Assembly: GCF_000379525.1 (NCBI RefSeq)
Contig: NZ_KB902408.1
Span: 1 to 64,000, forward strand
DNA length: 64,000 nucleotides
Reading direction: 5' to 3'
DNA from: Lamprocystis purpurea DSM 4197
GTDB taxonomy: Bacteria; Pseudomonadota; Gammaproteobacteria; Chromatiales; Chromatiaceae
The notes below the pieces were generated by a model, which had not been told where the DNA came from, did no database searches, and saw nothing but the letters and a program-made list of their open reading frames with translations. The position numbers and the translations under genes are program-made. This document shows positions 1 through 64,000 of the stretch, in pieces; the stretch's first letter is position 1; every line of letters starts with the position of its first letter.

Positions 1-873
1 CTGGTCTTCACCCTGCCCGACACCCTCAACGGCTGGGTCGAGGTCCACCCCGAGGTGATCTACGACCTGCTGTTCGAGACCGTGTGGGCGACCTTATCCA
101 CCTTCGGCGCGGACCCCAAGCGGCTGAACGGGCAGTTGGGAATGACCGCCATGCTGCACACCTGGGGCCAGACCCTGACGCGCCATGTCCACCTGCACTG
201 CCTGGTGCCGGGCGGAGCCTTCGGGGCTGACGGCACCTGGCATCCGGCCAAGAGCACCTACCTGTTCCCGGTGCGGGCGCTGTCGCGCCACTTCCGTGGG
301 GGATTGGTGAGCCGACTGCGCCGGGCGGGCAAGGAGGGGCGACTGGCGCGGATCACACCGCACGAGGTCGACCGGGTCCTCAACGCCCTCATGCAACCCG
401 AGTGGGTGGTCTATTCCAAACCCTGTCTGGCCCGCACCGAGACGGTGATCGATTATCTTGGCCGCTACAGCCATCGCATCGCCCTGTCCGACCGTCGGCT
501 ACTGGGCTTCGATGAAGACGACGCCACGGTGGACGTGCGCTACAAGGACTACCGTGACGACAATCGCAACAAGGTGATGACCTTGAGCGGGGAGGAACTC
601 ATCCGCCGCTTCCTGCTGCATGTCCTCCCAAAAGGGTTCATGCGCGTACGGCATTTCGGCTTCCTGGCCAACCGCTGCCGGGTGCGCTGTCTGGCGCTGA
701 TCCGCACGGCACTCGCCGCCCCGGCACCGGAACCTGCCGCAGCACCGGCGGTCAGCGCACCCTTTGACGGCTATCCGTGTCCCACCTGCCGTACCGGACG
801 GCTGCATGTGACCCTGCGCCTGGCCCCACAGCGGCGTGGGTCGGGGGTGATGAACGTGCCTGCCCCAGCCTAA
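1..873 (+). CDS. IS91-family transposase, 5' end cut by window edge
   Basis: Partial transposase of the IS91 (HUH, rolling-circle) type. The frame is open from base 1, reading LVFTLPDTLNGW before the first possible start, so the N-terminus lies outside the window. Visible features are an HVHLHCL metal-binding HUH motif, a YLGRYSHRIAL segment containing the tyrosines expected of the catalytic region, and a C-terminal CPTC zinc-ligand pair. Such enzymes nick and transfer one strand in rolling-circle transposition. The stop is TAA at 871-873. Family assignment is from motif recognition and is firm; whether the element is complete cannot be judged. The next genes downstream have much lower GC, consistent with this being the edge of accessory DNA. 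Confidence 0.85.
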   Translation: MVFTLPDTLNGWVEVHPEVIYDLLFETVWATLSTFGADPKRLNGQLGMTAMLHTWGQTLTRHVHLHCLVPGGAFGADGTWHPAKSTYLFPVRALSRHFRGGLVSRLRRAGKEGRLARITPHEVDRVLNALMQPEWVVYSKPCLARTETVIDYLGRYSHRIALSDRRLLGFDEDDATVDVRYKDYRDDNRNKVMTLSGEELIRRFLLHVLPKGFMRVRHFGFLANRCRVRCLALIRTALAAPAPEPAAAPAVSAPFDGYPCPTCRTGRLHVTLRLAPQRRGSGVMNVPAPA

Positions 874-1150
874 GCACTACGGCGCATCCGTCACGCTGGA
901 CAGGCCGCGCGCGGCCTGCGCTCGCGCTCGCCCCCACGCTGGAAAATGGTCTACAATCGTCCCAACATCGCCCTCGCGTCAGCCCCGCGGCCCCCCTCGG
1001 ATGCCCGCTTTGCGCCGCTCCGACCGTTGCCCACATGCTGAAAGACCGCCCGGCACCGGCCGGCGACCCTGGGCTCGGGGATACAATTCCCTATATATAA
1101 AGAACGCCGCACCCGTAGCGGGCACCGTGCCAGGATCGGATTAGTCCAAC

Positions 1151-1228
1151 AAACGTTTATCCGTCGTGCGCGCCAGGCGCCGTGCCACGACCGGAGATCA
1201 GTGCGGCGCGCACGACGGATAAACGCTT
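1151..1228. repeat. 24-bp inverted repeat downstream of the IS91-type gene
   Basis: Arms at 1151-1174 (AAACGTTTATCCG...GCGCC) and 1205-1228 (GGCGCG...AAACGCTT) match at 23 of 24 positions around a 30-nt loop, giving a strong hairpin. It lies between the IS91-type transposase and the low-GC gene at 1299. It may be the end of the IS element, a terminator-like structure or a recombination site. Nothing else is seen in the 874-1298 gap. Confidence 0.6.
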
Positions 1229-1298
1229 AGTCGTTATCTTGAGTATTTGCATCCTAATCCAATGTCGAACACGTTAGTCGAAAAAGGAACCGTGGCAA

Positions 1299-2054
1299 GT
1301 GCCTATCAATAGACCATATCGAAGAAACTGCCGCCAGTTTGTTGATGGAAGCTACACCGAAGGCGGACGATCGGAGTACATGATTCACCCAAAATATGCA
1401 ACAGCACCAGAACACTATGTTCGTGCTTTTCTAATCCTTCAAAAAGATCTACAAGAGCTATTTGATTTTATTGAACCTGCGGATAACAACCTTTCGTGCT
1501 ATTCCTACAGAATACATTCCCTTCTGATTCGGACTTGTATTGAAGTAGAGGCAAACTGCAAGGCTATCCTCCAGGAGAACGGTTATGCTAGAGCTGGCGA
1601 TTGGAACATGGGAGACTATAAAAAGATTGATAAAACACACTTCCTGTCGGCATACGCAGTGAAAGTACCCACTTGGAGCGGATCAAGAGAAATGTGGGTT
1701 CCATTTGCGGCTTGGGCAAATCACGGCTCGTTACCTTGGTATAAAGCATACAACGCTACCAAGCACGACCGTCATACAGAATTTCCTAATGCCACTTTCG
1801 AGCGCTTAATAGAAGCGATTTGTGGTCTACTTGTTCTTCTGTCTGCACAGTTTGAAACAAACGATTTTTCTCCGGGACCTACACTTATTGCTTTAGATTG
1901 GCCGGCCGATGGGATGAAAAGCGGTATTGGCAGTTTTTTCCGGGTCCGTTTCCCCCAAAACTGGTCAATGGCGCTACGGTACGATTTTGATTGGCAGAAT
2001 TTACGCGGTGAGGAAGACCCATTTCAAAACGTCGATTATGAGAATATCGCCTAA
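1299..2054 (+). CDS. hypothetical protein in low-GC cassette-like segment
   Basis: Unrecognised 251-residue soluble protein. The segment is visibly poorer in GC than the rest of the window and uses A/T-ending codons, indicating recent transfer. The motif YNATKHDRHTEF near the middle (N..KH.R) faintly resembles conserved N/H/R motifs of HEPN-type proteins, but I would not assign it. Start choice: the GTG at 1299 follows an AGGA at 1285-1288; an ATG at 1380 preceded by GGAG is an alternative that would begin MIHPKYATAP. The TAA stop at 2052-2054 lies inside the sequence GCCTAAC, which matches the integron attC core RYYYAAC, so the gene could be a captured cassette. Real gene likely; function unknown. 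Confidence 0.6.
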   Translation: MPINRPYRRNCRQFVDGSYTEGGRSEYMIHPKYATAPEHYVRAFLILQKDLQELFDFIEPADNNLSCYSYRIHSLLIRTCIEVEANCKAILQENGYARAGDWNMGDYKKIDKTHFLSAYAVKVPTWSGSREMWVPFAAWANHGSLPWYKAYNATKHDRHTEFPNATFERLIEAICGLLVLLSAQFETNDFSPGPTLIALDWPADGMKSGIGSFFRVRFPQNWSMALRYDFDWQNLRGEEDPFQNVDYENIA

Positions 2055-2248
2055 CAAATTGATATCAAGAAGAAAAGTTTTCAGACTTCTGCCAGTAGTT
2101 GTCTAATAAAGGGGGATGGTGTCAGGTCTCGCTTTGTAGCATTCCGGAGAGTTCTGAGTTCCAGGGGCAGTTTACTTATCTCCCCGCTGGCTACAGATAC
2201 CGAATTGAGTAAACTGTCCCCGGAATTCGTCCCCGGAATTCGTTAGGC
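2049..2248 (+). other. possible degenerate attC (integron cassette) site, interrupted by a repeat
   Basis: GCCTAAC at 2049-2055 and GTTAGGC at 2242-2248 match the two outer core sites of attC (RYYYAAC and GTTRRRY). They extend into imperfect inverted arms (GCCTAACAAATT and AATTCGTTAGGC). The 200-bp distance is longer than usual for attC because a copy of the 120-bp repeat at 2111-2230 lies inside. No integron integrase is visible in the window. Tentative. Confidence 0.3.
2111..2230 (+). repeat. 120-bp direct repeat, copy 1
   Basis: About 85 percent identical by eye to 2938-3057. It begins GGGGGATGG, contains CTCGCTTTGTAGCATTCC, and ends with an inverted pair GGGGCAGTTTACT and AGTAAACTGTCCCC that can fold into a hairpin. 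The two copies flank the PIN/partner gene pair in direct orientation. Confidence 0.75.
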
Positions 2249-2290
2249 GTCACGTCTCCATAGCTAATTTGCGAAACAATGGGTTGTTTG

Positions 2291-2734
2291 ATGCGAATAT
2301 ATTTGGATGTATGCGCTTTTAATCGGCCGTTCGATGATCAGAAGCACATCCGCGTACGCCTCGAGGCCGAAGCAAAATTGTATGTTCAAGGAAAGATTAA
2401 GGCGGGCGAAGTTGAGTTGGTGTGGTCATATATGCTTGATCTTGAAAATGATCAAAATCCATTTAAGGAAAAGAGGTTAGCGATTGAAGAGTGGCGTAAA
2501 TACTCGATCACTTACATTGATGAGTCAGACGAAATTATAGACAAGGCAAATGAGTTGGTAAGAATAGGAGTAAAGCCGAAAGATGCATTGCATGTTGCAT
2601 CAGCAATCGCAGGTGAAGCAGGTTATTTTATGACAACTGATGATAAGTTAGTCAAGAAAATGGCAACCGAGTCACAAATTGTAGCAATCAATCCCGTAGG
2701 TTTAGCAGCAATCATTGATGAACGCACTAACTGA
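2291..2734 (+). CDS. PIN-domain protein (VapC-like toxin candidate)
   Basis: PIN-fold ribonuclease-like protein of 147 residues. It opens MRIYLDVCAFNRPFDD, the typical first beta strand with its metal-binding aspartate, and later has KDALHVASA and FMTTDDKLVKK, the positions of the other PIN acidic residues. VapC-type PIN proteins cleave RNA and are held inactive by a partner antitoxin. I chose the ATG at 2291 rather than the upstream start at 2279 because the PIN strand begins there. The last codons overlap the next gene at 2718. Low GC compared with the region. The order toxin then small partner differs from the usual antitoxin-first layout. Confidence 0.75.
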   Translation: MRIYLDVCAFNRPFDDQKHIRVRLEAEAKLYVQGKIKAGEVELVWSYMLDLENDQNPFKEKRLAIEEWRKYSITYIDESDEIIDKANELVRIGVKPKDALHVASAIAGEAGYFMTTDDKLVKKMATESQIVAINPVGLAAIIDERTN

Positions 2735-2936
2735 TACAGAGATTAGGGTCCAGGGAGTCAAAGCGCTGATTGATGCGCTAGGCGAGGTCATGGCTGAGAA
2801 ATTCATTGCCCTGCTAAGTAGAGAACCGTTTGATTACACGGAGTGGCAGCGCGATTTGTGGCCTCAGATGAGCGTTGAAGAACTTAGCAAGTTAGCAATG
2901 GCAAGGCGCGGTCAGGCTAAGATCTCTGGCAGTTAA
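2718..2936 (+). CDS. small partner protein of the PIN gene (antitoxin candidate)
   Basis: A 72-residue acidic protein starting MNALTDTEIRVQGVKAL, with FIALLSREPFDYTEWQRDLW in the middle. From memory this short protein type is repeatedly found beside MRIYLD-type PIN genes, which supports a toxin-antitoxin pairing, but no DNA-binding domain is obvious. Its ATG lies inside the PIN gene (17-nt overlap), so the two are translationally coupled. The pair sits between two direct copies of a 120-bp repeat. Confidence 0.6.
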   Translation: MNALTDTEIRVQGVKALIDALGEVMAEKFIALLSREPFDYTEWQRDLWPQMSVEELSKLAMARRGQAKISGS

Positions 2937-2937
2937 C

Positions 2938-3057
2938 GGGGGATGGGATCACGTCTCGCTTTGTAGCATTCCGGAGAGTTCCGAGATCCAGGGGCAGTTT
3001 ACTCATCTCTTGGCTGGCTAAGGCGCCTGAATTGAGTAAACTTTCCCCCAGAACTCG
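2938..3057 (+). repeat. 120-bp direct repeat, copy 2
   Basis: Second copy of the element at 2111-2230, same orientation, again ending with the inverted pair GGGGCAGTTTACTC and GAGTAAACTTTCCCC. It begins directly after the stop of the antitoxin candidate. Confidence 0.75.
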
Positions 3058-3137
3058 CCGCCGCTGCATTCCGCCGGGCGTGGTGCTGCCGGACCGCGCC
3101 CCTTGTCGCCTCGGCGACGGCTGCCTACATTGCCACC

Positions 3138-4109
3138 ATGCGCCATCCCATCGATCCCAAGGTTGACTGCGTCTTTAAGGCCCTGCTGGGGGCAGAGTCC
3201 AATCGTGACTTGCTGATCCATTTCCTCAACGCCATCCTCGGTGCGGAGCTGCCCCGGCCCATTACCGCGGTGGAGATCCAGAATCCCTATAACGAAAAAG
3301 AATTTCTCGACGACAAGCTCACCGTGGTCGACGTCAAGGCCCGCGACGCAACCGGGCAGTTGTATCAGGTCGAGATCCAACTCCTCAATCACCGCGACCT
3401 GCCGGCGCGCATCCTCTACGGTTGGGCCGACCTTTATAGCGCGCAGATCAAGGCGGGCGAGAGCTACCGCAAGCTGCGCCCCACCTATGCGATCTGGCTG
3501 TTGGGTCAGACGCTGTTGCCGGATGCCCCGGAGTATGCCCATGAGTTCCGGTTGCGCGACCTGCACGGTCGCGTCTTTCTGGACCACGGCGGTATCTGGC
3601 TGCTGGAACTGAGCAAATTCGCCGCCGACGCGGTCGAAACCGAGCAGCAGCGCTGGCTGAAGTTCTTTAACGAGGCGGAGTGTCTGGATGAGGACGCCCT
3701 GCCGGCCTGGATGCAGACCCAAGAGATGAGGCGAGCCATGAACACCCTGAAGGCTTTCTCCGAGAAAGAGCACGCCTACCATGCCTACCAGGCGCGGCAG
3801 GATTATCTGCGCGAACAGCAGAGCATCCAACTCGAGTTCGACGATCTACGTGCGGAGGTCGAGCAGGCGCGGGCGGACGCTGAGCACGAGCGAGCGGCGA
3901 AGGAGCAGGAGTGCGCGGCTAAGGAGCGAGCGCAGGCGGATGCGGAGCAGGAGCGGGCGGAAAAAGCACAGGAGCGAGCGGCCAAGGAGCAAGAGCGGGC
4001 GGCCAAAGAGCAGGAGCGGGCCGCCAAGGACGAAGCGTTGGCCGAGATCGAGCGGCTGAAGCGCTTGCTCGCCGACCAGCCGGAACCGTCCGACCCCGAG
4101 ACGCGGTAG
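3138..4109 (+). CDS. Rpn/PD-(D/E)XK nuclease family protein with repetitive coiled-coil tail
   Basis: Recombination-promoting nuclease (Rpn, formerly transposase-like YhgA) family, 323 residues. The N-terminal half begins MRHPIDPKVDCVFKALLG, the family hallmark. LTVVDVKARD and QVEIQ supply the D and E-x-Q of the PD-(D/E)XK nuclease core near residues 60-85. Residues about 220-310 form a highly charged coiled coil with repeats of the type ERAAKEQ, encoded by near-identical tandem DNA, likely to vary in copy number. These proteins cleave DNA and are linked to horizontal gene transfer. It stands alone between the repeats and hicAB. Confidence 0.85.
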   Translation: MRHPIDPKVDCVFKALLGAESNRDLLIHFLNAILGAELPRPITAVEIQNPYNEKEFLDDKLTVVDVKARDATGQLYQVEIQLLNHRDLPARILYGWADLYSAQIKAGESYRKLRPTYAIWLLGQTLLPDAPEYAHEFRLRDLHGRVFLDHGGIWLLELSKFAADAVETEQQRWLKFFNEAECLDEDALPAWMQTQEMRRAMNTLKAFSEKEHAYHAYQARQDYLREQQSIQLEFDDLRAEVEQARADAEHERAAKEQECAAKERAQADAEQERAEKAQERAAKEQERAAKEQERAAKDEALAEIERLKRLLADQPEPSDPETR

Positions 4110-4279
4110 TGATCGTGGCCCGTCGTCAATTCCTAGTTCCGCAGAAAGCCCGGTCGCCTCAATAGCGAGGCGCGCCACGATCGTTTTCTCCGGTCTGCAA
4201 GTTTTGAGTAGGCGCGCCCGCTTTAGGCGGATCGTTATTCTCCTGGCCCCTTATTCTCCTTTCTCGCTATGCGGTAAGA

Positions 4280-4465
4280 ATGAAAGTCAAAGACCTCATT
4301 GCCCGAATCGAGGCTGACGGCTGGGTACAGGTTCGCCAGAAAGGTAGCCATCGTCAGTTTCATCATCCAAAGAAATCGGGAACCGTCACGATTTCCGGCA
4401 AGTCAAGTGTTGATGTCCCACCCGGTACACTGAACAACGTATTGAAACAGGCCGGGATCAAGTGA
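4280..4465 (+). CDS. hicA: HicA mRNA interferase toxin
   Basis: A 61-residue HicA. It reads MKVKDLIARIEADGW, then GSHRQFHHP with the catalytic histidine in the dsRBD-like fold, then VPPGTLNNVLKQAGI at the end, all typical. HicA degrades mRNA and is neutralised by HicB. The gene precedes hicB by 9 nt, the normal toxin-first order of this family. The 170-bp upstream gap holds a small inverted repeat (GATCGTGGC and GCCACGATC near 4110-4180) that might be part of the promoter region. Confidence 0.92.
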   Translation: MKVKDLIARIEADGWVQVRQKGSHRQFHHPKKSGTVTISGKSSVDVPPGTLNNVLKQAGIK

Positions 4466-4474
4466 GGCGCTTAC

Positions 4475-4687
4475 ATGCGTTACATGGTTGTCATTGAAAG
4501 GGGTGGCAGTAGTTTCGGGGCATACGTCCCTGATCTTCCTGGCTGTATCGCGGCGGGGGAAACAGCGGAAGAGGTACTTCTGCTGATTCACGAAGCCATC
4601 GAGTTTCATCTTGAAGGCATCAAAGAAGAAGGCGCGCCAGTGCCCCAGCCACTTTCTTACAGCGAATTTATCGAAGTTGAAGCCTAA
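4475..4687 (+). CDS. hicB: HicB antitoxin (short form)
   Basis: A 70-residue protein with the HicB partial RNase-H-like fold: a beta strand MRYMVVIERG, then FGAYVPDLPGCIAAGET and the helix EEVLLLIHEAIEFHLEGI. This short HicB lacks an added C-terminal DNA-binding domain, so autoregulation would need another route. It binds and blocks HicA. It lies 9 nt after hicA in one operon. Confidence 0.92.
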   Translation: MRYMVVIERGGSSFGAYVPDLPGCIAAGETAEEVLLLIHEAIEFHLEGIKEEGAPVPQPLSYSEFIEVEA

Positions 4688-4732
4688 CCTTGGGCTCAAA
4701 AGCGAGCGAGCGCCACGGGCGTCGTGCTAATT

Positions 4733-4800
4733 CGAGGAACCGGATGCGGGAAAGCTGCACGTCCGGGATTGCGCTGGGGGCGCCGGGCAACCGGCGTTCC
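4733..4800 (+). other. possible group II intron RNA-domain relic
   Basis: The stretch around 4733-4780 (GAGGAACCGGATGCGGGAAA then GCTGCACGTCCGGG) folds as CCGGATGC...GCACGTCCGG. It resembles the conserved stem found in bacterial group II introns next to the reverse transcriptase gene. No reverse transcriptase or domain V is visible, so at most this is a fragment. Confidence 0.3.
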
Positions 4801-4890
4801 TACGGCGGAGGCGCCTTGGCTTCACGGCTCCGTGGAGGCAGGCGTACCCATTTGGTTTTAGGTTCAAGCGCCCGAAGATCGGCTTCCAAG

Positions 4891-5323
4891 ATGCACACTC
4901 TGGATTTCAGTTCCTGGGAGGCGGTGATTACGACATTGCTCGGGTTGGTAGTCGTTACCGTCATGATGGTGGGTATCCGCCTGCTGGTCATGGAGACGGT
5001 GCAGCAGCGCCGTAATCGCGAGAACCGTCAGAACCGACGAATTGGTGGTCTCGCTGCGTGACTTCATTCGCAAGGTGCTTGACCTGGAGCCCGTGCCAAC
5101 GCAGTTGGCGATCCCGAAGCAGGGGCCGACTCGCCCCGGTGGCGGAAAGGGCAAGGGGGACACAGGGGGTGGTGACCGGGCCGGCACGAAGCAGGACGGC
5201 AAGGGGGGCGGTGGCGGTGGCGCCGCCGGGGGAGGACTGGGCCTGGGACTGGGTGGCGGCCTGGCGCAGGACGCGGAGGGCGATCCAGGGCGCGAGGCCG
5301 AGTCGAGTCCCTGGCGTGGGTAA
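4891..5323 (+). pseudogene. broken membrane/Gly-rich protein gene with internal deletion and frame change
   Basis: Two pieces in different frames. The first (4891-5061) starts MHTLDFSSWEAVITTLLG, has one hydrophobic segment (VVVTVMMVGIRLLVM) and ends in an Arg/Gln-rich stretch. The second frame, read from about 5030, gives ELVVSLRDFIRKVLDLEP followed by a Gly/Lys-rich tail to the stop at 5323. I recall a gammaproteobacterial family in which exactly these N- and C-terminal pieces are joined by about 100 further residues. The natural reading is a deletion of the middle that also shifted the frame. Function of the intact family is unknown to me. Confidence 0.45.
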
Positions 5324-5354
5324 CATGATCGCCCCATGCCCAGCGGGCGTCTGA

Positions 5355-6596
5355 TCACCGCACCCCAAGCCACAGGCTGACCGCGGCCACCGCGAGGGTG
5401 CACAGGGTTACCGGCACGCCGATGCGCGCATGGCGCCGCCAATCGATCGGGATGCCGCGCCGCTGCGCGGCCTGGACCACGATGATGTTGGCGATGCTGC
5501 CGACGATGAACAGATTGCCGGCCAGGGTGCTGGAGAGCGCCAGCAGGGTGCCGCCCAACGGGTGGGTGGCGGTCGGCAGCAGCAGCATGACGGCCGGGAC
5601 GTTGGAGACCAGATTGCTCAGCAGAAAGCCGGCGGCGAACAACGGCGCCGGGTCCCGCAGGTCGATGCCGACGGCGGCGAGTTCAGTCACCGCCTGTGCC
5701 GGGAGACCGGTCGCCTGAAGCGCATGGTTGACGACGAACAGCCCCATGAAGAGCACCAGGAGTTCCCAGTCGACCAGCCCGAGCATACGCCGGGAGTGCA
5801 GCTGCCGGCTGGTCAAGAGGAATCCGGCTCCGGCGAGCGCCAGCAGGTCGCGCGGCCAGGGCACGAACAGGAAGGCGGCGAACAAGAGCGCGGCGACCGC
5901 CAGCCCTTTGGCACTCTGCCAAGGGTCGAGCCGTCGGCCGGGCTCGGCCTGCGGCTCCGTGGCGGCAACGGCCGTGAGCAGTCCGTCGGGCAGTGCCCAG
6001 CGCCCGCGGGTGAGAACCAGGATCAGGCCCCAGGTGACGGCTAACCCCAGGCCGGTCGGCAGGGCGGCTTGGGCGAGATAGTCGGCGAATGACAGGTGCA
6101 GTGTTTCCCCGATCAGCATGTTCTGGGGGTTGCCGATCAGCGTCGCCGCCGAGCCGATGTTGGCGGCACAGGCGAGCGCCAGCAGGAAGGGTACCGGGTC
6201 CAGTCGCCGCGCGAGACAGAGTTCCGCCAATACCGGGGCCATGGCCAGGCACACGATGTCGTTGCTGAAGACGGCCGAAAGTCCGCCTGCCACCGCGATC
6301 AGTGCGCCGAGAAGCAGCGGCGGCTGCACCGGCAAAGCGCCCAGGCGCCGCGTCGCCCAGTCATAGAAGCCGCCCAGCCGCAGTTGGGCGGACACCACCA
6401 TGAACGAGAACAACAACGCCAGCGTCGGCGTGTGGATCGCCGCGCGCGCCGCCTCCTCGGTCACCGCCCCGCTCGCCACCAGGACGATGGCCCCGAGCAA
6501 CGCGACCCCGGTCCGATCGAGCTTCAGGAATGGCAGTCCGCCCAGGATCATCCCGAGATAGACCAGCAGGAACACGGTGAGGACAAGGGGAGTCAT
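5355..6596 (-). CDS. SLC13/ArsB-NhaD superfamily ion transporter
   Basis: Integral membrane protein of 413 residues with about ten to twelve hydrophobic segments. Conserved signatures of the ion-transporter superfamily are FSNDIVCLAMAP near residue 110 and GSAATLIGNPQNMLIGE near residue 150, the paired re-entrant loops that bind the anion or sodium. The second half repeats the pattern (LSNLVSNVPAVMLLLP). Substrate cannot be read from the sequence: dicarboxylate, sulfate, arsenite or sodium/proton exchange are all possible. It is transcribed on its own, away from the rnf operon. Confidence 0.8.
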   Translation of the reverse strand: MTPLVLTVFLLVYLGMILGGLPFLKLDRTGVALLGAIVLVASGAVTEEAARAAIHTPTLALLFSFMVVSAQLRLGGFYDWATRRLGALPVQPPLLLGALIAVAGGLSAVFSNDIVCLAMAPVLAELCLARRLDPVPFLLALACAANIGSAATLIGNPQNMLIGETLHLSFADYLAQAALPTGLGLAVTWGLILVLTRGRWALPDGLLTAVAATEPQAEPGRRLDPWQSAKGLAVAALLFAAFLFVPWPRDLLALAGAGFLLTSRQLHSRRMLGLVDWELLVLFMGLFVVNHALQATGLPAQAVTELAAVGIDLRDPAPLFAAGFLLSNLVSNVPAVMLLLPTATHPLGGTLLALSSTLAGNLFIVGSIANIIVVQAAQRRGIPIDWRRHARIGVPVTLCTLAVAAVSLWLGVR

Positions 6597-6668
6597 GACG
6601 CGGCGGTCGGCGATGAAGAAGCGCGGAGTTTACTCCCGCGCTACGCATACCGGACTCGCGGTAGCGAC

Positions 6669-6864
6669 TAAACCGCGCCCAGCACGGTATGCGATGTTGT
6701 TGGATGGGATCGGCACCGGCAGACTCGACGATTGCCGGAACTGGCGCGGTTTACAGTTTCGGAAAAAATAACTCTTAAACCGCGTCGCTACCGAAATTAA
6801 TGAACTCCCCAAGGCCGAACACATCATGGAAATTTCGGATTTTGCGCAGGACGCGGTTTAAGAG
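6669..6864. repeat. two successive inverted repeats with a shared TAAACCGCG core
   Basis: TAAACCGCGCC at 6669-6679 pairs with GGCGCGGTTTA at 6743-6753. CTCTTAAACCGCGTC at 6772-6786 pairs perfectly with GACGCGGTTTAAGAG at 6850-6864. A further GCGCGGTTTAG occurs near 45160. The rest of the 627-bp gap between the transporter and rnfB (6865-7223) holds no gene I can support; it must contain the rnf promoter. Confidence 0.6.
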
Positions 6865-7223
6865 GCGTCGATTGAGATTAATAAGCACTCTCGAATATAA
6901 GCGCACAGTGGATTTTTCGGTTCCGGACTCGGCGCCGTGTGATCGTTGTTGGCGATAAACCATGTAAGAAAAATGGTTGACATTTCGACCATCCATTGAT
7001 CTCTAGGGTTCATCGGGCCGCGACGGATAGCTTCTGCTGATTTCTATACTCACCATTAACGAAAAGGACAATTTTGGTGTTGATAAAACATTACCATCCC
7101 GAGTCATTCAGTTACCGACTTGGCTGACGTTCCCAGCGCCCGGTTATCAGGCCCGTCCCGCGGGTCGGCGCAGGTGACGTAGCGTCCGGCGGTTCACCGT
7201 GATCGGGTCATACTCAAGCCTCT

Positions 7224-8105
7224 ATGGAACCCATTCTGATTGAACCTATCCTGACCGCCGTCGGTTTCATGACCGTCCTTGGTCTGACCCTGGCGGGCAT
7301 CCTGGTTGTCGCCAACAAGCGACTCTATGTCTTTGAAGATCCTCGCATCGATCAAGTGGAGGACTTGCTGCCCAGGGCCAACTGCGGGGCCTGCGGCAGT
7401 CCGGGTTGCCGGCAGTTCGCCGAGTCCGTGATCCGCGGCGATGCCGCCCCCGGTGCCTGCACGGTCAACGCCGGGTCCATGAATCAGCTCATCGCCGACT
7501 TCTTGGGTGTCGCCGTGGGTTTTGCAGAGCGGCAGGTCGCGCGTCTCGCCTGTGCCGGCGGCAGCCACGTGGCCTACACCAAGGCGTCCTACCGCGGCGT
7601 CAAGTCCTGCCGGGGCGCGGCCCTGGTGTCGGGTGGCGGCAAAGGCTGCTCCTGGGGTTGTCTGGGGTTTGGCGACTGCATGACGGTCTGTGATTTCGGC
7701 GCCATCAAACTCGATAGCTTCAGTCTGCCGATCGTGGATACACAGAAATGCACGGCCTGCGGCGACTGTGTCGAGGTCTGCCCTAAGAATCTGCTGAGTC
7801 TGCACCCGGTCAGCCATCGCCTCTGGGTCTCCTGTCTCAGTCATGGTGTCGGCGACGTGGCCGAGGCGGACTGCGACGTGGTGTGCACCGCCTGCGGGCG
7901 TTGTGCTCAGGATTCGCCCGAGGGTCTGATCGAAATCAAGGACAATCTGGCGGTGATCGACTACTCGAAGAACGCCCTCGCGTCCCATGTGGCGATCGAA
8001 CGTTGCCCGACGGGAGCGATCGTCTGGCTTGAGGCGGACGGCTCCAAGCTCAAGGGGCGGGATGCGAAGAAGGTCATCCGTAAAGCCGCCTTGCCGACGG
8101 CCTGA
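7224..8105 (+). CDS. rnfB: electron transport complex subunit RnfB (polyferredoxin)
   Basis: 293 residues. An N-terminal membrane anchor at about residues 8-30 is followed by the RnfB cluster NCGACGSPGC (Cys54, 57, 62 and 79). There are then several more Cys groups: CSWGCLGFGDCMTVC, the ferredoxin motif CTACGDCVEVCP, and CTACGRC with a final CPTG. RnfB takes electrons from or gives them to soluble ferredoxin in the Rnf complex, which couples ferredoxin:NAD+ oxidoreduction to ion pumping across the membrane. It is first in the operon. A 349-bp gap and then nifJ, an unusual neighbour, separate it from rnfC. Confidence 0.95.
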   Translation: MEPILIEPILTAVGFMTVLGLTLAGILVVANKRLYVFEDPRIDQVEDLLPRANCGACGSPGCRQFAESVIRGDAAPGACTVNAGSMNQLIADFLGVAVGFAERQVARLACAGGSHVAYTKASYRGVKSCRGAALVSGGGKGCSWGCLGFGDCMTVCDFGAIKLDSFSLPIVDTQKCTACGDCVEVCPKNLLSLHPVSHRLWVSCLSHGVGDVAEADCDVVCTACGRCAQDSPEGLIEIKDNLAVIDYSKNALASHVAIERCPTGAIVWLEADGSKLKGRDAKKVIRKAALPTA

Positions 8106-8454
8106 TCGACGGTCTGTATTGATCAAGTGCCCGGCGATGCCCCCGGCGTCATCCTGTTGGTGTCGTTTGGCGGGCCGAGGTGGATGCGCAACATGATCGG
8201 ATCGGACTGCCGGTCATGCGCCCCCTGTGGGTGCGCCTTTCGAGGAAGCGGCCGGCGTCTGCGCAGACGTTGCCCGTATCCCCCCAGTTTGCTCAATTCG
8301 GATGGTTGCGGCGCCGTTGACAACGCAAGCGCGGTGCTTGCGGCCGGTCGACACGCGACCGCGACAGAGATCCTTGGCGCATTTGGCGCCTTGACTTTTT
8401 TATCAGTTGAAGGCTGGCAATCGATCGCCGACAGCCCACCACACGAGAAGCCCC
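8106..8454 (+). other. 349-bp rnfB-nifJ intergenic region
   Basis: No gene is supported. Near 8374-8402 a short stem GGCGC-atttg-GCGCC is followed by TTGACTTTTTT, which could act as a weak terminator or attenuator between rnfB and nifJ. The stem is only 5 bp, so this is tentative. Confidence 0.3.
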
Positions 8455-11400
8455 ATGTCCGCTAAGAAAGACGAAAAACAGTTCAAATACCCCGGTATTC
8501 GTATGGCGATGGACGGCAACACGGCCGTGATCATGTGCGAGCGGGAGGCGTCGGACGCCGCGGGGGCCTATCCGATCACGCCATCGACTCAGATGGGTGA
8601 ATACTGGGCCGAGGAGGTGGCAGCCGGCCACATCAACATTTCCGGCAATCCGCTGATCTTCGTCGAACCTGAATCCGAGCACGCCGCAGCTGCGGTGACT
8701 GCCGGCATGTCGATGACCGGCCTGCGGGCGGTGAATTTCTCTTCCGCGCAGGGCGTGGCCTTCATGCACGAGTCGCTCTATGGGGCGGTCGGCAAGCGGC
8801 TGCCCTATGTGCTCAATATCGGCGCCCGCGCCATCACCAAGGCGTCACTGAACGTCCACTGCGGCCACGATGATTACCACTGTATCGACGATACCGGCTT
8901 CTTTCAGGTCTTCGGCAAGAGCGCCCAGGAGGCCGCGGACCTGAGTGTGATCGCGCGTAAGGTGGCGGAACTCTCGCTCACCCCCGCCGCGGTCGGCCAG
9001 GACGGCTTTCTGACCACCCACCTGATCGAGCCGCTGCGTGTCCCGGAGCGTGAACTGATCGCCGAATACCTGGGTCGTCCGGACGACATTATTCCTTGTC
9101 CCACCCCGGCGCAGAAGATGATCTACGGAGAAACCCGGCGGCGCGTCCCCATGCTGTGGGACGTGGACAATCCGGCGCTGTCCAGCCCGGTGCAGAACCA
9201 GGATGCTTATATGCAGGCGGTGGCCGCCCAGCGTCCCTATTTCTTCGATCACATCGAGGCGATCGCCGATCGGGCGATGGACGAATACTACAATCTCACC
9301 GGTCGGCGCTACCGGCGGGCCAGCGGCTATTCCATCGATGACGCCGAGTATCTGATTCTGGGTCAGGGCAGTATGGTGACCCAGGCCGAGGCGGTCACGG
9401 ACTATCTGCGCGACACCCGCAAGCTCAAGGTCGGCGTGGTGAATCTCACCATGTGGCGCCCCTTCCCGGGCGACCTGATCGCCCGTCTGCTCCAGGGCAA
9501 ACGCGGGGTGGCGGTGCTCGAACGGACCGATCAGCCGTTGGCTGAAGATTTGCCGATCATGCGCGAGGTTCGCGCGGCACTCGCCAAAAGCCTGGAAAAC
9601 GCCGCCGTCGGCAAGGGCGAAGCACTCCCCTATCCGGCGTATCCCACCTACAAGCAGGGCGATATGCCCAGACTCTATTCCGGCTGCTACGGCCTGGGGT
9701 CGCGCGATCTGCAGCCGGAGGGTCTGATCGCCGCGGTGGAGAATATGCTGCCGAACGGCAAGCGCCGCAGCTTCTATTATCTATCGGTCGATTTCGTGCG
9801 CGAGGCGGCCAATCCCAAGGATGAAATTCGCATCCATCGGCTCACCGATGCCTATCCCGGCATCGGCGATCTGGCCCTGCGCGGCAGCGAGAATCCCAAT
9901 CTGTTGCCCAAGGGTGCGATCACGGTGCGGATGCACTCGGTCGGCGGCTGGGGCGCCGTGACCACGGGTAAAAACCTGGCCATGACGCTCTATGAACTGC
10001 TCGGTTTCGACATACGGGCCAATCCCAAATACGGTTCGGAAAAGAAGGGTCAGCCGACCACCTACTTCCTGTCCGCCGCTCCGGAGGAAATCCGGCTCAA
10101 TTGCGAATACACCTATGTCGATGTGGTGATGTCGCCTGACCCCAATGTGTTCACCCATTCGAACCCGCTTTCCGGGCTCGATAAAGGCGGCTCATTCATC
10201 GTTCAGTCGAGCCTCGACAATCCCGAGCAGGTGTGGGCGAGTTTTCCGCCGCAGGCCCGCAAATTCATGATCGATAACGGGATCCGCGTCTTCTATATCG
10301 ACGGGTTCAAGATCGCCCGTGAAGAGGCGTCCGATGTCGAGATGCAGTACCGCATGCAGGGCAATGCCTTCCAGGGTGCCTTCTTTGCGGCCTCGCCCCT
10401 GATGGAGCGGTCCGGACTCACCGAGGAGGGCCTGTTCACGGCGATCGGCGATCAATTGCGCGAGAAGTTCGGCGGTAAGGGCGAGCGGGTGGTGCAGGAC
10501 AACCTGCGCATCGTGCGCCGCGGCTTCGACGAGATCATCGAGATCAAAGACAAGCCGGTCATCGCCGGTCAACTCATCTCGCGCAAGACACCGGGGCTGC
10601 CGGTCATGCTGAAGACGCTGCCCGAGGGCGATGGCGGCATCACCGACGTGCATCGGTTCTGGGAGCAGACCGGCGTCTTCTATGCCACCGGCCGCGGCAG
10701 CGACAATCTGGTCGACCCGCAGATGGCCGTGTCGCTGATGCCGGCCTCCACCGGCGTCTACCGTGACATGACGCAGATCCGGTTCGACTATCCGAAATAC
10801 CTGCCGGAAAACTGCACCGCCTGCGGCAACTGTTTCTCCGTGTGCCCGGACAGTGCCATCCCGGGCCTGGTGAACACCATCTCCGATATCTTCGCTACCG
10901 CCATCAACCGGGTCGAGCGGACCCTGCCCACCCAGCACCTGCGCCGTGAAACCCGCGCCGTGGAGAAGCGCCTGCGTGAACTGATCGCGGGCGCCGGAGA
11001 AGCCGCGGACATGCGCACCCTGATGGATCGGGCGGTGCTCGAGACCCTGGCGGCCTTCAGCGGTGAGCCGGAGCAGAAGCCGGTCCTGGAAAAGGAAATG
11101 GGCCTGATGATGGCCGCGCTGGGCGATTACCAGTTTGCCGTCACCAAGCCGTATTGGACCAATCGTGAGAAGAAGCAGTCGGGCACCGGCGGGCTCTTCA
11201 GCATCACCGTGAATCCCTATACTTGCAAAGGCTGCATGGAGTGCATCGAGGTCTGCGGCGACGGCGCCCTGATCGCCGAGCCCCAGACCCCCGACAGCAT
11301 CGTGCAGATGCAGGCCCGCTGGAAGACCTGGCTGGCGCTGCCGACCACCGACCCGTCGTTCATCCGCATCGACGATCTGGACGGCAAGGTGGGTGCCCTG

Positions 11401-13374
11401 GAGACCTTGTTGCTCGATAAGGGCAATTATCAATCCATGGTCTCGGGTGACGGGTCCTGCATGGGCTGCGGCGAGAAGACGGTCATCCATCTGTTCACCG
11501 CCACGGTTGCCGCCCTGATGCAGCCGCGGGTCAAGGCCCATCTGGCCGAGCTCGACGACCTCATCAACCGGCTGGAAACCCATGTGCGGCTCAAGCTCGC
11601 CGCCGGGGTCAACCTGAGCGACAGCGCCGCCATCGTGCGGGCGCTCGACAGCAGCAAGCATACCGACCTCACGCTGTCGGATCTCTCCGCTCAACTCGAC
11701 CGCAGCGGTCAGCCGGTCGATACGGAATGGCTGCGCTGGGTCACCGGACTGCTCGATAAACTGCGGCATCTCAAGACCCAATACACCAAGCCGCAGCCGC
11801 GTTCGACCATGGGGATCGTGAACTCCACCGGCTGTACCTCGGTGTGGGGTTCCACCTGGCCCTACAATCCCTATCCCTTCCCCTGGACCAATCACCTGTT
11901 CCAGGACTCGCCGTCCATCGCGCTCGGGCTCTTCGAGGGCCACATGTGCAAGATGGCCGAGGGCTTCAAGGCGGTGCGGATGGCGCGGCTGGAGCTGGAA
12001 GGCAAGTACAACGAGGCCGAGCATCACAAGTTCTTCACCTATTACGATTGGAAGCAGTTCAGCGAAGAGGAGTGGCGGCTGTGTCCGCCGGTGGTCGCGG
12101 TGGGCGGTGACGGGGCCATGTACGACATCGGGTTCCAGAACCTCTCGCGCGTCCTCGCCTCGTCCCATCCGGTGAAGGTCCTGGTGCTCGATACCCAGGT
12201 CTATTCCAATACCGGTGGTCAGTCCTGTACCTCCGGCTTCATTGGCCAGGTGGCGGACATGGCGCCCTACGGCAAGGTCGGGCGGGGCAAGACCGAGATC
12301 CGCAAGGAGGTCGCGCTGATCGGTGCGGCGCATCGCGGGTGCTTTGTCCTGTCCAGTGCGACCTCGCATATGACCCATTTGCTGGAGGGCTATATCGACG
12401 GTCTGAACAGTCGTCATCCGACCCTGTTCAATGTCTATAGTTCCTGCCAGCCGGAACACGGGATCGGTGACGATATGTCCACCCGTCAGGCGCGGATGGC
12501 CGTGGAGTCGCGGGCGTATCCGCTGTTCCGTTTCGACCCGGACGCGGGAACCACCTTCGAGGAGTGCTGTTCGGTCGAGGGTAATCCGAACATAGACCAG
12601 GACTGGATCTCCTGGACCCTGAAGTACACCGACGACAAGGGCGCACCGGCCGAAATGACCGTACCCTTCACCTTCGCCGACTTCGCGATGAGCGAGGGGC
12701 GCTTCCGCAAGCACTTCCGCAAGGCGCCGCCCGAGACCTGGAACGACTCCATGGTGCCCTTGGCGGAGTTCCTGGATCTGTCCGAAGACGAACGGGACGG
12801 GCTCTTCCCCTACATCTGGGGAGTGGACGGCAAGAACCGGCTGATGCGCGTCCTGGTGTCCGCGGAACTGGTGCGCTCGACCGAGGAACGCCGGGGCTAC
12901 TGGTCGCAGTTGCGCGGCATCTGCGGCCAACTCAATCAGGTCGACGTGGAACAGATCCGCAATCAGGCGAAGGCCGAAATGGCCCAGAAACTCACCAGCA
13001 GCCTGCTTGCAATGGCCGGCGGGGACATGGGGGCCTTGGTTGCACTCGGCGGCAACGGCGGCAACGGCGGCATCGGCATCCAGGCCGACAGTGCCGGTGC
13101 CGGCGCCGGTACCGGTACCGGGCAATGGTCGCCGGTGTGGATCGACACCCCGGAGTGCACGGCCTGCGACGAGTGCATCAACATCAACCCGAAGATCTTC
13201 AAGTACAACGGGGCCAAGCAAGCCGAGGTGGCGGACGCCCGCGGCGGACCCTTCAAGGATATCGTCAAGGCGGCCGAGAAGTGCACCGCCGGGTGCATTC
13301 ATCCGGGAACGCCCTTCAACCCGGCCGAGGCCGGGGTCGATAAACTGATCAAGCGGGCGGAGAAATACCAGTAG
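8455..13374 (+). CDS. nifJ: giant single-chain pyruvate:ferredoxin oxidoreductase fused to a C-terminal ferredoxin
   Basis: 1639 residues against roughly 1,170-1,230 for ordinary single-chain PFOR. It interconverts pyruvate plus CoA with acetyl-CoA, CO2 and reduced ferredoxin. Order of domains: pyruvate-binding core (GAYPITPSTQMGEYW near residue 40), transketolase-like and gamma domains, [4Fe-4S] motif CTACGNCFSVCP at about 785 and CKGCMECIEVC at about 922. The TPP domain has GDGSCMGCGEKT at about 998 and GGDGAMYDIG with NTGG at about 1217-1260. A roughly 110-residue insert separates the two ferredoxin motifs. A Gly-rich linker then leads to an extra cluster domain, CTACDEC...CTAGC, at about 1565-1615. 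The ATG at 8455 is preferred over 8407 because conserved sequence starts there. It sits between rnfB and rnfC. Confidence 0.93.
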   Translation: MSAKKDEKQFKYPGIRMAMDGNTAVIMCEREASDAAGAYPITPSTQMGEYWAEEVAAGHINISGNPLIFVEPESEHAAAAVTAGMSMTGLRAVNFSSAQGVAFMHESLYGAVGKRLPYVLNIGARAITKASLNVHCGHDDYHCIDDTGFFQVFGKSAQEAADLSVIARKVAELSLTPAAVGQDGFLTTHLIEPLRVPERELIAEYLGRPDDIIPCPTPAQKMIYGETRRRVPMLWDVDNPALSSPVQNQDAYMQAVAAQRPYFFDHIEAIADRAMDEYYNLTGRRYRRASGYSIDDAEYLILGQGSMVTQAEAVTDYLRDTRKLKVGVVNLTMWRPFPGDLIARLLQGKRGVAVLERTDQPLAEDLPIMREVRAALAKSLENAAVGKGEALPYPAYPTYKQGDMPRLYSGCYGLGSRDLQPEGLIAAVENMLPNGKRRSFYYLSVDFVREAANPKDEIRIHRLTDAYPGIGDLALRGSENPNLLPKGAITVRMHSVGGWGAVTTGKNLAMTLYELLGFDIRANPKYGSEKKGQPTTYFLSAAPEEIRLNCEYTYVDVVMSPDPNVFTHSNPLSGLDKGGSFIVQSSLDNPEQVWASFPPQARKFMIDNGIRVFYIDGFKIAREEASDVEMQYRMQGNAFQGAFFAASPLMERSGLTEEGLFTAIGDQLREKFGGKGERVVQDNLRIVRRGFDEIIEIKDKPVIAGQLISRKTPGLPVMLKTLPEGDGGITDVHRFWEQTGVFYATGRGSDNLVDPQMAVSLMPASTGVYRDMTQIRFDYPKYLPENCTACGNCFSVCPDSAIPGLVNTISDIFATAINRVERTLPTQHLRRETRAVEKRLRELIAGAGEAADMRTLMDRAVLETLAAFSGEPEQKPVLEKEMGLMMAALGDYQFAVTKPYWTNREKKQSGTGGLFSITVNPYTCKGCMECIEVCGDGALIAEPQTPDSIVQMQARWKTWLALPTTDPSFIRIDDLDGKVGALETLLLDKGNYQSMVSGDGSCMGCGEKTVIHLFTATVAALMQPRVKAHLAELDDLINRLETHVRLKLAAGVNLSDSAAIVRALDSSKHTDLTLSDLSAQLDRSGQPVDTEWLRWVTGLLDKLRHLKTQYTKPQPRSTMGIVNSTGCTSVWGSTWPYNPYPFPWTNHLFQDSPSIALGLFEGHMCKMAEGFKAVRMARLELEGKYNEAEHHKFFTYYDWKQFSEEEWRLCPPVVAVGGDGAMYDIGFQNLSRVLASSHPVKVLVLDTQVYSNTGGQSCTSGFIGQVADMAPYGKVGRGKTEIRKEVALIGAAHRGCFVLSSATSHMTHLLEGYIDGLNSRHPTLFNVYSSCQPEHGIGDDMSTRQARMAVESRAYPLFRFDPDAGTTFEECCSVEGNPNIDQDWISWTLKYTDDKGAPAEMTVPFTFADFAMSEGRFRKHFRKAPPETWNDSMVPLAEFLDLSEDERDGLFPYIWGVDGKNRLMRVLVSAELVRSTEERRGYWSQLRGICGQLNQVDVEQIRNQAKAEMAQKLTSSLLAMAGGDMGALVALGGNGGNGGIGIQADSAGAGAGTGTGQWSPVWIDTPECTACDECININPKIFKYNGAKQAEVADARGGPFKDIVKAAEKCTAGCIHPGTPFNPAEAGVDKLIKRAEKYQ

Positions 13375-13376
13375 CC

Positions 13377-14837
13377 ATGAGCAACGGCACCTCACAAGAC
13401 CCGCCGAAAGGGGCGGGCGGCACTTGGCGGCCAATGATCGCGCGCATGCTCGCCGGTCTGCGCCCGGCCTCCGCCCGCCCCGGCGGCCATGGGTCCGGGC
13501 TGCTGCGGATCTTCCGCAAGCGCAAGACCTTCCCCCACGGGATCTATCCCGTGGAGCACAAAGAATGGACGGCGGACAAGCCGATCCGGCGTCTGCCGTT
13601 CGCGCCGGTGCTGGTCCTGCCGCTGGCCCAGCATCGGGGGGCGCCGTCGCAGCCATTGGTGCAGGTCGGTCAAGAGGTGGTGCGGGGCGAGCCGATCGCC
13701 CGCGCCGCGGGGTTCGTCTCGGTGCCCATGCACGCGCCGGCCACCGGGGTGATTCAGGCGATCGACCTGGCGCCGACCCCGGAAGGCCCCAAGACGATGG
13801 CCATCTTTCTCAAGGTCTATCAGGCGGACCCGCAGCAGGTACTGTTCGACACCGGCCACGACATCGATTCCATGACCAACGAGGAGGTCGTGGCGGCGGT
13901 GCAGGAGGCTGGTCTGGTGGGTCTGGGCGGCGCCGCTTTCCCCAGTCATGTGAAGCTCATGCCGCCCAAGGACGCGGTGATCGATACGGTGATCGTCAAC
14001 GGGTGCGAGTGCGAGCCCTATCTCACCTGTGACCACCGGGTGATGCTGGAGCAGACCGACGCCCTGGTGCGCGGCATCCGGTTGATCATGCGGGTCACGG
14101 GGGCCAAGCGGGCCATCATCGGGGTGGAAGACAACAAGCTGAACGCGGTGGATCAAATCCGCGCCAAGCTGCCCGCCAATCTGCCGATCACCGCCGAGGC
14201 GGTCGAAAGCAAATACCCGCAGGGTGCCGAGAAGATGCTCATCAAGAGTCTGCTCGGCAAGGAGGTGCCGGTCGGCGGCCTGCCCGCCCATGTGGGCGTG
14301 GCGGTGTTCAATGTCGGCACCCTGGCCCAGATCGGCGATCTGCTGCCCAAGGGCCGCGGCCTGATCGAGCGGGTGGTGACGGTGAGCGGGCCGGCGGTGA
14401 CCAATCCCGGCAACTTCATGGTACCGATCGGCACGCCGGTGCGTTTCCTGCTGAACCATGTCGGGACCAAGCCAACCCTGGGTCAGGTGATTCTGGGCGG
14501 GGCCATGATGGGGATGTCCGTGTCCTCGATCGATGTTCCGGTCACCAAGGGTGTTTCCGGGATTGTGGCCCTGGAGCGCGACGAGGACGATCCGGCGCGG
14601 CGTCAGGTCTATCCCTGCATCAAGTGCGGCGAATGTCTCAAGGCCTGTCCGATCAACCTCAATCCATCCATGCTGGGTGAGTTGGCGCAGGCGCGCGAGT
14701 ATGGGCTCATGGCTCAGGGCTACAATCTGGATCAGTGTTTCGAGTGCGGCAGTTGCGCCTATGTCTGTCCATCGAACATCCCGCTGACTCAGTATTTCCG
14801 TATCGCCAAGTCGATCAACCGGGAGAGGAAGAACTAA
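13377..14837 (+). CDS. rnfC: electron transport complex subunit RnfC
   Basis: 486 residues. It begins with a lipoyl-like/SLBB region (TFPHGIYPVEHKEWT) and contains the NADH/FMN-binding segment GLVGLGGAAFPSHVK and NGCECEPYLTCDHR. It ends with two [4Fe-4S] motifs, CIKCGECLKACP and CFECGSCAYVCP. RnfC is the peripheral NADH-oxidising or NAD+-reducing subunit. An N-terminal extension of about 45 residues before LLRIFRKRKTFPHGI may include a late start. It starts 2 nt after the nifJ stop, so co-transcription and coupling are likely. Confidence 0.95.
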   Translation: MSNGTSQDPPKGAGGTWRPMIARMLAGLRPASARPGGHGSGLLRIFRKRKTFPHGIYPVEHKEWTADKPIRRLPFAPVLVLPLAQHRGAPSQPLVQVGQEVVRGEPIARAAGFVSVPMHAPATGVIQAIDLAPTPEGPKTMAIFLKVYQADPQQVLFDTGHDIDSMTNEEVVAAVQEAGLVGLGGAAFPSHVKLMPPKDAVIDTVIVNGCECEPYLTCDHRVMLEQTDALVRGIRLIMRVTGAKRAIIGVEDNKLNAVDQIRAKLPANLPITAEAVESKYPQGAEKMLIKSLLGKEVPVGGLPAHVGVAVFNVGTLAQIGDLLPKGRGLIERVVTVSGPAVTNPGNFMVPIGTPVRFLLNHVGTKPTLGQVILGGAMMGMSVSSIDVPVTKGVSGIVALERDEDDPARRQVYPCIKCGECLKACPINLNPSMLGELAQAREYGLMAQGYNLDQCFECGSCAYVCPSNIPLTQYFRIAKSINRERKN

Positions 14838-14843
14838 GCCGCC

Positions 14844-15893
14844 ATGGTTAAAGGCATCGAGATCCGCACCTCCCCGCACCTCAAGCGGGCGCTCAATGTG
14901 CAGCAGATCATGCGCAGCGTGGTGTACGCCATGCTGCCGATCTGTGCCTTCGCCATCTGGCAGTTCGGGCTCAGCGCCGCCCTGCTGTTGGCGACGACCA
15001 CCGGTGCCGCGGTGGCCACCGAAGCCTGGTTCTCGCGCCTGCGCGGGGCGGGCAATACGGTGGCCGACTGGTCGGCGGTCATCACCGGCATCCTGCTCGG
15101 ACTCACCCTGCCGCCCGGCTTTCCGTTGTGGATGGCCGCGGTGGCGGCTTTCGTGGGTATCGGGCTCGGCAAGGCACTGTTCGGCGGCTTGGGCTACAAC
15201 GTGATGAATCCGGCCCTGATCGGCCGGGCCTTCGTCCAGGCCGCGTTTCCGGTGGCCATCACCACCTGGACCCCGGCCTTCGCCCCGAGCCGCTTCGTTG
15301 AACTGATCCCGACCACGCTGACCGCACCCTTCATGCGGCCGGAGTCGGTGACTGACTGGATCGCCGGGCTGGGCGTCGATTCCTGGACCGGTGCCACCCC
15401 CCTGGCGATGCAGAAGTTCCAGCATGTCGAAACACCGGCCTGGGACACCTTCGCCGGGTTGGTGTCCGGTTCGGCGGGCGAGACCTCGGCCCTGCTGATC
15501 CTGGTATGCGGTCTGTGGCTGGCCTGGCGCGGCTGTCTGGACTGGCGCATCCCGGCCAGCGTGCTGGCGGGCGCCGCGCTCACCGCGCTGCCGTTCTGGC
15601 TGGTCGATCCCGGCCTCTATCCCTCGCCCTGGTTCGTCCTCTCGTCCGGCGGTCTGATGCTCGCCGCCTGGTTCATGGCCAGCGACATGGTGGCCTCGCC
15701 GGTGACACCCTGGGGGGCGATCATCTACGGTGTGTTCATTGGTGCGCTGACGGTGATCATCCGGCTCTTCGGCGGCTTGGTGGAGGGGGTGATGTATGCC
15801 ATTTTGCTCGGCAATGCCGCCGGTCCGCTGATCTCGGCCTGGACTCAGCCGCGGGTCTATGGGGCGGTGAAAAAGGCGCGCGCCAAGTCCTGA
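14844..15893 (+). CDS. rnfD: electron transport complex subunit RnfD
   Basis: 349-residue membrane subunit starting MVKGIEIRTSPHLKR, typical of RnfD/NqrB. About eight to ten hydrophobic segments are visible. WTGATPLAMQK near residue 180 holds the threonine that normally carries covalent FMN (S/T-G-A-T). LGYNVMNPALIGRAF is another family signature. It forms part of the ion-translocating core with RnfA, RnfE and RnfG. It starts 6 nt after rnfC. Confidence 0.95.
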   Translation: MVKGIEIRTSPHLKRALNVQQIMRSVVYAMLPICAFAIWQFGLSAALLLATTTGAAVATEAWFSRLRGAGNTVADWSAVITGILLGLTLPPGFPLWMAAVAAFVGIGLGKALFGGLGYNVMNPALIGRAFVQAAFPVAITTWTPAFAPSRFVELIPTTLTAPFMRPESVTDWIAGLGVDSWTGATPLAMQKFQHVETPAWDTFAGLVSGSAGETSALLILVCGLWLAWRGCLDWRIPASVLAGAALTALPFWLVDPGLYPSPWFVLSSGGLMLAAWFMASDMVASPVTPWGAIIYGVFIGALTVIIRLFGGLVEGVMYAILLGNAAGPLISAWTQPRVYGAVKKARAKS

Positions 15894-16050
15894 TCCCCGG
15901 CCGCGGGTGCGCCCGCGGCTCGCGATGGGGCCGCACCGTCCGGTACCGCGCGGTGCCGGGATGCAGCCACCGTCGTCAGGGTGGATCAGCGTGGTCGCCG
16001 CACCGCGCGGGCGACCGGACGTTCTCAGGATCAACAGGTTTTTTCCGACT

Positions 16051-16758
16051 ATGACCAATGACGTACAAGTCGAGGCACCGCAGGCCCCGCCGGATGCAAC
16101 GCCGACCTTCGCCATGCTGCGCACACTGGGGGGGATCTCGCTGATCTCCGGACTGCTGGTGGTGCTGGCCTATCAATTCACGCTGCCGATCATCGCGGAG
16201 AATCAGCGCGTGCGGACCGAGCAGGCGGTCTTCCGGGTCGTTCCGGGCGCCGTCACCAAGCGCGACTTCGTCCTGACCGACGCGGGGTTGGCACCGGCGG
16301 GGGAGGGTGTTCAGGGCGAACTGATCTATGCCGCTTATGATGCGGCCGACCAACTCAAGGGCGTCGCGATCACCGGTGTTGGCAACGGCTACGCCGGGCC
16401 GGTGACCGTGCTGTTCAATTACGACCCCGCCTGCCAGTGCATCGTCGGCAGCAAGATATTGCAAATGACCGAGACTCCGGGATTCGGCGACAAGATGGAG
16501 ACCGATCCGGCGTTTCTGGAGAATCTGAAGGCCCTGGATGCCAAGCTCAATGCCGATGGGACGGCGCTCATCAACCCCATTGTGACCGTCAAGAACGGCA
16601 GCAAGACTCACCCCTGGCAGATCGACGCCATCAGCGGCGCAACCCTCTCCTCCAATGCCATGGGGAAGGCGGCCAATACCGCCGCACAACGGGCAGCGCC
16701 AGCGATCCAGCGGGATCTCGCGAAGCTCACCGCGGCCAACCACACCGGGCAGGACTGA
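16051..16758 (+). CDS. rnfG: electron transport complex subunit RnfG
   Basis: 235 residues from the ATG at 16051. There is one N-terminal membrane helix (ISLISGLLVVLAYQFTLPII), then a periplasmic FMN-binding domain with ETPGFGDKME and the flavinylation motif ISGATLSSNA, whose threonine takes FMN from the ApbE enzyme. The frame is open upstream to 15907, but that part is Arg/Pro-rich and unlike the family. RnfG passes electrons along the flavin chain of the complex. A 157-bp gap separates it from rnfD, larger than elsewhere in the operon. Confidence 0.93.
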   Translation: MTNDVQVEAPQAPPDATPTFAMLRTLGGISLISGLLVVLAYQFTLPIIAENQRVRTEQAVFRVVPGAVTKRDFVLTDAGLAPAGEGVQGELIYAAYDAADQLKGVAITGVGNGYAGPVTVLFNYDPACQCIVGSKILQMTETPGFGDKMETDPAFLENLKALDAKLNADGTALINPIVTVKNGSKTHPWQIDAISGATLSSNAMGKAANTAAQRAAPAIQRDLAKLTAANHTGQD

Positions 16759-16762
16759 CATC

Positions 16763-17425
16763 ATGGCCGAATTGCCGAAACACCAGGAAGATCTGAGTCT
16801 GGATACCTTCGTTCGGGGTCTTTGGAAGGAGAACCCGGTCTTCGTCATGCTGCTCGGGATGTGCCCGACATTGGCCGTGTCCAACTCGGCCATCAATGCC
16901 ATCTCGATGGGGCTCGCGACGACCTTCGTACTTGCCGGCTCGGGGGCGCTGATTTCCTGGCTGCGGAATTGGATTCCCAAGCAGGTGCGGATCGCGAGCT
17001 ATATCGTGATCATCGCGACCTTCGTGACGATCGTGGATTACGCTATTCAAGCCATCAGTCTGGACCTCTATGCCGCGCTGGGCGCGTTCATCCAGCTGAT
17101 CGTAGTCAACTGCATCATCCTGGGCCGCGCCGAGGCCTATGCCTCGCAGCAGCGTTTGGTGCCGACTCTGGTGAACAGTCTGGGAATCGGTGCCGGCTTC
17201 ACCATCGCCCTGTTCGCGCTGGGGTCGGTGCGTGAAATCCTGGGCAGCGGGACACTCTTCGGTCTGCACCTGTTCGGCGCTGGATTCCAGCCCTGGGTGG
17301 TGATGGTCCTGCCCCCCGGCGGCTTCTTCGTACTGGGTGCCTGGCTCTTGTTGTTCAATTGGATCAAGCAACGCGGCGAGCGTCGCGCCGATGCCCCGAC
17401 TGGAGTTCCCGCCAATGCACGCTGA
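16763..17425 (+). CDS. rnfE: electron transport complex subunit RnfE
   Basis: 220-residue membrane protein with six hydrophobic segments. Family signatures are GLWKENPVFVMLLGMCPTLAVS near the N-terminus and QLIVVNCIILGRAEA in the middle; the cysteines in these two segments are those expected to bind the membrane-embedded iron centre shared with RnfA. The frame is open upstream to 16655, but the ATG at 16763, 4 nt after rnfG, matches the family start. It overlaps rnfA by 11 nt. Confidence 0.94.
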   Translation: MAELPKHQEDLSLDTFVRGLWKENPVFVMLLGMCPTLAVSNSAINAISMGLATTFVLAGSGALISWLRNWIPKQVRIASYIVIIATFVTIVDYAIQAISLDLYAALGAFIQLIVVNCIILGRAEAYASQQRLVPTLVNSLGIGAGFTIALFALGSVREILGSGTLFGLHLFGAGFQPWVVMVLPPGGFFVLGAWLLLFNWIKQRGERRADAPTGVPANAR

Positions 17426-18005
17426 GTCGCTCCCGTCGATCTTCCTCAACGCCGCGATCGTCAACAATTTCGTATTGGCAATGTTTCTCGGCATCTGCCC
17501 CTTTCTGGGTGTCTCGTCGAAGAAAGAGACGTCCTGGAACATGGGGTTGGCGGTCATCTTCGTGCTCCTGGTCAGCTCCGCCGCGGCGTTCGGAATCAAC
17601 TGGCTGCTGGTCAATCTGGAGCTCGAATTCCTGCGGCTGATTTGCTACATCGCGGTCATCGCCTCGACCGTGCAACTCGTCGAGATGTTCGTCAAGCGCT
17701 ATAGCCCCGCGCTGTTCCGGTCGTTGGGTATCTTCCTGCCGCTCATCACCACCAATTGCGCGGTCCTCGGTCTGGCCCTGTTTCAGACCCAGAAGGAATA
17801 CGACTTCATCCAGAGTTTGGTCTACGCCTTGGGTGCCGGGGCCGGATTCACCCTGGCCCTGATGCTGATGGCCGGGCTGCGCGAACGCCTGGCCCTGGCG
17901 CGGGTGCCGGACGTGAGTCAGGGTGCGGCCCTGACTCTGATGCTCGCGGGGCTGCTGTCGCTGGCTTTCATGGGGTTCGCCGGGTTGGGAGGCTCCCATG
18001 GTTAA
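17415..18005 (+). CDS. rnfA: electron transport complex subunit RnfA
   Basis: 196 residues, six membrane segments. Signatures are NNFVLAMFLGICPFLGVS and LITTNCAVLGLALF, the inverted-topology partner motifs to those of RnfE with their iron-ligating cysteines. The ATG at 17415 inside the end of rnfE fits the usual length; an in-frame ATG at 17391 is an alternative. Its stop overlaps the next small gene by 8 nt. Confidence 0.94.
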   Translation: MHAESLPSIFLNAAIVNNFVLAMFLGICPFLGVSSKKETSWNMGLAVIFVLLVSSAAAFGINWLLVNLELEFLRLICYIAVIASTVQLVEMFVKRYSPALFRSLGIFLPLITTNCAVLGLALFQTQKEYDFIQSLVYALGAGAGFTLALMLMAGLRERLALARVPDVSQGAALTLMLAGLLSLAFMGFAGLGGSHG

Positions 18006-18174
18006 GGCGCTCACCGCATCTCTGGTGATTTTCGCCGTCATGCTGGGCTGGCTTTGGGTGCAGGCGGCCTATGCCCGCTTTGCGCGGCGCTACCCGGAAT
18101 TAGGCCCCTTCCGCGGCGATGGCGGGTGCGGCGGCGGCTGCTCCTGCGGTAAGGGCAACTGCGAGCGGGATTGA
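17998..18174 (+). CDS. 58-residue Cys-rich single-pass membrane protein, possible Rnf maturation factor
   Basis: Small gene beginning MVKALTASLVIF. It has one membrane helix (about residues 5-24) followed by a short positively charged stretch and a C-terminal cluster CGGGCSCGKGNC with four cysteines. It overlaps the end of rnfA by 8 nt, so it is translationally coupled to the complex. The layout, an anchor followed by a Cys cluster, recalls NqrM, the small protein needed to deliver iron to the related Na+-NQR, but the sequence is not that of NqrM. I infer a role in inserting the RnfA/RnfE iron centre; this is untested. Confidence 0.7.
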   Translation: MVKALTASLVIFAVMLGWLWVQAAYARFARRYPELGPFRGDGGCGGGCSCGKGNCERD

Positions 18175-18194
18175 GGACTCGGGATCAGCCGTCG

Positions 18195-18318
18195 GGCCTC
18201 GATCAAGATTTCGGCCACTTGGGCTCGCCGGGTGCGTAGTCAGGCCATCTTGGCCTGACACTGTCAGGGCTGGAAGCCCTGACTACGCACGCCGCTGGCC
18301 GGGATTACGATCAAGGCC
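18195..18318 (+). repeat. GGCC-TIR mobile repeat, type A (copy A1), with 8-bp target duplication
   Basis: 124 bp. Terminal inverted repeats of 22 bp lie at 18195-18216 and 18297-18318 (outer ends GGCCTCGATC and GATCAAGGCC). Inside is a hairpin whose arms are GTGCGTAGTCAGG and CCTGACTACGCAC (18232-18290). The 8 bases before it (18187-18194) and after it (18319-18326) are both AGCCGTCG, an exact target-site duplication. A second type A copy lies in inverse orientation at 52017-52140. It fills the gap between the rnf operon and fnr, where its hairpin could also affect transcription. Confidence 0.8.
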
Positions 18319-18378
18319 AGCCGTCGACTGGTCCGCGGAATCAACATTTTCGGTAAGAACTTCCATTTGGAGCACTGC

Positions 18379-19239
18379 ATGAGCGAACTGCCGGCCGATA
18401 TCGGCCCCACCACTGAGGCGATCATTAAAGAAAGTAAGCGCATCACCCCGGCCGCTGCCGATGAAGTGCGCCATCTGTCGGTCCAGGTACTGGATCCGGC
18501 CTTCCAGTTCGTTGAGGGTCAGAGTATCGGGGTGGTCGTCCCCGGTCCTCATCCATTCGGCAACCCCTATCATGTACGGCGCTATTCGATCGCCAATGCG
18601 CGCAGCGTGCCGCAGGATTCGGGCGTCGCCCTGGACCTCCTGGTGCGCCGCTGCTTCTCTATCGACGAGGTGAGCGGTGAGCGTTACCCCGGCATCGCCT
18701 CCAATTATCTCTGCGATGCCAAGCCCGGCGACCGCTTGACGATCAGCGGGCCCTATCTCAGCCCATTCAAGATGCCGCTGGATAGCAACGCCAATCTGCT
18801 GATGATCGGCACCGGGACCGGCATCGCCCCCTTCCGCGCCTTCGCTCAGCTCATCTACGAACGCCGCGGCGGTTGGCAGGGTCAGGTCCGCCTCTATTAC
18901 GGCGGCCGGACCGGACTCGACCTCATGTACGCCAACGATGAGGCAACCGATCTCGCCGACTATTACGACGAGGCCACCTTCAAAGCCTTCAAGTCGCTGG
19001 CCCAGCGTCCGCTGATGCGCTCCTCCGATGCCCTGGAGCAGGGACTGGCGGAGCACGCGGCCGAAGCCTGGGCACTGATTCAGGACCCCAAGACCCATGT
19101 TTTCGTCGCCGGACTCGGGCGCATCGCCACCGTCCTGGACAAGGTCATGGCGGACCAGGCCGGCTCGGCCGACGCCTGGAAGGCATGCAAGCAAACGCTG
19201 ATCGACGAGAAGCGTTGGTCGGAGTTGGTCTACAACTGA
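18379..19239 (+). CDS. ferredoxin--NADP+ reductase
   Basis: 286-residue flavoprotein of the plant-type FNR fold. RRYSIANAR (about residue 73) is the FAD-binding RxYS motif. GTGTGIAPFRAF (about 150) is the NADP-binding loop. The protein ends WSELVYN, close to the usual C-terminal aromatic that stacks on the flavin. It exchanges electrons between ferredoxin and NADP(H). GGAG at 18369-18372 precedes the ATG at 18379. Its place directly after the rnf operon suggests it shares the ferredoxin pool with PFOR and Rnf. Confidence 0.9.
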   Translation: MSELPADIGPTTEAIIKESKRITPAAADEVRHLSVQVLDPAFQFVEGQSIGVVVPGPHPFGNPYHVRRYSIANARSVPQDSGVALDLLVRRCFSIDEVSGERYPGIASNYLCDAKPGDRLTISGPYLSPFKMPLDSNANLLMIGTGTGIAPFRAFAQLIYERRGGWQGQVRLYYGGRTGLDLMYANDEATDLADYYDEATFKAFKSLAQRPLMRSSDALEQGLAEHAAEAWALIQDPKTHVFVAGLGRIATVLDKVMADQAGSADAWKACKQTLIDEKRWSELVYN

Positions 19240-19334
19240 GCCGGCGGCGCAGGGTTGTCCGGCGCATGCCGGACACCGGAGAAATTCCGCGGCTTGCCAC
19301 GCCCCCTGCCGCGGGCTTATCCTGCGGCGTCGCT

Positions 19335-19530
19335 TTGGGTGCCCCGCGATGCGACCGCATCAAGGGGTGAAACGGGAAGTCCGGTGAGGTCGTGCGCCAC
19401 TGTGTGCTCGATCGATTCCGGCGCAGCCCCCGCTGCTGTGAGCCTGACGGGACCGTCCTATGCCACTGCGCCGATGCGCGGGAAGGCGACGGAACCCCGG
19501 ATGACGGCGAGCCAGAAGACCGGCCCGACG
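19335..19530 (+). promoter_or_regulatory. cobalamin (B12) riboswitch
   Basis: The order of conserved blocks matches the AdoCbl riboswitch: GGTGCC near 19339, AAACGGGAAG, GCGCAGCCCCCGCTGCTGTGA, TGCCACTG, GGGAAGGCGACGG, and the B12 box GAGCCAGAAGACCGGCC near 19508-19525. It lies upstream of, and in the same direction as, the cobalamin genes starting at 19839, and is expected to shut them down when cobalamin is plentiful. Confidence 0.9.
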
Positions 19531-19838
19531 CGTGAACTGGTGTGAGCCCCGGGGTGGAGCTTGAGCCGATCGGGCCATCCGGACCGCCGCGCGGTGCGGG
19601 CTTGGCCCTGTTAGCCGCGACGACCGTCGCCGGTGTTCCCTTAGGCGGGAACAGGCGGGCGGACATCGACCATCCCCTGACTCGCACCTCGTGTTGCCCG
19701 CACGCTACGAGGTCAATCGCTATGCACAGGGTCGGTTTCCGGCTGTTCCAAATGGTCAAGGGTATCGAGCCCTTCCTCGACCGCGCACCGGTGCGGCCCC
19801 TCGTCGATCTTCCCGCGCGCGCCTGAGGTCACCCCGAC
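19531..19838 (+). other. leader between the riboswitch and cbiF
   Basis: 308 bp with no gene I can support. A small frame from 19722 to 19826 (MHRVGFRLFQMVKG, 34 residues) is open but unrecognised. The expression platform of the riboswitch should lie here; I do not see a clear terminator with a T-run. Confidence 0.35.
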
Positions 19839-20669
19839 ATGGGTCGCGTATGGTTCGTCGGCGCCGGACCGGGAGATCCGGACCTGATCACGGTCAAGGG
19901 CCGGCGCCTGGTGGAACAAGCCGGAGCCATTCTCTATGCCGGCTCATTGGTCGATGCGGCGGCGACCCGCTATGCACCTGTCGGCTGTTTGTTGGAAGAC
20001 TCCAAGTCGATGACCTTGGAACAGATCAGCGCCTGGCTGATCGCTGCCGCCGGCCGCTGCGACACCGTGGTGCGTCTGCAGACCGGCGATCCGGGGCTCT
20101 ACGGTGCATTGACCGAGATGGTGCGTCCGCTGGACGCGGCGGGCATCCCCTGGCAGGTGGTGCCGGGGGTCACCTCGGCGATGGCCTCCGCGGCGGCGGC
20201 GGGGGAGAGCCTGACCCTGCCCGAGGTCACCCAGACGGTGATCCTCACGCGGGTAGCCGGCCGGACGCCGATGCCGGCCGGGGAAGATCTGGAGGCGCTG
20301 GCCGCGCACCGCGCCACCCTGTGCATCTATCTGTCCGCGACCCTGCTGCCGCAGGTGCAGCGGGCGCTACGTGCCGCCGGCTGGCCGGCGGAGGCGCCGA
20401 TCCTGGTCGTGCAGAAGGCGAGTTGGCCGGACGCCGAGCAGATCGTCCGCGGCCGGCTGGATGATATCGATCAGCGCTGTCGCGCGGCCGGTGTCGACGC
20501 TCAGGCGATGATCATCGCGAGCCCGACGCTGGGCGCCCGCGAGTGGGCGGAATTGACGGCATCGAAGCTCTATGACCCGAGCTTCGGGCACCGTTTCCGG
20601 CGCGCCGCGGAACCGGGTTTGGCGGCCGAAATCGGCGAAGGATCATCATCCGCCAATGAAATTCAATGA
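19839..20669 (+). CDS. cbiF: (cobalt-)precorrin-4 C11-methyltransferase
   Basis: 276 residues, SAM-dependent tetrapyrrole methyltransferase fold. The N-terminal VWFVGAGPGDPDLIT loop is the family hallmark; RLQTGDPGLYGA and VPGVTSAMASAAA complete the SAM site. YAGSLVDAA and the overall length point to the C11 enzyme (CobM/CbiF), which methylates cobalt-precorrin-4. The presence of cbiX, cbiD and cbiG in the same operon indicates the anaerobic (early cobalt insertion) route. The first gene after the riboswitch. Confidence 0.9.
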   Translation: MGRVWFVGAGPGDPDLITVKGRRLVEQAGAILYAGSLVDAAATRYAPVGCLLEDSKSMTLEQISAWLIAAAGRCDTVVRLQTGDPGLYGALTEMVRPLDAAGIPWQVVPGVTSAMASAAAAGESLTLPEVTQTVILTRVAGRTPMPAGEDLEALAAHRATLCIYLSATLLPQVQRALRAAGWPAEAPILVVQKASWPDAEQIVRGRLDDIDQRCRAAGVDAQAMIIASPTLGAREWAELTASKLYDPSFGHRFRRAAEPGLAAEIGEGSSSANEIQ

Positions 20670-20684
20670 CTCCTTGGCGAGGGT

Positions 20685-20808
20685 CCCCGTGGGAGCGGCC
20701 TCCGGCCGCGATTGGACCTCGCGAGAACCCGAACATCACAGTTTGCCACTGCACCGCATCGCGGCCGGAGGCCGCTCCCACAGGGCTTCTATGCGGCTTT
20801 CGCTTTAA
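20685..20808. repeat. long palindromic repeat, type E (copy E1)
   Basis: CCCGTGGGAGCGGC...GCGAT at 20685-20712 pairs with ATCGCGGCC...CTCCCACAGGG at 20758-20785, a stem of about 26 bp. The tail CTATGCGGCTTTCGC is also shared with copy E2 at 38605-38725. It separates cbiF from cbiX within the operon and would form a strong hairpin in the mRNA. Confidence 0.75.
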
Positions 20809-20823
20809 TTGATCGATCTTCGT

Positions 20824-21633
20824 ATGAACGACACCACAGTCTTGCTGGTCGGCCACGGGTCCCGTTTCCATGGGGGTAACGCGGAGACCTTGGAGTTCGC
20901 CGATCAGTGGCGGGCACGCCATCCGGACTGGCGTATCGTCACCTGCTTCATTGAATATGACGCGGTGCTGCTGGACGCCGGGCTGGATCAGGCCGCACGC
21001 GGTGCCCGCCGGGTGCAGGTTGTGCCCTTTATTCTCAACGCGGCCGGGCATGTCAAGATGGAGATTCCGGCGGCCATCGCAGCCGCTCGGGAACGGCATC
21101 CGGACGTCAGCTTCGAGTACGGGCGCCACCTCGGCATGGGACGCGACATCCTGGCCGTGCTTCAGGACCGGCTCGATGGACTGATGGCCGACCTCGCCAT
21201 GCCCGACCCCCGCACCACCGGTGTCATTCTCCTCGGGCGGGGCTCCTCGGACGCGGGCGCCAACGGCGAACTGGCCAAGATGGCGCGCTGGGTCTTCGAG
21301 GATAACGATCACGATCTGGTGGACCTGGCCTTTACCGGCATCACCTGGCCGCGGCTGGAAAGCGTCGTCCAGCGTCAGGTGCGTCTGGGAATGACCCAGA
21401 TCGCGATCGTGCCGGTCTATCTGTTTGCCGGGCGCCTGACCGAGCGGATCGCCGCCCAGATCGTGCGGCTGCGCGCCCTGTATCCGGGCATCGCTTTTGC
21501 CCTGGCGGAACACTTCGGATTCGATGAGCGTCTCTTCAGCCTGCTGGACGCCCGGGTGCTTGGCCTGGAACTGCCGGCGGGAGGAACCCTGGAGTGTGAC
21601 GGGTGCAAGTATCGGGAAAAGTATGAATTATGA
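20824..21633 (+). CDS. cbiX: sirohydrochlorin cobaltochelatase, long form
   Basis: 269 residues with two copies of the chelatase fold: LLVGHGSRFHGGN at the start and LLGRGSSDAGANGE near residue 140. The motif VVPFILNAAGHVKMEIPAAI carries the metal-binding histidine. CbiX inserts Co2+ into sirohydrochlorin at the start of the anaerobic branch. The C-terminus LECDGCKYREKYEL has two cysteines. I chose the ATG at 20824 rather than the TTG at 20809. Its stop codon falls inside the first of the ATTATGA-type repeats that flank the next gene. Confidence 0.88.
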   Translation: MNDTTVLLVGHGSRFHGGNAETLEFADQWRARHPDWRIVTCFIEYDAVLLDAGLDQAARGARRVQVVPFILNAAGHVKMEIPAAIAAARERHPDVSFEYGRHLGMGRDILAVLQDRLDGLMADLAMPDPRTTGVILLGRGSSDAGANGELAKMARWVFEDNDHDLVDLAFTGITWPRLESVVQRQVRLGMTQIAIVPVYLFAGRLTERIAAQIVRLRALYPGIAFALAEHFGFDERLFSLLDARVLGLELPAGGTLECDGCKYREKYEL

Positions 21634-21648
21634 ATTATGAATTATGAA
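21621..21648 (+). repeat. left flanking repeat of the four-helix-bundle gene
   Basis: Tandem GAATTAT units (TATGAATTATGAATTATGAA). They appear in inverted form at 22148-22178 on the other side of the gene at 21657. The cbiX stop codon is part of it. Confidence 0.7.
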
Positions 21649-21656
21649 GGGGAAGT

Positions 21657-22028
21657 ATGAGTGATGGGGGTGGAGGGGCGGGGGATTTGCGGGGGAGGAC
21701 CAAAGCCTTTGCCTTGCGGGTGATTCGACTTTATACAGCGTTGCCGCGGCGGGTGGATGCGCAGGTGATTGGTAAACAGGTACTGCGGTCCGGAACATCG
21801 GTTGGTGCAAATTACCGCGAGGCTTGGCGTGCCCGTTCCCGTGCGGAGTTCGTGTCAAAGCTCGGCGACTGCCTCAAGGAGCTTGATGAAACCGCCTATT
21901 GGCTGGAACTGCTCGGAGAATCCGGAATTGTCCCCGCGGACCGCCTTGACAACCTTCACGACGAATGTAACCAACTTATTGCAATATTCACTACAATCGC
22001 CAAAAAAACAAAAGAAAAAACAAATTAG
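21657..22028 (+). CDS. four-helix-bundle protein (23S rRNA intervening-sequence protein family)
   Basis: 123 residues. Family signatures are LRVIRLYTALPRR, QVLRSGTSVGANYREA and SKLGDCLKELDETAYWLELL, giving four amphipathic helices. Members occur both inside 23S rRNA intervening sequences and as free-standing genes; their function is unresolved. Here the gene is flanked by inverted ATTATGAA-type repeats (21621-21648 and 22148-22178) and interrupts the cobalamin operon between cbiX and cbiC, in the same direction. Its context suggests insertion as a mobile unit rather than a metabolic role. Confidence 0.88.
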   Translation: MSDGGGGAGDLRGRTKAFALRVIRLYTALPRRVDAQVIGKQVLRSGTSVGANYREAWRARSRAEFVSKLGDCLKELDETAYWLELLGESGIVPADRLDNLHDECNQLIAIFTTIAKKTKEKTN

Positions 22029-22147
22029 GAAGTTAAGATGGGGCTCAGGTGGATACAAGATGCGCTTGCTTTGGCGTCTTCACGACGAGCCCCCAACATA
22101 TCGCAATAGACGAAAGGTCCCATTCTTCACCCTTCATCATGCTCTTT

Positions 22148-22178
22148 TTCATAATTCATACTTCATACTTCATAATTT
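22148..22178 (+). repeat. right flanking repeat of the four-helix-bundle gene
   Basis: TTCATAATTCATACTTCATA and following bases are the imperfect reverse complement of the left repeat at 21621-21648. It ends 6 nt before the cbiC start codon at 22185, so it may also influence cbiC translation. Confidence 0.7.
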
Positions 22179-22184
22179 AAGAAG

Positions 22185-22889
22185 ATGCTTCCAAGCCACC
22201 CAGTCACCGAGCAGAATACCCTCGCCGGACGCACGATCGAGCAGGCATCCTTCGCCATCATCGATGCGGAGGCCGGTCCTCATTCCTATGATCCCGAAGA
22301 GTGGGCGGTCGTGCGGCGGATGATTCATGCCAGCGCGGATTTCGAGATGAACGGGCTGACGGTCTTTCATCCGCAGGCGGTCACCGCCGGGTTGGCGGCG
22401 TTGCGGCAGGGCGGACAGCCATTGGTCGCGGATGTGGGAATGATCCTCGCGGGGCTCGCGTCGACCCGGCTTCAGCGCTTCGGTGTGCGGCCTCATCAGT
22501 TCATTGCCGATACGGACGTGAGCGACGCGGCCCAGACCGCGGGGACCACTCGCGCCGTGCAGGCGATGCGCAAGGCGCAGCGGCTGGGGTTGCTGGACGG
22601 CGCCATCATCGGGATCGGCAATGCCCCGACGGCCTTGATCGAACTCCTGCGGCTGATCGAAGAGGAGGGGGTGCGTCCGGCCCTGGTGATCGGCATGCCC
22701 GTGGGTTTCGTGGCGGCGGCCGAGTCCAAGGCGCTGCTGGCGGCTGTCAGCCTGGTGCCCTGGATCACGGTGCAGGGGCGCAAAGGCGGCTCGACCCTGG
22801 TGGTCGCGGCCATTCATGCCCTGCTGGCGCTGGCCGAGTCTGACGGCGGCGCCGCGTCCGGAACGCAGCCGACGGCATCGCCCTCTTGA
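22185..22889 (+). CDS. cbiC: (cobalt-)precorrin-8X methylmutase
   Basis: 234 residues. The family segments are SFAIIDAEAG near the start, RRMIHASADFEMN containing the catalytic histidine, and AIIGIGNAPTALIELL. It moves the C11 methyl group to C12 to give (cobyrinate) hydrogenobyrinate. The ATG at 22185 directly follows an inserted repeat. The stop overlaps the TTG start of cbiD. Confidence 0.92.
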   Translation: MLPSHPVTEQNTLAGRTIEQASFAIIDAEAGPHSYDPEEWAVVRRMIHASADFEMNGLTVFHPQAVTAGLAALRQGGQPLVADVGMILAGLASTRLQRFGVRPHQFIADTDVSDAAQTAGTTRAVQAMRKAQRLGLLDGAIIGIGNAPTALIELLRLIEEEGVRPALVIGMPVGFVAAAESKALLAAVSLVPWITVQGRKGGSTLVVAAIHALLALAESDGGAASGTQPTASPS

Positions 22890-24028
22890 GTGTCGGTCAT
22901 GCGACAACGTCCGGGTCGCGCAAGACCGAGCCGCGCCGCCGCGGTGATCGAACCGGCTTCACGACCGGTGCCAACGCGGCGGCAGCGGCCACCGCCGCCA
23001 CCCTGGGATTGGTGCTGGGCCGGGTGCCGGAGCGCGTGGACTGTCTGTTGCCCAACGGCCGGCGGGCGGTCTTCGCGATCTGCGACGGCCGGGTGGCGGG
23101 CGACCTGGCCCATGCGGTCTCGATCAAAGACGCGGGGGATGACCCGGATGCCACGAATGGCGCGCATCTTACCGCCGATGTGCGTCGGATCGCGGGCGGC
23201 GGGGCGGAGATTCTGCTCCATGGCGGTGCGGGCATCGGCGTCGTGACCCGGCCGGGTCTGGGGCTGGCGGTCGGAACGGCGGCCATCAACCCGGTGCCGC
23301 GGCGCAACATCGTCGAGAACGTCCGGGCAGCCGGTGAACCGCTGCTGGCGCTGGGCGACGGACTGGAGGTGACCATCTCGGTTCCGGGCGGCGCGGCGAT
23401 GGCAGTCAAGACACTGAACGCCCGCCTCGGCATTCTGGGTGGGATCTCCATCCTCGGCACCACCGGGATCGTGCGGCCCTATTCGACCGCCGCGTTCCGC
23501 GCGAGTCTGGTGCAGGCGGTCCGGGTGGCCGCCGCGCAGGGTCAGACCACGCTGGTCCTCACCACCGGCGGGCGTACCGAGCAGGCCGCGATGGGCGCCT
23601 TTCCTGCACTGTCGGAGGTCTGTTTCGTGCAGATGGGCGACTTCGTGAAGGCCGCCTTCACCGCCGCGGTGCGGCACCGGATGCAGCAGGTGATCGTCGG
23701 CGCCATGGTCGGCAAGCTGACCAAGATCGCCCAGGGTCTGCCGGTGACGCACGCCTGGCGAGCCCCGCTGGACCGCGACCTGATCGGCGCGGTCGCCGCC
23801 GAGGTCGGGGCGCCGCCGGATTTGGTCGCCCAGATCCGCACGGCCGCGACCGCCCGGTTCGCCGCCGAGCGTCTGGCGGCGATCGGCCTGGCCGCGGCCC
23901 TGCACCAGGCACTCGCCCGGCGGGCGATGGCCAGCCTGCGGCGGCTGTACCCCGGTCCCCATCGGCTGACCGTGCTCGCCTGCGACTTTGACGGCCAACC
24001 CATTGCGACCGTGACGGAAGATGACTGA
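22886..24028 (+). CDS. cbiD: cobalt-precorrin-5B C1-methyltransferase
   Basis: 380 residues. RTGFTTGANAAAAATAA near residue 22 is the CbiD signature, and GGISILGTTGIVRPYS is the second conserved block. CbiD methylates C1 in the anaerobic pathway and is diagnostic of it. The only start near the alignment is a TTG at 22886 that overlaps the cbiC stop (TTGA), implying translational coupling. It overlaps the next gene by 8 nt. Confidence 0.92.
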   Translation: MSVGHATTSGSRKTEPRRRGDRTGFTTGANAAAAATAATLGLVLGRVPERVDCLLPNGRRAVFAICDGRVAGDLAHAVSIKDAGDDPDATNGAHLTADVRRIAGGGAEILLHGGAGIGVVTRPGLGLAVGTAAINPVPRRNIVENVRAAGEPLLALGDGLEVTISVPGGAAMAVKTLNARLGILGGISILGTTGIVRPYSTAAFRASLVQAVRVAAAQGQTTLVLTTGGRTEQAAMGAFPALSEVCFVQMGDFVKAAFTAAVRHRMQQVIVGAMVGKLTKIAQGLPVTHAWRAPLDRDLIGAVAAEVGAPPDLVAQIRTAATARFAAERLAAIGLAAALHQALARRAMASLRRLYPGPHRLTVLACDFDGQPIATVTEDD

Positions 24029-25349
24029 ACCCTGCACCTTGATCGGCATTCTGGACGACGGTTGGCCCGGTCTGGCGGACACGGCGCGCGCCCGGCTGGC
24101 GGGTGCGGGCTGTGTGATCGGCGCCGCCCGCACCCTGGGTCTGGTCGCTTCCCAGCTGGCTCCCGGAGCGCGGCAACGGGCGATGGACGGCGCCCTGGCT
24201 CAGGTTCCGGCCTGGGTGCGCGAGGCCCAGGCGCAAGGGTTGCGGGTTGTGGTACTCGCGACCGGCGATCCCTTGTGTCATGGCATCGCCGGCCGGCTGA
24301 CGGCCGCCCTGGGGGCGGCGGCCATCGAGGTGTTGCCGGCCCCCTCGACGGTGCAACTCGCCTTCGCCCGTTTTCAGCGTCCCTGGCAGGACGCCCGGAT
24401 CAGTTCCTGCCACGGCGCGGCATCCGGTGACTGGGTCCTGGGCGATACCCCGGCGCATGGTCTGTACCGGGTGCTGCGGGCGGTGGCCCGGCATCCGGTG
24501 GTGGCGGTCTTCACCAGCCCGGCGAACGGGCCGGACCGGATCGCGCGGGCGCTGCTGACCCTGGGCTATGGAGACGAGATCCGGCTGTCGGTCGCCGCCC
24601 GGCTTGCGCGACCGGACGAGGTGCTGTTCCCGGATCTGACGCTTGCACAGGCCGCCGGGCAGCGTTTCCCTGAGCCCAACGTGCTGATTTGCGAGCGTGC
24701 CGAGCACACCACGACGGACGCTGCGGTCTGCGGTCTGGATGACCGCCGGTACGCCCGACAGGGCGGCGGCGACGGTGACGGCGATCAGACCGGTTTGATC
24801 ACCAAGCTGGAGGTCCGCGCCGTGACGCTCGCGCGGCTGGCGCTGCGCCCGGACAGCGTCGTCTGGGACATCGGTGCCGGCTCCGGTTCAGTCGGATTGG
24901 AAGCCAGCCGTATCGCCTATGACGGCCATTGCTGGGCGATCGAGAAAAGCGCGGCCCAGGCGGCGGACGCCCGCGCCAACGCGCGGCGGCTGCGCGCCGG
25001 CAATTACAGCTTGTTCGAGGGTCGGGCCCCGGACGGACTCGCCGCCTGGCCGGACCCGGATGCCGTCTTTATCGGCGGGTCCGGCGGCGCCTTGGCTGAA
25101 CTCATCCAACTCCTGTCGGGCCGTCTGCGGCCAGGCGGGCGACTGGTCATGAACTTCATCGCGCTGGAGAACCTGACCACCGCGATTGCCGCGCTGGACG
25201 CCGTCGGCCTGACCTGGGATCTGACCCAGCTCGGCGTCGCCCGCAGCCAGCCCATCCTCGGCCTGCACCGGCTCGCCGCGCTCAACCCGGTGTGGATCCT
25301 CTCGGCTTCAAGAGGAGTGGTGCGGTCATCAGTCAAGCAAGTCCTTTAG
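24021..25349 (+). CDS. cbiET: precorrin-6Y C5,15-methyltransferase (decarboxylating), CbiE-CbiT fusion
   Basis: 442 residues in two parts. Residues 1-210 form the CbiE methyltransferase (C5), with ATGDPLCHGIAGRL. Residues about 240-430 form CbiT with the Rossmann motif VWDIGAGSGSVGLEASR, which methylates C15 and decarboxylates the acetate on C12. The fused form equals CobL. The tail after LNPVWILSASRG looks atypical and runs up to a block of repeats (25363-25650), so the native end may have been altered. Confidence 0.9.
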   Translation: MTEPCTLIGILDDGWPGLADTARARLAGAGCVIGAARTLGLVASQLAPGARQRAMDGALAQVPAWVREAQAQGLRVVVLATGDPLCHGIAGRLTAALGAAAIEVLPAPSTVQLAFARFQRPWQDARISSCHGAASGDWVLGDTPAHGLYRVLRAVARHPVVAVFTSPANGPDRIARALLTLGYGDEIRLSVAARLARPDEVLFPDLTLAQAAGQRFPEPNVLICERAEHTTTDAAVCGLDDRRYARQGGGDGDGDQTGLITKLEVRAVTLARLALRPDSVVWDIGAGSGSVGLEASRIAYDGHCWAIEKSAAQAADARANARRLRAGNYSLFEGRAPDGLAAWPDPDAVFIGGSGGALAELIQLLSGRLRPGGRLVMNFIALENLTTAIAALDAVGLTWDLTQLGVARSQPILGLHRLAALNPVWILSASRGVVRSSVKQVL

Positions 25350-25362
25350 GGATTGCTTTTCG

Positions 25363-25650
25363 CGTCGTTGTCGTTGTCGTAATCGTAATCGAGGTTATCG
25401 TAGTGCCCCGGATTCTCTCGCACCCTAAATTGCATCTGGCCTTGATCATCGTTCCGGCCAGCGACGGCCTGTCCGCAACTGGAGGTCGAGGCTTTAGCCG
25501 GTGGCGATTCCCGAGATCTCAAAGAAAATCAGTGGTGCCTGCACGCCGGACCGGCTAAAGCCTCGACCTCCAGTCGCCGGAGCGATGACCAATGCCTTGC
25601 ATCGCTTCTCGGATTGCGATAACTCCGATTACGACAACGACAACGACAAA
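25363..25650. repeat. palindromic GTCGTT element, type F (copy F2), split by a nested type G element
   Basis: The outer parts, 25363-25435 and 25597-25650, together equal the reverse complement of the uninterrupted copy at 39488-39604. Both ends carry GTCGTT hexanucleotide runs in inverted orientation, followed by TAATCG. The interior contains CACCCTAAATTGCAT, then the nested insertion, then TGCATCGCTTCTC. It fills the gap between cbiET and cbiL-cbiG and runs to within 3 nt of the presumed start codon. Confidence 0.75.
25438..25596 (+). repeat. GGCC-TIR mobile repeat, type G (copy G1), nested in element F2
   Basis: 159 bp. Terminal inverted repeats lie at 25438-25459 (GGCCTTGATCATCG...) and 25575-25596 (...CGATGACCAATGCC). 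The inner hairpin has arms ACTGGAGGTCGAGGCTTTAG and CTAAAGCCTCGACCTCCAGT. Flanks are TTGCATCT (25430-25437) and TTGCATCG (25597-25604), a 7 of 8 target duplication. Removing the element and one flank restores the F element seen at 39488. Confidence 0.8.
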
Positions 25651-25653
25651 GCA

Positions 25654-27747
25654 ATGAATGAACCTGCCGCACCGCACCGCGGCCGTTTGATCGGCTGCTC
25701 ACTGGGTCCCGGCGATCCGGACCTCATCACCCGCCGCGCCTGGACCGCCTTGCAGTCGGACGCCCGCTGGATCTATCCGGTGACCGGTCCCGGCGCGGAT
25801 TCCTATGCCCTGGCGATCGTGCGCCGGGCCGGACTGCCGGTGCCGCCGGATGCGCTGGCGCTGCACTTCCCGATGACCAGCGACCCCGCGATCCTGGCCC
25901 TGGCGTGGGCGCGCGCCGGGGCCCAGTGTGCCGAACTGCTGGCCGCCGGGCGGGATCTGTTATTTCTGGTGGAAGGCGACGCTTCGACTTACTCGACCTT
26001 CGGCCATCTGGCGCGGGCGGTCCGCGGGCTGGCGTCCGAGCCGGGATTCGGCCGGGTGGAGGAGGGCGTCGAGGTCGCGGTGATTCCCGGTGTGTCTTCC
26101 TACCACGCGGCGGCGGCGCGGATCGGCGCCCCGCTGGTGGAGGAAGACGACACCCTGGCCATCATGCCCGCCGCTTACGGCATCGCGGTCATCGATCGGC
26201 TGATCGATACCTTTGACACCCTGGTGCTGCTCAAGGTCAAGCCGCTGCTCGATCCCTTGCTCGACCTGCTGGAGCGGCGCGGACTGATCGATCACGCCTG
26301 CTTCGTCGAAAAGGTCGGCGCCCCGGATGAACGGGTGGTGCGGGCGGTCGCGACGCTGCGCGGCGCATCAGTCGCTTATCTCTCACTGCTGTTGGTGCGC
26401 AATCCGGGACGGGTTCGCGACATGCCGAAACGTGGTGGGAGCCTGCCGTCCTCATCGGCGGAGGACGCGGCGCTGCGTATTGCCGCCGAGGCGGAAGCGA
26501 GCGACGCTGTGCTGACTGAACACGGGGCGGGACGCCCCGTCTCCATTCACGGGGCGGGACGCCCCGTCTCCATTGCGGTCCTGGCGATCACCCGCGCGGG
26601 GATCCGGCTGGCGGGAACCCTGGTACAGTGTCTGCCGGGCGCTCATCTGTATGCACCGGAGGCCCTGACCGCGGCGGCCGCGGCGGCGGCACCCGGCGCC
26701 TGCACCTGCTATCGCGGCCCGACCCGCGACCTGCTGCCGACCCTGTTCGCCAACGGCAGCGCGATCGTCGCCATCTTTTCGATCGGCGTGCTGGTCCGGC
26801 TGATCGCCCCGCACCTGCGCGACAAGTACCAGGACCCGGCGGTGGTGGCGCTGGATGAAACCGGACGTTTCGTCATCCCGGTACTCAGCGGTCATCTGGG
26901 CGGGGCCAATGCCTTGGCGGGGCGCATCGCCGCCGCCCTGGGGGCCGCGCCGGTCCTGACCACCGCCTCGGATTGCGCCCAAACGCTCGCGGTTGACCTG
27001 CTGGGGCGCGAATTGGGCTGGACCCTGGACGCCAGTCCCCAAGACCTGCTGCGGGCGAGCGCGGCGATGGTCAACGCGGAGCCGGTCGCCCTGGTGCAGG
27101 AGGCGGGGAGCGCCGACTGGTGGACCGGCCATGCCAATGGGCGGGTGGGTCCCTTGCCCGCCAACCTGCATTGCGCGCGATCCTTGGCGACGCTGGACCT
27201 GGATCGCTATCGGGCGCTGCTCTGGATCAGCGACCGCCCGCTGCCGCTGTCCGCTTTCGCCGGGTTCCAGGGTGCCCTGGTCAGCTACCGTCCAGGGGGC
27301 GGGTTGAAGCCTGGGGCCCCTGATCAACGTCCGGCTCCGAACCCGGCGCTGCGCCTGGCCCTGGGCCTGGGCTGCGACCGGGGCACATCGGCAGCCACCC
27401 TGGAGCGCGCCGTTGCCGAGGCACTGGCCGCCGTCGGCGCCGCTCCGGCGCAGGTCGCGGCGGTGGCGAGCATCGAGCTGAAAGCGGACGAGGCGGGGCT
27501 GGCTGAACTCGCCGCGAATCACGGCTGGCAGATCCTGTTCTACAGCGCGGCTCAGCTCGCGGCCATCCCCGTGCCCAACCCATCGGAAACGGTGCGTCGG
27601 CACACCGGCACGCCCTCGGTGAGTGCAGCGGCGGCTCTCCTGGCGGCGGGACCCGGCGGCGGGTCCCTGCTGCTCGAAAAACACAAGGTGCTGGACGCCC
27701 AGGGCAAACATGCCACGGTGTCCATCGCGAGGATCTCCGATGACTGA
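25654..27747 (+). CDS. CbiL-CbiG fusion: precorrin-2 C20-methyltransferase and cobalt-precorrin-5A hydrolase
   Basis: 697 residues. Residues 1-245 are CbiL/CobI (GCSLGPGDPDLITRRAW, LVEGDASTYSTFG, VIPGVSSYHAAAA), methylating C20. Residues about 305-690 are CbiG: a central part FSIGVLVRLIAPHL, LSGHLGGANALA, and a C-terminal domain LGLGCDRGTS...SIELKADEAGL. CbiG opens the lactone and releases acetaldehyde. The linker holds two tandem copies of HGAGRPVSI encoded by a 27-bp palindromic repeat at about 26520-26574. The ATG at 25654 abuts a repeat and lacks a clear ribosome site, so the start is less certain. Confidence 0.88.
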   Translation: MNEPAAPHRGRLIGCSLGPGDPDLITRRAWTALQSDARWIYPVTGPGADSYALAIVRRAGLPVPPDALALHFPMTSDPAILALAWARAGAQCAELLAAGRDLLFLVEGDASTYSTFGHLARAVRGLASEPGFGRVEEGVEVAVIPGVSSYHAAAARIGAPLVEEDDTLAIMPAAYGIAVIDRLIDTFDTLVLLKVKPLLDPLLDLLERRGLIDHACFVEKVGAPDERVVRAVATLRGASVAYLSLLLVRNPGRVRDMPKRGGSLPSSSAEDAALRIAAEAEASDAVLTEHGAGRPVSIHGAGRPVSIAVLAITRAGIRLAGTLVQCLPGAHLYAPEALTAAAAAAAPGACTCYRGPTRDLLPTLFANGSAIVAIFSIGVLVRLIAPHLRDKYQDPAVVALDETGRFVIPVLSGHLGGANALAGRIAAALGAAPVLTTASDCAQTLAVDLLGRELGWTLDASPQDLLRASAAMVNAEPVALVQEAGSADWWTGHANGRVGPLPANLHCARSLATLDLDRYRALLWISDRPLPLSAFAGFQGALVSYRPGGGLKPGAPDQRPAPNPALRLALGLGCDRGTSAATLERAVAEALAAVGAAPAQVAAVASIELKADEAGLAELAANHGWQILFYSAAQLAAIPVPNPSETVRRHTGTPSVSAAAALLAAGPGGGSLLLEKHKVLDAQGKHATVSIARISDD
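26520..26574 (+). repeat. two tandem copies of a palindromic 27-bp repeat inside cbiL-cbiG
   Basis: Each unit contains ACGGGGCGGGACGCCCCGT, a near-perfect palindrome, then CTCCATT. Together they encode HGAGRPVSI twice in the linker between the CbiL and CbiG domains, in frame. Confidence 0.8.
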
Positions 27748-28699
27748 CAGTCCCGCCCGCGGCAAGCTTTTCCTGGTGGGCATCGGCCCCGGCGGTCTGG
27801 ACCACATGACCACCCGCGCCCGCGCCGCCATCGCGCAGGCCGATACCCTCATCGGCCACGCGACCTATCTGCGTCTGGTGGCCGCACTGGTGACGAATCA
27901 GGAGGTGGTCAAGAGCACCATGACGCAGGAACTGGACCGGGCGGTGCTGGCGGTCGAACTGGCGCAGGCGGGCCGGACCGTGGCGCTGATCTCATCCGGC
28001 GACAGCGGGGTCTACGGCATGGCCGGCCTGACCTTTGAAGTCCTGTTCCAGGCCGGCTGGACCCCGGACACCGGCGTCCCGGTCGAGATCGTCCCCGGCG
28101 CCACCGCGCTCACCAGTTGTGCGGCGCTGGCGGGGGCTCCGCTGAGCCATGACTTCTGCGCCATTTCGTTGTCCGACTTGCTGACGCCCTGGCCGGTGAT
28201 CGCCCGGCGGCTCAATGCGGCGGCGGCGGCCGATTTCGTGGTCGCACTCTACAACCCCAAGAGCGGACGGCGCGCTCGCCAAGTCATCGAAGCCCAACGG
28301 CTGTTCCTCTGCCATCGGTGCCCGACCACCCCGGTCGCGCTGGTGCACGCGGCCTACCGGCCGCAGCAGCGCGTTGAACTCACCACCCTGGCGGACCTGG
28401 GCGCCGGCGAAATCGGCATGTTGACCACGATTCTGATCGGCAACAGCCAGACCCGGGTCCACCACGGACTGATGGTCACGCCCCGCGGCTACGCGCAGAA
28501 ATATGACCTGCAAGCGGGCACGACCAAAGCCGGCGAACGGGGCGGGCACCCCTTGACCAGTGGGCTCGCAGGCTGGCTCGCCGAGGTGCGCGCCAGTGGG
28601 GAGACAGTGACGGATCTGGCGAAGCGGTACGGTCTGCCGGAACCCTATATGGCCGCTGCTCTTGCAGCGTCCGATCCTGAGGCTCCGAGCCCCGGATAA
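27740..28699 (+). CDS. cbiH: (cobalt-)precorrin-3B C17-methyltransferase
   Basis: 319 residues from the ATG at 27740, which overlaps the previous stop by 8 nt. The core has LFLVGIGPGGLDHMTTRA, LISSGDSGVYGMAGL, VPGATALTSCAALAGAPLSHDFC and ALYNPKSGRR, typical of CbiH/CobJ, which methylates C17 with ring contraction. After about residue 250 there is an extra C-terminal extension of some 60 residues (GLAGWLAEVRASGETVTDLA), common in some CbiH-type proteins but of unknown role. Last gene of the operon; a 118-bp gap then separates it from a convergent gene. Confidence 0.9.
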   Translation: MTDSPARGKLFLVGIGPGGLDHMTTRARAAIAQADTLIGHATYLRLVAALVTNQEVVKSTMTQELDRAVLAVELAQAGRTVALISSGDSGVYGMAGLTFEVLFQAGWTPDTGVPVEIVPGATALTSCAALAGAPLSHDFCAISLSDLLTPWPVIARRLNAAAAADFVVALYNPKSGRRARQVIEAQRLFLCHRCPTTPVALVHAAYRPQQRVELTTLADLGAGEIGMLTTILIGNSQTRVHHGLMVTPRGYAQKYDLQAGTTKAGERGGHPLTSGLAGWLAEVRASGETVTDLAKRYGLPEPYMAAALAASDPEAPSPG

Positions 28700-28817
28700 G
28701 CGCCGGGGCCGAGATCGGGCGCCAGCCCCTCTTCGCCGGCTGGCATAGGTTAACGCATTCCAGCGTCAGTGCGATCGGCCGCGTTCCTTCCCAATGATTT
28801 TCTCGCTTGCCGGTTAC

Positions 28818-30146
28818 TCAGGTTACCCACCAGGTATTGGATGCGGCGCGCAGTTTAAGGGACTGATACTGCCTTGTCATCTGCACGGTTTTCTTACCCT
28901 CGATGGTCCATTGCCCAAGGGCCTGAATTGTTATGATATTTCGTGAAGCGTCCACCTTCTTGAAAATATACAATTCACCCTCCAGACACCAACTGCTGGT
29001 GAGTCGCAACGTGAATGGACCTGCCGATGCATCAAGCAGGATCAAGCCCCCGCTATCCTGCATCAGGGTCAATCCATTGTCGGCCGTAGAATAACTGGCC
29101 ACGCCCGCCTGCAAACCGCCGTAGGTGCGGGTGCCGCCGAATTCCCGGATACGACTTCCGTAGGTTTCGAACCGCCCCGCACCAGTGGTCATGACAGTGG
29201 CCGGTTGACCCAGCAAATCTCCTGACTCCGCCTGCATGTAGCAACCGAAAGCTCTGACTCTTGCATTATAAGACTGGCTCTCGTTTCTCACGCAGTTGAT
29301 CGCATTGAGTCCGCTGCCCGTGTTATCGTTTCTGCAGATGCTCCAAATCCCGCTTAAATTGACCCGATCGTCTGTTTGCGGGCCAAGATAAATACCAATC
29401 ACATCCTGATCCGGATCGCTCACGTTTGGATATCCGTAACCGGTTCCAACAAAGCCCCCGGATAACCACAGCCTGGTTGCGTGGGCAGGGAGATGATAGC
29501 CGCAATGATAAGTGCCGGTGTTAGTTCCCACCAGGGCCACATAGCTGTTATTGACCCAAAGCAGCCCGCCCCCGCTCACACGGATGCCGACACCCTCCGT
29601 GATCACATTGAGATCATAAAAAAACGCATTGGCAACCCAAAACTTCAGGTCTACCGCGGCCCCTGAGCCCTCGACATACAGTGTGACTCTCGACAGCTCA
29701 AAGTTCTCAACGCGTTCGTAACCACTTGGACTCCCGACCAGTGCCGCACCCTCTCCACTGTAGCGGAACGTAATCTCCGAAATGCCCGCATTTCTCGTGA
29801 ACCCCAGGAATACGTCACCCCCCAGCCGGATTTCCACCGCTTTGCGGTGCGCGCCGACGAGGCTGACCCATTCTGGAAGAAGGATCGGGGCGCCGGCGGT
29901 ACTTAAGTCGTAAACTCCGGGAAGAACAAAGACCGTATACGGAGAAGCCGCCGACGCGCCGGCAGCAGCAACTGCAAGTGCTTCTTGAATCGTGGGAAAC
30001 TCACCCCCGTCACCAACCGTGAGAAGTTTGGATGTTGTTTCAGCCATCGCCACCGGGGAGACGGCACTACCGGCGATCACCGCGGCGGCACCGACGGCCA
30101 AGTTGGTGAATGCTTTGCGTCTGTTGAAATCACAGGTTTCGTTCAC
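28818..30146 (-). CDS. TAT-exported right-handed beta-helix protein
   Basis: 442 residues from the GTG at 30146, which has a good GGAGG seven bases upstream; the frame extends to 30179. The N-terminus NRRKAFTNLAVGAAAVIAGSA ending AMA is a twin-arginine signal peptide, so the protein is exported folded. The body (LTVGDGGEFPTIQEALAVA, then repeated short beta strands) fits a pectin-lyase-like parallel beta-helix. The last 80 residues (LILLDASAGPFTLRL to NTWWVT) resemble C-terminal caps of phage tail and capsule-degrading proteins. Substrate unknown; a surface polysaccharide is a fair guess. Upstream 30180-30400 is AT-rich and probably holds the promoter. Confidence 0.7.
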   Translation of the reverse strand: MNETCDFNRRKAFTNLAVGAAAVIAGSAVSPVAMAETTSKLLTVGDGGEFPTIQEALAVAAAGASAASPYTVFVLPGVYDLSTAGAPILLPEWVSLVGAHRKAVEIRLGGDVFLGFTRNAGISEITFRYSGEGAALVGSPSGYERVENFELSRVTLYVEGSGAAVDLKFWVANAFFYDLNVITEGVGIRVSGGGLLWVNNSYVALVGTNTGTYHCGYHLPAHATRLWLSGGFVGTGYGYPNVSDPDQDVIGIYLGPQTDDRVNLSGIWSICRNDNTGSGLNAINCVRNESQSYNARVRAFGCYMQAESGDLLGQPATVMTTGAGRFETYGSRIREFGGTRTYGGLQAGVASYSTADNGLTLMQDSGGLILLDASAGPFTLRLTSSWCLEGELYIFKKVDASRNIITIQALGQWTIEGKKTVQMTRQYQSLKLRAASNTWWVT

Positions 30147-30179
30147 AATACCCTCCGAGCCCAAGCACAGCCTACGCAC

Positions 30180-30714
30180 AATCTCGCTCTGGACATCCAG
30201 TCATGCTTTATGCAATCCTGTTTCCAGTAAACAATCACAAAGCGCTTAAAGCCATCAAAAATACGTGGTTATACGAAAATAGCTGTACGTTTGCGAATGA
30301 TGTAATGCAATATATAAAAAGCAGTTAGGTCCTGCGTGCGACAAGCGTTGCTGTTGAAATGTTATAGGAACACCCCCAAGTTTCTGAAGCTTATTCTAGA
30401 CGGTCATTTCCTGATGTCAACATGAGTGTCGTGCGCGGCACACGGCTTCCTGGTTAAACAATTTCATAGCGTGCCAGTAGGATCCAGGCGACCTCGGTCA
30501 TCAACCGGGCCAACTCGCTACTCGCGCTGCCGTCGGTCCGCTACAGATCGCGACCTGACCGCAGAGTCTGACGTACTACGTACGGGCCGATCACTGCCGA
30601 GTGAAGCGATGATCGCGGCCATCGTGTCGCGCCAGATGGCCGGCAACACCAAACTGGAGAAGTTGTAAGTTATTGGTGAACGGTTCCTAAACACAACAAC
30701 GAGGATACCCCCTC
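30180..30714. other. 535-bp divergent intergenic region
   Basis: AT-rich between 30200 and 30420 with no recognised operator, then GC-rich. A frame at 30426-30668 is open but has no family resemblance I can name and was not called. The promoters of the beta-helix gene (left) and the TPP enzyme (right) must lie here. Confidence 0.4.
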
Positions 30715-32403
30715 ATGAAAGCCAGCCCGACCGCATCCCGCTCCCCGGCGAGCACCCACGACGATTGGCCGCGGATCGGCGATTATCTGCTGCTCCGACT
30801 CAAGGAAGCGGGGGTCGACCACTGTTTCGGTGTCCCCGGCGACTATGTGCTGCGGTTCTATGACCGGCTTTGCCGCTCGGACATTCGGCACATCGGCACC
30901 ACCCGCGAGGACACGGCCGCCTTTGCCGCGGATGGCTATGCCCGCTCGCGCGGGCTTGGTGCGCTCGCCGTCACTTACGGCGTGGGTGCGCTCAATGTGG
31001 TCAACGCGGTGGCGGGCGCCAACGCGGAGTCCTCCCCGGTGGTCGTCATCAGCGGCGCGCCGGGGGTGGCGGAGCAGCGCGACGACCCGCAACTGCATCA
31101 CCGCTTCGGCCCCTTCCGCTTTCAGCGCGAAATCTTCGAGCGCATCACCTGCGCCTGCGCCGTTCTGGACGACCCCTACACCGCCCTGCGCGAGATCGAC
31201 CGCACGCTGGATGCCGCCCGCCGCTACAGCCGGCCGGTCTATATCGAGTTGCCGCGCGACCGCGTGGACACGCCCGCCTTTCCGATTCCCCACGAGCCGG
31301 AGGAGGAAGCCGGCAGCGATCCTGAGGCCCTGGCCGAGGCGGTCGCCGAGACCCTGGCCCTGGTCGGCCGCGCCCAGGCCCCGGTGATTCTCGCCGGGGT
31401 GGAACTCCACCGCCGCGGACTCCAGGACCTGCTGGCGGGCTTCGTCCTCAAGGCGCATCTGCCGGTCGCCGCGACCCTCACCGGCAAGTCGGTGGTGGCC
31501 GAGCGTCAACCAGGCTATCTGGGCGTTTATGAGGGCGCTATGGGTCCGGAGGGCGCCCGCCGCGTGGTGGAGGAGGCCGACCTGCTGCTGCTCCTGGGCG
31601 TCACTCCCAACGATATCGACCTGGGCATCAACACCGCGCGCCTGGACCCGGCGCGCACGGTGCGGGCAGGCCAGGAGGAGATCTGGGTCCATCGCCACCG
31701 CTATCCGCATGTCCATCTACGCGACTTCCTCGCGGCCCTGACCGACGCCGTCGTGCCGCATCCCGGCCCCTTGCCGGACGTGCCCGGACCGGTGGGCGCA
31801 CCTGACTTTCCGCAACCCGGCCAGCCGATGACCATGGCGAGGATGATGGCCCGGCTCAACGACTTCCTCACACCGGACATGCAGGTGGTGGCGGACTCGG
31901 GCGACTGTCTGTTCGCCTCGGTGGACCTGCGGGTGCATGCACGCAGTGAGTTTCTCGCCTCCGCCTACTACACCACCATGGGCTTTGCGGTGCCCGCCGC
32001 GCTGGGTGCCCAGGTCGCTAACCCGGGGCGGCGCCCGCTGGTACTGGTGGGGGACGGCGCCTTCCAGATGACCGGCACCGAGCTCTCCACCGCCGCCCGG
32101 CTGGGGCTGGACCCCATCGTCATCATCGGCAACAACCGCGGCTACACCACCGAGCGGTTCATCCTGGAAGGACCTTTCAACGACATCGCCGACTGGCGCT
32201 TCCATCGACTGGGCGAGTTGTTCGGTCCACTGCGCGGCTTCTCGGCCCCCACGGAAGACGCCTTCGACGCGGCCCTGGGTGCCGCGCTCGCCTTCCGCGA
32301 CGGCCCGTCGGTGATCGAAGTGGCGTTGCGCCCGGACGACTGCTCCGCGGCACTGACCCGGCTGTCCGAGCGCTTGCGGGACGTGGTGCAGCAGAGCGCG
32401 TAA
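30715..32403 (+). CDS. TPP-dependent alpha-keto acid decarboxylase (pyruvate/indolepyruvate decarboxylase family)
   Basis: 562 residues. The N-terminal Pyr domain has FGVPGDYVLRFYD and TREDTAAFAADGYAR with the activating glutamate. The PP domain has LVGDGAFQMTGTE...IIGNNRGYTTE, the GDG...NN motif that binds Mg-TPP. The family removes CO2 from 2-oxo acids such as pyruvate or indolepyruvate to give aldehydes. Unlike PFOR it does not conserve the electrons as ferredoxin. GAGG precedes the ATG by about 13 nt. Substrate is not decided by the sequence, and the gene stands alone. Confidence 0.85.
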   Translation: MKASPTASRSPASTHDDWPRIGDYLLLRLKEAGVDHCFGVPGDYVLRFYDRLCRSDIRHIGTTREDTAAFAADGYARSRGLGALAVTYGVGALNVVNAVAGANAESSPVVVISGAPGVAEQRDDPQLHHRFGPFRFQREIFERITCACAVLDDPYTALREIDRTLDAARRYSRPVYIELPRDRVDTPAFPIPHEPEEEAGSDPEALAEAVAETLALVGRAQAPVILAGVELHRRGLQDLLAGFVLKAHLPVAATLTGKSVVAERQPGYLGVYEGAMGPEGARRVVEEADLLLLLGVTPNDIDLGINTARLDPARTVRAGQEEIWVHRHRYPHVHLRDFLAALTDAVVPHPGPLPDVPGPVGAPDFPQPGQPMTMARMMARLNDFLTPDMQVVADSGDCLFASVDLRVHARSEFLASAYYTTMGFAVPAALGAQVANPGRRPLVLVGDGAFQMTGTELSTAARLGLDPIVIIGNNRGYTTERFILEGPFNDIADWRFHRLGELFGPLRGFSAPTEDAFDAALGAALAFRDGPSVIEVALRPDDCSAALTRLSERLRDVVQQSA

Positions 32404-32457
32404 GGCGGGTGTCGTCCGGGCCGGCAGCGTGTGGGCGGCGAGGCTGATGGTGGATGC

Positions 32458-32660
32458 GCTGCGCTTATCCACCCTACAACATCGGCCTACAAAAAACGGC
32501 GCCGTTGTAGGGTGGATAAGGCGCGCCGCTCGATGTTCGGGACCCGGCACGGCGGTCGCGCGCGCCGCATCCACCAGCGGTCGCGCGCTGCCGCCCAAAT
32601 TTGGAATTGCTGACCGCCGACCGTGCAGATCGCGCGGCGGCCGGATTGATGACCAAAGCA
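32458..32660. repeat. mosaic palindromic repeat (type B hairpin with a type C end)
   Basis: CTTATCCACCCTACAAC at 32465-32481 pairs with GTTGTAGGGTGGATAAG at about 32503-32519, the same kind of hairpin as inside the B1 element at 48358. The part 32608-32660 (CCGTGCAGATCGCGCGG then GGCCGGATTGATGACCAA) equals the end of the type C elements at 52147 and 59270. A left terminal repeat is not clear, so this looks like a decayed mosaic. It fills the gap between two convergent genes. Confidence 0.6.
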
Positions 32661-32695
32661 ACCGCCCCGCGGGTCCCCGCGGGGCGGGCGGGGAC

Positions 32696-35600
32696 CTACC
32701 AGCGCCCAGGCAACGGCAGATCGCCGGCGGCGCCGAAGGGGGCACTGATGGCGTCCCCGCTGGTCACGCTGCCGCTGGCGTCAAGGTCCAGATAGAAGCG
32801 CTGGGTACTGGGGCGATAGACGCCGATCTCGTCGGGGCCGTCGCCGTTCCAGTCACCGGCCAGGGGCTGGTCACCGGGTAACCCATAGGGCTGGGTGGTG
32901 CGGTCGCCGGTGTTCCAGCCGCGGCTGCCGTTGGCGTCCAGGTAAAAGACGCGGGTGCCGGGGCGCCAGACGCCGATTTCGTCGCGGCGGTCGCCGTTCC
33001 AGTCGCCGGTCACTGGCTGGTCGCCGAGGGCGCCGAAGGCGGCGGTGGTGACATCGGCGGCGGTGGGGCTGAGGCTGCCGTCCAGATCCAGGGTGAAGGT
33101 GCGGGCGGCCGGGTGATAGAGACCGATCTCGGCGGCGCCGTCGCCGTCCCAGTCACCACTCACCGGCAGATCCGCGGCGGTGCCGAAGGGATCGGAGGCG
33201 CTCCACAGGCCCCAGCCGTCCAGGTCCAGATAGAAGCGTCCGTCGCTCGGGCGGTAGGCGCCCAGATCATCAAGCCCGTCGCCGTTCCAGTCGCCGCGCA
33301 CGGGCAGGTCGCCGGTCTGACCATAGGGGCCATCGAGCCAGTCGTCGGCGGTCTCGCTGCGGCTGCCGTCGAGGTCGAGCAGGAAGGTCTGGGTGGCAGG
33401 GCGGTAGACGCCGATCAGGGCGGGCGGGACGCGGCGGGCATCCAGCGGCGCGGGGTCGACCCAGTCGGGGAAGCCGTCGTTGTCGTCGTCGACATCGGCG
33501 TTGTTGCCGACGCGGTCGAGGTCGCTGTCGACCCATTCGGCGGTGTCACGGGGGAAGGCGTCCTGGCCGTTGGGTACGTCGTCGCCATCCAGGTCGGCGT
33601 CGCAGACATCCCCCAGCCCATCCGCATCCAGGTTGGCCTGGTCGGGGTTGGCGGTGGTCGGGCAGTTGTCGCTGCCGTCGGGGATGCCGTCGGCGTCGCG
33701 ATCACCCAACAGGCTGGTCAGGCGCAGGCCCCAGGGGTCGGTGCCGGGGGGGTTGAGCGTGTTGTCGAACACCAGGAGGTGCCGGGCCTGGGCGCCGAGG
33801 ATGACCCGCTGCTCCGTTCCCCAGGTCTGGTCGCCGGTCACCGGGCAGGTTCCCGCGGCCTTGGTGTCCAGGCTCAGGGTGACCTCGCCGACGTTGTCGA
33901 TGTCAAAACAGTGGTAGCTGAGCACGCTGGCGGTGGTGTCGGGGGCGAGCAGGAGACTGACCCGGTCGTCGGCTTGCTGGGCGGCGGGGAGGCTCTCCAG
34001 GAGGCCCTGGTCGGCGCTGAAGTCGCGCAGTCCACTGAGGCGCACCCCCCAGTCCTCGGTGGCGAGCCCGCTGTTCCTGATCAGCAGGCGGTTAGCGCCC
34101 GCGCCAAGCCGACTGGCCGGCAGCACCAACTGGTAGTCGGGCGTCCAGGCGGCGTTGGTGCCCTTGGGCAGGCTGACCAGGGCGGTGCCGTTGAGCAGCA
34201 GGGCCAGTTCGCCATCGCGGTCGCTGTCGTAGCCGCTCAAGCCCAGCAGGTAACCGGCGTTGGACTGCGGCAGGTGCAGTTCAAACCCGGCGCCGTGGCT
34301 ACGGTCCCCGCCGCTGAGGGTCTTGAGATTGCCGAAAGCGGCGCCGGGGCTGAAGAGCCCGAGCCCGGTGACGCCCCAGGGGTCCCCGGCGGAGCGCTGG
34401 CGGATTTCGAGGCGGTTCTCGCCGCTGATCTGGGCGGCGGCGGGCAGCCACCACAGGCCGTCGGTCCCCCGCGCGGCGTTGGCGGTGGGGGGGAGATAGC
34501 CGAGCAGTCGGTCGTTGAGCCACAGGGCCAGTTCGGTGGCGCTGTCCACGTCGTAGCCCGCGACATGCAGCAGGCGGTCGCCGCCGTCACTGGTAAAGGT
34601 GGCGGCGAGCCGGCTGCGGTAGGCATTATCGCCCCAGCCGAAGCCGTGTGCGGCGCTCTGGATGCTGTTGAGCGGCAGGGCGATGAGCGCGCCTTTGTTG
34701 GTCTGGTCCAGCGGGGCGCCATCGGTGGTGTCGGGCACGCGGTCGTTGTCGTCGTCAGGGTCGCAGGCGTCGCCCTGCGGGTCGCGGTCGAAGTTGGCCT
34801 GATCCGCGTTGGCGAGTTGCGGACAATTGTCGGTGGCGTCGGGGATGCCGTCGGTGTCGGCGTCGGGGTTGGTATCTTGAATGCGTAGGATCACCAGTCC
34901 GTTACTGCCTTCGGCGCTATAGGCATAGCCCTCCACGACTGCGATGTTCGAGGCAACCGATGGGGTATCCCTGCTCCCCACCCAAACCGGGGTGGCCGGG
35001 TTGCGGACATCGATGACCTGCAGACCGTTGGTTCCATCCGCGACATAGGCGTAGCCACCCACGACCGCGACCGCGCTTGCCTCTCCGGCGGTGTCGAAGC
35101 TCCCTACCCGCACCGGGGCGGTGGGACTGCTGATGTCAATGATCTGCAGGCCGGCGGAGCCCTCCGCGACGTAGGCATAGTTCCCCGCGACCACGATATC
35201 TTCGGGGTATCCCGTGGATACCAAGCTCCCCACCCGTACCGGAGCGGCGGGATTCTGGACATCAATGACCTGAAAACCGGCCTGGGCGTCCGCAATATAA
35301 ACATAGCCCTCCGCGGCCACGAAGTCATAGTTCCACATCAAGGTGTCGTAGCTCCCCACCCGTACCGGAGCGGCGGGATTGTGGACATCAATGACCTGCA
35401 CGCCGAAGCTGCTTGAGACATAGGCATAGCCCCCCGCGACCGCGACCTTATAGGCATACTCTGTGTCGTAGCTCCCCACCTGTACCGGAGCGGCGGGATT
35501 GTGGACATCAATGACCTGAAAAGACTCGTAGTCCACACCATAGGCATAGCCCCCCGCGACCGTGACGTCGACGGCCGAGACCGCGGTGTTGTAACTCCCC

Positions 35601-36802
35601 ACCTGTACCGGAGCGGCGGGATTGTGGGCGTCAATGACCTTAAAACCGCGCTCGCTATCCCCCGTCACATAGACATAATTCCCTGCGACCGCAACGGTGA
35701 TGACAGCCCCAGCGCTGTCGTAGCCTCCCACCCATACCGGAGCGGCGGGGTTGCTGGTGCTGATGATCTGCATGCCTTTGTAGTTGTCCACGACATAGGC
35801 ATAGTCCCCCGCGACCGTGACACCGTTGGCCGAGCCCGCGGTGTCGTAGCCCCCCACCCGAACCGGAGCGGCGGGGTTGCGGATGTCGATGACCTGCAGG
35901 CCGGCATCTACGTGCGCGACATAGGCATAGCCCCCCGCGACGGCGACCCTAGAGGCATACCCGTCGGTGTCGAGACCCCCCACCCGCAGCGGTGCGGCGG
36001 GGTTGCGGATGTCGATGACCTGCAGGCCGTTGGATGAGTCCGCGACATAGGCATAGCCTCCCGCGACCGTGACGTCGAGGGCCGAGCCCGCGGTGTCGTA
36101 GCCCCCCACCCACAGCGGAGCGGCCGGGTTGCTGATGCTGATGATCTGCAGGCCGTTGGAGGCGTCCGCGACATAGGCATAGCCCCCCGCGACCGTGACG
36201 CCGACGACGGCCAAGCCCGCGGTGTCGTAGCCCCCCACCCGCACCGGAGCGGCGGGGTTGCGGATATCGATGACTTGCAGACCGGAGTCCCTGTCCGCGA
36301 CATAGGCATAGTTCCCCGCGACCGTGACCTTGAGGGCCAAGCCCGCGGTGTCGTAGCCCCCCACCCGCAGCGGGGCGGCGGGGTTGCGGATGTCGATGAC
36401 TTGCAGACCGGAGTCCCCGTCCGCGACATAGGCATAGTCCCCCGCGACGGCGACGCCCCAGGCATACCCGGCGGTATCGAGGCCCCCCACCTGAACCGGG
36501 GCGGCGGGGTTGCTGAGGTCGATAATATCGAGCCCGGTGGGGCCGGCGGTGACATATGCGTAGTGTCCATCCACCGCCACCGCCCCGTAAGGCCCCGAGC
36601 CCCATTGACCGACCTGAGTCAGGGTCACCCCGGCGAAGAGGTCCACGACGCCGCAGAGAGCCAGCAGACCCAGGAGCAGTGCCAGGACGCGCGGCCGACC
36701 GCGGCACCGGCTGCGACCGGGGACCGGACCAGACCGGGCCGCGGGCAGCGGGCTGTCTGTCGAACGCTGATCGGAGGGAACGTGCAAGCGGATGCCTAAC
36801 AT
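32696..36802 (-). CDS. very large exported LVIVD-repeat protein with calcium-binding and FG-GAP-like repeats
   Basis: 1368 residues from the ATG at 36802, which has AAGGAG nine bases before it. A basic N-terminus and hydrophobic stretch (VLALLLGLLALCGVVDLFAG) form a signal sequence. Then come 13 tandem units of about 42 residues of the type GLQVIDIRNPAAPVRVGGYD, the LVIVD beta-propeller repeat. Thrombospondin type-3-like calcium repeats follow (DTDGIPDATDNCP and a second near residue 1100), with jelly-roll-like segments between. The C-terminus has FG-GAP-type units DWNGDGLDDLGAYRPSDGRFYLDLDG. It is likely a surface adhesion or matrix protein. The repeat DNA is near-identical between units, so copy number may vary. 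Confidence 0.8.
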   Translation of the reverse strand: MLGIRLHVPSDQRSTDSPLPAARSGPVPGRSRCRGRPRVLALLLGLLALCGVVDLFAGVTLTQVGQWGSGPYGAVAVDGHYAYVTAGPTGLDIIDLSNPAAPVQVGGLDTAGYAWGVAVAGDYAYVADGDSGLQVIDIRNPAAPLRVGGYDTAGLALKVTVAGNYAYVADRDSGLQVIDIRNPAAPVRVGGYDTAGLAVVGVTVAGGYAYVADASNGLQIISISNPAAPLWVGGYDTAGSALDVTVAGGYAYVADSSNGLQVIDIRNPAAPLRVGGLDTDGYASRVAVAGGYAYVAHVDAGLQVIDIRNPAAPVRVGGYDTAGSANGVTVAGDYAYVVDNYKGMQIISTSNPAAPVWVGGYDSAGAVITVAVAGNYVYVTGDSERGFKVIDAHNPAAPVQVGSYNTAVSAVDVTVAGGYAYGVDYESFQVIDVHNPAAPVQVGSYDTEYAYKVAVAGGYAYVSSSFGVQVIDVHNPAAPVRVGSYDTLMWNYDFVAAEGYVYIADAQAGFQVIDVQNPAAPVRVGSLVSTGYPEDIVVAGNYAYVAEGSAGLQIIDISSPTAPVRVGSFDTAGEASAVAVVGGYAYVADGTNGLQVIDVRNPATPVWVGSRDTPSVASNIAVVEGYAYSAEGSNGLVILRIQDTNPDADTDGIPDATDNCPQLANADQANFDRDPQGDACDPDDDNDRVPDTTDGAPLDQTNKGALIALPLNSIQSAAHGFGWGDNAYRSRLAATFTSDGGDRLLHVAGYDVDSATELALWLNDRLLGYLPPTANAARGTDGLWWLPAAAQISGENRLEIRQRSAGDPWGVTGLGLFSPGAAFGNLKTLSGGDRSHGAGFELHLPQSNAGYLLGLSGYDSDRDGELALLLNGTALVSLPKGTNAAWTPDYQLVLPASRLGAGANRLLIRNSGLATEDWGVRLSGLRDFSADQGLLESLPAAQQADDRVSLLLAPDTTASVLSYHCFDIDNVGEVTLSLDTKAAGTCPVTGDQTWGTEQRVILGAQARHLLVFDNTLNPPGTDPWGLRLTSLLGDRDADGIPDGSDNCPTTANPDQANLDADGLGDVCDADLDGDDVPNGQDAFPRDTAEWVDSDLDRVGNNADVDDDNDGFPDWVDPAPLDARRVPPALIGVYRPATQTFLLDLDGSRSETADDWLDGPYGQTGDLPVRGDWNGDGLDDLGAYRPSDGRFYLDLDGWGLWSASDPFGTAADLPVSGDWDGDGAAEIGLYHPAARTFTLDLDGSLSPTAADVTTAAFGALGDQPVTGDWNGDRRDEIGVWRPGTRVFYLDANGSRGWNTGDRTTQPYGLPGDQPLAGDWNGDGPDEIGVYRPSTQRFYLDLDASGSVTSGDAISAPFGAAGDLPLPGRW

Positions 36803-37129
36803 GGGGAACTCCTTCTCTGTGTCCATTGTGTCTTTGTGTGAGCCATTGCCGAATGCAAGCTCAAGCGATCAGCGCGCGCTGAATACCCCCGATTTCTATC
36901 CAAATACACTTTGCATTTCAACAAATCGATTTAGTCAGATATTGCTCGACTCTTCCGATACTCAAATCAACTATTTGTTTTATAGAGGTTTTTATGAACT
37001 GTAGAGAAATGTGAAGCGACCAGTGGGCGCCGCTCCAATAACACGCTTCGCGTTGCCAATCGGGTGCATCGCGGCGCGTTGGTGAGCAACTGCGGGCGGT
37101 TTGCAGAGGTGGAGTCGTGGATGGTCAGC

Positions 37130-37226
37130 AGCGGCGGACGGTCCGCATAGCGGATACGGCAAGGCCGCAACCCGTAGGGTCCGCTGTGCGGACCGACGCC
37201 CGTGCAGCTCGCGCGGTGGCCGGGTG
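37130..37226. repeat. truncated type C repeat (C1)
   Basis: GTAGGGTCCGCTGTGCGGAC at 37172-37191 followed by CGACGCCCGTGCAGCTCGCG matches the right half of the type C elements. It is cut off where the type D palindrome begins. The preceding 36803-37129 is AT-rich with no gene seen; it holds the promoter of the large repeat protein. Confidence 0.6.
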
Positions 37227-37240
37227 GGTAGGGTCTTTCG

Positions 37241-37324
37241 GTAGGATGGGCAGAGCGTGAGCGATGCCCATCCTCAAGCGTTGCGGTGGCCGGATGGGCA
37301 TCGCTCGCGCTCTGCCCATCCTAC
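37241..37324. repeat. 84-bp palindrome, type D
   Basis: Arms of 32 bp (GTAGGATGGGCAGAGCG...CCCATC and its reverse complement ending CCCATCCTAC) match at 31 positions around a 20-nt loop. No second copy was found in the window. It lies just downstream of the GNAT gene and could end its transcript. Confidence 0.75.
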
Positions 37325-37357
37325 ACGCTTGCGCGACCACCGCCCCCTTCCTGTCGT

Positions 37358-38356
37358 CTATCCCGATTCGGACGTGAGTTCCTCCCAACTCGGATAGTCC
37401 AGCCCGGGTATCCGCGGGGTGTCGACCCGAAAACCGCGGTGACGGGCGTAGCCCTCGAAGACGGTGATCTTGTAGGCGAGTCCCTCGGGCATCCCGAGAT
37501 CCGACCAGTGCAGGCGCCGCTCCCAATCCGCGGGGCCGCGGATCAAAGGCCAACCGCTGACCGCAAGCCACAAGGCGAAGGTCGGGGCGACCCAGGCACG
37601 CGGTTCCTTGTGCCCCTCGGACGCCGGTTCGGCGAGCGCATGTTCCTGCCACACCAGCGTGTCGCCCTGCCGCCGCGCCGCGATGAGCGCGTGGTCGTCT
37701 GCCGCGTCACCGAGTAGGAAGGCCATGCGCGCCTGCTCGATATGCAGACGATAGGGCGGATCGTCGAAATAGCGCACCAGGCTCAATCCGTGTTTCCAGT
37801 TGGCGACCCAGAATCCTTGCCGGAGATAAAACCGGACGGCCCGCTGCCACAGCCAGTCGGTCTCCAGGCGCAGACCGCCAAGCCCCAGGCGGCGGGCGAT
37901 GCGCTCCAGCGCGGCGGTCACCCGTGCGCCATGACCGCTGCCGCGCGCCTCGCGGAAGAGATAGAGACTTGCGATCCAGAGGTTGGGTTGGCCCCAGCCC
38001 GGATCACGAATGCTCAGTGCCACCGTCCCCAGCAATCGGCCATCGACGATCATCCAATAGGGGAGATAATCGAGCAGGTCCGTCGGATCGCCGATGCGCT
38101 CACCGCGGGCCAATCCCCGCCGGGCCCAGTCGCTCATCGCCTGATCGGACAGCGACCGGGGGTCCGGCGCGTCGTCCAGTCGATACTCCAGAAAGCTGCA
38201 AAGTTCGCAGGCCCGCCACAACCGACGTTCTGATGGCGCTGTCGGGTCCACTGGTTTGAACAGCGGCAAGCGGGTCAGGCATGCGACCAGCGCGGCGCGC
38301 AGCGCATCCTCCGAGTTACGGGCGTCGATCGTTGGAGACAGAGACACGTGCTCCAT
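37358..38356 (-). CDS. GNAT-family acetyltransferase-like protein
   Basis: 332 residues. The middle (LLGTVALSIRDPGWGQPNLWIASLYLFREARGSGHGARVTAALE) has the acetyl-CoA binding pattern (R-x-x-G-x-G/A) of GNAT enzymes at about residues 140-160. VRFYLRQGFWVANW is the usual late strand. The flanking regions, about 110 residues before and 130 after, are not recognised and are rich in Trp and Arg. Substrate unknown. It is divergent from the SRPBCC gene across a repeat-filled gap. Confidence 0.65.
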   Translation of the reverse strand: MEHVSLSPTIDARNSEDALRAALVACLTRLPLFKPVDPTAPSERRLWRACELCSFLEYRLDDAPDPRSLSDQAMSDWARRGLARGERIGDPTDLLDYLPYWMIVDGRLLGTVALSIRDPGWGQPNLWIASLYLFREARGSGHGARVTAALERIARRLGLGGLRLETDWLWQRAVRFYLRQGFWVANWKHGLSLVRYFDDPPYRLHIEQARMAFLLGDAADDHALIAARRQGDTLVWQEHALAEPASEGHKEPRAWVAPTFALWLAVSGWPLIRGPADWERRLHWSDLGMPEGLAYKITVFEGYARHRGFRVDTPRIPGLDYPSWEELTSESG

Positions 38357-38511
38357 GAACCTGCCTGCAAAAGAACGGTTAGGGCTGGGTTGAACGCGAC
38401 TCCGCGACTCCGCGTCTGCGCCGATTCGCGGTGGTTGGTACCTATAATGGGTTCAGGATAACGTGTCGGGCAACCGATGGCTACTTGCTTCGCCCTGGAG
38501 TCCAAGGCTTT

Positions 38512-38775
38512 CGTCTTGGTGATTGCGTTTCGGCCGGTGTTCGGGCCTCCCCCGCACTGGAGGTCGAGGCTTAGCCGGACGAGGGTTGTCCGGAGATGAA
38601 TGGCCCCCGTGGGAGCGGCGTCCCGCCGCGATGCGGTGCCGCGGTGACCTCGAACGCTGCGGTGACACGCCCGGCCCCATCGTGGCGGGACGCCACTCCC
38701 ACGGGGTCGCTACGCGACTTTCACGGTCAAGCCTCGACCTCCAGTCTTATTGCGGCCGGAACGACGATCGTGCCC
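38512..38775. repeat. type G element (copy G2) with a type E palindrome nested inside
   Basis: The right terminal repeat at 38754-38775 (GGCCGGAACGACGATCGTG...) is clear; the left one (38512-38535, ending TTTCGGCC) is diverged. The inner arms ACTGGAGGTCGAGGC (38556-38570) and GCCTCGACCTCCAGT (38731-38745) match copy G1 at 25438. Between them lies element E2 (38605-38725) with arms CCCGTGGGAGCGGC and GCC.CTCCCACGGG, related to E1 at 20685. The gap 38357-38959 contains no gene apart from these. Confidence 0.65.
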
Positions 38776-38959
38776 CTGACGCGTGTCGTCGCGGGCAGGC
38801 TCACTCACCGGCGACCTGAAGTGCCCGCGGGGTCCGAGATACGTTACACTCTGGCGCGGATGCCGCTCGGGGCCGACGCCGCTCGACCGGTTGAACTGCT
38901 GCTCGGTTGTACCGCGATTCTACGGTACGCCAAGCGCCACTGCACCTCGCCGAGGACTG

Positions 38960-39451
38960 ATGCCCGTGGTCAAGGCCCGCGCCGATATCCTGATCGAACG
39001 CTCGCCGGAGCACGTATTCGCTTACGTTGCCCGCGACTTCTTCTTGAACTATCCCCGGTGGTCCCCGGAGGTCAAGCGGCTCGAGGTGTTGACGGCAGGT
39101 CCGCTGCGGGTCGGCAGTCGGGCGCGCCAGCTGCGCACCGACCAGGGCCGCGAAAGTGAGTCCACCTTTCGGGTCACGGACCTGGATGCGCCGACCCGTA
39201 TCGCGTTTGCCGAGACCACGAACCTGTTCCGCATCAGTTACCGGCTGGCGCCGGTCGACGGACACACCCACCTCGTTTTCGACTTCGAATTGACCCGCCT
39301 GGAATTCTACATGCGTCCTTTTGAAAAGCTGATCCGGGTCACCATTCAGGAGGGCGCGGAGCGCGTCGTGCGCAACATCAAAGGATTGGTCGAGCGCCAG
39401 TCGGCGGAGCCGGACGGGGTGATGGGTGCGGCTGGATCGCCGCACGGGTAA
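38960..39451 (+). CDS. SRPBCC (START-like) ligand-binding domain protein
   Basis: 163 residues from the ATG at 38960, preceded by GAGG. The pattern KARADILIERSPEHVFAYVA with FFLNYPRWSPEV, then a run of beta strands and the long C-terminal helix LIRVTIQEGAERVVRNIKGL is the polyketide cyclase/dehydrase and lipid-transport (SRPBCC) fold, which encloses a hydrophobic ligand. The ligand is unknown. The frame extends upstream to 38783, but that part overlaps repeat-derived DNA. Confidence 0.75.
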   Translation: MPVVKARADILIERSPEHVFAYVARDFFLNYPRWSPEVKRLEVLTAGPLRVGSRARQLRTDQGRESESTFRVTDLDAPTRIAFAETTNLFRISYRLAPVDGHTHLVFDFELTRLEFYMRPFEKLIRVTIQEGAERVVRNIKGLVERQSAEPDGVMGAAGSPHG

Positions 39452-39487
39452 TCACGAGTCAATGAGATGTTAAACAACGAATACAAT

Positions 39488-39604
39488 CGTTGTCGTTGTC
39501 GTTGTCGTAATCGGAGAAGCGATGCAATTTAGGGTGCGAAAGAGTCCGGGGCGCTGCGATAATCTCGATTACGATTACGACAACGACAACGACAACGACA
39601 ACGG
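39488..39604. repeat. palindromic GTCGTT element, type F (copy F1, intact)
   Basis: The left end has three or four GTTGTC units followed by GTAATCG; the right end has the inverted version CGATTACGATTACGACAACG repeating GACAAC. The interior is GATGCAATTTAGGGTGCG. It is the uninterrupted form of the element at 25363-25650, in opposite orientation. It lies between the SRPBCC and LOV genes. Confidence 0.75.
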
Positions 39605-39673
39605 TGCTGGAACAATCACTCTGAATAGACTTATTTAACTGACTGAGCCGTTCACTACCGACAGGAGTAAAAC

Positions 39674-40135
39674 ATGGACTTCACAGCCGAAAAAGACCAG
39701 GGCACGATCCCCTTCGTGCTGTCCCAGATCCTCGATACCGTCGTCAATGGCGTTACCTTGTCGGACCCGGATCAGCCGGACAATCCCATCGTTTACGCCA
39801 ATGCGGCCTTCGAGTTGATCACGGGTTATGACCACGACGAGATTCTGGGCCGCAACTGCCGTTTCCTTCAGGGTGCGGACCGCGATCAGCCCGAGATCGA
39901 GCGCATCCGCGTGGGGATTCGCGATCAGCAATCGGTCACCGTCACCCTGCGCAACTATCGAAAGGATGGCTCGCTGTTCTATAACCGGTTCACCATTCGT
40001 CCGCTGTTCGACCCCCAGGGGCGGCTTATCTATTACCTCGGCATCCAGTACGATGTGACCGATCAGGTCGAAGCGCAGGAAGAATTGCAGCGGCTCAATG
40101 CCCAACTCGAGGCGATGGGCGAGCGGCTGGATTAG
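39674..40135 (+). CDS. short LOV-domain blue-light photoreceptor
   Basis: 153 residues consisting of a single PAS/LOV domain and a C-terminal helix. GRNCRFLQG carries the photoactive cysteine (Cys62) that forms the flavin adduct. The FMN-contacting residues are all present: the R-rich helix after it (DRDQPEIERIR), LRNYRKDGSLFYN, and the glutamine in YYLGIQYDVTD. The last 20 residues (EAQEELQRLNAQLEAMGERL) form a coiled-coil helix that may dimerise. No output domain is attached, so it must signal through a partner. It is convergent with the ABC transporter gene, with 1 nt between the two. Confidence 0.9.
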   Translation: MDFTAEKDQGTIPFVLSQILDTVVNGVTLSDPDQPDNPIVYANAAFELITGYDHDEILGRNCRFLQGADRDQPEIERIRVGIRDQQSVTVTLRNYRKDGSLFYNRFTIRPLFDPQGRLIYYLGIQYDVTDQVEAQEELQRLNAQLEAMGERLD

Positions 40136-40136
40136 G

Positions 40137-41933
40137 TCAAGCCTCGGCCAGCGTCTGATCCCGAAACTGCAAGGACGCCAGCCGCGCGTAGAGCCCGCCT
40201 TGCTGCATCAGCTCATCGTGAGTGCCGTCCGCCGCGACCTGACCGTGATCCAGGACCAGAATGCGGTCGACCTTGCGCACCGTCGCCAGGCGGTGGGCGA
40301 TGACGATGCTGGTGCGTCCTTTCATCAACTCTTCCAGGGCCAGTTGCACCAGCCGTTCGCTCTCGGCATCCAATGCGCTGGTCGCCTCGTCCAGCAGGAG
40401 CAGGGCCGGGTCGCGCAGGATCGCCCGCGCGATGGCGATGCGCTGGCGCTGTCCGCCGGACAGCCGCACGCCGCGCTCGCCGAGGAAGCTGTTGAACCCG
40501 TCCGGCAGCCGGTCCAGAAACTCGCTGGCATGGGCTGCATCGGCGGCGCTGCGGACCTGTTCGTCCGACACGCGATCCAAGCCGTAGCGAATGTTCTCCC
40601 AGGCATCGGCACCGAAGATCACCGGGTCCTGCGGGACCACGGCGATCTGTCGGCGCAGGTCGGACGGGTCCAGTTCGCGCAGGTCGACTCCATCGAAGCG
40701 GACGGCGCCCTGGGTCGGGTCGTAGAAACGCAGCAACAGTTGGAACAGGGTCGTTTTGCCGGCACCGGAGGGGCCGACCAGGGCGACCTTGGCGCCGGGG
40801 GCGATGGTGATCGACAGATCTTTGAGCACGCGCAGGTCGGGATTGGCTGGATACGCAAAGCCGAGATCCTCGAACGCGATCCGGCCCTGCACCGGCTGGG
40901 GCAGGGCACGCGGCTGCGCCGGCGGCTCGATCAGCGTCGGCGTGGCGAGCAGTTCCATCAGCCGTTCGCTGGCGCCGGCGCCGCGCAGCAGTTCAGCGGC
41001 CAATTCACTCAGGCTCCCGACCGAACTGGCGACCAGCACGGCATAGAAAAGGAACGCGGACAGTTCGCCGCCGCTCAACCGCCCCGCCAGCACCTCACGG
41101 CCGCCGACCCACAGCACCACGCCGATGGCGCCGAAGGTGAGGGCGACCGCGATGGCGGCCAGTGCGGCGCTCAGGCGGGCACGCTTCACGGCCGTGCCGA
41201 AGGCCGACTCCACGCGTTCTTTGTAGCGCGCCCGATCGATCGGCTCGTGACAGAAGGACTGGACGGTGCGGATGGCGTGCATCACCTCGTCCACGTAAGC
41301 CCCCACGTCGGCGATGCGGTCCTGGCTGGCGCGGGAGAGGCGGCGCAGGCGGTAACCGACCAGCCACAACGGCAGGATCACCAGCGGCGTGCCGAGCATG
41401 ACCAGCCCGGTCAGCCAGGGGCTGGTCAGGGCCAGCATGATCAGACCACCCAGCACCAGCAGCGTGGTGCGCAGGGCCGAGGCCAGGGTGGAGCCGACCA
41501 CGGTCTGGAGCAGGGTGGTATCGGAGGTCAACCGCGAGATGACCTCACCGGTGCGGGTGGTCTCGAAAAAGCCCACGTCCAGGCTCAAGACCCGGGTGAA
41601 CACGGCGGTGCGCACGTCGGCAATGACCCGTTCGCCGATCCAGCTCAGCAGATAGGAGCGGACCATGATCGCGCCCGCCATGGCCAGCACCACGGTAAGG
41701 AAGAGCAGCAGGGCGTCGTTCAGCGCCGCCTCGGAGCCGGTCTTGAGTCCGGAGTCGACCACTTCCCGGATCACCTGACCAAACGCGAGCACGGCCCCCG
41801 CGGCAACCAGCAGGGCCAGGGCGGCGATCATCAGGCGCCCCAGGTAGGGCCGTACGAAGCGGAGCAGCCGCAACAGCGGACCGAGATTGCGGGTCGTCGG
41901 CCGCCGGGGCGGTGCGGACGGGGCAGGGCGCAT
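40137..41933 (-). CDS. ABC exporter, fused permease and ATPase (MsbA-like half transporter)
   Basis: 598 residues. Six membrane helices span roughly residues 20-330, including FVRPYLGRLMIAALALLVAAG. The ATPase follows, with Walker A GPSGAGKTT, signature LSGGQRQRIAIARA, Walker B LLLDEATSAL and switch histidine IAHRL. It works as a homodimer or heterodimer to flip or export lipids, drugs or peptides; substrate cannot be read. It is transcribed away from the NifX/MinD operon across a 280-bp region. Confidence 0.9.
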   Translation of the reverse strand: MRPAPSAPPRRPTTRNLGPLLRLLRFVRPYLGRLMIAALALLVAAGAVLAFGQVIREVVDSGLKTGSEAALNDALLLFLTVVLAMAGAIMVRSYLLSWIGERVIADVRTAVFTRVLSLDVGFFETTRTGEVISRLTSDTTLLQTVVGSTLASALRTTLLVLGGLIMLALTSPWLTGLVMLGTPLVILPLWLVGYRLRRLSRASQDRIADVGAYVDEVMHAIRTVQSFCHEPIDRARYKERVESAFGTAVKRARLSAALAAIAVALTFGAIGVVLWVGGREVLAGRLSGGELSAFLFYAVLVASSVGSLSELAAELLRGAGASERLMELLATPTLIEPPAQPRALPQPVQGRIAFEDLGFAYPANPDLRVLKDLSITIAPGAKVALVGPSGAGKTTLFQLLLRFYDPTQGAVRFDGVDLRELDPSDLRRQIAVVPQDPVIFGADAWENIRYGLDRVSDEQVRSAADAAHASEFLDRLPDGFNSFLGERGVRLSGGQRQRIAIARAILRDPALLLLDEATSALDAESERLVQLALEELMKGRTSIVIAHRLATVRKVDRILVLDHGQVAADGTHDELMQQGGLYARLASLQFRDQTLAEA

Positions 41934-41951
41934 GGAACAACCTTACTGCAT

Positions 41952-41986
41952 TGTAAAATAGATGGTTAGAGACCCCTTATTTTACA
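41952..41986. promoter_or_regulatory. AT-rich inverted repeat in a divergent promoter region
   Basis: TGTAAAATA (41952-41960) and TATTTTACA (41978-41986) are perfect reverse complements separated by 17 bp. They lie 18 bp before the ABC exporter start and 230 bp before the NifX-like gene. They could be an operator; the regulator is unknown. Confidence 0.4.
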
Positions 41987-42215
41987 TTAACCTACAAAAA
42001 TTATCCAGATTTGCGGAAATGTCCTCCGACGAACCGGCATCTCAGCGGATGGGCAGTGTCCGGCGCTGTCCGTCCGTCGTATTTCACCGCAATCGGGCCA
42101 GGATCGCGTTGCGTATTTTCACGGCCCGAGCCCGCGTTCTCTTGTAACCTGCCGATACTTTATTGCAGCGCGTGGTCTTATGACCGACGGCTGCTCAGTG
42201 ATATCGGGAGCTTCC

Positions 42216-42581
42216 ATGAAACTCGTCATCTCCATCGCCGGCGACAACCTGCAATCGCCGTTCGACGCCCGCTTCGGGCGCGCCGCCGCCTTCTGTCTGG
42301 TCGACAGCGACACCGGGGCCTGGACTGCCCACGCCAACCCGGCACTGGAGGCGGCGGGCGGGGCCGGGGTCCAGGCGGCACAGTTCGTCGCCGGTCTGGG
42401 TGCGCGGGCGGTCGTCAGCGGGGCCTATGGTCCCAAGGCCTATGCCAGTCTGTCCGCCGCGGGGATCGCCATGCATCTTGCGCCCGGCAACGCGCCGCGC
42501 ACCGCCGCCGACGTGCTGGCGCAGTTCCAGGCCGGTGCCTTGAACCAGGCCCAGGCCGCCACCCAGGACGGCCGCCACTGA
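42216..42581 (+). CDS. NifX/NifB-like dinitrogenase FeMo-cofactor-binding domain protein
   Basis: 121 residues of the NifX/NafY/VnfX-like fold: MKLVISIAGDNLQSPFDARFGRAAAFCLVD, then GAGVQAAQFVAGLGARAVVSGAYGPKAYASL. Such proteins bind iron-sulfur or mixed-metal clusters. GGGAG precedes the ATG. It opens a five-gene operon; its TGA overlaps the ATG of the next gene by one base. There is no nitrogenase gene in the window, so a role in another metallocluster is more likely. Confidence 0.82.
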   Translation: MKLVISIAGDNLQSPFDARFGRAAAFCLVDSDTGAWTAHANPALEAAGGAGVQAAQFVAGLGARAVVSGAYGPKAYASLSAAGIAMHLAPGNAPRTAADVLAQFQAGALNQAQAATQDGRH

Positions 42582-43441
42582 TGCGGATCGTCGTTGCCAG
42601 CGGCAAGGGCGGCACCGGTAAGACCACGGTCGCGACCAGCCTGGCGCTGGTTGGAGGGGAGTCGGTGCGCTGTCTGGATTGCGACGTGGAGGCGCCCAAT
42701 GCCGCGCTCTTCCTCCATCCGGTGCTGGACCGGCGCCAGGAGGTCGGCATCCCGCTGCCGCGCGTCGACACCGCGCTCTGCACCCACTGCGGCAAATGCG
42801 CCGAGGTCTGCCAGTATCACGCCATTGCCGTGCTCGGCCAGACCACGCTGGTGTTCCCGGAACTCTGCCACGGCTGCGGCAGTTGCACCCGGCTCTGCCC
42901 GGAGGCCGCTATCACCGAACACCTGCATGTCACCGGTGTGCTGGAGGGCGGTCTGACCGCCGACGGGTTGGAGTTCGCGCGGGGGCTGCTGCAGGTCGGC
43001 GAGCCGATGGCCGTGCCCGTCATCCGCGAACTGAAACGCTGGCCGCCGCTGCGCCGGCCCGCACTCGAGATCTGGGATGCGCCCCCCGGCGCCTCCTGTC
43101 CGGTGGTGGAGACGCTGCGCGGTGCGGATTTCGCGCTGCTTGTCACCGAGCCGACCCCCTTCGGTCTGCACGATCTGAAACAGGTCGTCGGCATCGCCCG
43201 CGCGCTGGAGATCCCCGCGGGGGTGGTCGTCAATCGCGACGGCATCGGCGATCAGGGGGTCGATGCTTACTGCGCGGATCAGGGCTTACCGATTCTGCTG
43301 CGCATCCCGATGGAACGGCGCATTGCCGAGGGGCTGGCGCGCGGCCGGTCGCTGCTGGAGACCGCGCCGGATTATCGGCCGGCCTTCCAGGCATTGCTGG
43401 CGGCCATCCAGGACCGGGTGAACACGGAGTACGCACCATGA
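42581..43441 (+). CDS. MinD/Mrp-family P-loop ATPase with inserted two-cluster ferredoxin domain, first copy
   Basis: 286 residues. It starts MRIVVASGKGGTGKTTVA, the deviant Walker A of the ParA/MinD family, followed by LDCDVEAPNA. At about residues 66-110 is an inserted bacterial ferredoxin with CTHCGKCAEVCQYHAI and CHGCGSCTRLCPEAAI, two [4Fe-4S] clusters. DAPPGASCPVVE and VTEPTPFGLHDL complete the ATPase. Proteins of this type occur in pairs in anaerobes, including in the orange-protein cluster of Desulfovibrio. It probably uses ATP to move or insert a metal cluster. Confidence 0.88.
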   Translation: MRIVVASGKGGTGKTTVATSLALVGGESVRCLDCDVEAPNAALFLHPVLDRRQEVGIPLPRVDTALCTHCGKCAEVCQYHAIAVLGQTTLVFPELCHGCGSCTRLCPEAAITEHLHVTGVLEGGLTADGLEFARGLLQVGEPMAVPVIRELKRWPPLRRPALEIWDAPPGASCPVVETLRGADFALLVTEPTPFGLHDLKQVVGIARALEIPAGVVVNRDGIGDQGVDAYCADQGLPILLRIPMERRIAEGLARGRSLLETAPDYRPAFQALLAAIQDRVNTEYAP

Positions 43442-44340
43442 TGAAACAACTGATCGTCCTGAGCGGCAAGGGCGGTACCGGCAAGACCAGCGTCACCGCC
43501 GCCTTTGCGCACCTGGCCGCGGGGGGGCGGCTGGCCGGTCAGGTGGTGATCGCCGACGCCGATGTCGATGCCGCCAACCTGGAACTGGTGCTGCAACCCC
43601 AGGTGCTGGAAACCCAGCCGTTCCAGGGCGGGCAGGTGGCCGTGATCGATCAGGACACCTGCCTGGTGTGCGGCGGCTGTGCGGATGTCTGTCGGTTCGA
43701 TGCGATCATCGAGCGCGACGGCCAGTACCTGGTCGACCCCATCGCCTGTGACGGGTGTGCCGCCTGTGTTTATCAATGTCCGACCGAGAGCATCCACATG
43801 GAGCCGCAGGTGGCGGGCAAGTCCTATGTCTCGGAAAGCCGTTACGGGCCGCTCTATCACGCCAACCTGGACCCCGGGCAGGAAAACTCCGGCAAGCTGG
43901 TGACCCTGGTCAAACAGCGTGCCCGGTTGCGCGCGCTGGACGATGACCGGCAACTGGTGCTGGTGGACGGGCCGCCCGGTATCGGCTGTCCGGTCATCGC
44001 GGCGGCGTCCGGCGCCGACCTGGCGCTCATCGTCGCCGAGCCGACCGCGGCCGGTGTGCACGACATGCAGCGGGTGCTGGGTACCTTGCGCCATTTCGGC
44101 GTCCCGGCGCTGGTCTGCATCAACAAGGCGGACATCTACCCGGAGGGCGCCGCGGCGATCGAGACCTCCTGCCGCGCGGACGGCGTGGCGACCGTCGGCC
44201 GGATTCCCTTCGATGCGACCGTGGCCACTGCCATGGTGGCCGGGGAAGCCGTGACCGCCTTTCGGCCCGCGGCCCCGGCCAGTCTTGCCATTGCCGCGGT
44301 CTGGGAGCGTGTCCTTGCGTCCCTGGAAGCGCCGGCATGA
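43438..44340 (+). CDS. MinD/Mrp-family P-loop ATPase with inserted ferredoxin domain, second copy
   Basis: 300 residues, paralogue of the preceding gene and overlapping it by 4 nt (ATGA). It has LSGKGGTGKTSVT, ADADVDAANLELVL, then CLVCGGCADVCRFDAI and CDGCAACVYQCPTESI, then VDGPPGIGCPVIAA and VAEPTAAGVHD. The two ATPases probably form a heterodimer, as proposed for similar pairs. ATG at 43438 chosen for the overlap; 43441 is possible. Confidence 0.88.
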   Translation: MMKQLIVLSGKGGTGKTSVTAAFAHLAAGGRLAGQVVIADADVDAANLELVLQPQVLETQPFQGGQVAVIDQDTCLVCGGCADVCRFDAIIERDGQYLVDPIACDGCAACVYQCPTESIHMEPQVAGKSYVSESRYGPLYHANLDPGQENSGKLVTLVKQRARLRALDDDRQLVLVDGPPGIGCPVIAAASGADLALIVAEPTAAGVHDMQRVLGTLRHFGVPALVCINKADIYPEGAAAIETSCRADGVATVGRIPFDATVATAMVAGEAVTAFRPAAPASLAIAAVWERVLASLEAPA

Positions 44341-44633
44341 AGGAAACCGCCTTGGAACAGGCCGTGCTCGCGCGGCTGCAGTCGGTCATTGATCCCGAAA
44401 CCAACACCGATGTGGTGCGGATGCGCCTGGTGGAGGGTGTGCGGGCCGATCCGGACGGGCGGGTGCATTACACCTTTCGCCCATCGTCCTTTGTCTGTCC
44501 GTTGGCCGTCTCCCTGGCCGTGGACATCAAGAAAGCCGTGGCCCAAGTGCCCGGCGTGACCTCGCAAGCCATCACCGTCAGCGGTTATGTGCAGGCAGAG
44601 GTTTTGCAACACTCGATTAATCAGGAACTTTGA
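44337..44633 (+). CDS. DUF59/MIP18-family iron-sulfur assembly protein
   Basis: 98 residues. LEQAVLARLQSVIDPETNTDVVRMRLV is the DUF59 (MIP18/PaaD/SufT) opening, and VCPLAVSLAVDIKKAV holds the conserved cysteine. Family members help load iron-sulfur clusters on target proteins. It overlaps the preceding ATPase by 4 nt, supporting a cluster-assembly role for the operon. Confidence 0.85.
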   Translation: MKETALEQAVLARLQSVIDPETNTDVVRMRLVEGVRADPDGRVHYTFRPSSFVCPLAVSLAVDIKKAVAQVPGVTSQAITVSGYVQAEVLQHSINQEL

Positions 44634-44634
44634 T

Positions 44635-45018
44635 ATGAGAATCGCAGTCACCGCGGAAAGCAACGACGGGCTCGACAGCCTGGTCGCCCAGCATTTTGGC
44701 CACGCGGCCTTCTTTGTGCTGGTGGACATGGATAACGGTGTGATGACCGCCACCGAGTCGCTGGCCAACCCCTTTGCCGAGGCGCACGAGCCCGGCCAGA
44801 TCCCCGATTTCATCAAGGCGCAGAACGCCAATGTGATTCTGAGCGGCGGCATGGGCGGACGTGCCATCGGGTTCTTCGAGCAGGCCGGCATCCAGGCCGC
44901 GACCGGTGCGCGCGGCACGGTCCGCGAAGCGCTGGAACACTTCCTGGGCGGCCAACTGACCGCCGCGGCCCCCTGCGCGGAAAGCGTGGAGCACGGGCAC
45001 AAACACAGTCACGACTAG
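44635..45018 (+). CDS. second NifX-like metallocluster-binding protein with His-rich tail
   Basis: 127 residues: MRIAVTAESNDGLDSLVAQHFGHAAFFVLVDMD, then ANVILSGGMGGRAIGFFEQAGIQ, the NifX/orange-protein fold. The C-terminus CAESVEHGHKHSHD is rich in His and could bind metal. It starts 1 nt after the DUF59 stop. With the first gene of the operon it gives two NifX-like proteins around two ATPases, the arrangement that recalls the orange-protein complex. Confidence 0.83.
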   Translation: MRIAVTAESNDGLDSLVAQHFGHAAFFVLVDMDNGVMTATESLANPFAEAHEPGQIPDFIKAQNANVILSGGMGGRAIGFFEQAGIQAATGARGTVREALEHFLGGQLTAAAPCAESVEHGHKHSHD

Positions 45019-45058
45019 TCGACTGCGCATGCGTTCAAGATCCGTATGGGCGACTGTA

Positions 45059-45147
45059 GGGGCGACTTCAGTCGCCCCCTGCGTCGGTAGATCCTTTCCC
45101 GGCAATCAGCTCAGTTGCGGGGTCATTCCGGCAGGATGCCGGAATCC
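45059..45147. repeat. two hairpins after the NifX/MinD operon
   Basis: GGGGCGAC-ttca-GTCGCCCC at 45059-45078 and ATTCCGGCA-gga-TGCCGGAAT near 45126-45146. The first could act as a terminator although no T-run follows. Both lie between the operon and the convergent membrane-protein gene. Confidence 0.55.
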
Positions 45148-45182
45148 AATCGCGCCGGGCGCGGTTTAGTTGACCCCGAGCT

Positions 45183-46208
45183 TCAGGTTCGGCGATTGGG
45201 TTGCCGAAATGTGAGAACGGTCCGTGCGAAGATCCAGACCACGAGTGCGACGCTGAACATCTCTGCCGTTTCTTCCGCGAGCAGGCTGACCCGCGCTATC
45301 ACTTCGCCCTGCTTGATCACTCCAATAGTGACCAAATGCGCGTGCAGATTCTCAATGCCGATCGACCCGCCGAGAAAAAGGCCGCCGGCGAAGATCAAGA
45401 TGGCGAAATCCCGAGTCGATAGAACCTTCCAGAATCCGCGGGCGAGCACCAGCCCGATGGCGAGCGCGAGGGGGAAGAAAACGAGTGTCCAGGGTCGGAT
45501 CCGCCAATTGCCGATTTCGATGATGCCGCGTGTTCCGTCTTGGCTCCAGCTATGGGCAGCAACCAAGTAACCGACGTGCTCATGGATCGTGAGAAGCTCG
45601 TCCATCGCCATGTAGAGCAAGATGGTTCCGGCGAAAGGCCAGGCCCAGGTCCACATGCGTTCCTGGCGCGGTATCACACGATAACCGGCGAACGCTAGCC
45701 CACTGGCTAAACCAAGCTGCATACTCGAAAAAAGGGCAGGTAAATTGAACTCGTCATCGAATCCAAAGAGTGCGCGCAAATAGCCATAATACGCGAGTCC
45801 GCGGCCATGTGTCAGCCAAAACGCTGTCGCTAAAAGTAGTTGACAGCACAGGAGAACAAAAAATAACCCACGCGCCTTCGCGTTCCCATCGGCGGTATCC
45901 CACCAGTGCTGGAGATCGCGGCGCCTCAGGTAGGTGCTCATACCAATCATTGCGAGGAGTTGCAGGCCGGCATTAACGAGCGCCGCGTGATAGATGACAA
46001 AGGTGTTGACCTGCATTGCTCCGACAACGTTTATCGGTGCGGTTAACACTGCGAGTACGACCGCGGAAACTACTGCCACCAACAATGCCATCAGGGTGCA
46101 GCGAATCAACACGCGCATCCATGTCGCGTCTTCGTCGGTGTTGATCGACTGGCGGCGTTCGCCGGCAATAAGCGACGCCTGGCCATGGCTGTCTGCAGCA
46201 AGGCTCAT
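45183..46208 (-). CDS. polytopic membrane protein of unknown function with acidic/His motifs
   Basis: 341 residues with about nine hydrophobic segments after a 30-residue soluble N-terminus. Conserved-looking polar motifs lie inside or next to the helices: MDELLTIHEHVG (about residue 205), ENLHAHL (about 285) and LLAEETAEMF (about 308). Grouped Asp, Glu and His in membrane segments suggest a metal-dependent intramembrane enzyme, but I cannot name a family. A GAGG seven bases before the ATG supports the start. Confidence 0.6.
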   Translation of the reverse strand: MSLAADSHGQASLIAGERRQSINTDEDATWMRVLIRCTLMALLVAVVSAVVLAVLTAPINVVGAMQVNTFVIYHAALVNAGLQLLAMIGMSTYLRRRDLQHWWDTADGNAKARGLFFVLLCCQLLLATAFWLTHGRGLAYYGYLRALFGFDDEFNLPALFSSMQLGLASGLAFAGYRVIPRQERMWTWAWPFAGTILLYMAMDELLTIHEHVGYLVAAHSWSQDGTRGIIEIGNWRIRPWTLVFFPLALAIGLVLARGFWKVLSTRDFAILIFAGGLFLGGSIGIENLHAHLVTIGVIKQGEVIARVSLLAEETAEMFSVALVVWIFARTVLTFRQPNRRT

Positions 46209-46741
46209 GGAAGGTCCTCAGGTATCGCTGTCAGGGAGCAGCGGTTATATTTTGTTACGATATTATGGCGGTGGTGGCGATCCTCAAGCAGTCGACTATT
46301 AGCGAGGTCAAGATCTTATGCCCACCGCACATGCCAAGGCACCTTGAAAGGTGCCGCTGATCCCGCATCGCGTGCCGCGGCATTCCCCGTCTCAGCGCCG
46401 CCTGAGCCTCAGTCGGCGCGACCGTTTGCCAAGCCAGTACACGTTACTCCGCCACCGGCGGCAACACTGATCGCGTCGAACATTGGTACCTGGCGGACCA
46501 GATCGGTCTTGCGCGGTGCGCGGGTCGAGCCCCGGTCGGCGATCACTCGCGCCACACCCACCCTCTTTGCGGATCACAAGTGGGGCTCGCGCAACGTCCA
46601 TCCGGTGTAGAATAGCGGGGCAGGCGGGCACTGCTGTGCCTGAGGATCGATCGGTCACTGCCCCAAGCCGTGACTTTTACCTGATCCCGCCCGAATCGGA
46701 GCCCGCCCGCGAGCGGCGGCCCCTAGAGGGACAACGACTCA
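46209..46741. other. 533-bp gap before tRNA-Leu
   Basis: No gene, repeat copy or RNA could be supported here. It contains several open frames on both strands with no family resemblance. Confidence 0.4.
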
Positions 46742-46826
46742 GCGCGGATGGCGGAATTGGTAGACGCCCTGGATTTAGGTTCCAGTGGGGCAACCCGTGG
46801 GGGTTCGAGTCCCCCTCCGCGCACCA
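46742..46826 (+). tRNA. tRNA-Leu (anticodon UAG)
   Basis: GCGCGGA at 46742-46748 pairs with TCCGCGC at 46816-46822, and CCA is encoded at 46824-46826. The anticodon stem CTGGA/TCCAG encloses the loop TTTAGGT with anticodon TAG. A long variable arm (as in class II tRNAs) and GGTTCGAGT in the T-arm are present. Immediately downstream lie remnants of a tyrosine recombinase, so its 3' end was probably the attachment site of an integrated element. Confidence 0.95.
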
Positions 46827-46862
46827 TTCAATATCAAGCCTTTACACCGTTTTTTCGGGTGA

Positions 46863-47141
46863 CTAGCCTGGCTCTCCGGTGGCAACGTGACGTAGACGTG
46901 ACGCATCGAAGCGGGCCACCGTCGATCGCAAGTTCTCCGGAGCCAAGTGCGCGCACCGCTCTGTCATCATGATCGTGCTGTGACCGAGAAGGTCACGGAT
47001 CTCTCCGCCATGGGCGCGCCGTCGGTTACCAACCACGCGGCTCAGGTGTGTCGCAGGTCGTGGGGATGGAAATCCGTGATCCCAGCATCACGACACGCCC
47101 GGGCGAAGGCGTCGCGGATATCCACGACCCGCTGCCCCTGA
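46863..47141 (-). pseudogene. decayed tyrosine recombinase (integrase) C-terminus
   Basis: Read on the minus strand, VDIRDAFARACRDAGITDFH is followed by PHDLRHT, the conserved box with the catalytic Arg. An in-frame TGA follows, then AAWLVTDGAPMAE, a 2-nt frameshift, and IRDLLGHSTIMMTERCAHLAPENL. The nucleophile normally read as Y in TERYAHL is Cys here. One stop, one frameshift and the lost tyrosine show that it is dead. Position directly after tRNA-Leu fits a former genomic-island integrase. Confidence 0.7.
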
Positions 47142-47145
47142 TCGA

Positions 47146-47435
47146 TGAACTGATTCGCAGCCACAGTTCACCGGCCGGGAAGGCGGCGCTGAGGAGCCTT
47201 AGGTTGTTGGGGGCCACGGCGATTCTTGACGACGGCGAAGCCCGTAAGGCCGCTCGCACGCTCGGCATCTGTCTGGACGGGAACGCTCGGCCTCGTGATT
47301 GCCGGTGCCAGGTCCGGCCAGATCAGCTCGGCGACCCAGGTCATTCGTGAACTGCGAGCCGCAGGGTTGCGGCTCGATGATCGGGCGATCACCGATGCGC
47401 TGGCCCGCTTTTTGGGTGAAACCTGGATTCCGTGA
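47146..47435 (+). pseudogene. PIN-domain (DUF3368-type) toxin remnant with frameshift
   Basis: ATAILDDGEARKAARTLGI in one frame continues after a shift near 47280 as GTLGLVIAGARSGQISSATQ and VIRELRAAGLRLDDRAITDALARFLGE to the TGA at 47433-47435. The pieces together give the C-terminal half of a DUF3368-type PIN toxin. The N-terminal half is missing. Its stop overlaps the GTG of the next gene. Confidence 0.6.
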
Positions 47436-47734
47436 TCGGACAGCGGCTCTTACGCGCCCGCAAGGCGGCCGGTCCCTCGTTGCGCGAGCTGGCGGAACGG
47501 ACCTGCGTGAGCCACACGGCCATCAGTAAGTTTGAGAAAGGGCTGCTGACGCCATCCTCTGGCCAGTGGCTATGTCGCCTGTTCAAAGAGCGGGGCTGGC
47601 GCAAACATGAGCCTGGCGCACTCTATCCGCCCGAGGAGACGATCCTCTTCAAACAGTTGGTCTTCCATGCCTTAGGCGAAGACTTGGTCGATGAGTCGAA
47701 AGCGGCCGAGCTTTTAGGGCGACCAAGCTGTTGA
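47432..47734 (+). pseudogene. HTH-ImmA-type regulator with the middle deleted
   Basis: The N-terminus is a clean XRE helix-turn-helix (IGQRLLRARKAAGPSLREL then VSHTAISKFEKGLLTPSSGQ). It then jumps to FKQLVFHALGEDLVDESKAAELLG, which I recognise as the far C-terminus of HTH plus ImmA-peptidase antitoxins. The HExxH peptidase part between them is absent. At 100 residues it is about a quarter of the family length. The open frame could still make a small DNA-binding protein. Confidence 0.55.
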
Positions 47735-48640
47735 TCCTCGACTACTGCTATGCCGAGGCCGCTGCGGATGGCTGGCAGCCGAAGCGCTACGACAACCTAC
47801 GGATACTGGTTTCGACCAAGAGTCTGGTCCGCGCCAAGGAGATCGACGGACTCGACGGCGGCATCTTCACCCATTGTCTGTGCGAGGCACTGACCGATGA
47901 ACAGCATCGGCGGCCCTGTGGGGCGGATGCGTTGGTCGATGCCGACGGCGCTATCTACTCCGACCGTTTGCTCCGCTGGCTGAAATCGCGTATCCCGATT
48001 GTCGGGCGGCAATATGTGCACGACGCGTCCTTTCACTTTCCGGAGCCGATCGGCGATTCGGGTCAGGACCAGCCGTTTCTGATCGCCCGTGTTCCTGTCC
48101 TGACATCGGCTGCCTCCCTCGGCTCCCCGAACGAATTGCTGTTGTTTTAACCGATGCCATCAATGCGGGCGACGACTGTGTGCTTTTTGGTGAAGGCGGC
48201 ATCGGTAAGACAACCTATCTTCTGGATCTCTCGCGTGCGATGCTGGATGCCGAGCGTTCGCGGATTCCACTCGATATCGATGCAGCGCCGTGGGCGTACA
48301 GTAATATTGGGATCTTCGACTATTTGGCGACCGGTCTCCCAGCCACGAAGTATCGCGGGCCTTGATCACGGTTCCGGCCACGGGACATCGTAGGGTGGAC
48401 AAGCGCAGCGCAGTCCACCAGCGGCGGCGCGGGATTCGGTGGACTGCGCTAGCGCTTGTCCACCCTACGGCCGGAACGATGATCAAGGCCGTATCGCGTG
48501 ATAGTCCAGGCATTGCTCAATCTTGCCGACGCAGGTACTCTTACCCTCGCGATCAACGGATGGAACGAACGTTCGCGCCCGCGCGAGCGAGCCGACGGCT
48601 ACCGCCTTACGGGAGTTATTGGCTGCGTTAGAATGCCGAA
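47719..48640 (+). pseudogene. caspase-like / NACHT-type P-loop protein gene, broken by frameshift and by a mobile repeat
   Basis: Frame 1 (to 48150) begins in mid-domain with ATKLLILDYCYAE, placed like the catalytic Cys strand of caspase-fold peptidases, and runs through LDGGIFTHCLCEALT. It ends at TAA in NELLLF. Shifting frame continues VLTDAINAGDDCVLFGEGGIGKTTYLLDL, a Walker A of a NACHT/STAND ATPase. At 48357 the B1 repeat is inserted with an exact 8-bp duplication. Past it the same frame resumes as VIVQALLNLADAGTLTLAINGWNE, the Walker B region. The N-terminus and the C-terminal sensor part are missing. It was probably a conflict or defence protein. Confidence 0.6.
48358..48490 (+). repeat. 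GGCC-TIR mobile repeat, type B (copy B1), inserted in a gene with exact 8-bp duplication
   Basis: 133 bp. Terminal inverted repeats of 22 bp lie at 48358-48379 (GGCCTTGATCACGGTTCC...) and 48469-48490 (...GAACGATGATCAAGGCC). Inner hairpin arms are CGTAGGGTGGACAAGCGC and GCGCTTGTCCACCCTACG. GTATCGCG occurs directly before (48350-48357) and directly after (48491-48498). Deleting the element plus one flank restores the reading frame of the caspase/NACHT gene across the site. Confidence 0.88.
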
Positions 48641-48975
48641 GGTGGGAATATGGCCGTCCCGCGGATGAGCCGCGACACCGTGATTCGGAGAATGGTGCAC
48701 CTTGGACAGATGCATTGACCTGAGCGGAGGGTTGTGTGGATTACCGGATACCGTATCGTGCCTGGTGGCTTCTCGCTTCTCTCGCTCCCACGCTCCCGCA
48801 TGGGACTGTCGAGCGGGCGCTCCGCGTCCCGTTTGCTCCCCCGGGAACGCAAGCGTTCGCACCGGCTCCACCGCCGACGCGTGGGAGCCGCAGGCATAGA
48901 ACCCGACCAACCAGCATGGAGGTCGTGCCCGAACCGCCCACGGCGTTGGGCCTTGGCGGATCGCTTCGTCCCCGC
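48641..48975. other. gap between gene remnants and the VWA operon
   Basis: No intact gene. It contains a CTCCCACGC...GCGTGGGAGCC palindrome-like pair (about 48785-48892), loosely resembling sequence near 59470-59500. Confidence 0.4.
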
Positions 48976-49065
48976 CTACGACCCCGGCCCGAACGCGACC
49001 TTGCCATAGACCTCGACGAGCGGCAGCACGGTGTCGAGTACGGTCAGCGGTACGTCCGCGTTCAT
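48976..49065 (-). CDS. 29-residue ORF coupled to the VWA gene, probably the stump of a third operon gene
   Basis: MNADVPLTVLDTVLPLVEVYG then KVAFGPGS and TAG. Its ATG overlaps the stop of the preceding VWA gene (ATGA), as in a coupled operon. It is too short for a domain and reads like the first residues of a longer protein whose remainder was lost in the remnant-filled DNA beyond. Confidence 0.35.
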   Translation of the reverse strand: MNADVPLTVLDTVLPLVEVYGKVAFGPGS

Positions 49066-50873
49066 TTCACTGCAAACACCTCCCCCTTGGGCGCGAACGG
49101 CAGGCGCCGGCCCTCCGGCAGCAAGAAGGCGTGGTCGAAGGCAATGTCCACCGCGTCTTCGCAATCCCCATCCGTAATCACCAATAGCGGGCCCTGCCGG
49201 GGAAACTCCCCGCGCTCGGCGAGGCGGCGGAGGCAATCGACTCCCGGTTGCAGCACCGTGCCGCCCCGACCTTTCAGCGTAAAGCGCTCCAGCAGGCGTT
49301 CCGGCTCCACCCAACCGCTGTCATACGCGGCGGCATCGCAACACACCAGGCGGACCGCATACACGTCACGGGCGAGACTGTAGCTGGCGATGGCGCCCAG
49401 CGCCTTGCCCAGCAGTTGCGGCGGCATCGACCCGGAGGTGTCGAGCACCACGCCAAAGATCCGGCTCTTGCGCTCTTCCTCCGGCGGTTTGAGAGGTGAC
49501 GGTCGGGGGATGCCGGGGGTGGCGGACTGACGGCGCGAGGGTCGGGCGTAGCTGCGGCGCAGTTCCGGCGGCGGAAACCGCTCGTCGAACCAGTCCGCCA
49601 GCCGCACATCCCAGGGGATCGGCGGCTGGCTGAGGCTGCGGATCTCCTCGATCAGCCCCGCCGGGACGGTGCCGCGCCCGCCGCCGAACAGACACCGCTC
49701 CAGCCCTTGCGCCAGGGCACGGCGGCAGTATTCCTCGGCATCCACAAAAGGCCCGTCCCGCGCTTCGCCCAACATATCCGGCTGACCGGGGCCGCGCAGT
49801 GTGGCGAGCTTGCGGGCGCGGCGCAGATCGCGGGCCAGCAGATCGTAGACCTCCTCCGCACTGTGCTTGGCCAAGGCGGCATCGTGCAACAGGCCCAAAG
49901 CGGGCGGTGTACCGACACCCATGTCGATCAGCCAGGCGTTGACCAGGAAATCGCAGGCGACATTCCACAGCAACGGATCGCGTCCGCGCCGCCGGGAGCC
50001 GTGGTTCAACCCGGCATGCAGCAGCTCGTGGGCGAACACAAAGAGCGCCTCCGGATGGCTCAGCCGTGCCGCCGGATTCATCCAAATCCGCCGCGCGCCC
50101 ACATCGATTGCCGCCACCTGGATGTCGTAGTGCCGGCACTGCGCCAGGTCTTCCTCCAGATCGAAACCGGCGGCCAGGGCGCCCAGCAAGGGGTAGCTAT
50201 CCATCAACCGGCGCTTGGCCCGCTGGGCCGGGCTGTCGGCCACGGTGACCCGACCGGCGGCGGTCTCCCGCCCCCCGACCACCCGCAAGGCGCGGCCCAC
50301 GCCTTGGGCGATGCCCTCCGCCAGCAAGGCGGGCCAGTCCGGCGGCTTGCGCCAACGGTCGCCGCCCGTGCCGTCGAGCCCCACGAACAGCGGCCGGTCC
50401 CCGCACCACGATCGCTGCCATTGCGCCAGGGACGGCTCGACGCCATCGGCACACCACCGGCTGAAAAAGGTGTCCTCACCCCCGGCAGGAACCACGACCG
50501 GCCCATGCCACAAGACCTCCGGCGCTTGCCCCAGTTTCAACTCTTCGCAGAACCGCTCGGCACTGAGCAGGCAGGCGGTCTCCCAGAGGTCCTGCGGTGG
50601 ACGTCCGCGCACCATGCCGAAGCCCAGACAGACCGCGGCGATGCCGATCACCCGTGCCCATTCCTCGGGTGCCGCACGGCGGGTCGGATGCAGATACACC
50701 GACCCCTTGGGCGTGACGGCCAGCCAGCCTTTATCAGCGACAAACAGGTGGGTCTTGTCGGGGATGAAATGGATCTCCCCGAGCAGGGGCAACAGCACCG
50801 CTTTCTCCCGCAGCAAGGCGATCCCGGCATCGCGGGCCGCTTGCGCCGGGTCGGGGCGTCGCGGGCGGGCCAT
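49062..50873 (-). CDS. putative metallopeptidase with VWA-like C-terminal domain (DUF2201-type)
   Basis: 603 residues. In the middle, ALFVFAHELLHAGLNHGSRR is a zinc-peptidase HExxHxxxxxH motif (about residue 290). The C-terminal third has VVLDTSGSMPPQLL, the MIDAS metal site of a von Willebrand A domain, and VITDGDCEDAVD. The protein is soluble. It is paired with a MoxR-type ATPase whose stop is 3 nt upstream. MoxR/VWA pairs act as chaperones that activate or insert metal into target proteins, and some belong to the vWA-MoxR ternary conflict systems described by Aravind and colleagues; which applies here is open. Confidence 0.82.
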   Translation of the reverse strand: MARPRRPDPAQAARDAGIALLREKAVLLPLLGEIHFIPDKTHLFVADKGWLAVTPKGSVYLHPTRRAAPEEWARVIGIAAVCLGFGMVRGRPPQDLWETACLLSAERFCEELKLGQAPEVLWHGPVVVPAGGEDTFFSRWCADGVEPSLAQWQRSWCGDRPLFVGLDGTGGDRWRKPPDWPALLAEGIAQGVGRALRVVGGRETAAGRVTVADSPAQRAKRRLMDSYPLLGALAAGFDLEEDLAQCRHYDIQVAAIDVGARRIWMNPAARLSHPEALFVFAHELLHAGLNHGSRRRGRDPLLWNVACDFLVNAWLIDMGVGTPPALGLLHDAALAKHSAEEVYDLLARDLRRARKLATLRGPGQPDMLGEARDGPFVDAEEYCRRALAQGLERCLFGGGRGTVPAGLIEEIRSLSQPPIPWDVRLADWFDERFPPPELRRSYARPSRRQSATPGIPRPSPLKPPEEERKSRIFGVVLDTSGSMPPQLLGKALGAIASYSLARDVYAVRLVCCDAAAYDSGWVEPERLLERFTLKGRGGTVLQPGVDCLRRLAERGEFPRQGPLLVITDGDCEDAVDIAFDHAFLLPEGRRLPFAPKGEVFAVK

Positions 50874-50876
50874 GGC

Positions 50877-51947
50877 TCAGGCCTTGGCCTTATCGTGTCC
50901 GGCCAGACGCGGCAGGTCGCGGGCCACTTCCACCAGGAACCAGGTCGGCAGGCGTCGCCCCTCGTCATCTTCCGCCAGCACCGACTGGGCGATTTCCACA
51001 CTGATGCGGGCCAGCTCCTTGAGCCGGTCTTTCGCGCGCATCGCCAACTGCTGGTGCTCGCCCCGCCGGTCGGCCTCGTCCTGCGGCAACTCCTTACGCA
51101 ACAGTCCGCGCAGCGACTGCGCCAGGAAATACAGGATATCGCGATCACCCGGCGCATCCGGCCAATGCGCGTCGCCCTTGAGGATCGCGGCGAGGGTATG
51201 CTTTTGCTGAATTTGTTTCAGGAACCCCTTGAACTGGCCGGCGTGGGGTGGACTGAGCAAACCGAACGCCAGGGCCTCCAGCAAGGTGTTGTCCATGGTG
51301 CCGCTGAACGAATGCAGCGCGTCCGACAGCATGTGCCAGGAGCGCGGTGTGGAAAACGGCTCCTCATGCTTCGGCGGCTCGCTCCACAGATGATCCGGCC
51401 GCAGTTGCAGGTATTCGACCACCCAGGGATGAATACCGCCCTGATTGATCGCCCAGTCCAGCCACTGCCGATGATCGGCGCGCAAATGGATATGGGCGAG
51501 GCGGTTGATCAGCGCGGAGGGCATCGGCTTGACGATGGCCGCGTCCTTGGCGCGGTTGCCGGCCCCGATCACCAGGGTGCCCTGCGGCAACCGATACTCG
51601 CCCACCCGTTGATCCAGGATCAGCGAATAAAAGGCCTTTTGGATTTCATGGCTGGCGGCATTGAGCTCGTCCAGGAACAGCACGAAGGGCTCCCGGCGCA
51701 CGATATTGGCGGGCGGAAAAAAGCGCGAACAATCGCCGTCGATCTGCGGCACCCCCAGCAAGTCCTCGGGGGCCAGTTGGCTGCCCAACAAGGACACGCA
51801 TTCCAGCCCCAGTTCCTTGGCGAAGCGGTTGACCAAGGCGGTCTTGCCGATGCCCGGCGCGCCCCACAAGAACACCGGGCGCACCACGGCGACATTCAGC
51901 AGGAACTCGAAGGCTTGGTTGAGGGTGAGTTGGATGGCGGGGTTCAT
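50877..51947 (-). CDS. MoxR-type AAA+ ATPase
   Basis: 356 residues. Walker A is FLWGAPGIGKTALV, followed by LGSQLAPEDLLGVPQI; Walker B is FVLFLDELNAAS; sensor 1 is VIGAGNRAKD. The C-terminal 130 residues are helical. It forms a hexamer that uses ATP to remodel partners of the VWA protein encoded next to it. The upstream region is occupied by repeat A2, so the promoter has probably been displaced or is provided by the repeat. Confidence 0.87.
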   Translation of the reverse strand: MNPAIQLTLNQAFEFLLNVAVVRPVFLWGAPGIGKTALVNRFAKELGLECVSLLGSQLAPEDLLGVPQIDGDCSRFFPPANIVRREPFVLFLDELNAASHEIQKAFYSLILDQRVGEYRLPQGTLVIGAGNRAKDAAIVKPMPSALINRLAHIHLRADHRQWLDWAINQGGIHPWVVEYLQLRPDHLWSEPPKHEEPFSTPRSWHMLSDALHSFSGTMDNTLLEALAFGLLSPPHAGQFKGFLKQIQQKHTLAAILKGDAHWPDAPGDRDILYFLAQSLRGLLRKELPQDEADRRGEHQQLAMRAKDRLKELARISVEIAQSVLAEDDEGRRLPTWFLVEVARDLPRLAGHDKAKA

Positions 51948-52016
51948 CTGAGGATCGAAAATGGCGCGACGGTGGTGAATTTCAACCAGGAGATTCTGGT
52001 TGATGGTGATAACGCG

Positions 52017-52140
52017 GGCCTTGATCGTAATCCCGGCCGGCGGCGTGCGTAGTCAGGGCTTCCAGCCCTGACCGTGTCAGGCCAGGATGGCCTGACTACG
52101 CACCCGGCGAGACCAAGTGGCCGGCATCTTGATCGAGGCC
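52017..52140 (-). repeat. GGCC-TIR mobile repeat, type A (copy A2)
   Basis: 124 bp, inverse orientation to A1 at 18195 and about 85-90 percent identical by eye. Terminal repeats lie at 52017-52038 and 52119-52140, with the inner hairpin GTGCGTAGTCAGG...CCTGACTACGCAC. Flanks ATAACGCG and ATCACGGG match at 6 of 8, so the duplication is decayed or disturbed by the next element, which begins 6 bp later. Confidence 0.75.
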
Positions 52141-52146
52141 ATCACG

Positions 52147-52282
52147 GGCCTTGATCATCGTTCCGGCCGGCCGCGGACGGGTCCGCACAGCGGACCCTAC
52201 GGTGACACTGTGACCTGTAGGGTCCGCTGTGCGGACCGACGACGGTGCAGATCGCGCGGTGGGCGGGTTTATGTCCAAGGCC
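52147..52282 (+). repeat. GGCC-TIR mobile repeat, type C (copy C2)
   Basis: 136 bp. The left terminal repeat at 52147-52168 is the consensus form (GGCCTTGATCATCG...). The right one at 52261-52282 is diverged and ends TCCAAGGCC. The inside has GGTCCGCACAGCGGACCCTA and its inverse TAGGGTCCGCTGTGCGGACC. Copy C3 at 59270 is the reverse complement, about 90 percent identical. It cuts off a PIN gene at 52283. Confidence 0.75.
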
Positions 52283-52376
52283 GTCCTGGCGTGGCGCAGA
52301 GGTCGAGCCTGCCAATGGCGGCCAGGTTCGTGATCGCCGTCGTGTCGCTGATATGCATCTCGGCCGCGTCACGCAT
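52283..52376 (-). pseudogene. N-terminal stump of a DUF3368-type PIN toxin
   Basis: Reads MRDAAEMHISDTTAITNLAA then IGRLDLCATPG before running into repeat C2. SDTTAITNLAAIGRLDL is the typical first strand and helix of DUF3368 toxins. It begins 3 nt after the UPF0175 stop, the usual antitoxin-toxin order, so the toxin of this pair has been destroyed by the repeat. Confidence 0.6.
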
Positions 52377-52379
52377 GGG

Positions 52380-52619
52380 TTAAAGACCGGAGCGCAGCGT
52401 TGCCGGATCGTCGTCCAGGCTGTGCTCCGGATAGCTCAGATCCACGCCCTCTGTACTCAGCAGGCGCTGAAACTCGACCTCCGACAGCCGGGTCACCTTG
52501 CAGCCGTGGCCGACCGTGATCCGGCCGTGCCGATAGAGCGCGACGGCAAGCTCCCGCAGCAGGACATCCTCGGTGAGACCCGGATCGGCGATGGCTTCCT
52601 CAGGGATGGATAATTGCAT
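52380..52619 (-). CDS. UPF0175 family protein (antitoxin candidate, now an orphan)
   Basis: 79 residues: MQLSIPEEAIADPGLTEDVLL then ELAVALYRHGRITVGHGCKVTRLSEVEFQRLL, a small Fis-like helix-turn-helix protein. UPF0175 genes usually precede a DUF3368 PIN toxin; here only the first 30 codons of that toxin remain. The start at 52619 lies 130 bp from the divergent TIR gene. Confidence 0.75.
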   Translation of the reverse strand: MQLSIPEEAIADPGLTEDVLLRELAVALYRHGRITVGHGCKVTRLSEVEFQRLLSTEGVDLSYPEHSLDDDPATLRSGL

Positions 52620-52749
52620 TGGCCATTCTCCAAGCGTCGATGTGGTTGATGCGATTATGGACCCTGGCGACCTTACCGGGTTCGCGCGCGAGTGTCGGAC
52701 GTCATCGTCTGAGGCATAATCGGCTCGCGATCCGACAAAGGAACCGGCC

Positions 52750-54144
52750 ATGCCCAGCTTCGATTGTTTTCTGTCCCACAACAGCAAGGACAAGCCCGCC
52801 GTGCGGGCGCTCAAACTGGCCCTGGAGGGGCAGGGCCTGCGCTGCTGGCTGGACGAGGAGCAGTTGCGCCCAGGTCTGCCCTGGCAGAGCCTGTTGGAGC
52901 AGGGGATCAAGGGCGCCGCGAGCGTCGCGGTCTGTGTGGCCGCGGACGGCATCGGGCCTTGGGAGGACGAGGAGATGCGGGCAGCACTGACCTTGGCCGT
53001 GCGCGACGGCCGGCCGGTCATTCCGGTGGTCCTACCGGGGGCGCCGGTGCAGCCGGAACTGCCGCTGTTCCTGACCAACCGCACCTGGGTGGACCTGCGC
53101 GGCGGGCTCGACGGCGAGGGCCTCGCGCGGCTGGTTTGGGGCATCACCGGCCGGCGCCCCGCACCAGGGACCGACGCTGCCGCAACGACCGCTCCCGCCG
53201 ACGGCCCCGCGGCCGGTCCGCCGCCGCTGCCCAGCGACAGCGTCTTCCTGGACGAGGTCTTCGAGCTTCTCTACAGCTACCCGACCCTGATCCTGCTCGC
53301 GCAGAAGGATCGGGAACTCAACGGATCACTGGCGGCGCTGCACGAGCGGGCGAGGGAACACTGCGGTCCCGAGCGGGCGCTGCGCCTGGCCCCGCCCCAG
53401 GGTCCGGAGGCCACCGAGGCCGAATTTTTCGCCACCCTGGGCCGCCGCGCCGGGATGCAGCCGCCGCCCCAGGACGCCGGCGCTTTCGAGTCCCGCCTGG
53501 AGGACCGGCTCGCCGCCGGTGAGCGGCTGTTCCTGCTGATCAGCGGCCTGGACTCCTGCGCCGACGCCGGCCGCTCGCGGCTCGCGGCCTGCCTGCGTGG
53601 ACTCTCCGACTTCCACGGTGAGGCCCTGCGCGTCGTGCTGGTGGGCGGCGAGGGGCTCGCCGGGCTCAAGTACGCCCAGGGCGACCTGTCCCTCCTGAGC
53701 CACGCCGAGCCCAGACACTGGCCCGAGTGGAACACCGGCGACCTGATGGACCAGGCCCGGCGCTCCACCCCGCCCCTGGACCTGTCCGCGGAGGACGCCC
53801 TGGCGATCCTGACGGCGATCGGCGGCCACCCGCGCCTGATCCTGGACGCCCTGCGGCTCCGGGCCAAGGGCCGGCCGCTGCCCGAGTGTACCCAGCGGCT
53901 TGAACACTCCAGCCAGATCGAGGCCCAGTTCAGCGCCATCGCCCAGGACCCGGACCAGTGCCAGGACCTCAAGGATTGGCTGGCCCGGTCCGACCTGGGG
54001 GTCTTCCGGATCTGGATCAGCGACCCGCTGTTGCGCCGGCTCTACTGGCTGAACCTGCTGCGCGCCGAGGGCTCGGCGGATCAGGAGCGGCTGGTCTGGC
54101 GTTGCCCGGCGCTGGTTCGGGCTGGGCTGCGGGTGCTCTCGTGA
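52750..54144 (+). CDS. TIR-domain protein with C-terminal STAND-like domain
   Basis: 464 residues. Residues 1-135 form a TIR domain: FDCFLSHNSKDKPAVRALK, then LDEEQLRPGLPW and GPWEDEEMRAALTLAV. Trp71 and Glu75 stand where the W and catalytic Glu of NAD-cleaving TIRs lie. After a Pro/Ala-rich linker, residues about 165-460 look like a helical ATPase-type module (LFLLISGLDSCADAGRSRLA resembles a Walker B strand), but no GxxxxGKT is present, so it is probably an inactive partner. AAGGA precedes the ATG. It overlaps the next gene by GTGA, so the two are coupled. Probable role: effector of a conflict system. Confidence 0.8.
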   Translation: MPSFDCFLSHNSKDKPAVRALKLALEGQGLRCWLDEEQLRPGLPWQSLLEQGIKGAASVAVCVAADGIGPWEDEEMRAALTLAVRDGRPVIPVVLPGAPVQPELPLFLTNRTWVDLRGGLDGEGLARLVWGITGRRPAPGTDAAATTAPADGPAAGPPPLPSDSVFLDEVFELLYSYPTLILLAQKDRELNGSLAALHERAREHCGPERALRLAPPQGPEATEAEFFATLGRRAGMQPPPQDAGAFESRLEDRLAAGERLFLLISGLDSCADAGRSRLAACLRGLSDFHGEALRVVLVGGEGLAGLKYAQGDLSLLSHAEPRHWPEWNTGDLMDQARRSTPPLDLSAEDALAILTAIGGHPRLILDALRLRAKGRPLPECTQRLEHSSQIEAQFSAIAQDPDQCQDLKDWLARSDLGVFRIWISDPLLRRLYWLNLLRAEGSADQERLVWRCPALVRAGLRVLS

Positions 54145-55931
54145 GCCGGGCGGGGAGGGTTTGGCGGCGGCTGGGGTTTGGCTGGTGGGGGCTCTTGCTC
54201 TTGTGCCTGGCCCGCGGACTGGCGGCTGGGGATTATCCGCCGCTGGTGGCGGAGGGGGAGGTGATCGATGATCCGGAGGGGGTCATTGCCGGGATCATGC
54301 CGCGGGCGGGAGTCGATGCGATCGCCTTCAGCCCCGACGGGCGCCTGCTCGCCAGCGCCTCGGGGAACACGGTCAGCCTTTGGGACCCGACCACAGGGGC
54401 GGCAGTGCGTACCCTGGAGGGGCACGGGGGTCCGGTCAACGCGGTCGCTTTCAGCCCCGACGGGCGCCTGCTTGCCAGCGCCTCGTGGGACAAGACGGTG
54501 CGCTTGTGGGACCCAGCCACCGGGGCGGCTGTGCGCACCCTGGAGGGGCACGGGGATGGGGTCTATGGGGTCGCCTTCAGCCCCGACGGACGCCTGCTCG
54601 CCAGCGCCTCGCAAGACAAGACGGTGCGCCTGTGGGACCCGGCTACGGGAGCGGCTGTGCGCACCCTGGAAGGGCACGGGAATGGGGCCAGCGCGGTCGC
54701 TTTCAGTCCAGACGGGCGCCTACTCGCCAGCGCGTCGAAGGATAAGACCGTGCGCCTTTGGAGCTCGGACACGGGGGCGGCAGTGCGCACCCTCGATGGT
54801 CACTGGATGGGGGCCACGGCGATCGCCTTCAGCCCTGACGGGCGTCTGCTCGCCAGCGCCTCGGCGGACAAGACGGTGCGCCTGGTGGACCCGGCAACGG
54901 GGGCGACAGTACGCACCCTGGAGGGCCACGGGAATTGGGTCAGCGCGGTCGCCTTCAGCCCCGACGGGCGCCTGCTCGCCAGCGCCTCGAAGGACAACAC
55001 GGTGCGCCTGTGGAGTCCGGCCACCGGGGCGGCCGTGCGTACCCTGGAGGGGCACGGAGATTGGGTCAGCGCGGTCGCCTTCAGCCCCGACGGGCGCCTG
55101 CTCGCCAGTGCCTCGGGGGACAAGACCGTCCGCCTGTGGGACCCGGCTACGGGGGGTGCAGTGCGCACCCTGGAGGGGCACGGGGATAGGGCCAACAAGG
55201 TCGCTTTCAGCCCCGACGGGCGCCTGCTCGCCAGCGCCTTGGGGGACGGGACGGTGCGGCTGTGGGACCCCTCAGCGGGGGCAGCGGTGCGCACCCTGGA
55301 AGGGGGCGCGTTCGCCTTCAGCCCCGATGGGCGCCTGCTCGCCAGCGTCTCGGAGGACATTACGGTGCGCCTGTGGGACCCGGCCACCGGAGCGGTCGTG
55401 CGCACCCTGGAGAGGCAAGGTTATACGGTCTACGGGGTGGCCTTCAGCCCCGACGGGCGCCTGCTCGCCAGCGCCTTGGGGAACGACACGGTGCGCCTGT
55501 CGGATCCGGCCACGGGGGCGGCCTTGCGTACCCTGGAGGGGCACGGGAGTTTGGTCTTCGCGGTGGCCTTCAGCCCCGACGGTCGCCTGCTCGCCAGTGC
55601 CTTGGGGGACAAAACCGTCCGCCTGTGGGACCCGGCTTCGGGGGGCGCAGTGCGCACTTTGGAGGGGCACGGGGATGGGGTTATAGCGGTCGCCTTCAGC
55701 CCCGACGGTCGCCTGCTCGCCAGCGCCTCTTGGGACAATACGGTGCGCCTGTGGGACCCGGCTACGGGGGCGGCCGTGCGTATCCTGGAGGGGCACGGAG
55801 ATTGGGTCAACGCGGTCACCTTCAGCCCCGACGGGCGCCTGCTCGCCAGCGCCTCGAAGGACAACACGGTGCGCCTGTGGAGTCCGGCCACCGGGGCGGC
55901 CGTGCGTACCCTGGAGGGGCACGCGGATTAG
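54141..55931 (+). CDS. transmembrane WD40/STAND sensor, N-terminal part up to an in-frame amber codon
   Basis: From the GTG at 54141, coupled to the TIR gene. A signal peptide or anchor (GFGWWGLLLLCLARGLAAG) is followed by WD40 units of 42 residues of the type VAFSPDGRLLASASDKTVRL, ending WDPATGAAVRTLEGH. Thirteen units precede TAG at 55929-55931, and the same frame continues without other stops to 58535 with a fourteenth. Fourteen blades fit two seven-bladed propellers. The repeats are near-identical in DNA. TAG sits where units 6, 7 and 13 have TGG (Trp), so it is a single-base nonsense change. As annotated the product is a 596-residue exported WD40 protein. Confidence 0.75.
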   Translation: MSRAGRVWRRLGFGWWGLLLLCLARGLAAGDYPPLVAEGEVIDDPEGVIAGIMPRAGVDAIAFSPDGRLLASASGNTVSLWDPTTGAAVRTLEGHGGPVNAVAFSPDGRLLASASWDKTVRLWDPATGAAVRTLEGHGDGVYGVAFSPDGRLLASASQDKTVRLWDPATGAAVRTLEGHGNGASAVAFSPDGRLLASASKDKTVRLWSSDTGAAVRTLDGHWMGATAIAFSPDGRLLASASADKTVRLVDPATGATVRTLEGHGNWVSAVAFSPDGRLLASASKDNTVRLWSPATGAAVRTLEGHGDWVSAVAFSPDGRLLASASGDKTVRLWDPATGGAVRTLEGHGDRANKVAFSPDGRLLASALGDGTVRLWDPSAGAAVRTLEGGAFAFSPDGRLLASVSEDITVRLWDPATGAVVRTLERQGYTVYGVAFSPDGRLLASALGNDTVRLSDPATGAALRTLEGHGSLVFAVAFSPDGRLLASALGDKTVRLWDPASGGAVRTLEGHGDGVIAVAFSPDGRLLASASWDNTVRLWDPATGAAVRILEGHGDWVNAVTFSPDGRLLASASKDNTVRLWSPATGAAVRTLEGHAD

Positions 55932-56120
55932 GTCAGCGCGGTCGCCTTCAGCCCCGACGGGCGCCTGCTCGCCAGCGCTTCCTATAACAAGACTGTCCGC
56001 CTGTGGGACCCGGAAACGGGAATCAGCAAACTGATCCTGGCCAGCGGTCACGATGGGGCCTGGGTTGCCTGCCGACCCGCCGAGGGACGCTGTTGGCGGC
56101 ATGACGACGACGGCTCGCTC

Positions 56121-58535
56121 TTGGTTCGCAAAGGGGTCAACGGCCTCCTGACCCCGGTGCCCCCGCCGGCTGGCACCGAGCCCGCCCACCTGGAGTTCTA
56201 CGCGCTCGCAACGCCCGATCCGCCTCTGACCACCGGCGACGGCGGCTCCACCGAGGTCACAGTCCGCATCGTCAACCACGGCTCGGCCCCTGCCTATTGG
56301 CTGCGCATCCACCAAACGCGCGACTTCGGCGACCCCTTGCTCTATACCCCGCCGCCGGTCGTTCCGCGTCTCGACCCCGGCCAGTCGGTCGACCTGACCG
56401 GCCAGGTCTCCTATCTCGCCGCCTGGACCGACCCGCAAGCCCACGCGGGCCGGCTCAGGCTCCAACTGGACCACGCCCACGGCACCGCGGGAACCGTCGA
56501 GGCCCCGATCCGCGCAACGGCCCCGCAAATCGCCGTCGCGGCCGAGCCCGAACTGGTGCCGGGCGACGCCCCGGCACTCTCGGTGAAGCTCCAAAACAAA
56601 GGCGGTCAGGACCTGGAGCAGGCGGAGGTGCGCGCCCAGTTGACCGGTCTCGACGCGGACCTCCCGCGCCTAAGCCAACCCCTGGTCAAGGCGGGCGCCG
56701 ATCTGCCGCTCTCCTTCGCGCTGCCCAAGGGCGCCCGGGTGGACAAGGACAGCCGTCTGACCCTGGTCGTCGATGAGCGCGCCTATCCGCCCCACGACTG
56801 GACCTTCGCCGACCGGCCGATCCGTCTGCCCACCCCGCCCTGGCAGCTCTACGCCGGGCTCGCCGCGCTGGTCCTGACCCTGTCCGTGCTGCTCTGGTCG
56901 CTGCGCCAATACACCCATCCGCTGACCCGCCGGCTGGCCGCGGACCCGGCCGCCCTGGCCGGGCTCGGGCTCGCGCAGTTGGAGCGGGCGCGCACCCTGC
57001 TGCGGCGCACCCGCCGGCTCGGCGCTGTGCTCGCGGCCGGCGGGGTGCAGGGGCGCTGGCTGGACCGGGCGATCCAGTTCCGCGGCGAGTCGCCGGAGGC
57101 TCAGGTGCGCTGGCTGGCCGAGCGGCTGGGGGCTAACTGGCAGCGGCTTGAAGGGGTGGGGGAGGGCGGGACCATGGAGCAGTTCGAGTTGGCGCTCGGG
57201 GACGGCTTCCCACTGAACCTGAGCGCCTGCCGGGTTGCCTTCCCGCCCGCCGACTGGCCGGCGCAGGACGTGCTGACGCTGCTGGGCACCGGCGGCGATC
57301 GGCCCTGTCTCGTGCTCGGGCGCGACCCGGACCAGTGCGCGGATCTCAGCCGCCGCTGCCGCTCCCCCGAGACCTGGTGGGTGGCGCCGCAGGACGGTGA
57401 ACTCTCCGCCCTGCTGCTGGCCGCGGAGCCGGTGGACGCCTTCGCGCGCCTGATCGCCCGCTATGTGAAGGTTGCGCGCATCTCGCCGTACCAGACGAGC
57501 CTCGGCGTGCGCAAGGAGTCCGGCTTCTTCGGCCGCACCCGCATCCTGTCGGATATCCTCAACCGCGGGGACCTGGCCAATTATCTGGTGGTTGGCGGGC
57601 GCCAGCTCGGCAAGTCGAGCCTGCTGCTGGCCCTAAAACGCCGCCTCGCAGGGCGGAAGGACATCGACTGCCGCTATCTGTCCTTGGGCCAGGCTACCAC
57701 CAACCCCAAACTCGCCGAAGAACTGGACGTGCCGGCGGCAACGCCCCTGCCGGACCTGCTGCGCCAGTTGGCGCAGGTACTGCCCGGCACCCGGCGGGTG
57801 CTGCTGCTGGACGAGTCGGACGCCTTCGTAGCCGCGGACGCCGCCCGCGGCTATGCCTGTCTCAACGGCTTCCGGTCCTTGAGCGACGAGGGCCGATGTC
57901 ACTTCATCCTGGCCGGCTTCTGGAGCCTGTACCGCTCCGCCAGCTTCGACTATCAGTCGCCGATCAAGAACTTCGCCGAGACCATCCAGATCGGCGCGCT
58001 GGAGCCGGAGGCGTGCCGGGACCTGGTGACCAAGCCGATGGCGGCCCTGGGGCTGACCTATGCCGACGCGGGGATGGTCGAGCGCATCCTGGAACGCACC
58101 GGCGGGCGGGCCAACCTGATCGCCATCCTGTGCGACCAGATGCTCCAGGGGCTCGGGCTCGCACAGCGGGTGCTGACCGAACCGGACCTGGAGCGTGCCC
58201 TGGTCAGCCGGTCGCTGCGCAGCGCACTGGAGGGTTGGGGGGAACTGACCGCGGACCCGGCGGCGGCGCGGTTGGATCGGGTGATCGTTTACGGTCTGAT
58301 CGGGCAGGAGCACTTCCCCTTAGCCGCTGTGCTGGACCTGCTCGGCGGGCTCGGGTACCAGGCCGCGCCGGAGGCCATCAAGGAGTCACTGACCCGGCTG
58401 GAACTGGCCTTTCTGATCGGCCGCGACGCGGCCGGCTACCGCTGGCAGGTCCCGCTGTGGCGTGACCTGGTGCTGGCAGAGGAGCCGGAGCGGATGCTGC
58501 GGCAGGAGGTTGAGCAAGCTATTTCAAGCAATTAG
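56121..58535 (+). CDS. C-terminal part of the same gene: Ig-like domains, membrane helix and STAND ATPase
   Basis: Same frame as the preceding WD40 gene, separated only by the amber codon; sequence 55932-56120 encodes blade 14 and a linker. There is no ATG or good ribosome site for independent start (TTG at 56121). Order: two Ig/CARDB-like beta domains (VTVRIVNHGSAPAYWLRI; LSVKLQNKGGQDLEQAEV), one membrane helix (YAGLAALVLTLSVLLWSL), then a cytoplasmic ATPase with Walker A VGGRQLGKSSLLLAL and Walker B RRVLLLDESDAFV and a C-terminal winged-helix-like part. Topology would be propellers outside and ATPase inside. Function unknown; a sensor that signals to the TIR protein is inferred. Confidence 0.7.
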   Translation: MVRKGVNGLLTPVPPPAGTEPAHLEFYALATPDPPLTTGDGGSTEVTVRIVNHGSAPAYWLRIHQTRDFGDPLLYTPPPVVPRLDPGQSVDLTGQVSYLAAWTDPQAHAGRLRLQLDHAHGTAGTVEAPIRATAPQIAVAAEPELVPGDAPALSVKLQNKGGQDLEQAEVRAQLTGLDADLPRLSQPLVKAGADLPLSFALPKGARVDKDSRLTLVVDERAYPPHDWTFADRPIRLPTPPWQLYAGLAALVLTLSVLLWSLRQYTHPLTRRLAADPAALAGLGLAQLERARTLLRRTRRLGAVLAAGGVQGRWLDRAIQFRGESPEAQVRWLAERLGANWQRLEGVGEGGTMEQFELALGDGFPLNLSACRVAFPPADWPAQDVLTLLGTGGDRPCLVLGRDPDQCADLSRRCRSPETWWVAPQDGELSALLLAAEPVDAFARLIARYVKVARISPYQTSLGVRKESGFFGRTRILSDILNRGDLANYLVVGGRQLGKSSLLLALKRRLAGRKDIDCRYLSLGQATTNPKLAEELDVPAATPLPDLLRQLAQVLPGTRRVLLLDESDAFVAADAARGYACLNGFRSLSDEGRCHFILAGFWSLYRSASFDYQSPIKNFAETIQIGALEPEACRDLVTKPMAALGLTYADAGMVERILERTGGRANLIAILCDQMLQGLGLAQRVLTEPDLERALVSRSLRSALEGWGELTADPAAARLDRVIVYGLIGQEHFPLAAVLDLLGGLGYQAAPEAIKESLTRLELAFLIGRDAAGYRWQVPLWRDLVLAEEPERMLRQEVEQAISSN

Positions 58536-58691
58536 TGTATGCAGAGTCACAAACCCACGCCGAGATATCAAAATAAAGAAGGCGTTGTTCCAGTCCCTTC
58601 TCGACCGCCAACCGCCGAATGCAGTTGCAGTTGCGTTCGCAAGCCAGTGGCTTGCAGCCCTGGCTAATCGGACACCCGCGTCGATGCCGTC

Positions 58692-59255
58692 CTAACTGGC
58701 CCGACGGACCCCGATGTTCGCGGGCTGGAGAGACTTCCGAATGAATTCGATGGGTTCGCCGACCAACCGGTCGCGGCGAAGGCGGGCCAGATCGCTTTCG
58801 CTGAGGCGGGAGACGAGATCCCTTACGCTGGATATTCCCGCTGGTTGTATGAGCCGCTCGAGCGTTTCCTTGGGTCGGAACCTGGCGGAAATTCTGTCGG
58901 TCTCGCTCAGACTCGACCCGATGATCCTTTCCAAAACCTCCGGTGCAGAAAACAGAATCGCCTCGGTTTCGGGAATTGCCAGTGTGACCAGATACGGGGT
59001 CGCCCCGGCGGCCGAGCGCAGCAAGTCGTTTAGCGTCGTTTTCTGCTCGTTCGCCAGCGCATCGCTGGTGGTATCGGAGTCGACCACCAGTGCGGTCGGG
59101 GTCTGACGCGCGCCTAGTATCGTCCGGCTCAAAGAGACAGCCGAAGACCTGCCATCGGCTGCGACAACGGCAATCCCATCGCTGAATTCGGCTGGGATGA
59201 GTCGGCGGATCAGGTCGGCGTCCGCTTCACCTTCGACGACGATGTATGCATTCAT
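58692..59255 (-). CDS. TOPRIM-like small protein of unknown function
   Basis: 187 residues from the ATG at 59255. The opening YIVVEGEADADLIRRL with its glutamate and TALVVDSDTTSDA with a DxD are the two acidic motifs of a TOPRIM fold (as in OLD-family nucleases and topoisomerases). The rest is helical. It has no attached ATPase. The frame extends to 59306, but that part lies in the C3 repeat. It is convergent with the WD40/STAND gene, 156 bp away, and might belong to the same island module. Confidence 0.55.
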   Translation of the reverse strand: MNAYIVVEGEADADLIRRLIPAEFSDGIAVVAADGRSSAVSLSRTILGARQTPTALVVDSDTTSDALANEQKTTLNDLLRSAAGATPYLVTLAIPETEAILFSAPEVLERIIGSSLSETDRISARFRPKETLERLIQPAGISSVRDLVSRLSESDLARLRRDRLVGEPIEFIRKSLQPANIGVRRAS

Positions 59256-59269
59256 GGGAGTTTCTCGTT

Positions 59270-59403
59270 GGCCTTGGTCATAACCCGGCCGCCGCGCGAT
59301 CTGCACGGTCGTCGGTCCGCACAGCGGACCCTACAGGCCACGGTGTTACCGTAGGGTCCGCTGTGCGGACCGTCCGCAGCCGGCCGGAACGATGATCAAG
59401 GCC
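59270..59403 (-). repeat. GGCC-TIR mobile repeat, type C (copy C3)
   Basis: 134 bp, reverse complement of C2 at 52147. The consensus terminal repeat is at 59382-59403 (GGCCGGAACG...AAGGCC), the diverged one at 59270-59290 (GGCCTTGGTCATAACCCGG...). Inner hairpin arms are GGTCCGCACAGCGGACCCTA and its inverse. No target duplication is visible. It lies directly upstream of the TOPRIM-like gene, 15 bp before its start codon. Confidence 0.75.
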
Positions 59404-59833
59404 CTTTCTTCCGCCTGCGCATCGGGGGCTTTGAAGGCACGCTCCGACCCGGTTTCAACGCTTCGTTTCTCGTTTCCATGCTCCGGCGTGGGAATGCCGG
59501 GCGGGCGCTCAGCGTCCGGTCTTGGCGCTGGACGCCGAATAGTGTCGGTAAAACCGCCGCCCGGTTCAAGGACCAAAGTCGGCACTACAGCCGTTTTCGC
59601 GCGCCATGATCTCGCTTGCTCAGGCACTTACCCTACCATCAAGCGCGAAAATGGCCCCAAAATGGCGGCATCCCAGGTCGAATAGCCGAAGTCGGGCTGG
59701 AAGCCGCATCCGCGCGCGGCCATAACGGGTGCAGAGACGCCGGACTCATCGTGCTGAAGGTGGCGCGCGTCTATTATATAATCAGTTAACGCCCTAACCG
59801 TTGCTTTAATAACCAGTGGCTCTCAGTCCCCGC
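59404..59833. other. 430-bp gap before hipBA
   Basis: No gene supported. An AT-rich stretch TATTATATAATCAGTTAACG at 59773-59792 is the likely hipBA promoter region. Confidence 0.4.
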
Positions 59834-60157
59834 ATGCTCTCTCCCGCCGCCCGCCAGGCCCTACGCCTCCTGGGCGGTCTGATCGAGGAAGGCCGCATCC
59901 GCAAGGGCTGGTCCCGGGAAGCGCTTGCGCAGCGGATCGGCGTGGGGACCATCACCGTCCGACGGATCACCCGCGGCGAGCCGGGCGTGGCCATCGGCAC
60001 CTATTTCGAGGCCGCCGCCTTGGTGGATATCCCCCTGTTCGGACAGGAATCGCCCCGGGAGCTGGAACGGGAGCTGTCCCGCCAACAGGAAAAGCTGACG
60101 CTGCTGCCTTCCCGGGTCCGTCGCCCGGCCACGGAGCCCGTGGACGATGACTTCTGA
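59834..60157 (+). CDS. hipB: HipB-like XRE antitoxin
   Basis: 107 residues from the ATG at 59834 (a GTG at 59816 is possible). It has an XRE helix-turn-helix: GRIRKGWSREALAQRIGVGT then ITVRRITRGEPGVAIGTYFEAAALV. A C-terminal tail follows. It binds its own operator and the HipA kinase. It overlaps hipA by 11 nt, the classic hipBA arrangement. Confidence 0.82.
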   Translation: MLSPAARQALRLLGGLIEEGRIRKGWSREALAQRIGVGTITVRRITRGEPGVAIGTYFEAAALVDIPLFGQESPRELERELSRQQEKLTLLPSRVRRPATEPVDDDF

Positions 60158-61415
60158 GCGCGGGATCCACGCCGATCGGGCCTATGTCTGGGTCTGGCTG
60201 CCGGGGGCGCTCGCGCCGGTGGTCGCGGGCGTGCTGAGCCGGGATGCGCGGGGCGGCTATGGCTTCACTTATGGGCGATCCTACCTGCGGCGCGACGCTG
60301 CGATCAGCCTCTTCCCGGACGAACTGCCGCTGCAACCGGGCGGGCAGCGCCGCCGCGACGATGACCTCCACGCCTGTCTGCGGGACGCGGCGCCCGACGC
60401 CTGGGGACGCCGCGTCATCATCAATCGGCTGACCGGACGCCGCGGCCAGGATGTCGCGCTGGTCGAGTTCGACGAACTGACCTACCTGTTGGAGTCGGGT
60501 TCCGACCGGATCGGGGCCCTGGATTTCCAGGCATCGCCATCCGACTACCAGCCGCGCGAATCCACCGAGGCCAGTCTGGACGCGTTGCTGGATGCGGCCC
60601 TGCATCTGGAGCGCGGCGAACCCCTGTCCCCGGCCCTGAGCCTGGCCCTCCAGCATGGCACCTCGGTCGGCGGCGCCCGCCCCAAGGCGCTGCTGACCAG
60701 CGGCACCCGCAAGTACATCGCCAAGTTCTCTACCAGCACTGACGTTCACAACGTGGTCAAGGCGGAATATCTCGCCATGCGTCTCGCCAGCCTGGCGGGT
60801 CTGGACATCGCCCCGGTCGCGCTGACGCGCTCGCTGGGCCGCGAAGTGCTCCTGATCGAGCGTTTCGACCGCGTGCGCCAGGGCGACGGCTGGCAGCGGC
60901 GCGCCATGCTGTCCGCGCTGACCCTGCTCGGACTGCGCGAAATGGAGGCGCGCTATGCCAGCTATGAGGACCTGGCCCACCGTATCCGCCGGGACTTCGC
61001 CGATGCGCGCGCGACCCTCGCCGAGCTTTACGGCCGCATGGTCTTCAATGTGCTGTGCGGCAACACGGACGACCATGCACGTAACCACGCCGCCTTCTGG
61101 GACGGCCGCACCTATCGGCTCACCCCGGCCTACGACATTTGCCCGCAGGTGCGCACCGGCGGGGAGGCGAGCCAAGCGATGCTGTTGACGGGCGAGCGGC
61201 GCGACAGCCGGCTTGTCACCTGCCTCGCCGCGGCGCCCGCCTTTGGGCTCGGCGCCGCGCAGGCCCGCGCCTTGATCGACCACCAGCGCGATGTTGTCAG
61301 TCGCCAGTGGCACTCCGTTTGCGACGAGGCCGAGCTTGGCACGACCGAGCGACAGGCGTTATGGCAGCGGCAGTTTCTCAATCCGTATTGCCTGGAGGGC
61401 TATTCGGACGGATAG
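60147..61415 (+). CDS. hipA: HipA-family serine/threonine kinase toxin
   Basis: 422 residues. GTSVGGARPKALL near residue 172 is the Gly-rich loop, NTDDHARNHAAFWDG (about 310) has the catalytic Asp and Asn, and LTPAYDICPQ (about 327) the metal-binding motif. HipA phosphorylates a translation component such as glutamyl-tRNA synthetase and stops growth; HipB neutralises it. All key residues are visible, so it is probably active. Confidence 0.88.
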   Translation: MTSERGIHADRAYVWVWLPGALAPVVAGVLSRDARGGYGFTYGRSYLRRDAAISLFPDELPLQPGGQRRRDDDLHACLRDAAPDAWGRRVIINRLTGRRGQDVALVEFDELTYLLESGSDRIGALDFQASPSDYQPRESTEASLDALLDAALHLERGEPLSPALSLALQHGTSVGGARPKALLTSGTRKYIAKFSTSTDVHNVVKAEYLAMRLASLAGLDIAPVALTRSLGREVLLIERFDRVRQGDGWQRRAMLSALTLLGLREMEARYASYEDLAHRIRRDFADARATLAELYGRMVFNVLCGNTDDHARNHAAFWDGRTYRLTPAYDICPQVRTGGEASQAMLLTGERRDSRLVTCLAAAPAFGLGAAQARALIDHQRDVVSRQWHSVCDEAELGTTERQALWQRQFLNPYCLEGYSDG

Positions 61416-61648
61416 TGGCGGGGGAAAAAAGCGCGAGCAATCGTCGGCGATGCCACCCGTGCTCTCCTGGTGCGAACGCATCCTCACTGCCGACAGCCTG
61501 GACGCGGTGTTGCACTGAGGGGGCGCGGCGGCATGTCCTGATGACCGCCCGCGGTCTCGTGAATGAGTGTGTCGCCGTAGCAGATGAGCATCGGCATGGG
61601 CCAGGAATCGCCCTGTCAACAACCCATCAAATCGGACTGATCCTGGAC
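61416..61648. other. gap with small gene relics
   Basis: Minus strand 61420-61450 encodes DDCSRFFPPP, matching GDCSRFFPPA of the MoxR gene at 51720, with about 29 of 34 identical bases. The plus strand to 61518 ends SWCERILTADSLDAVLH, which resembles the C-terminus of Rpn/DUF4351 proteins. Both are too short to be more than scraps. Confidence 0.3.
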
Positions 61649-63508
61649 ATGACGGCCACATCGACGCTGCAACTCCGTTCGATCTTTGATCTCCTGAAGG
61701 ACAAGTTCTCTGTCCCATCCTACCAGCGTGGCTATCGCTGGACGGCGCGACAGGTTGAGGCGCTGCTGGACGATCTGGCCGCGTTCCAGTTGGCGTCGCG
61801 ACGGACCGACCCGACGAACTTCTATTGCCTGCAGCCGGTAGTCGTCGTCCGCCGCGGCCCGAACGAATGGGAACTCGTCGATGGCCAACAGCGGCTGACC
61901 ACGATTTACCTGATCCTCCGGGCGTTGCAGAACGTTGCGGCGATATTTGGCCGCGGTTGCTATGAGATTTCCTATCAAACGCGCCCTGGCAGTGCCGAGT
62001 TTCTCAGCCAGCCTACCGCCGAGGGTGCCCAGCGGTGCATCGACTATCACCACATGTACGAGGCTTACCAGGCCATCGAGCGCTGGTTTGCCGGGCGGGA
62101 CGGCGGGCTGCGGTTGCGGCTGCTGGAATGCCTCACAGGCCCTGATGGCGACGCGCCGAACGTGCGCGTCATCTGGTATGAGCTCGGCGAGCATCAGGAC
62201 CCGGTACAGGCGTTCGTGAGGCTGAACGTGGGCCGCATCCCGCTGACGAGCGCCGAGCTGATCCGCGCGCAACTGCTGCGGTCTGACCGTGAACCACAAT
62301 TGGAGCAGCGCGACGCGCAGCAGATCCCGCAGGACTGGGACCTGATCGAGCGCCGCTTGCAAGAGGATGCCTACTGGTTCTTTTTGCAGAACAAGGGTTC
62401 GGCTCTGCCGACGCGCATCGAGTACCTGTTCGATGTTTTCATTCGCATGAAGCGCGCGCACACGGAGGGCGACCTGGCCAATGATCCGCTGGCGACGTTT
62501 CTGGCGTTCCAGGCACTGCTGGATGCCAAGCCGGACGAGGTGTGGCCCTTGTGGCAGGAGTTCAAAACGCTCACTCAGACACTGGAAGACTGGTATGAGG
62601 AGCGCGTCCTGTACCACCTTGTCGGTTTTCTCGTCGCCACGGTCACCCCGGACAAGACGGCAGACGCCCGGTCGCGCCAGGCCGAGGCCCGGGTTCTGTT
62701 TGATCTCTTGCTGGAACGCAGGAAGTCCACCGCCACGGCATTCGACCGACATCTCCGGCGGTTGGCCTGGCGGCGCTTTGCCGGCCCACGCGCCGCCGAG
62801 CTTCCCGCTGACGGCCTCACGGCGCCTGAACTGGCACGGCGAATCACCGAGCGCATCGACACGCTCAGCTACGGTTCGGTGTCGGTCCGCCCGGTCTTGC
62901 TCTTGTTCAATATCGCGGGCCTCCTGGAGCAGACGGCGTCCACCCAGCGGTTCCAGTTCGACGGGTTCAAGAACAACACCTGGGACATCGAACATGTCCG
63001 GTCGGTGGCCGAATACATACCCATAGCCGCCGCCGATCGTCGGCGTTGGCTGACGCATGCTCGCGACTTCGTGGTGAGCCCGGTGGCGACCGCGCGTAAT
63101 CGGGCAGAGTCGGAGGCGCTCGCAAAAAAGATTGCGGCACTGATCGCCGCGCCCTCACCCGAAGAACAGGCGTTCAAGGCGGTATTTGATCGTGTTCGCA
63201 CACTCAGCGGTGAGGCCGATGGGCGAGAGGACGACGCGCTGTCCAACCTGGCGCTGCTGGACTTGGGCACCAACCGGTCTTATCAGAACGCAATCTTTCC
63301 CGTGAAGCGCATGCGTATCATCGATCTCGACAAGCAGGGTCAGTTTATCCCTCCTGCTACGCGCAACGTCTTCCTGAAGTACTACTCGCCGCATGCGGCG
63401 CAACTGATGCTTTGGGATCGTGCCGACCGTAAGGCCTATAGCGACGCAATCACTGCTACCTTGCAGCAATTTTTCGCGCCGCTGGTGGACCGCAAGGAGG
63501 TCGTATGA
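61649..63508 (+). CDS. DUF262/DUF1524 (GmrSD-like) protein, first of a pair
   Basis: 619 residues from the ATG at 61649. The N-terminal DUF262 domain has KFSVPSYQRGYRWTARQV and ELVDGQQRLTTIYLI, the ParB/Srx-like nucleotide-binding DGQQR motif. The C-terminal DUF1524 region has DIEHVRSVAEYIP and LLDLGTNRSYQNAIFPVKR, the His-Me (HNH) nuclease motif. Proteins of this class include the modified-DNA restriction enzyme GmrSD and SspE. The frame is open upstream to 61139, but that is a shadow of hipA. Coupled to the next gene by ATGA. Confidence 0.83.
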   Translation: MTATSTLQLRSIFDLLKDKFSVPSYQRGYRWTARQVEALLDDLAAFQLASRRTDPTNFYCLQPVVVVRRGPNEWELVDGQQRLTTIYLILRALQNVAAIFGRGCYEISYQTRPGSAEFLSQPTAEGAQRCIDYHHMYEAYQAIERWFAGRDGGLRLRLLECLTGPDGDAPNVRVIWYELGEHQDPVQAFVRLNVGRIPLTSAELIRAQLLRSDREPQLEQRDAQQIPQDWDLIERRLQEDAYWFFLQNKGSALPTRIEYLFDVFIRMKRAHTEGDLANDPLATFLAFQALLDAKPDEVWPLWQEFKTLTQTLEDWYEERVLYHLVGFLVATVTPDKTADARSRQAEARVLFDLLLERRKSTATAFDRHLRRLAWRRFAGPRAAELPADGLTAPELARRITERIDTLSYGSVSVRPVLLLFNIAGLLEQTASTQRFQFDGFKNNTWDIEHVRSVAEYIPIAAADRRRWLTHARDFVVSPVATARNRAESEALAKKIAALIAAPSPEEQAFKAVFDRVRTLSGEADGREDDALSNLALLDLGTNRSYQNAIFPVKRMRIIDLDKQGQFIPPATRNVFLKYYSPHAAQLMLWDRADRKAYSDAITATLQQFFAPLVDRKEVV

Positions 63509-64000
63509 AGACAGGGCACACCAGTTTCCGCGCGCTGTTCGGCGATGGCCGGCGTGTGGAGATTCCGGTCATCCAGCGCGACTACGCGCAAGGGCGCTCG
63601 GATGAGCACAGCCGCGAAGTACGCGGGCGCTTCCTCGACGCCCTCGCCGAGGCGCTGGACCCCACGGCAAAGAGCACCGCCGCTGTGGATCTGGACTTCG
63701 TCTATGGCAGATGGAACGCGCGCGCGAAGACGCTTGAGCCGCTCGATGGACAGCAGCGGCTGACGACACTTTTCCTGCTGCACTGGTATCTGGCTTGTCT
63801 GGACGGCGCGTTCGACGAGTTCCGGTCGTGGATGACGCTGCCGGGCGGTGGTTCATGCTTTACCTACCGCACACGGCCGGCGGCGCGTGAGTTCTTCGAT
63901 GCGCTCGTGTTGGCACCGGTGCCGCCGGCGGCCCTCGGCGACGAGCCGCAAGCGTTGTCCCTCTGGTTGACCGATGCCGTTTGGTTCGTCCGGAACTGGC
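63505..64000 (+). CDS. DUF262 protein, second of a pair, cut by window edge
   Basis: The first 165 residues are visible: SFRALFGDGRRVEIPVIQRD, then AKTLEPLDGQQRLTTLFLLHW, again the DUF262 domain, with FDEFRSWMTLP following. It is a distinct, diverged paralogue of the preceding gene and overlaps it by 4 nt. The 3' end, and thus whether it has an HNH domain, is outside the window. The pair is probably a two-component restriction or conflict system. Confidence 0.8.
   Translation, partial: MKTGHTSFRALFGDGRRVEIPVIQRDYAQGRSDEHSREVRGRFLDALAEALDPTAKSTAAVDLDFVYGRWNARAKTLEPLDGQQRLTTLFLLHWYLACLDGAFDEFRSWMTLPGGGSCFTYRTRPAAREFFDALVLAPVPPAALGDEPQALSLWLTDAVWFVRNW

Follow-up and report, generated by a model that had tools for sequence, protein, structure and literature searches.

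The window analysed here is the whole 64,000-nt stretch of contig NZ_KB902408.1 (assembly GCF_000379525.1) from Lamprocystis purpurea DSM 4197. Five open reading frames lie on its + strand at 42216-45018, in the order D1, A1, A2, DUF59, D2, and the Pfam matches of every named part are above cut-off. The features of the locus are as follows.

42109..42171, + strand: upstream block, a probable promoter site, inferred from its conservation against a 97% relative (L069); sequence farther upstream is not conserved
42216..42581, + strand: D1, an ORP/Orp8-like DiNase (NifX-domain) protein of 121 aa (Nitro_FeMo-Co, PF02579, 5e-15)
42581..43441, + strand: A1, a MinD/ParA-type ATPase with inserted ferredoxin, 286 aa (CbiA 7e-13, Fer4 domains, Walker A SGKGGTGKT)
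42761..42913, + strand: inserted 2x[4Fe-4S] ferredoxin of A1, residues 61-111 (Fer4 family matches)
43097..43099, + strand: Cys173 of A1 in switch II, DAPPGASC, with the spacing of the NifH cysteine (DVLGDVVC)
43438..44340, + strand: A2, a MinD/ParA-type ATPase with inserted ferredoxin, 300 aa (CbiA 3e-11, Fer4 domains, Walker A SGKGGTGKT)
43639..43800, + strand: inserted 2x[4Fe-4S] ferredoxin of A2, residues 68-121 (Fer4 family matches)
43987..43989, + strand: Cys184 of A2 in switch II, DGPPGIGC, invariant in 74/74 sequences
44337..44633, + strand: DUF59 (SufT/MIP18-like), an accessory gene of 98 aa (FeS_assembly_P, PF01883, 2e-14)
44635..45018, + strand: D2, a DiNase protein like the MrpORP C-terminal domain, 127 aa, with a C-terminal Cys and a His-rich tail (PF02579, 2e-20)

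The genes are tightly packed: D1 and A1 share 1 nt, the A1/A2 and A2/DUF59 junctions each overlap by 4 nt, and DUF59 and D2 are separated by a gap of 1 nt. Overlaps of 1-4 nt, or a gap of 1 nt, are typical of translational coupling. A previous sequence-only reading of this DNA had described five genes overlapping or 1 nt apart, encoding NifX-like proteins, two ATPases with double [4Fe-4S] inserts, a DUF59 protein and a His tail; the reading frames and their junctions, the Pfam results and the sequences themselves all agree with that description. Upstream of the operon a simple scan revealed no sigma54 consensus within 350 nt and no FNR consensus, and no regulator gene adjoins the operon in the window.

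The gene set recurs elsewhere. Among 53 loci having at least 4 kb of sequence on both sides of A2, 52 have A1 nearby, 50 have one or more DiNase genes and 42 have two or more, so that the grouping is not due to chance. The ATPases show dN/dS values of 0.08-0.16 when compared with two close relatives, and a search of the 6.9 Mb genome with A2 at E 1e-8 retrieves A1 as its sole other match. The host had been proposed to be a purple sulfur bacterium, and the genome bears this out by encoding nifH (contig C133) along with BchX and a BchL-like gene (both on contig C58). The nearest named genome is that of 'Chromatiaceae bacterium ppb02', with 97% identity in A2.

A tree of 72 ATPases separates into two clades of 36, A1 and A2, each with a support of 100, and ATPases adjoining MrpORP genes in Desulfobacterota fall into both. 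The tree was computed without Orp3 and Orp4 of D. vulgaris, and an equation of A1 with Orp3 and of A2 with Orp4 is tentative, Orp numbers being assigned by gene order and by clade. A phylogeny of the ATPase pair, which had been suggested as a check, thus places A1 and A2 in two paralogous lineages also found beside MrpORP in the orp-type clusters of Desulfobacterota. These shared clades, together with the ORP-like character of D1, support the label 'orange-protein-like' given to the operon beforehand. In one such locus (L200) the ATPase pair is divergent from genes for a sigma54-type regulator, an ORP-like DiNase protein and MrpORP, a layout resembling the published D. vulgaris orp operons (PMC6345978, PMC3897727). 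In D. vulgaris, Orp4 and Orp8 are recovered together with His-tagged Orp3, and the apo-Orp3-Orp4-Orp8 complex takes Fe-S from MrpORP (PMC6345978).

The two DiNase proteins show distinct affinities. The best PDB matches of D1 are MTH1175 (1e-12) and D. gigas ORP (2wfb, 2e-11), and it has the FGRA, GAGxQxA and GPKA motifs in common with the ORP-like DiNase proteins of orp-type clusters. D2 matches positions 265-364 of the MrpORP model NF041136 (2.5e-19); its closest PDB entries are PH0822 and TM1816, and it shares HFGH, HEPGxxP, GGMGxRA and a C-terminal Cys/His with MrpORP C-termini. It therefore resembles the C-terminal DiNase domain of MrpORP, from which it differs in being a lone domain without the fused P-loop NTPase and in having alanine in place of both cysteines that flank HFGH in the CxHFGHC motif. 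MrpORP also bears a CDH motif; D2 retains HFGH and the C-terminal Cys. MrpORP itself (NF041136) gave no hit over cut-off anywhere in the genome; the model matches nothing there but an NTPase-only Mrp and the region of D2.

Comparison with the ORP complex thus yields both likenesses and differences. Common to the two are a pair of MinD/ParA-type ATPases, each with two [4Fe-4S] motifs and belonging to the orp-type cluster lineages, an ORP-like DiNase protein and a second DiNase unit of the kind fused in MrpORP. The genome here, however, lacks MrpORP (Orp9), the genes form a single operon rather than two divergent ones, neither an adjoining sigma54 regulator nor a sigma54 consensus was detected, D2 stands alone with its motif cysteines replaced and its His tail, and a DUF59 gene is extra. 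Judged by gene content and lineage, the operon is an ORP core without MrpORP, accompanied by a stand-alone D2 like the MrpORP C-terminus and by DUF59, in phototrophs.

Within the ATPases, the eight ferredoxin cysteines are conserved in 68/68 A1 sequences and in 72-74 of the 74 A2 sequences, while a cysteine seven residues past the switch-II Asp is invariant in both (68/68 and 74/74). At this spacing NifH, BchX and the BchL-like protein of the same genome also have Cys, its Mrp has Asp and its MinD-like protein has His. In NifH the switch-II cysteine (the Cys132 position) is among the residues that coordinate the bridging cluster. Profile comparison of the ATPases with NifH aligned local pieces only, and the equivalence in switch II rests on the motif as an anchor. 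A1 and A2 are thus like NifH, BchL and BchX in being P-loop ATPases with a suitably placed cysteine, but they differ in carrying an inserted 2x[4Fe-4S] ferredoxin, in forming two diverged paralogs and in having no counterpart of NifH Cys97, there being no Cys between ferredoxin insert and switch II in either protein. Since that counterpart is lacking, we infer rather than observe a cluster at the A1-A2 interface. With Mrp/NBP35 (ApbC) the two ATPases share a deviant Walker A and a ParA/NUBPL Pfam match, whereas every CXXC of A1 and A2 lies inside the ferredoxin insert and the switch-II residue is different.

The phyletic distribution of the ATPase pair is patchy. It is present in 34/210 genomes and 12/61 genera of the GTDB family Chromatiaceae, and in 6/369 genomes drawn from the class. 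In a draw of 116 genomes from the family, bchX accompanies the operon in 20 of the 21 carriers (Fisher p = 8e-11, ignoring relatedness). In A2 and A1 trees made with a quick method, Chromatiaceae copies appear at three separate places. Type A, which includes the copy in the window, lies inside a clade of Anaerolineae (Chloroflexota) and one short Gemmatimonadota contig, with supports of 100 and 98; type B comprises ten genomes; type C consists of G032 and G044, to which G005 is close in the A2 tree. Three separate positions imply at least three acquisitions of the pair in Chromatiaceae, and such repetition within a single family suggests that carrying the pair is of selective advantage where habitats are sulfidic and anoxic. 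Furthermore, the PadR regulator that precedes the operon in a congener (G035) is 73% identical to its counterpart upstream in an Anaerolineaceae genome (L070). The operon has therefore probably come to be common to this host and another phylum through gene transfer, although its direction is not proven by these trees. We also considered whether the L070 contig might be a mis-binned piece of Chromatiaceae DNA. This is unlikely, since its GC content is 0.56, compared with 0.65 for the window, and the clade holds several further Anaerolineae MAGs.

The DUF59 gene has a history of its own. It follows A2 in several Anaerolineae loci, in the same position as in the window, and is intact in a close congener (G891, 92%), but the remaining type-A Chromatiaceae genomes that were tested gave no match of meaningful identity. 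We rejected the idea that the gene was recently inserted in this species, since it is placed equally in Anaerolineae and absent from those other type-A genomes; loss is then simpler than gain. The DUF59 of L069 carries a 123-bp in-frame deletion, and dN/dS of the gene, calculated between close relatives with few changes, is 0.25-0.41, above that of the ATPases. DUF59 appears to be an ancestral helper in the course of being lost, outside the core.

Expression data are available for a cultured relative. In Allochromatium vinosum the orthologous locus, matched by order and annotation, is Alvin_1741 to Alvin_1737, encoding a DUF5320-like protein, D1, A1, A2 and D2 in that order. In Table 1 of a published dataset, these genes are among those most strongly down-regulated on pyrite relative to Na2S, with log2FC values of -6.22, -5.48, -5.16, -3.35 and -2.98, so that dissolved sulfide gives 8-75-fold higher expression than pyrite (PMC11267869). 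The parts of that article used here contain no discussion of the five listed genes. They do report that growth rate and the expression of light-harvesting and photosynthesis genes are likewise not the same in pyrite as in sulfide cultures (PMC11267869), and the change in the operon is therefore a correlation with sulfide, sulfide not being isolated as its cause. Nevertheless, dissolved sulfide can be named as a condition of strong expression of the ortholog, providing a handle on the job of the ORP complex, and A. vinosum offers, in a cultured phototroph, a simpler version of this little-understood anaerobic machine.

On balance we favour the view that the operon encodes a sulfide-linked complex of ORP type, switched by ATP, whose task is to load or reduce a metal-sulfide cluster on DiNase proteins, a reading to which we give somewhat better than an even chance. 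A1 and A2, both having the deviant Walker A lysine, would form a nucleotide-switched pair, their inserted ferredoxin domains supplying low-potential electrons. The switch-II cysteine of each ATPase may bind or relay a metal-sulfide cluster at an ATP-sensitive interface, with the ORP-like D1 and the MrpORP-like D2 carrying the cluster or its precursor and DUF59 acting as a dispensable helper in cluster transfer. Purple sulfur bacteria would use the system at times of abundant dissolved sulfide. The heterodimer, the interface cluster and the path of the electrons are predictions of this scheme, as would be any particular metal or client protein. The dedicated metallocluster assembly line put forward in the sequence-only reading is likewise conjectural, if better supported than before. 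D2, it should be said, is without the motif cysteines that were proposed as ligands in MrpORP, an observation that counts against the scheme, as do the missing Cys97 counterpart, the piecemeal alignment with NifH and the other differences between pyrite and sulfide cultures.

The main rival explanation is storage or detoxification of metal sulfides, with D1 and D2 sequestering thiometalates formed at high sulfide, whether the thioferrate known from IssA or the thiomolybdate-copper of D. gigas ORP, and the ATPases loading or discharging the store. IssA is a DiNase protein that keeps iron and sulfur as thioferrate and responds to sulfur (PMC5524996). The sulfur response of the P. furiosus protein finds a parallel in the higher expression of the A. 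vinosum operon on sulfide, the DiNase domain is shared, and relatives encode either a separate Gly/Arg-rich protein of pI ~9-12 or a D1 with a Gly/Arg tail of pI ~12, both recalling the IssA tail. D1 and D2 of the window, however, have nothing like its long cationic glycine/aromatic tail, theirs being short (17 and 23 residues), with pI 6.7 and 6.0 and zero aromatic residues, and no Gly/Arg protein is encoded adjoining them. Moreover, the two ferredoxin-ATPases that come along exceed the needs of a simple store. We consider storage possible but unlikely. A MinD-like positioning system that serves cell division or polar targeting, a role put forward for the ORP complex of D. vulgaris, would suit the MinD/ParA fold of A1 and A2 and the polar location of D. 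vulgaris MrpORP (PMC6345978). Yet the division role has been termed an unconfirmed hypothesis (PMC4672049), the ferredoxin and switch-II cysteines are invariant, and absence of the pair from 176/210 family genomes means that it is no general division system; this explanation seems to us very improbable.

Exclusive service to nitrogenase, in which the NifX-like proteins would take part in FeMo-co insertion only, was among the findings named beforehand as refuting a dedicated assembly line. The NifX-type domains of D1 and D2 fit such a role, as does nifH in 19 of the 21 family carriers (p = 3e-7 by Fisher test, ignoring relatedness). That association drops to p = 0.04 among phototrophs only, relatedness again being ignored, and the operon is not bound to nif: 28 nifH-positive family genomes are without it, while a carrier that is 99% complete (G022) is without nifH. 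Outside the family nifH is over cut-off in 3/50 carriers, nearly all of these being MAGs of unstated completeness. The genome also has further DiNase proteins, one of NifB type on contig C80 and another on C133, ~4 kb from nifH. Finally, the A. vinosum medium contains 6.5 mM ammonium (as NH4Cl) according to the parts of the expression study used here (PMC11267869), so that the operon is high in an ammonium medium. Rejected on co-occurrence and medium data, a nitrogenase-only role is largely refuted and in our estimation scarcely credible, which speaks against 'dinitrogenase iron-molybdenum cofactor biosynthesis' as the default annotation.

Returning to the ATP-switched complex on DiNase proteins, a bolder form of it can be put forward tentatively, though we think it rather doubtful. 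A1-A2 could be a heterodimeric, NifH-like redox ATPase in which hydrolysis drives ferredoxin electrons, via a cluster held by the switch-II cysteines, to the ORP-type metal-sulfide cluster. Such an enzyme would belong to a sulfide-linked pathway shared by bacterial and archaeal anaerobes, separate from nitrogenase and from the (bacterio)chlorophyll reductases. With one invariant cysteine per ATPase, a NifH-like mechanism is testable through two point mutations. It may be added that NifU-like and Mrp/NBP35 genes are often seen near the operon loci.

Directly before D1, the gene of the ORP-like DiNase protein, relatives carry a gene for a small Gly/Arg-rich protein (L049, L052, L053, L055, L070, L227, L230 and L231), which starts with MPxxDGTGP, is DUF5320-like and has a pI of about 10-12. 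The alternative seen in type B operons is a Gly/Arg tail fused to D1 itself, with a pI of about 12 (L056, L057, L059, L061 and L066). Both resemble the cationic tail of the thioferrate-storing protein IssA, but neither has a counterpart beside the window operon, where there is no Gly/Arg-rich protein gene and D1 bears no Gly/Arg tail.

Ahead of the operon, two congeners of the window and the Anaerolineaceae locus L070 share a PadR-family regulator gene:

L052 11446-11823, PadR-family regulator gene, 5' of the operon
L053 11194-11577, PadR-family regulator gene, 5' of the operon
L070 5914-6288, PadR-family regulator gene, 5' of the operon

The regulators of L053 and L070 are 73% identical. At many other type A loci a DUF134 gene is found instead, mostly in divergent orientation.

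Around the ATPase pair, DUF134, NifU-like, DUF5320, metallo-beta-lactamase fold and radical SAM genes recur across phyla (L072, L121, L128, L087, L095 and others), as do those for FmdB-type zinc ribbon, DUF89, Mrp/NBP35, sigma54/PAS regulator and Fur proteins, all names being assigned by sequence reading rather than by family scan.

A further pair of genes is found near operons of both types:

Window 38783-40135, PAS/LOV-like gene with the motif GRNCRFLQG, plus the adjoining gene, some 6 kb 5' of A2 (type A operon)

Three genomes whose operon is of the unrelated type B (L056, L057 and L059) have these two genes at that distance from A2 as well, as if types A and B had entered one and the same neighbourhood.

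Within the operon of L069, the relative 97% identical in A2, the DUF59 gene (8900-9080) has lost its DPE motif through a 123-bp in-frame deletion. Elsewhere, the genome of the window encodes two further DiNase proteins:

L018 6808-7218, short divergent DiNase protein, contig C171
L019 6803-7180, short divergent DiNase protein, contig C111
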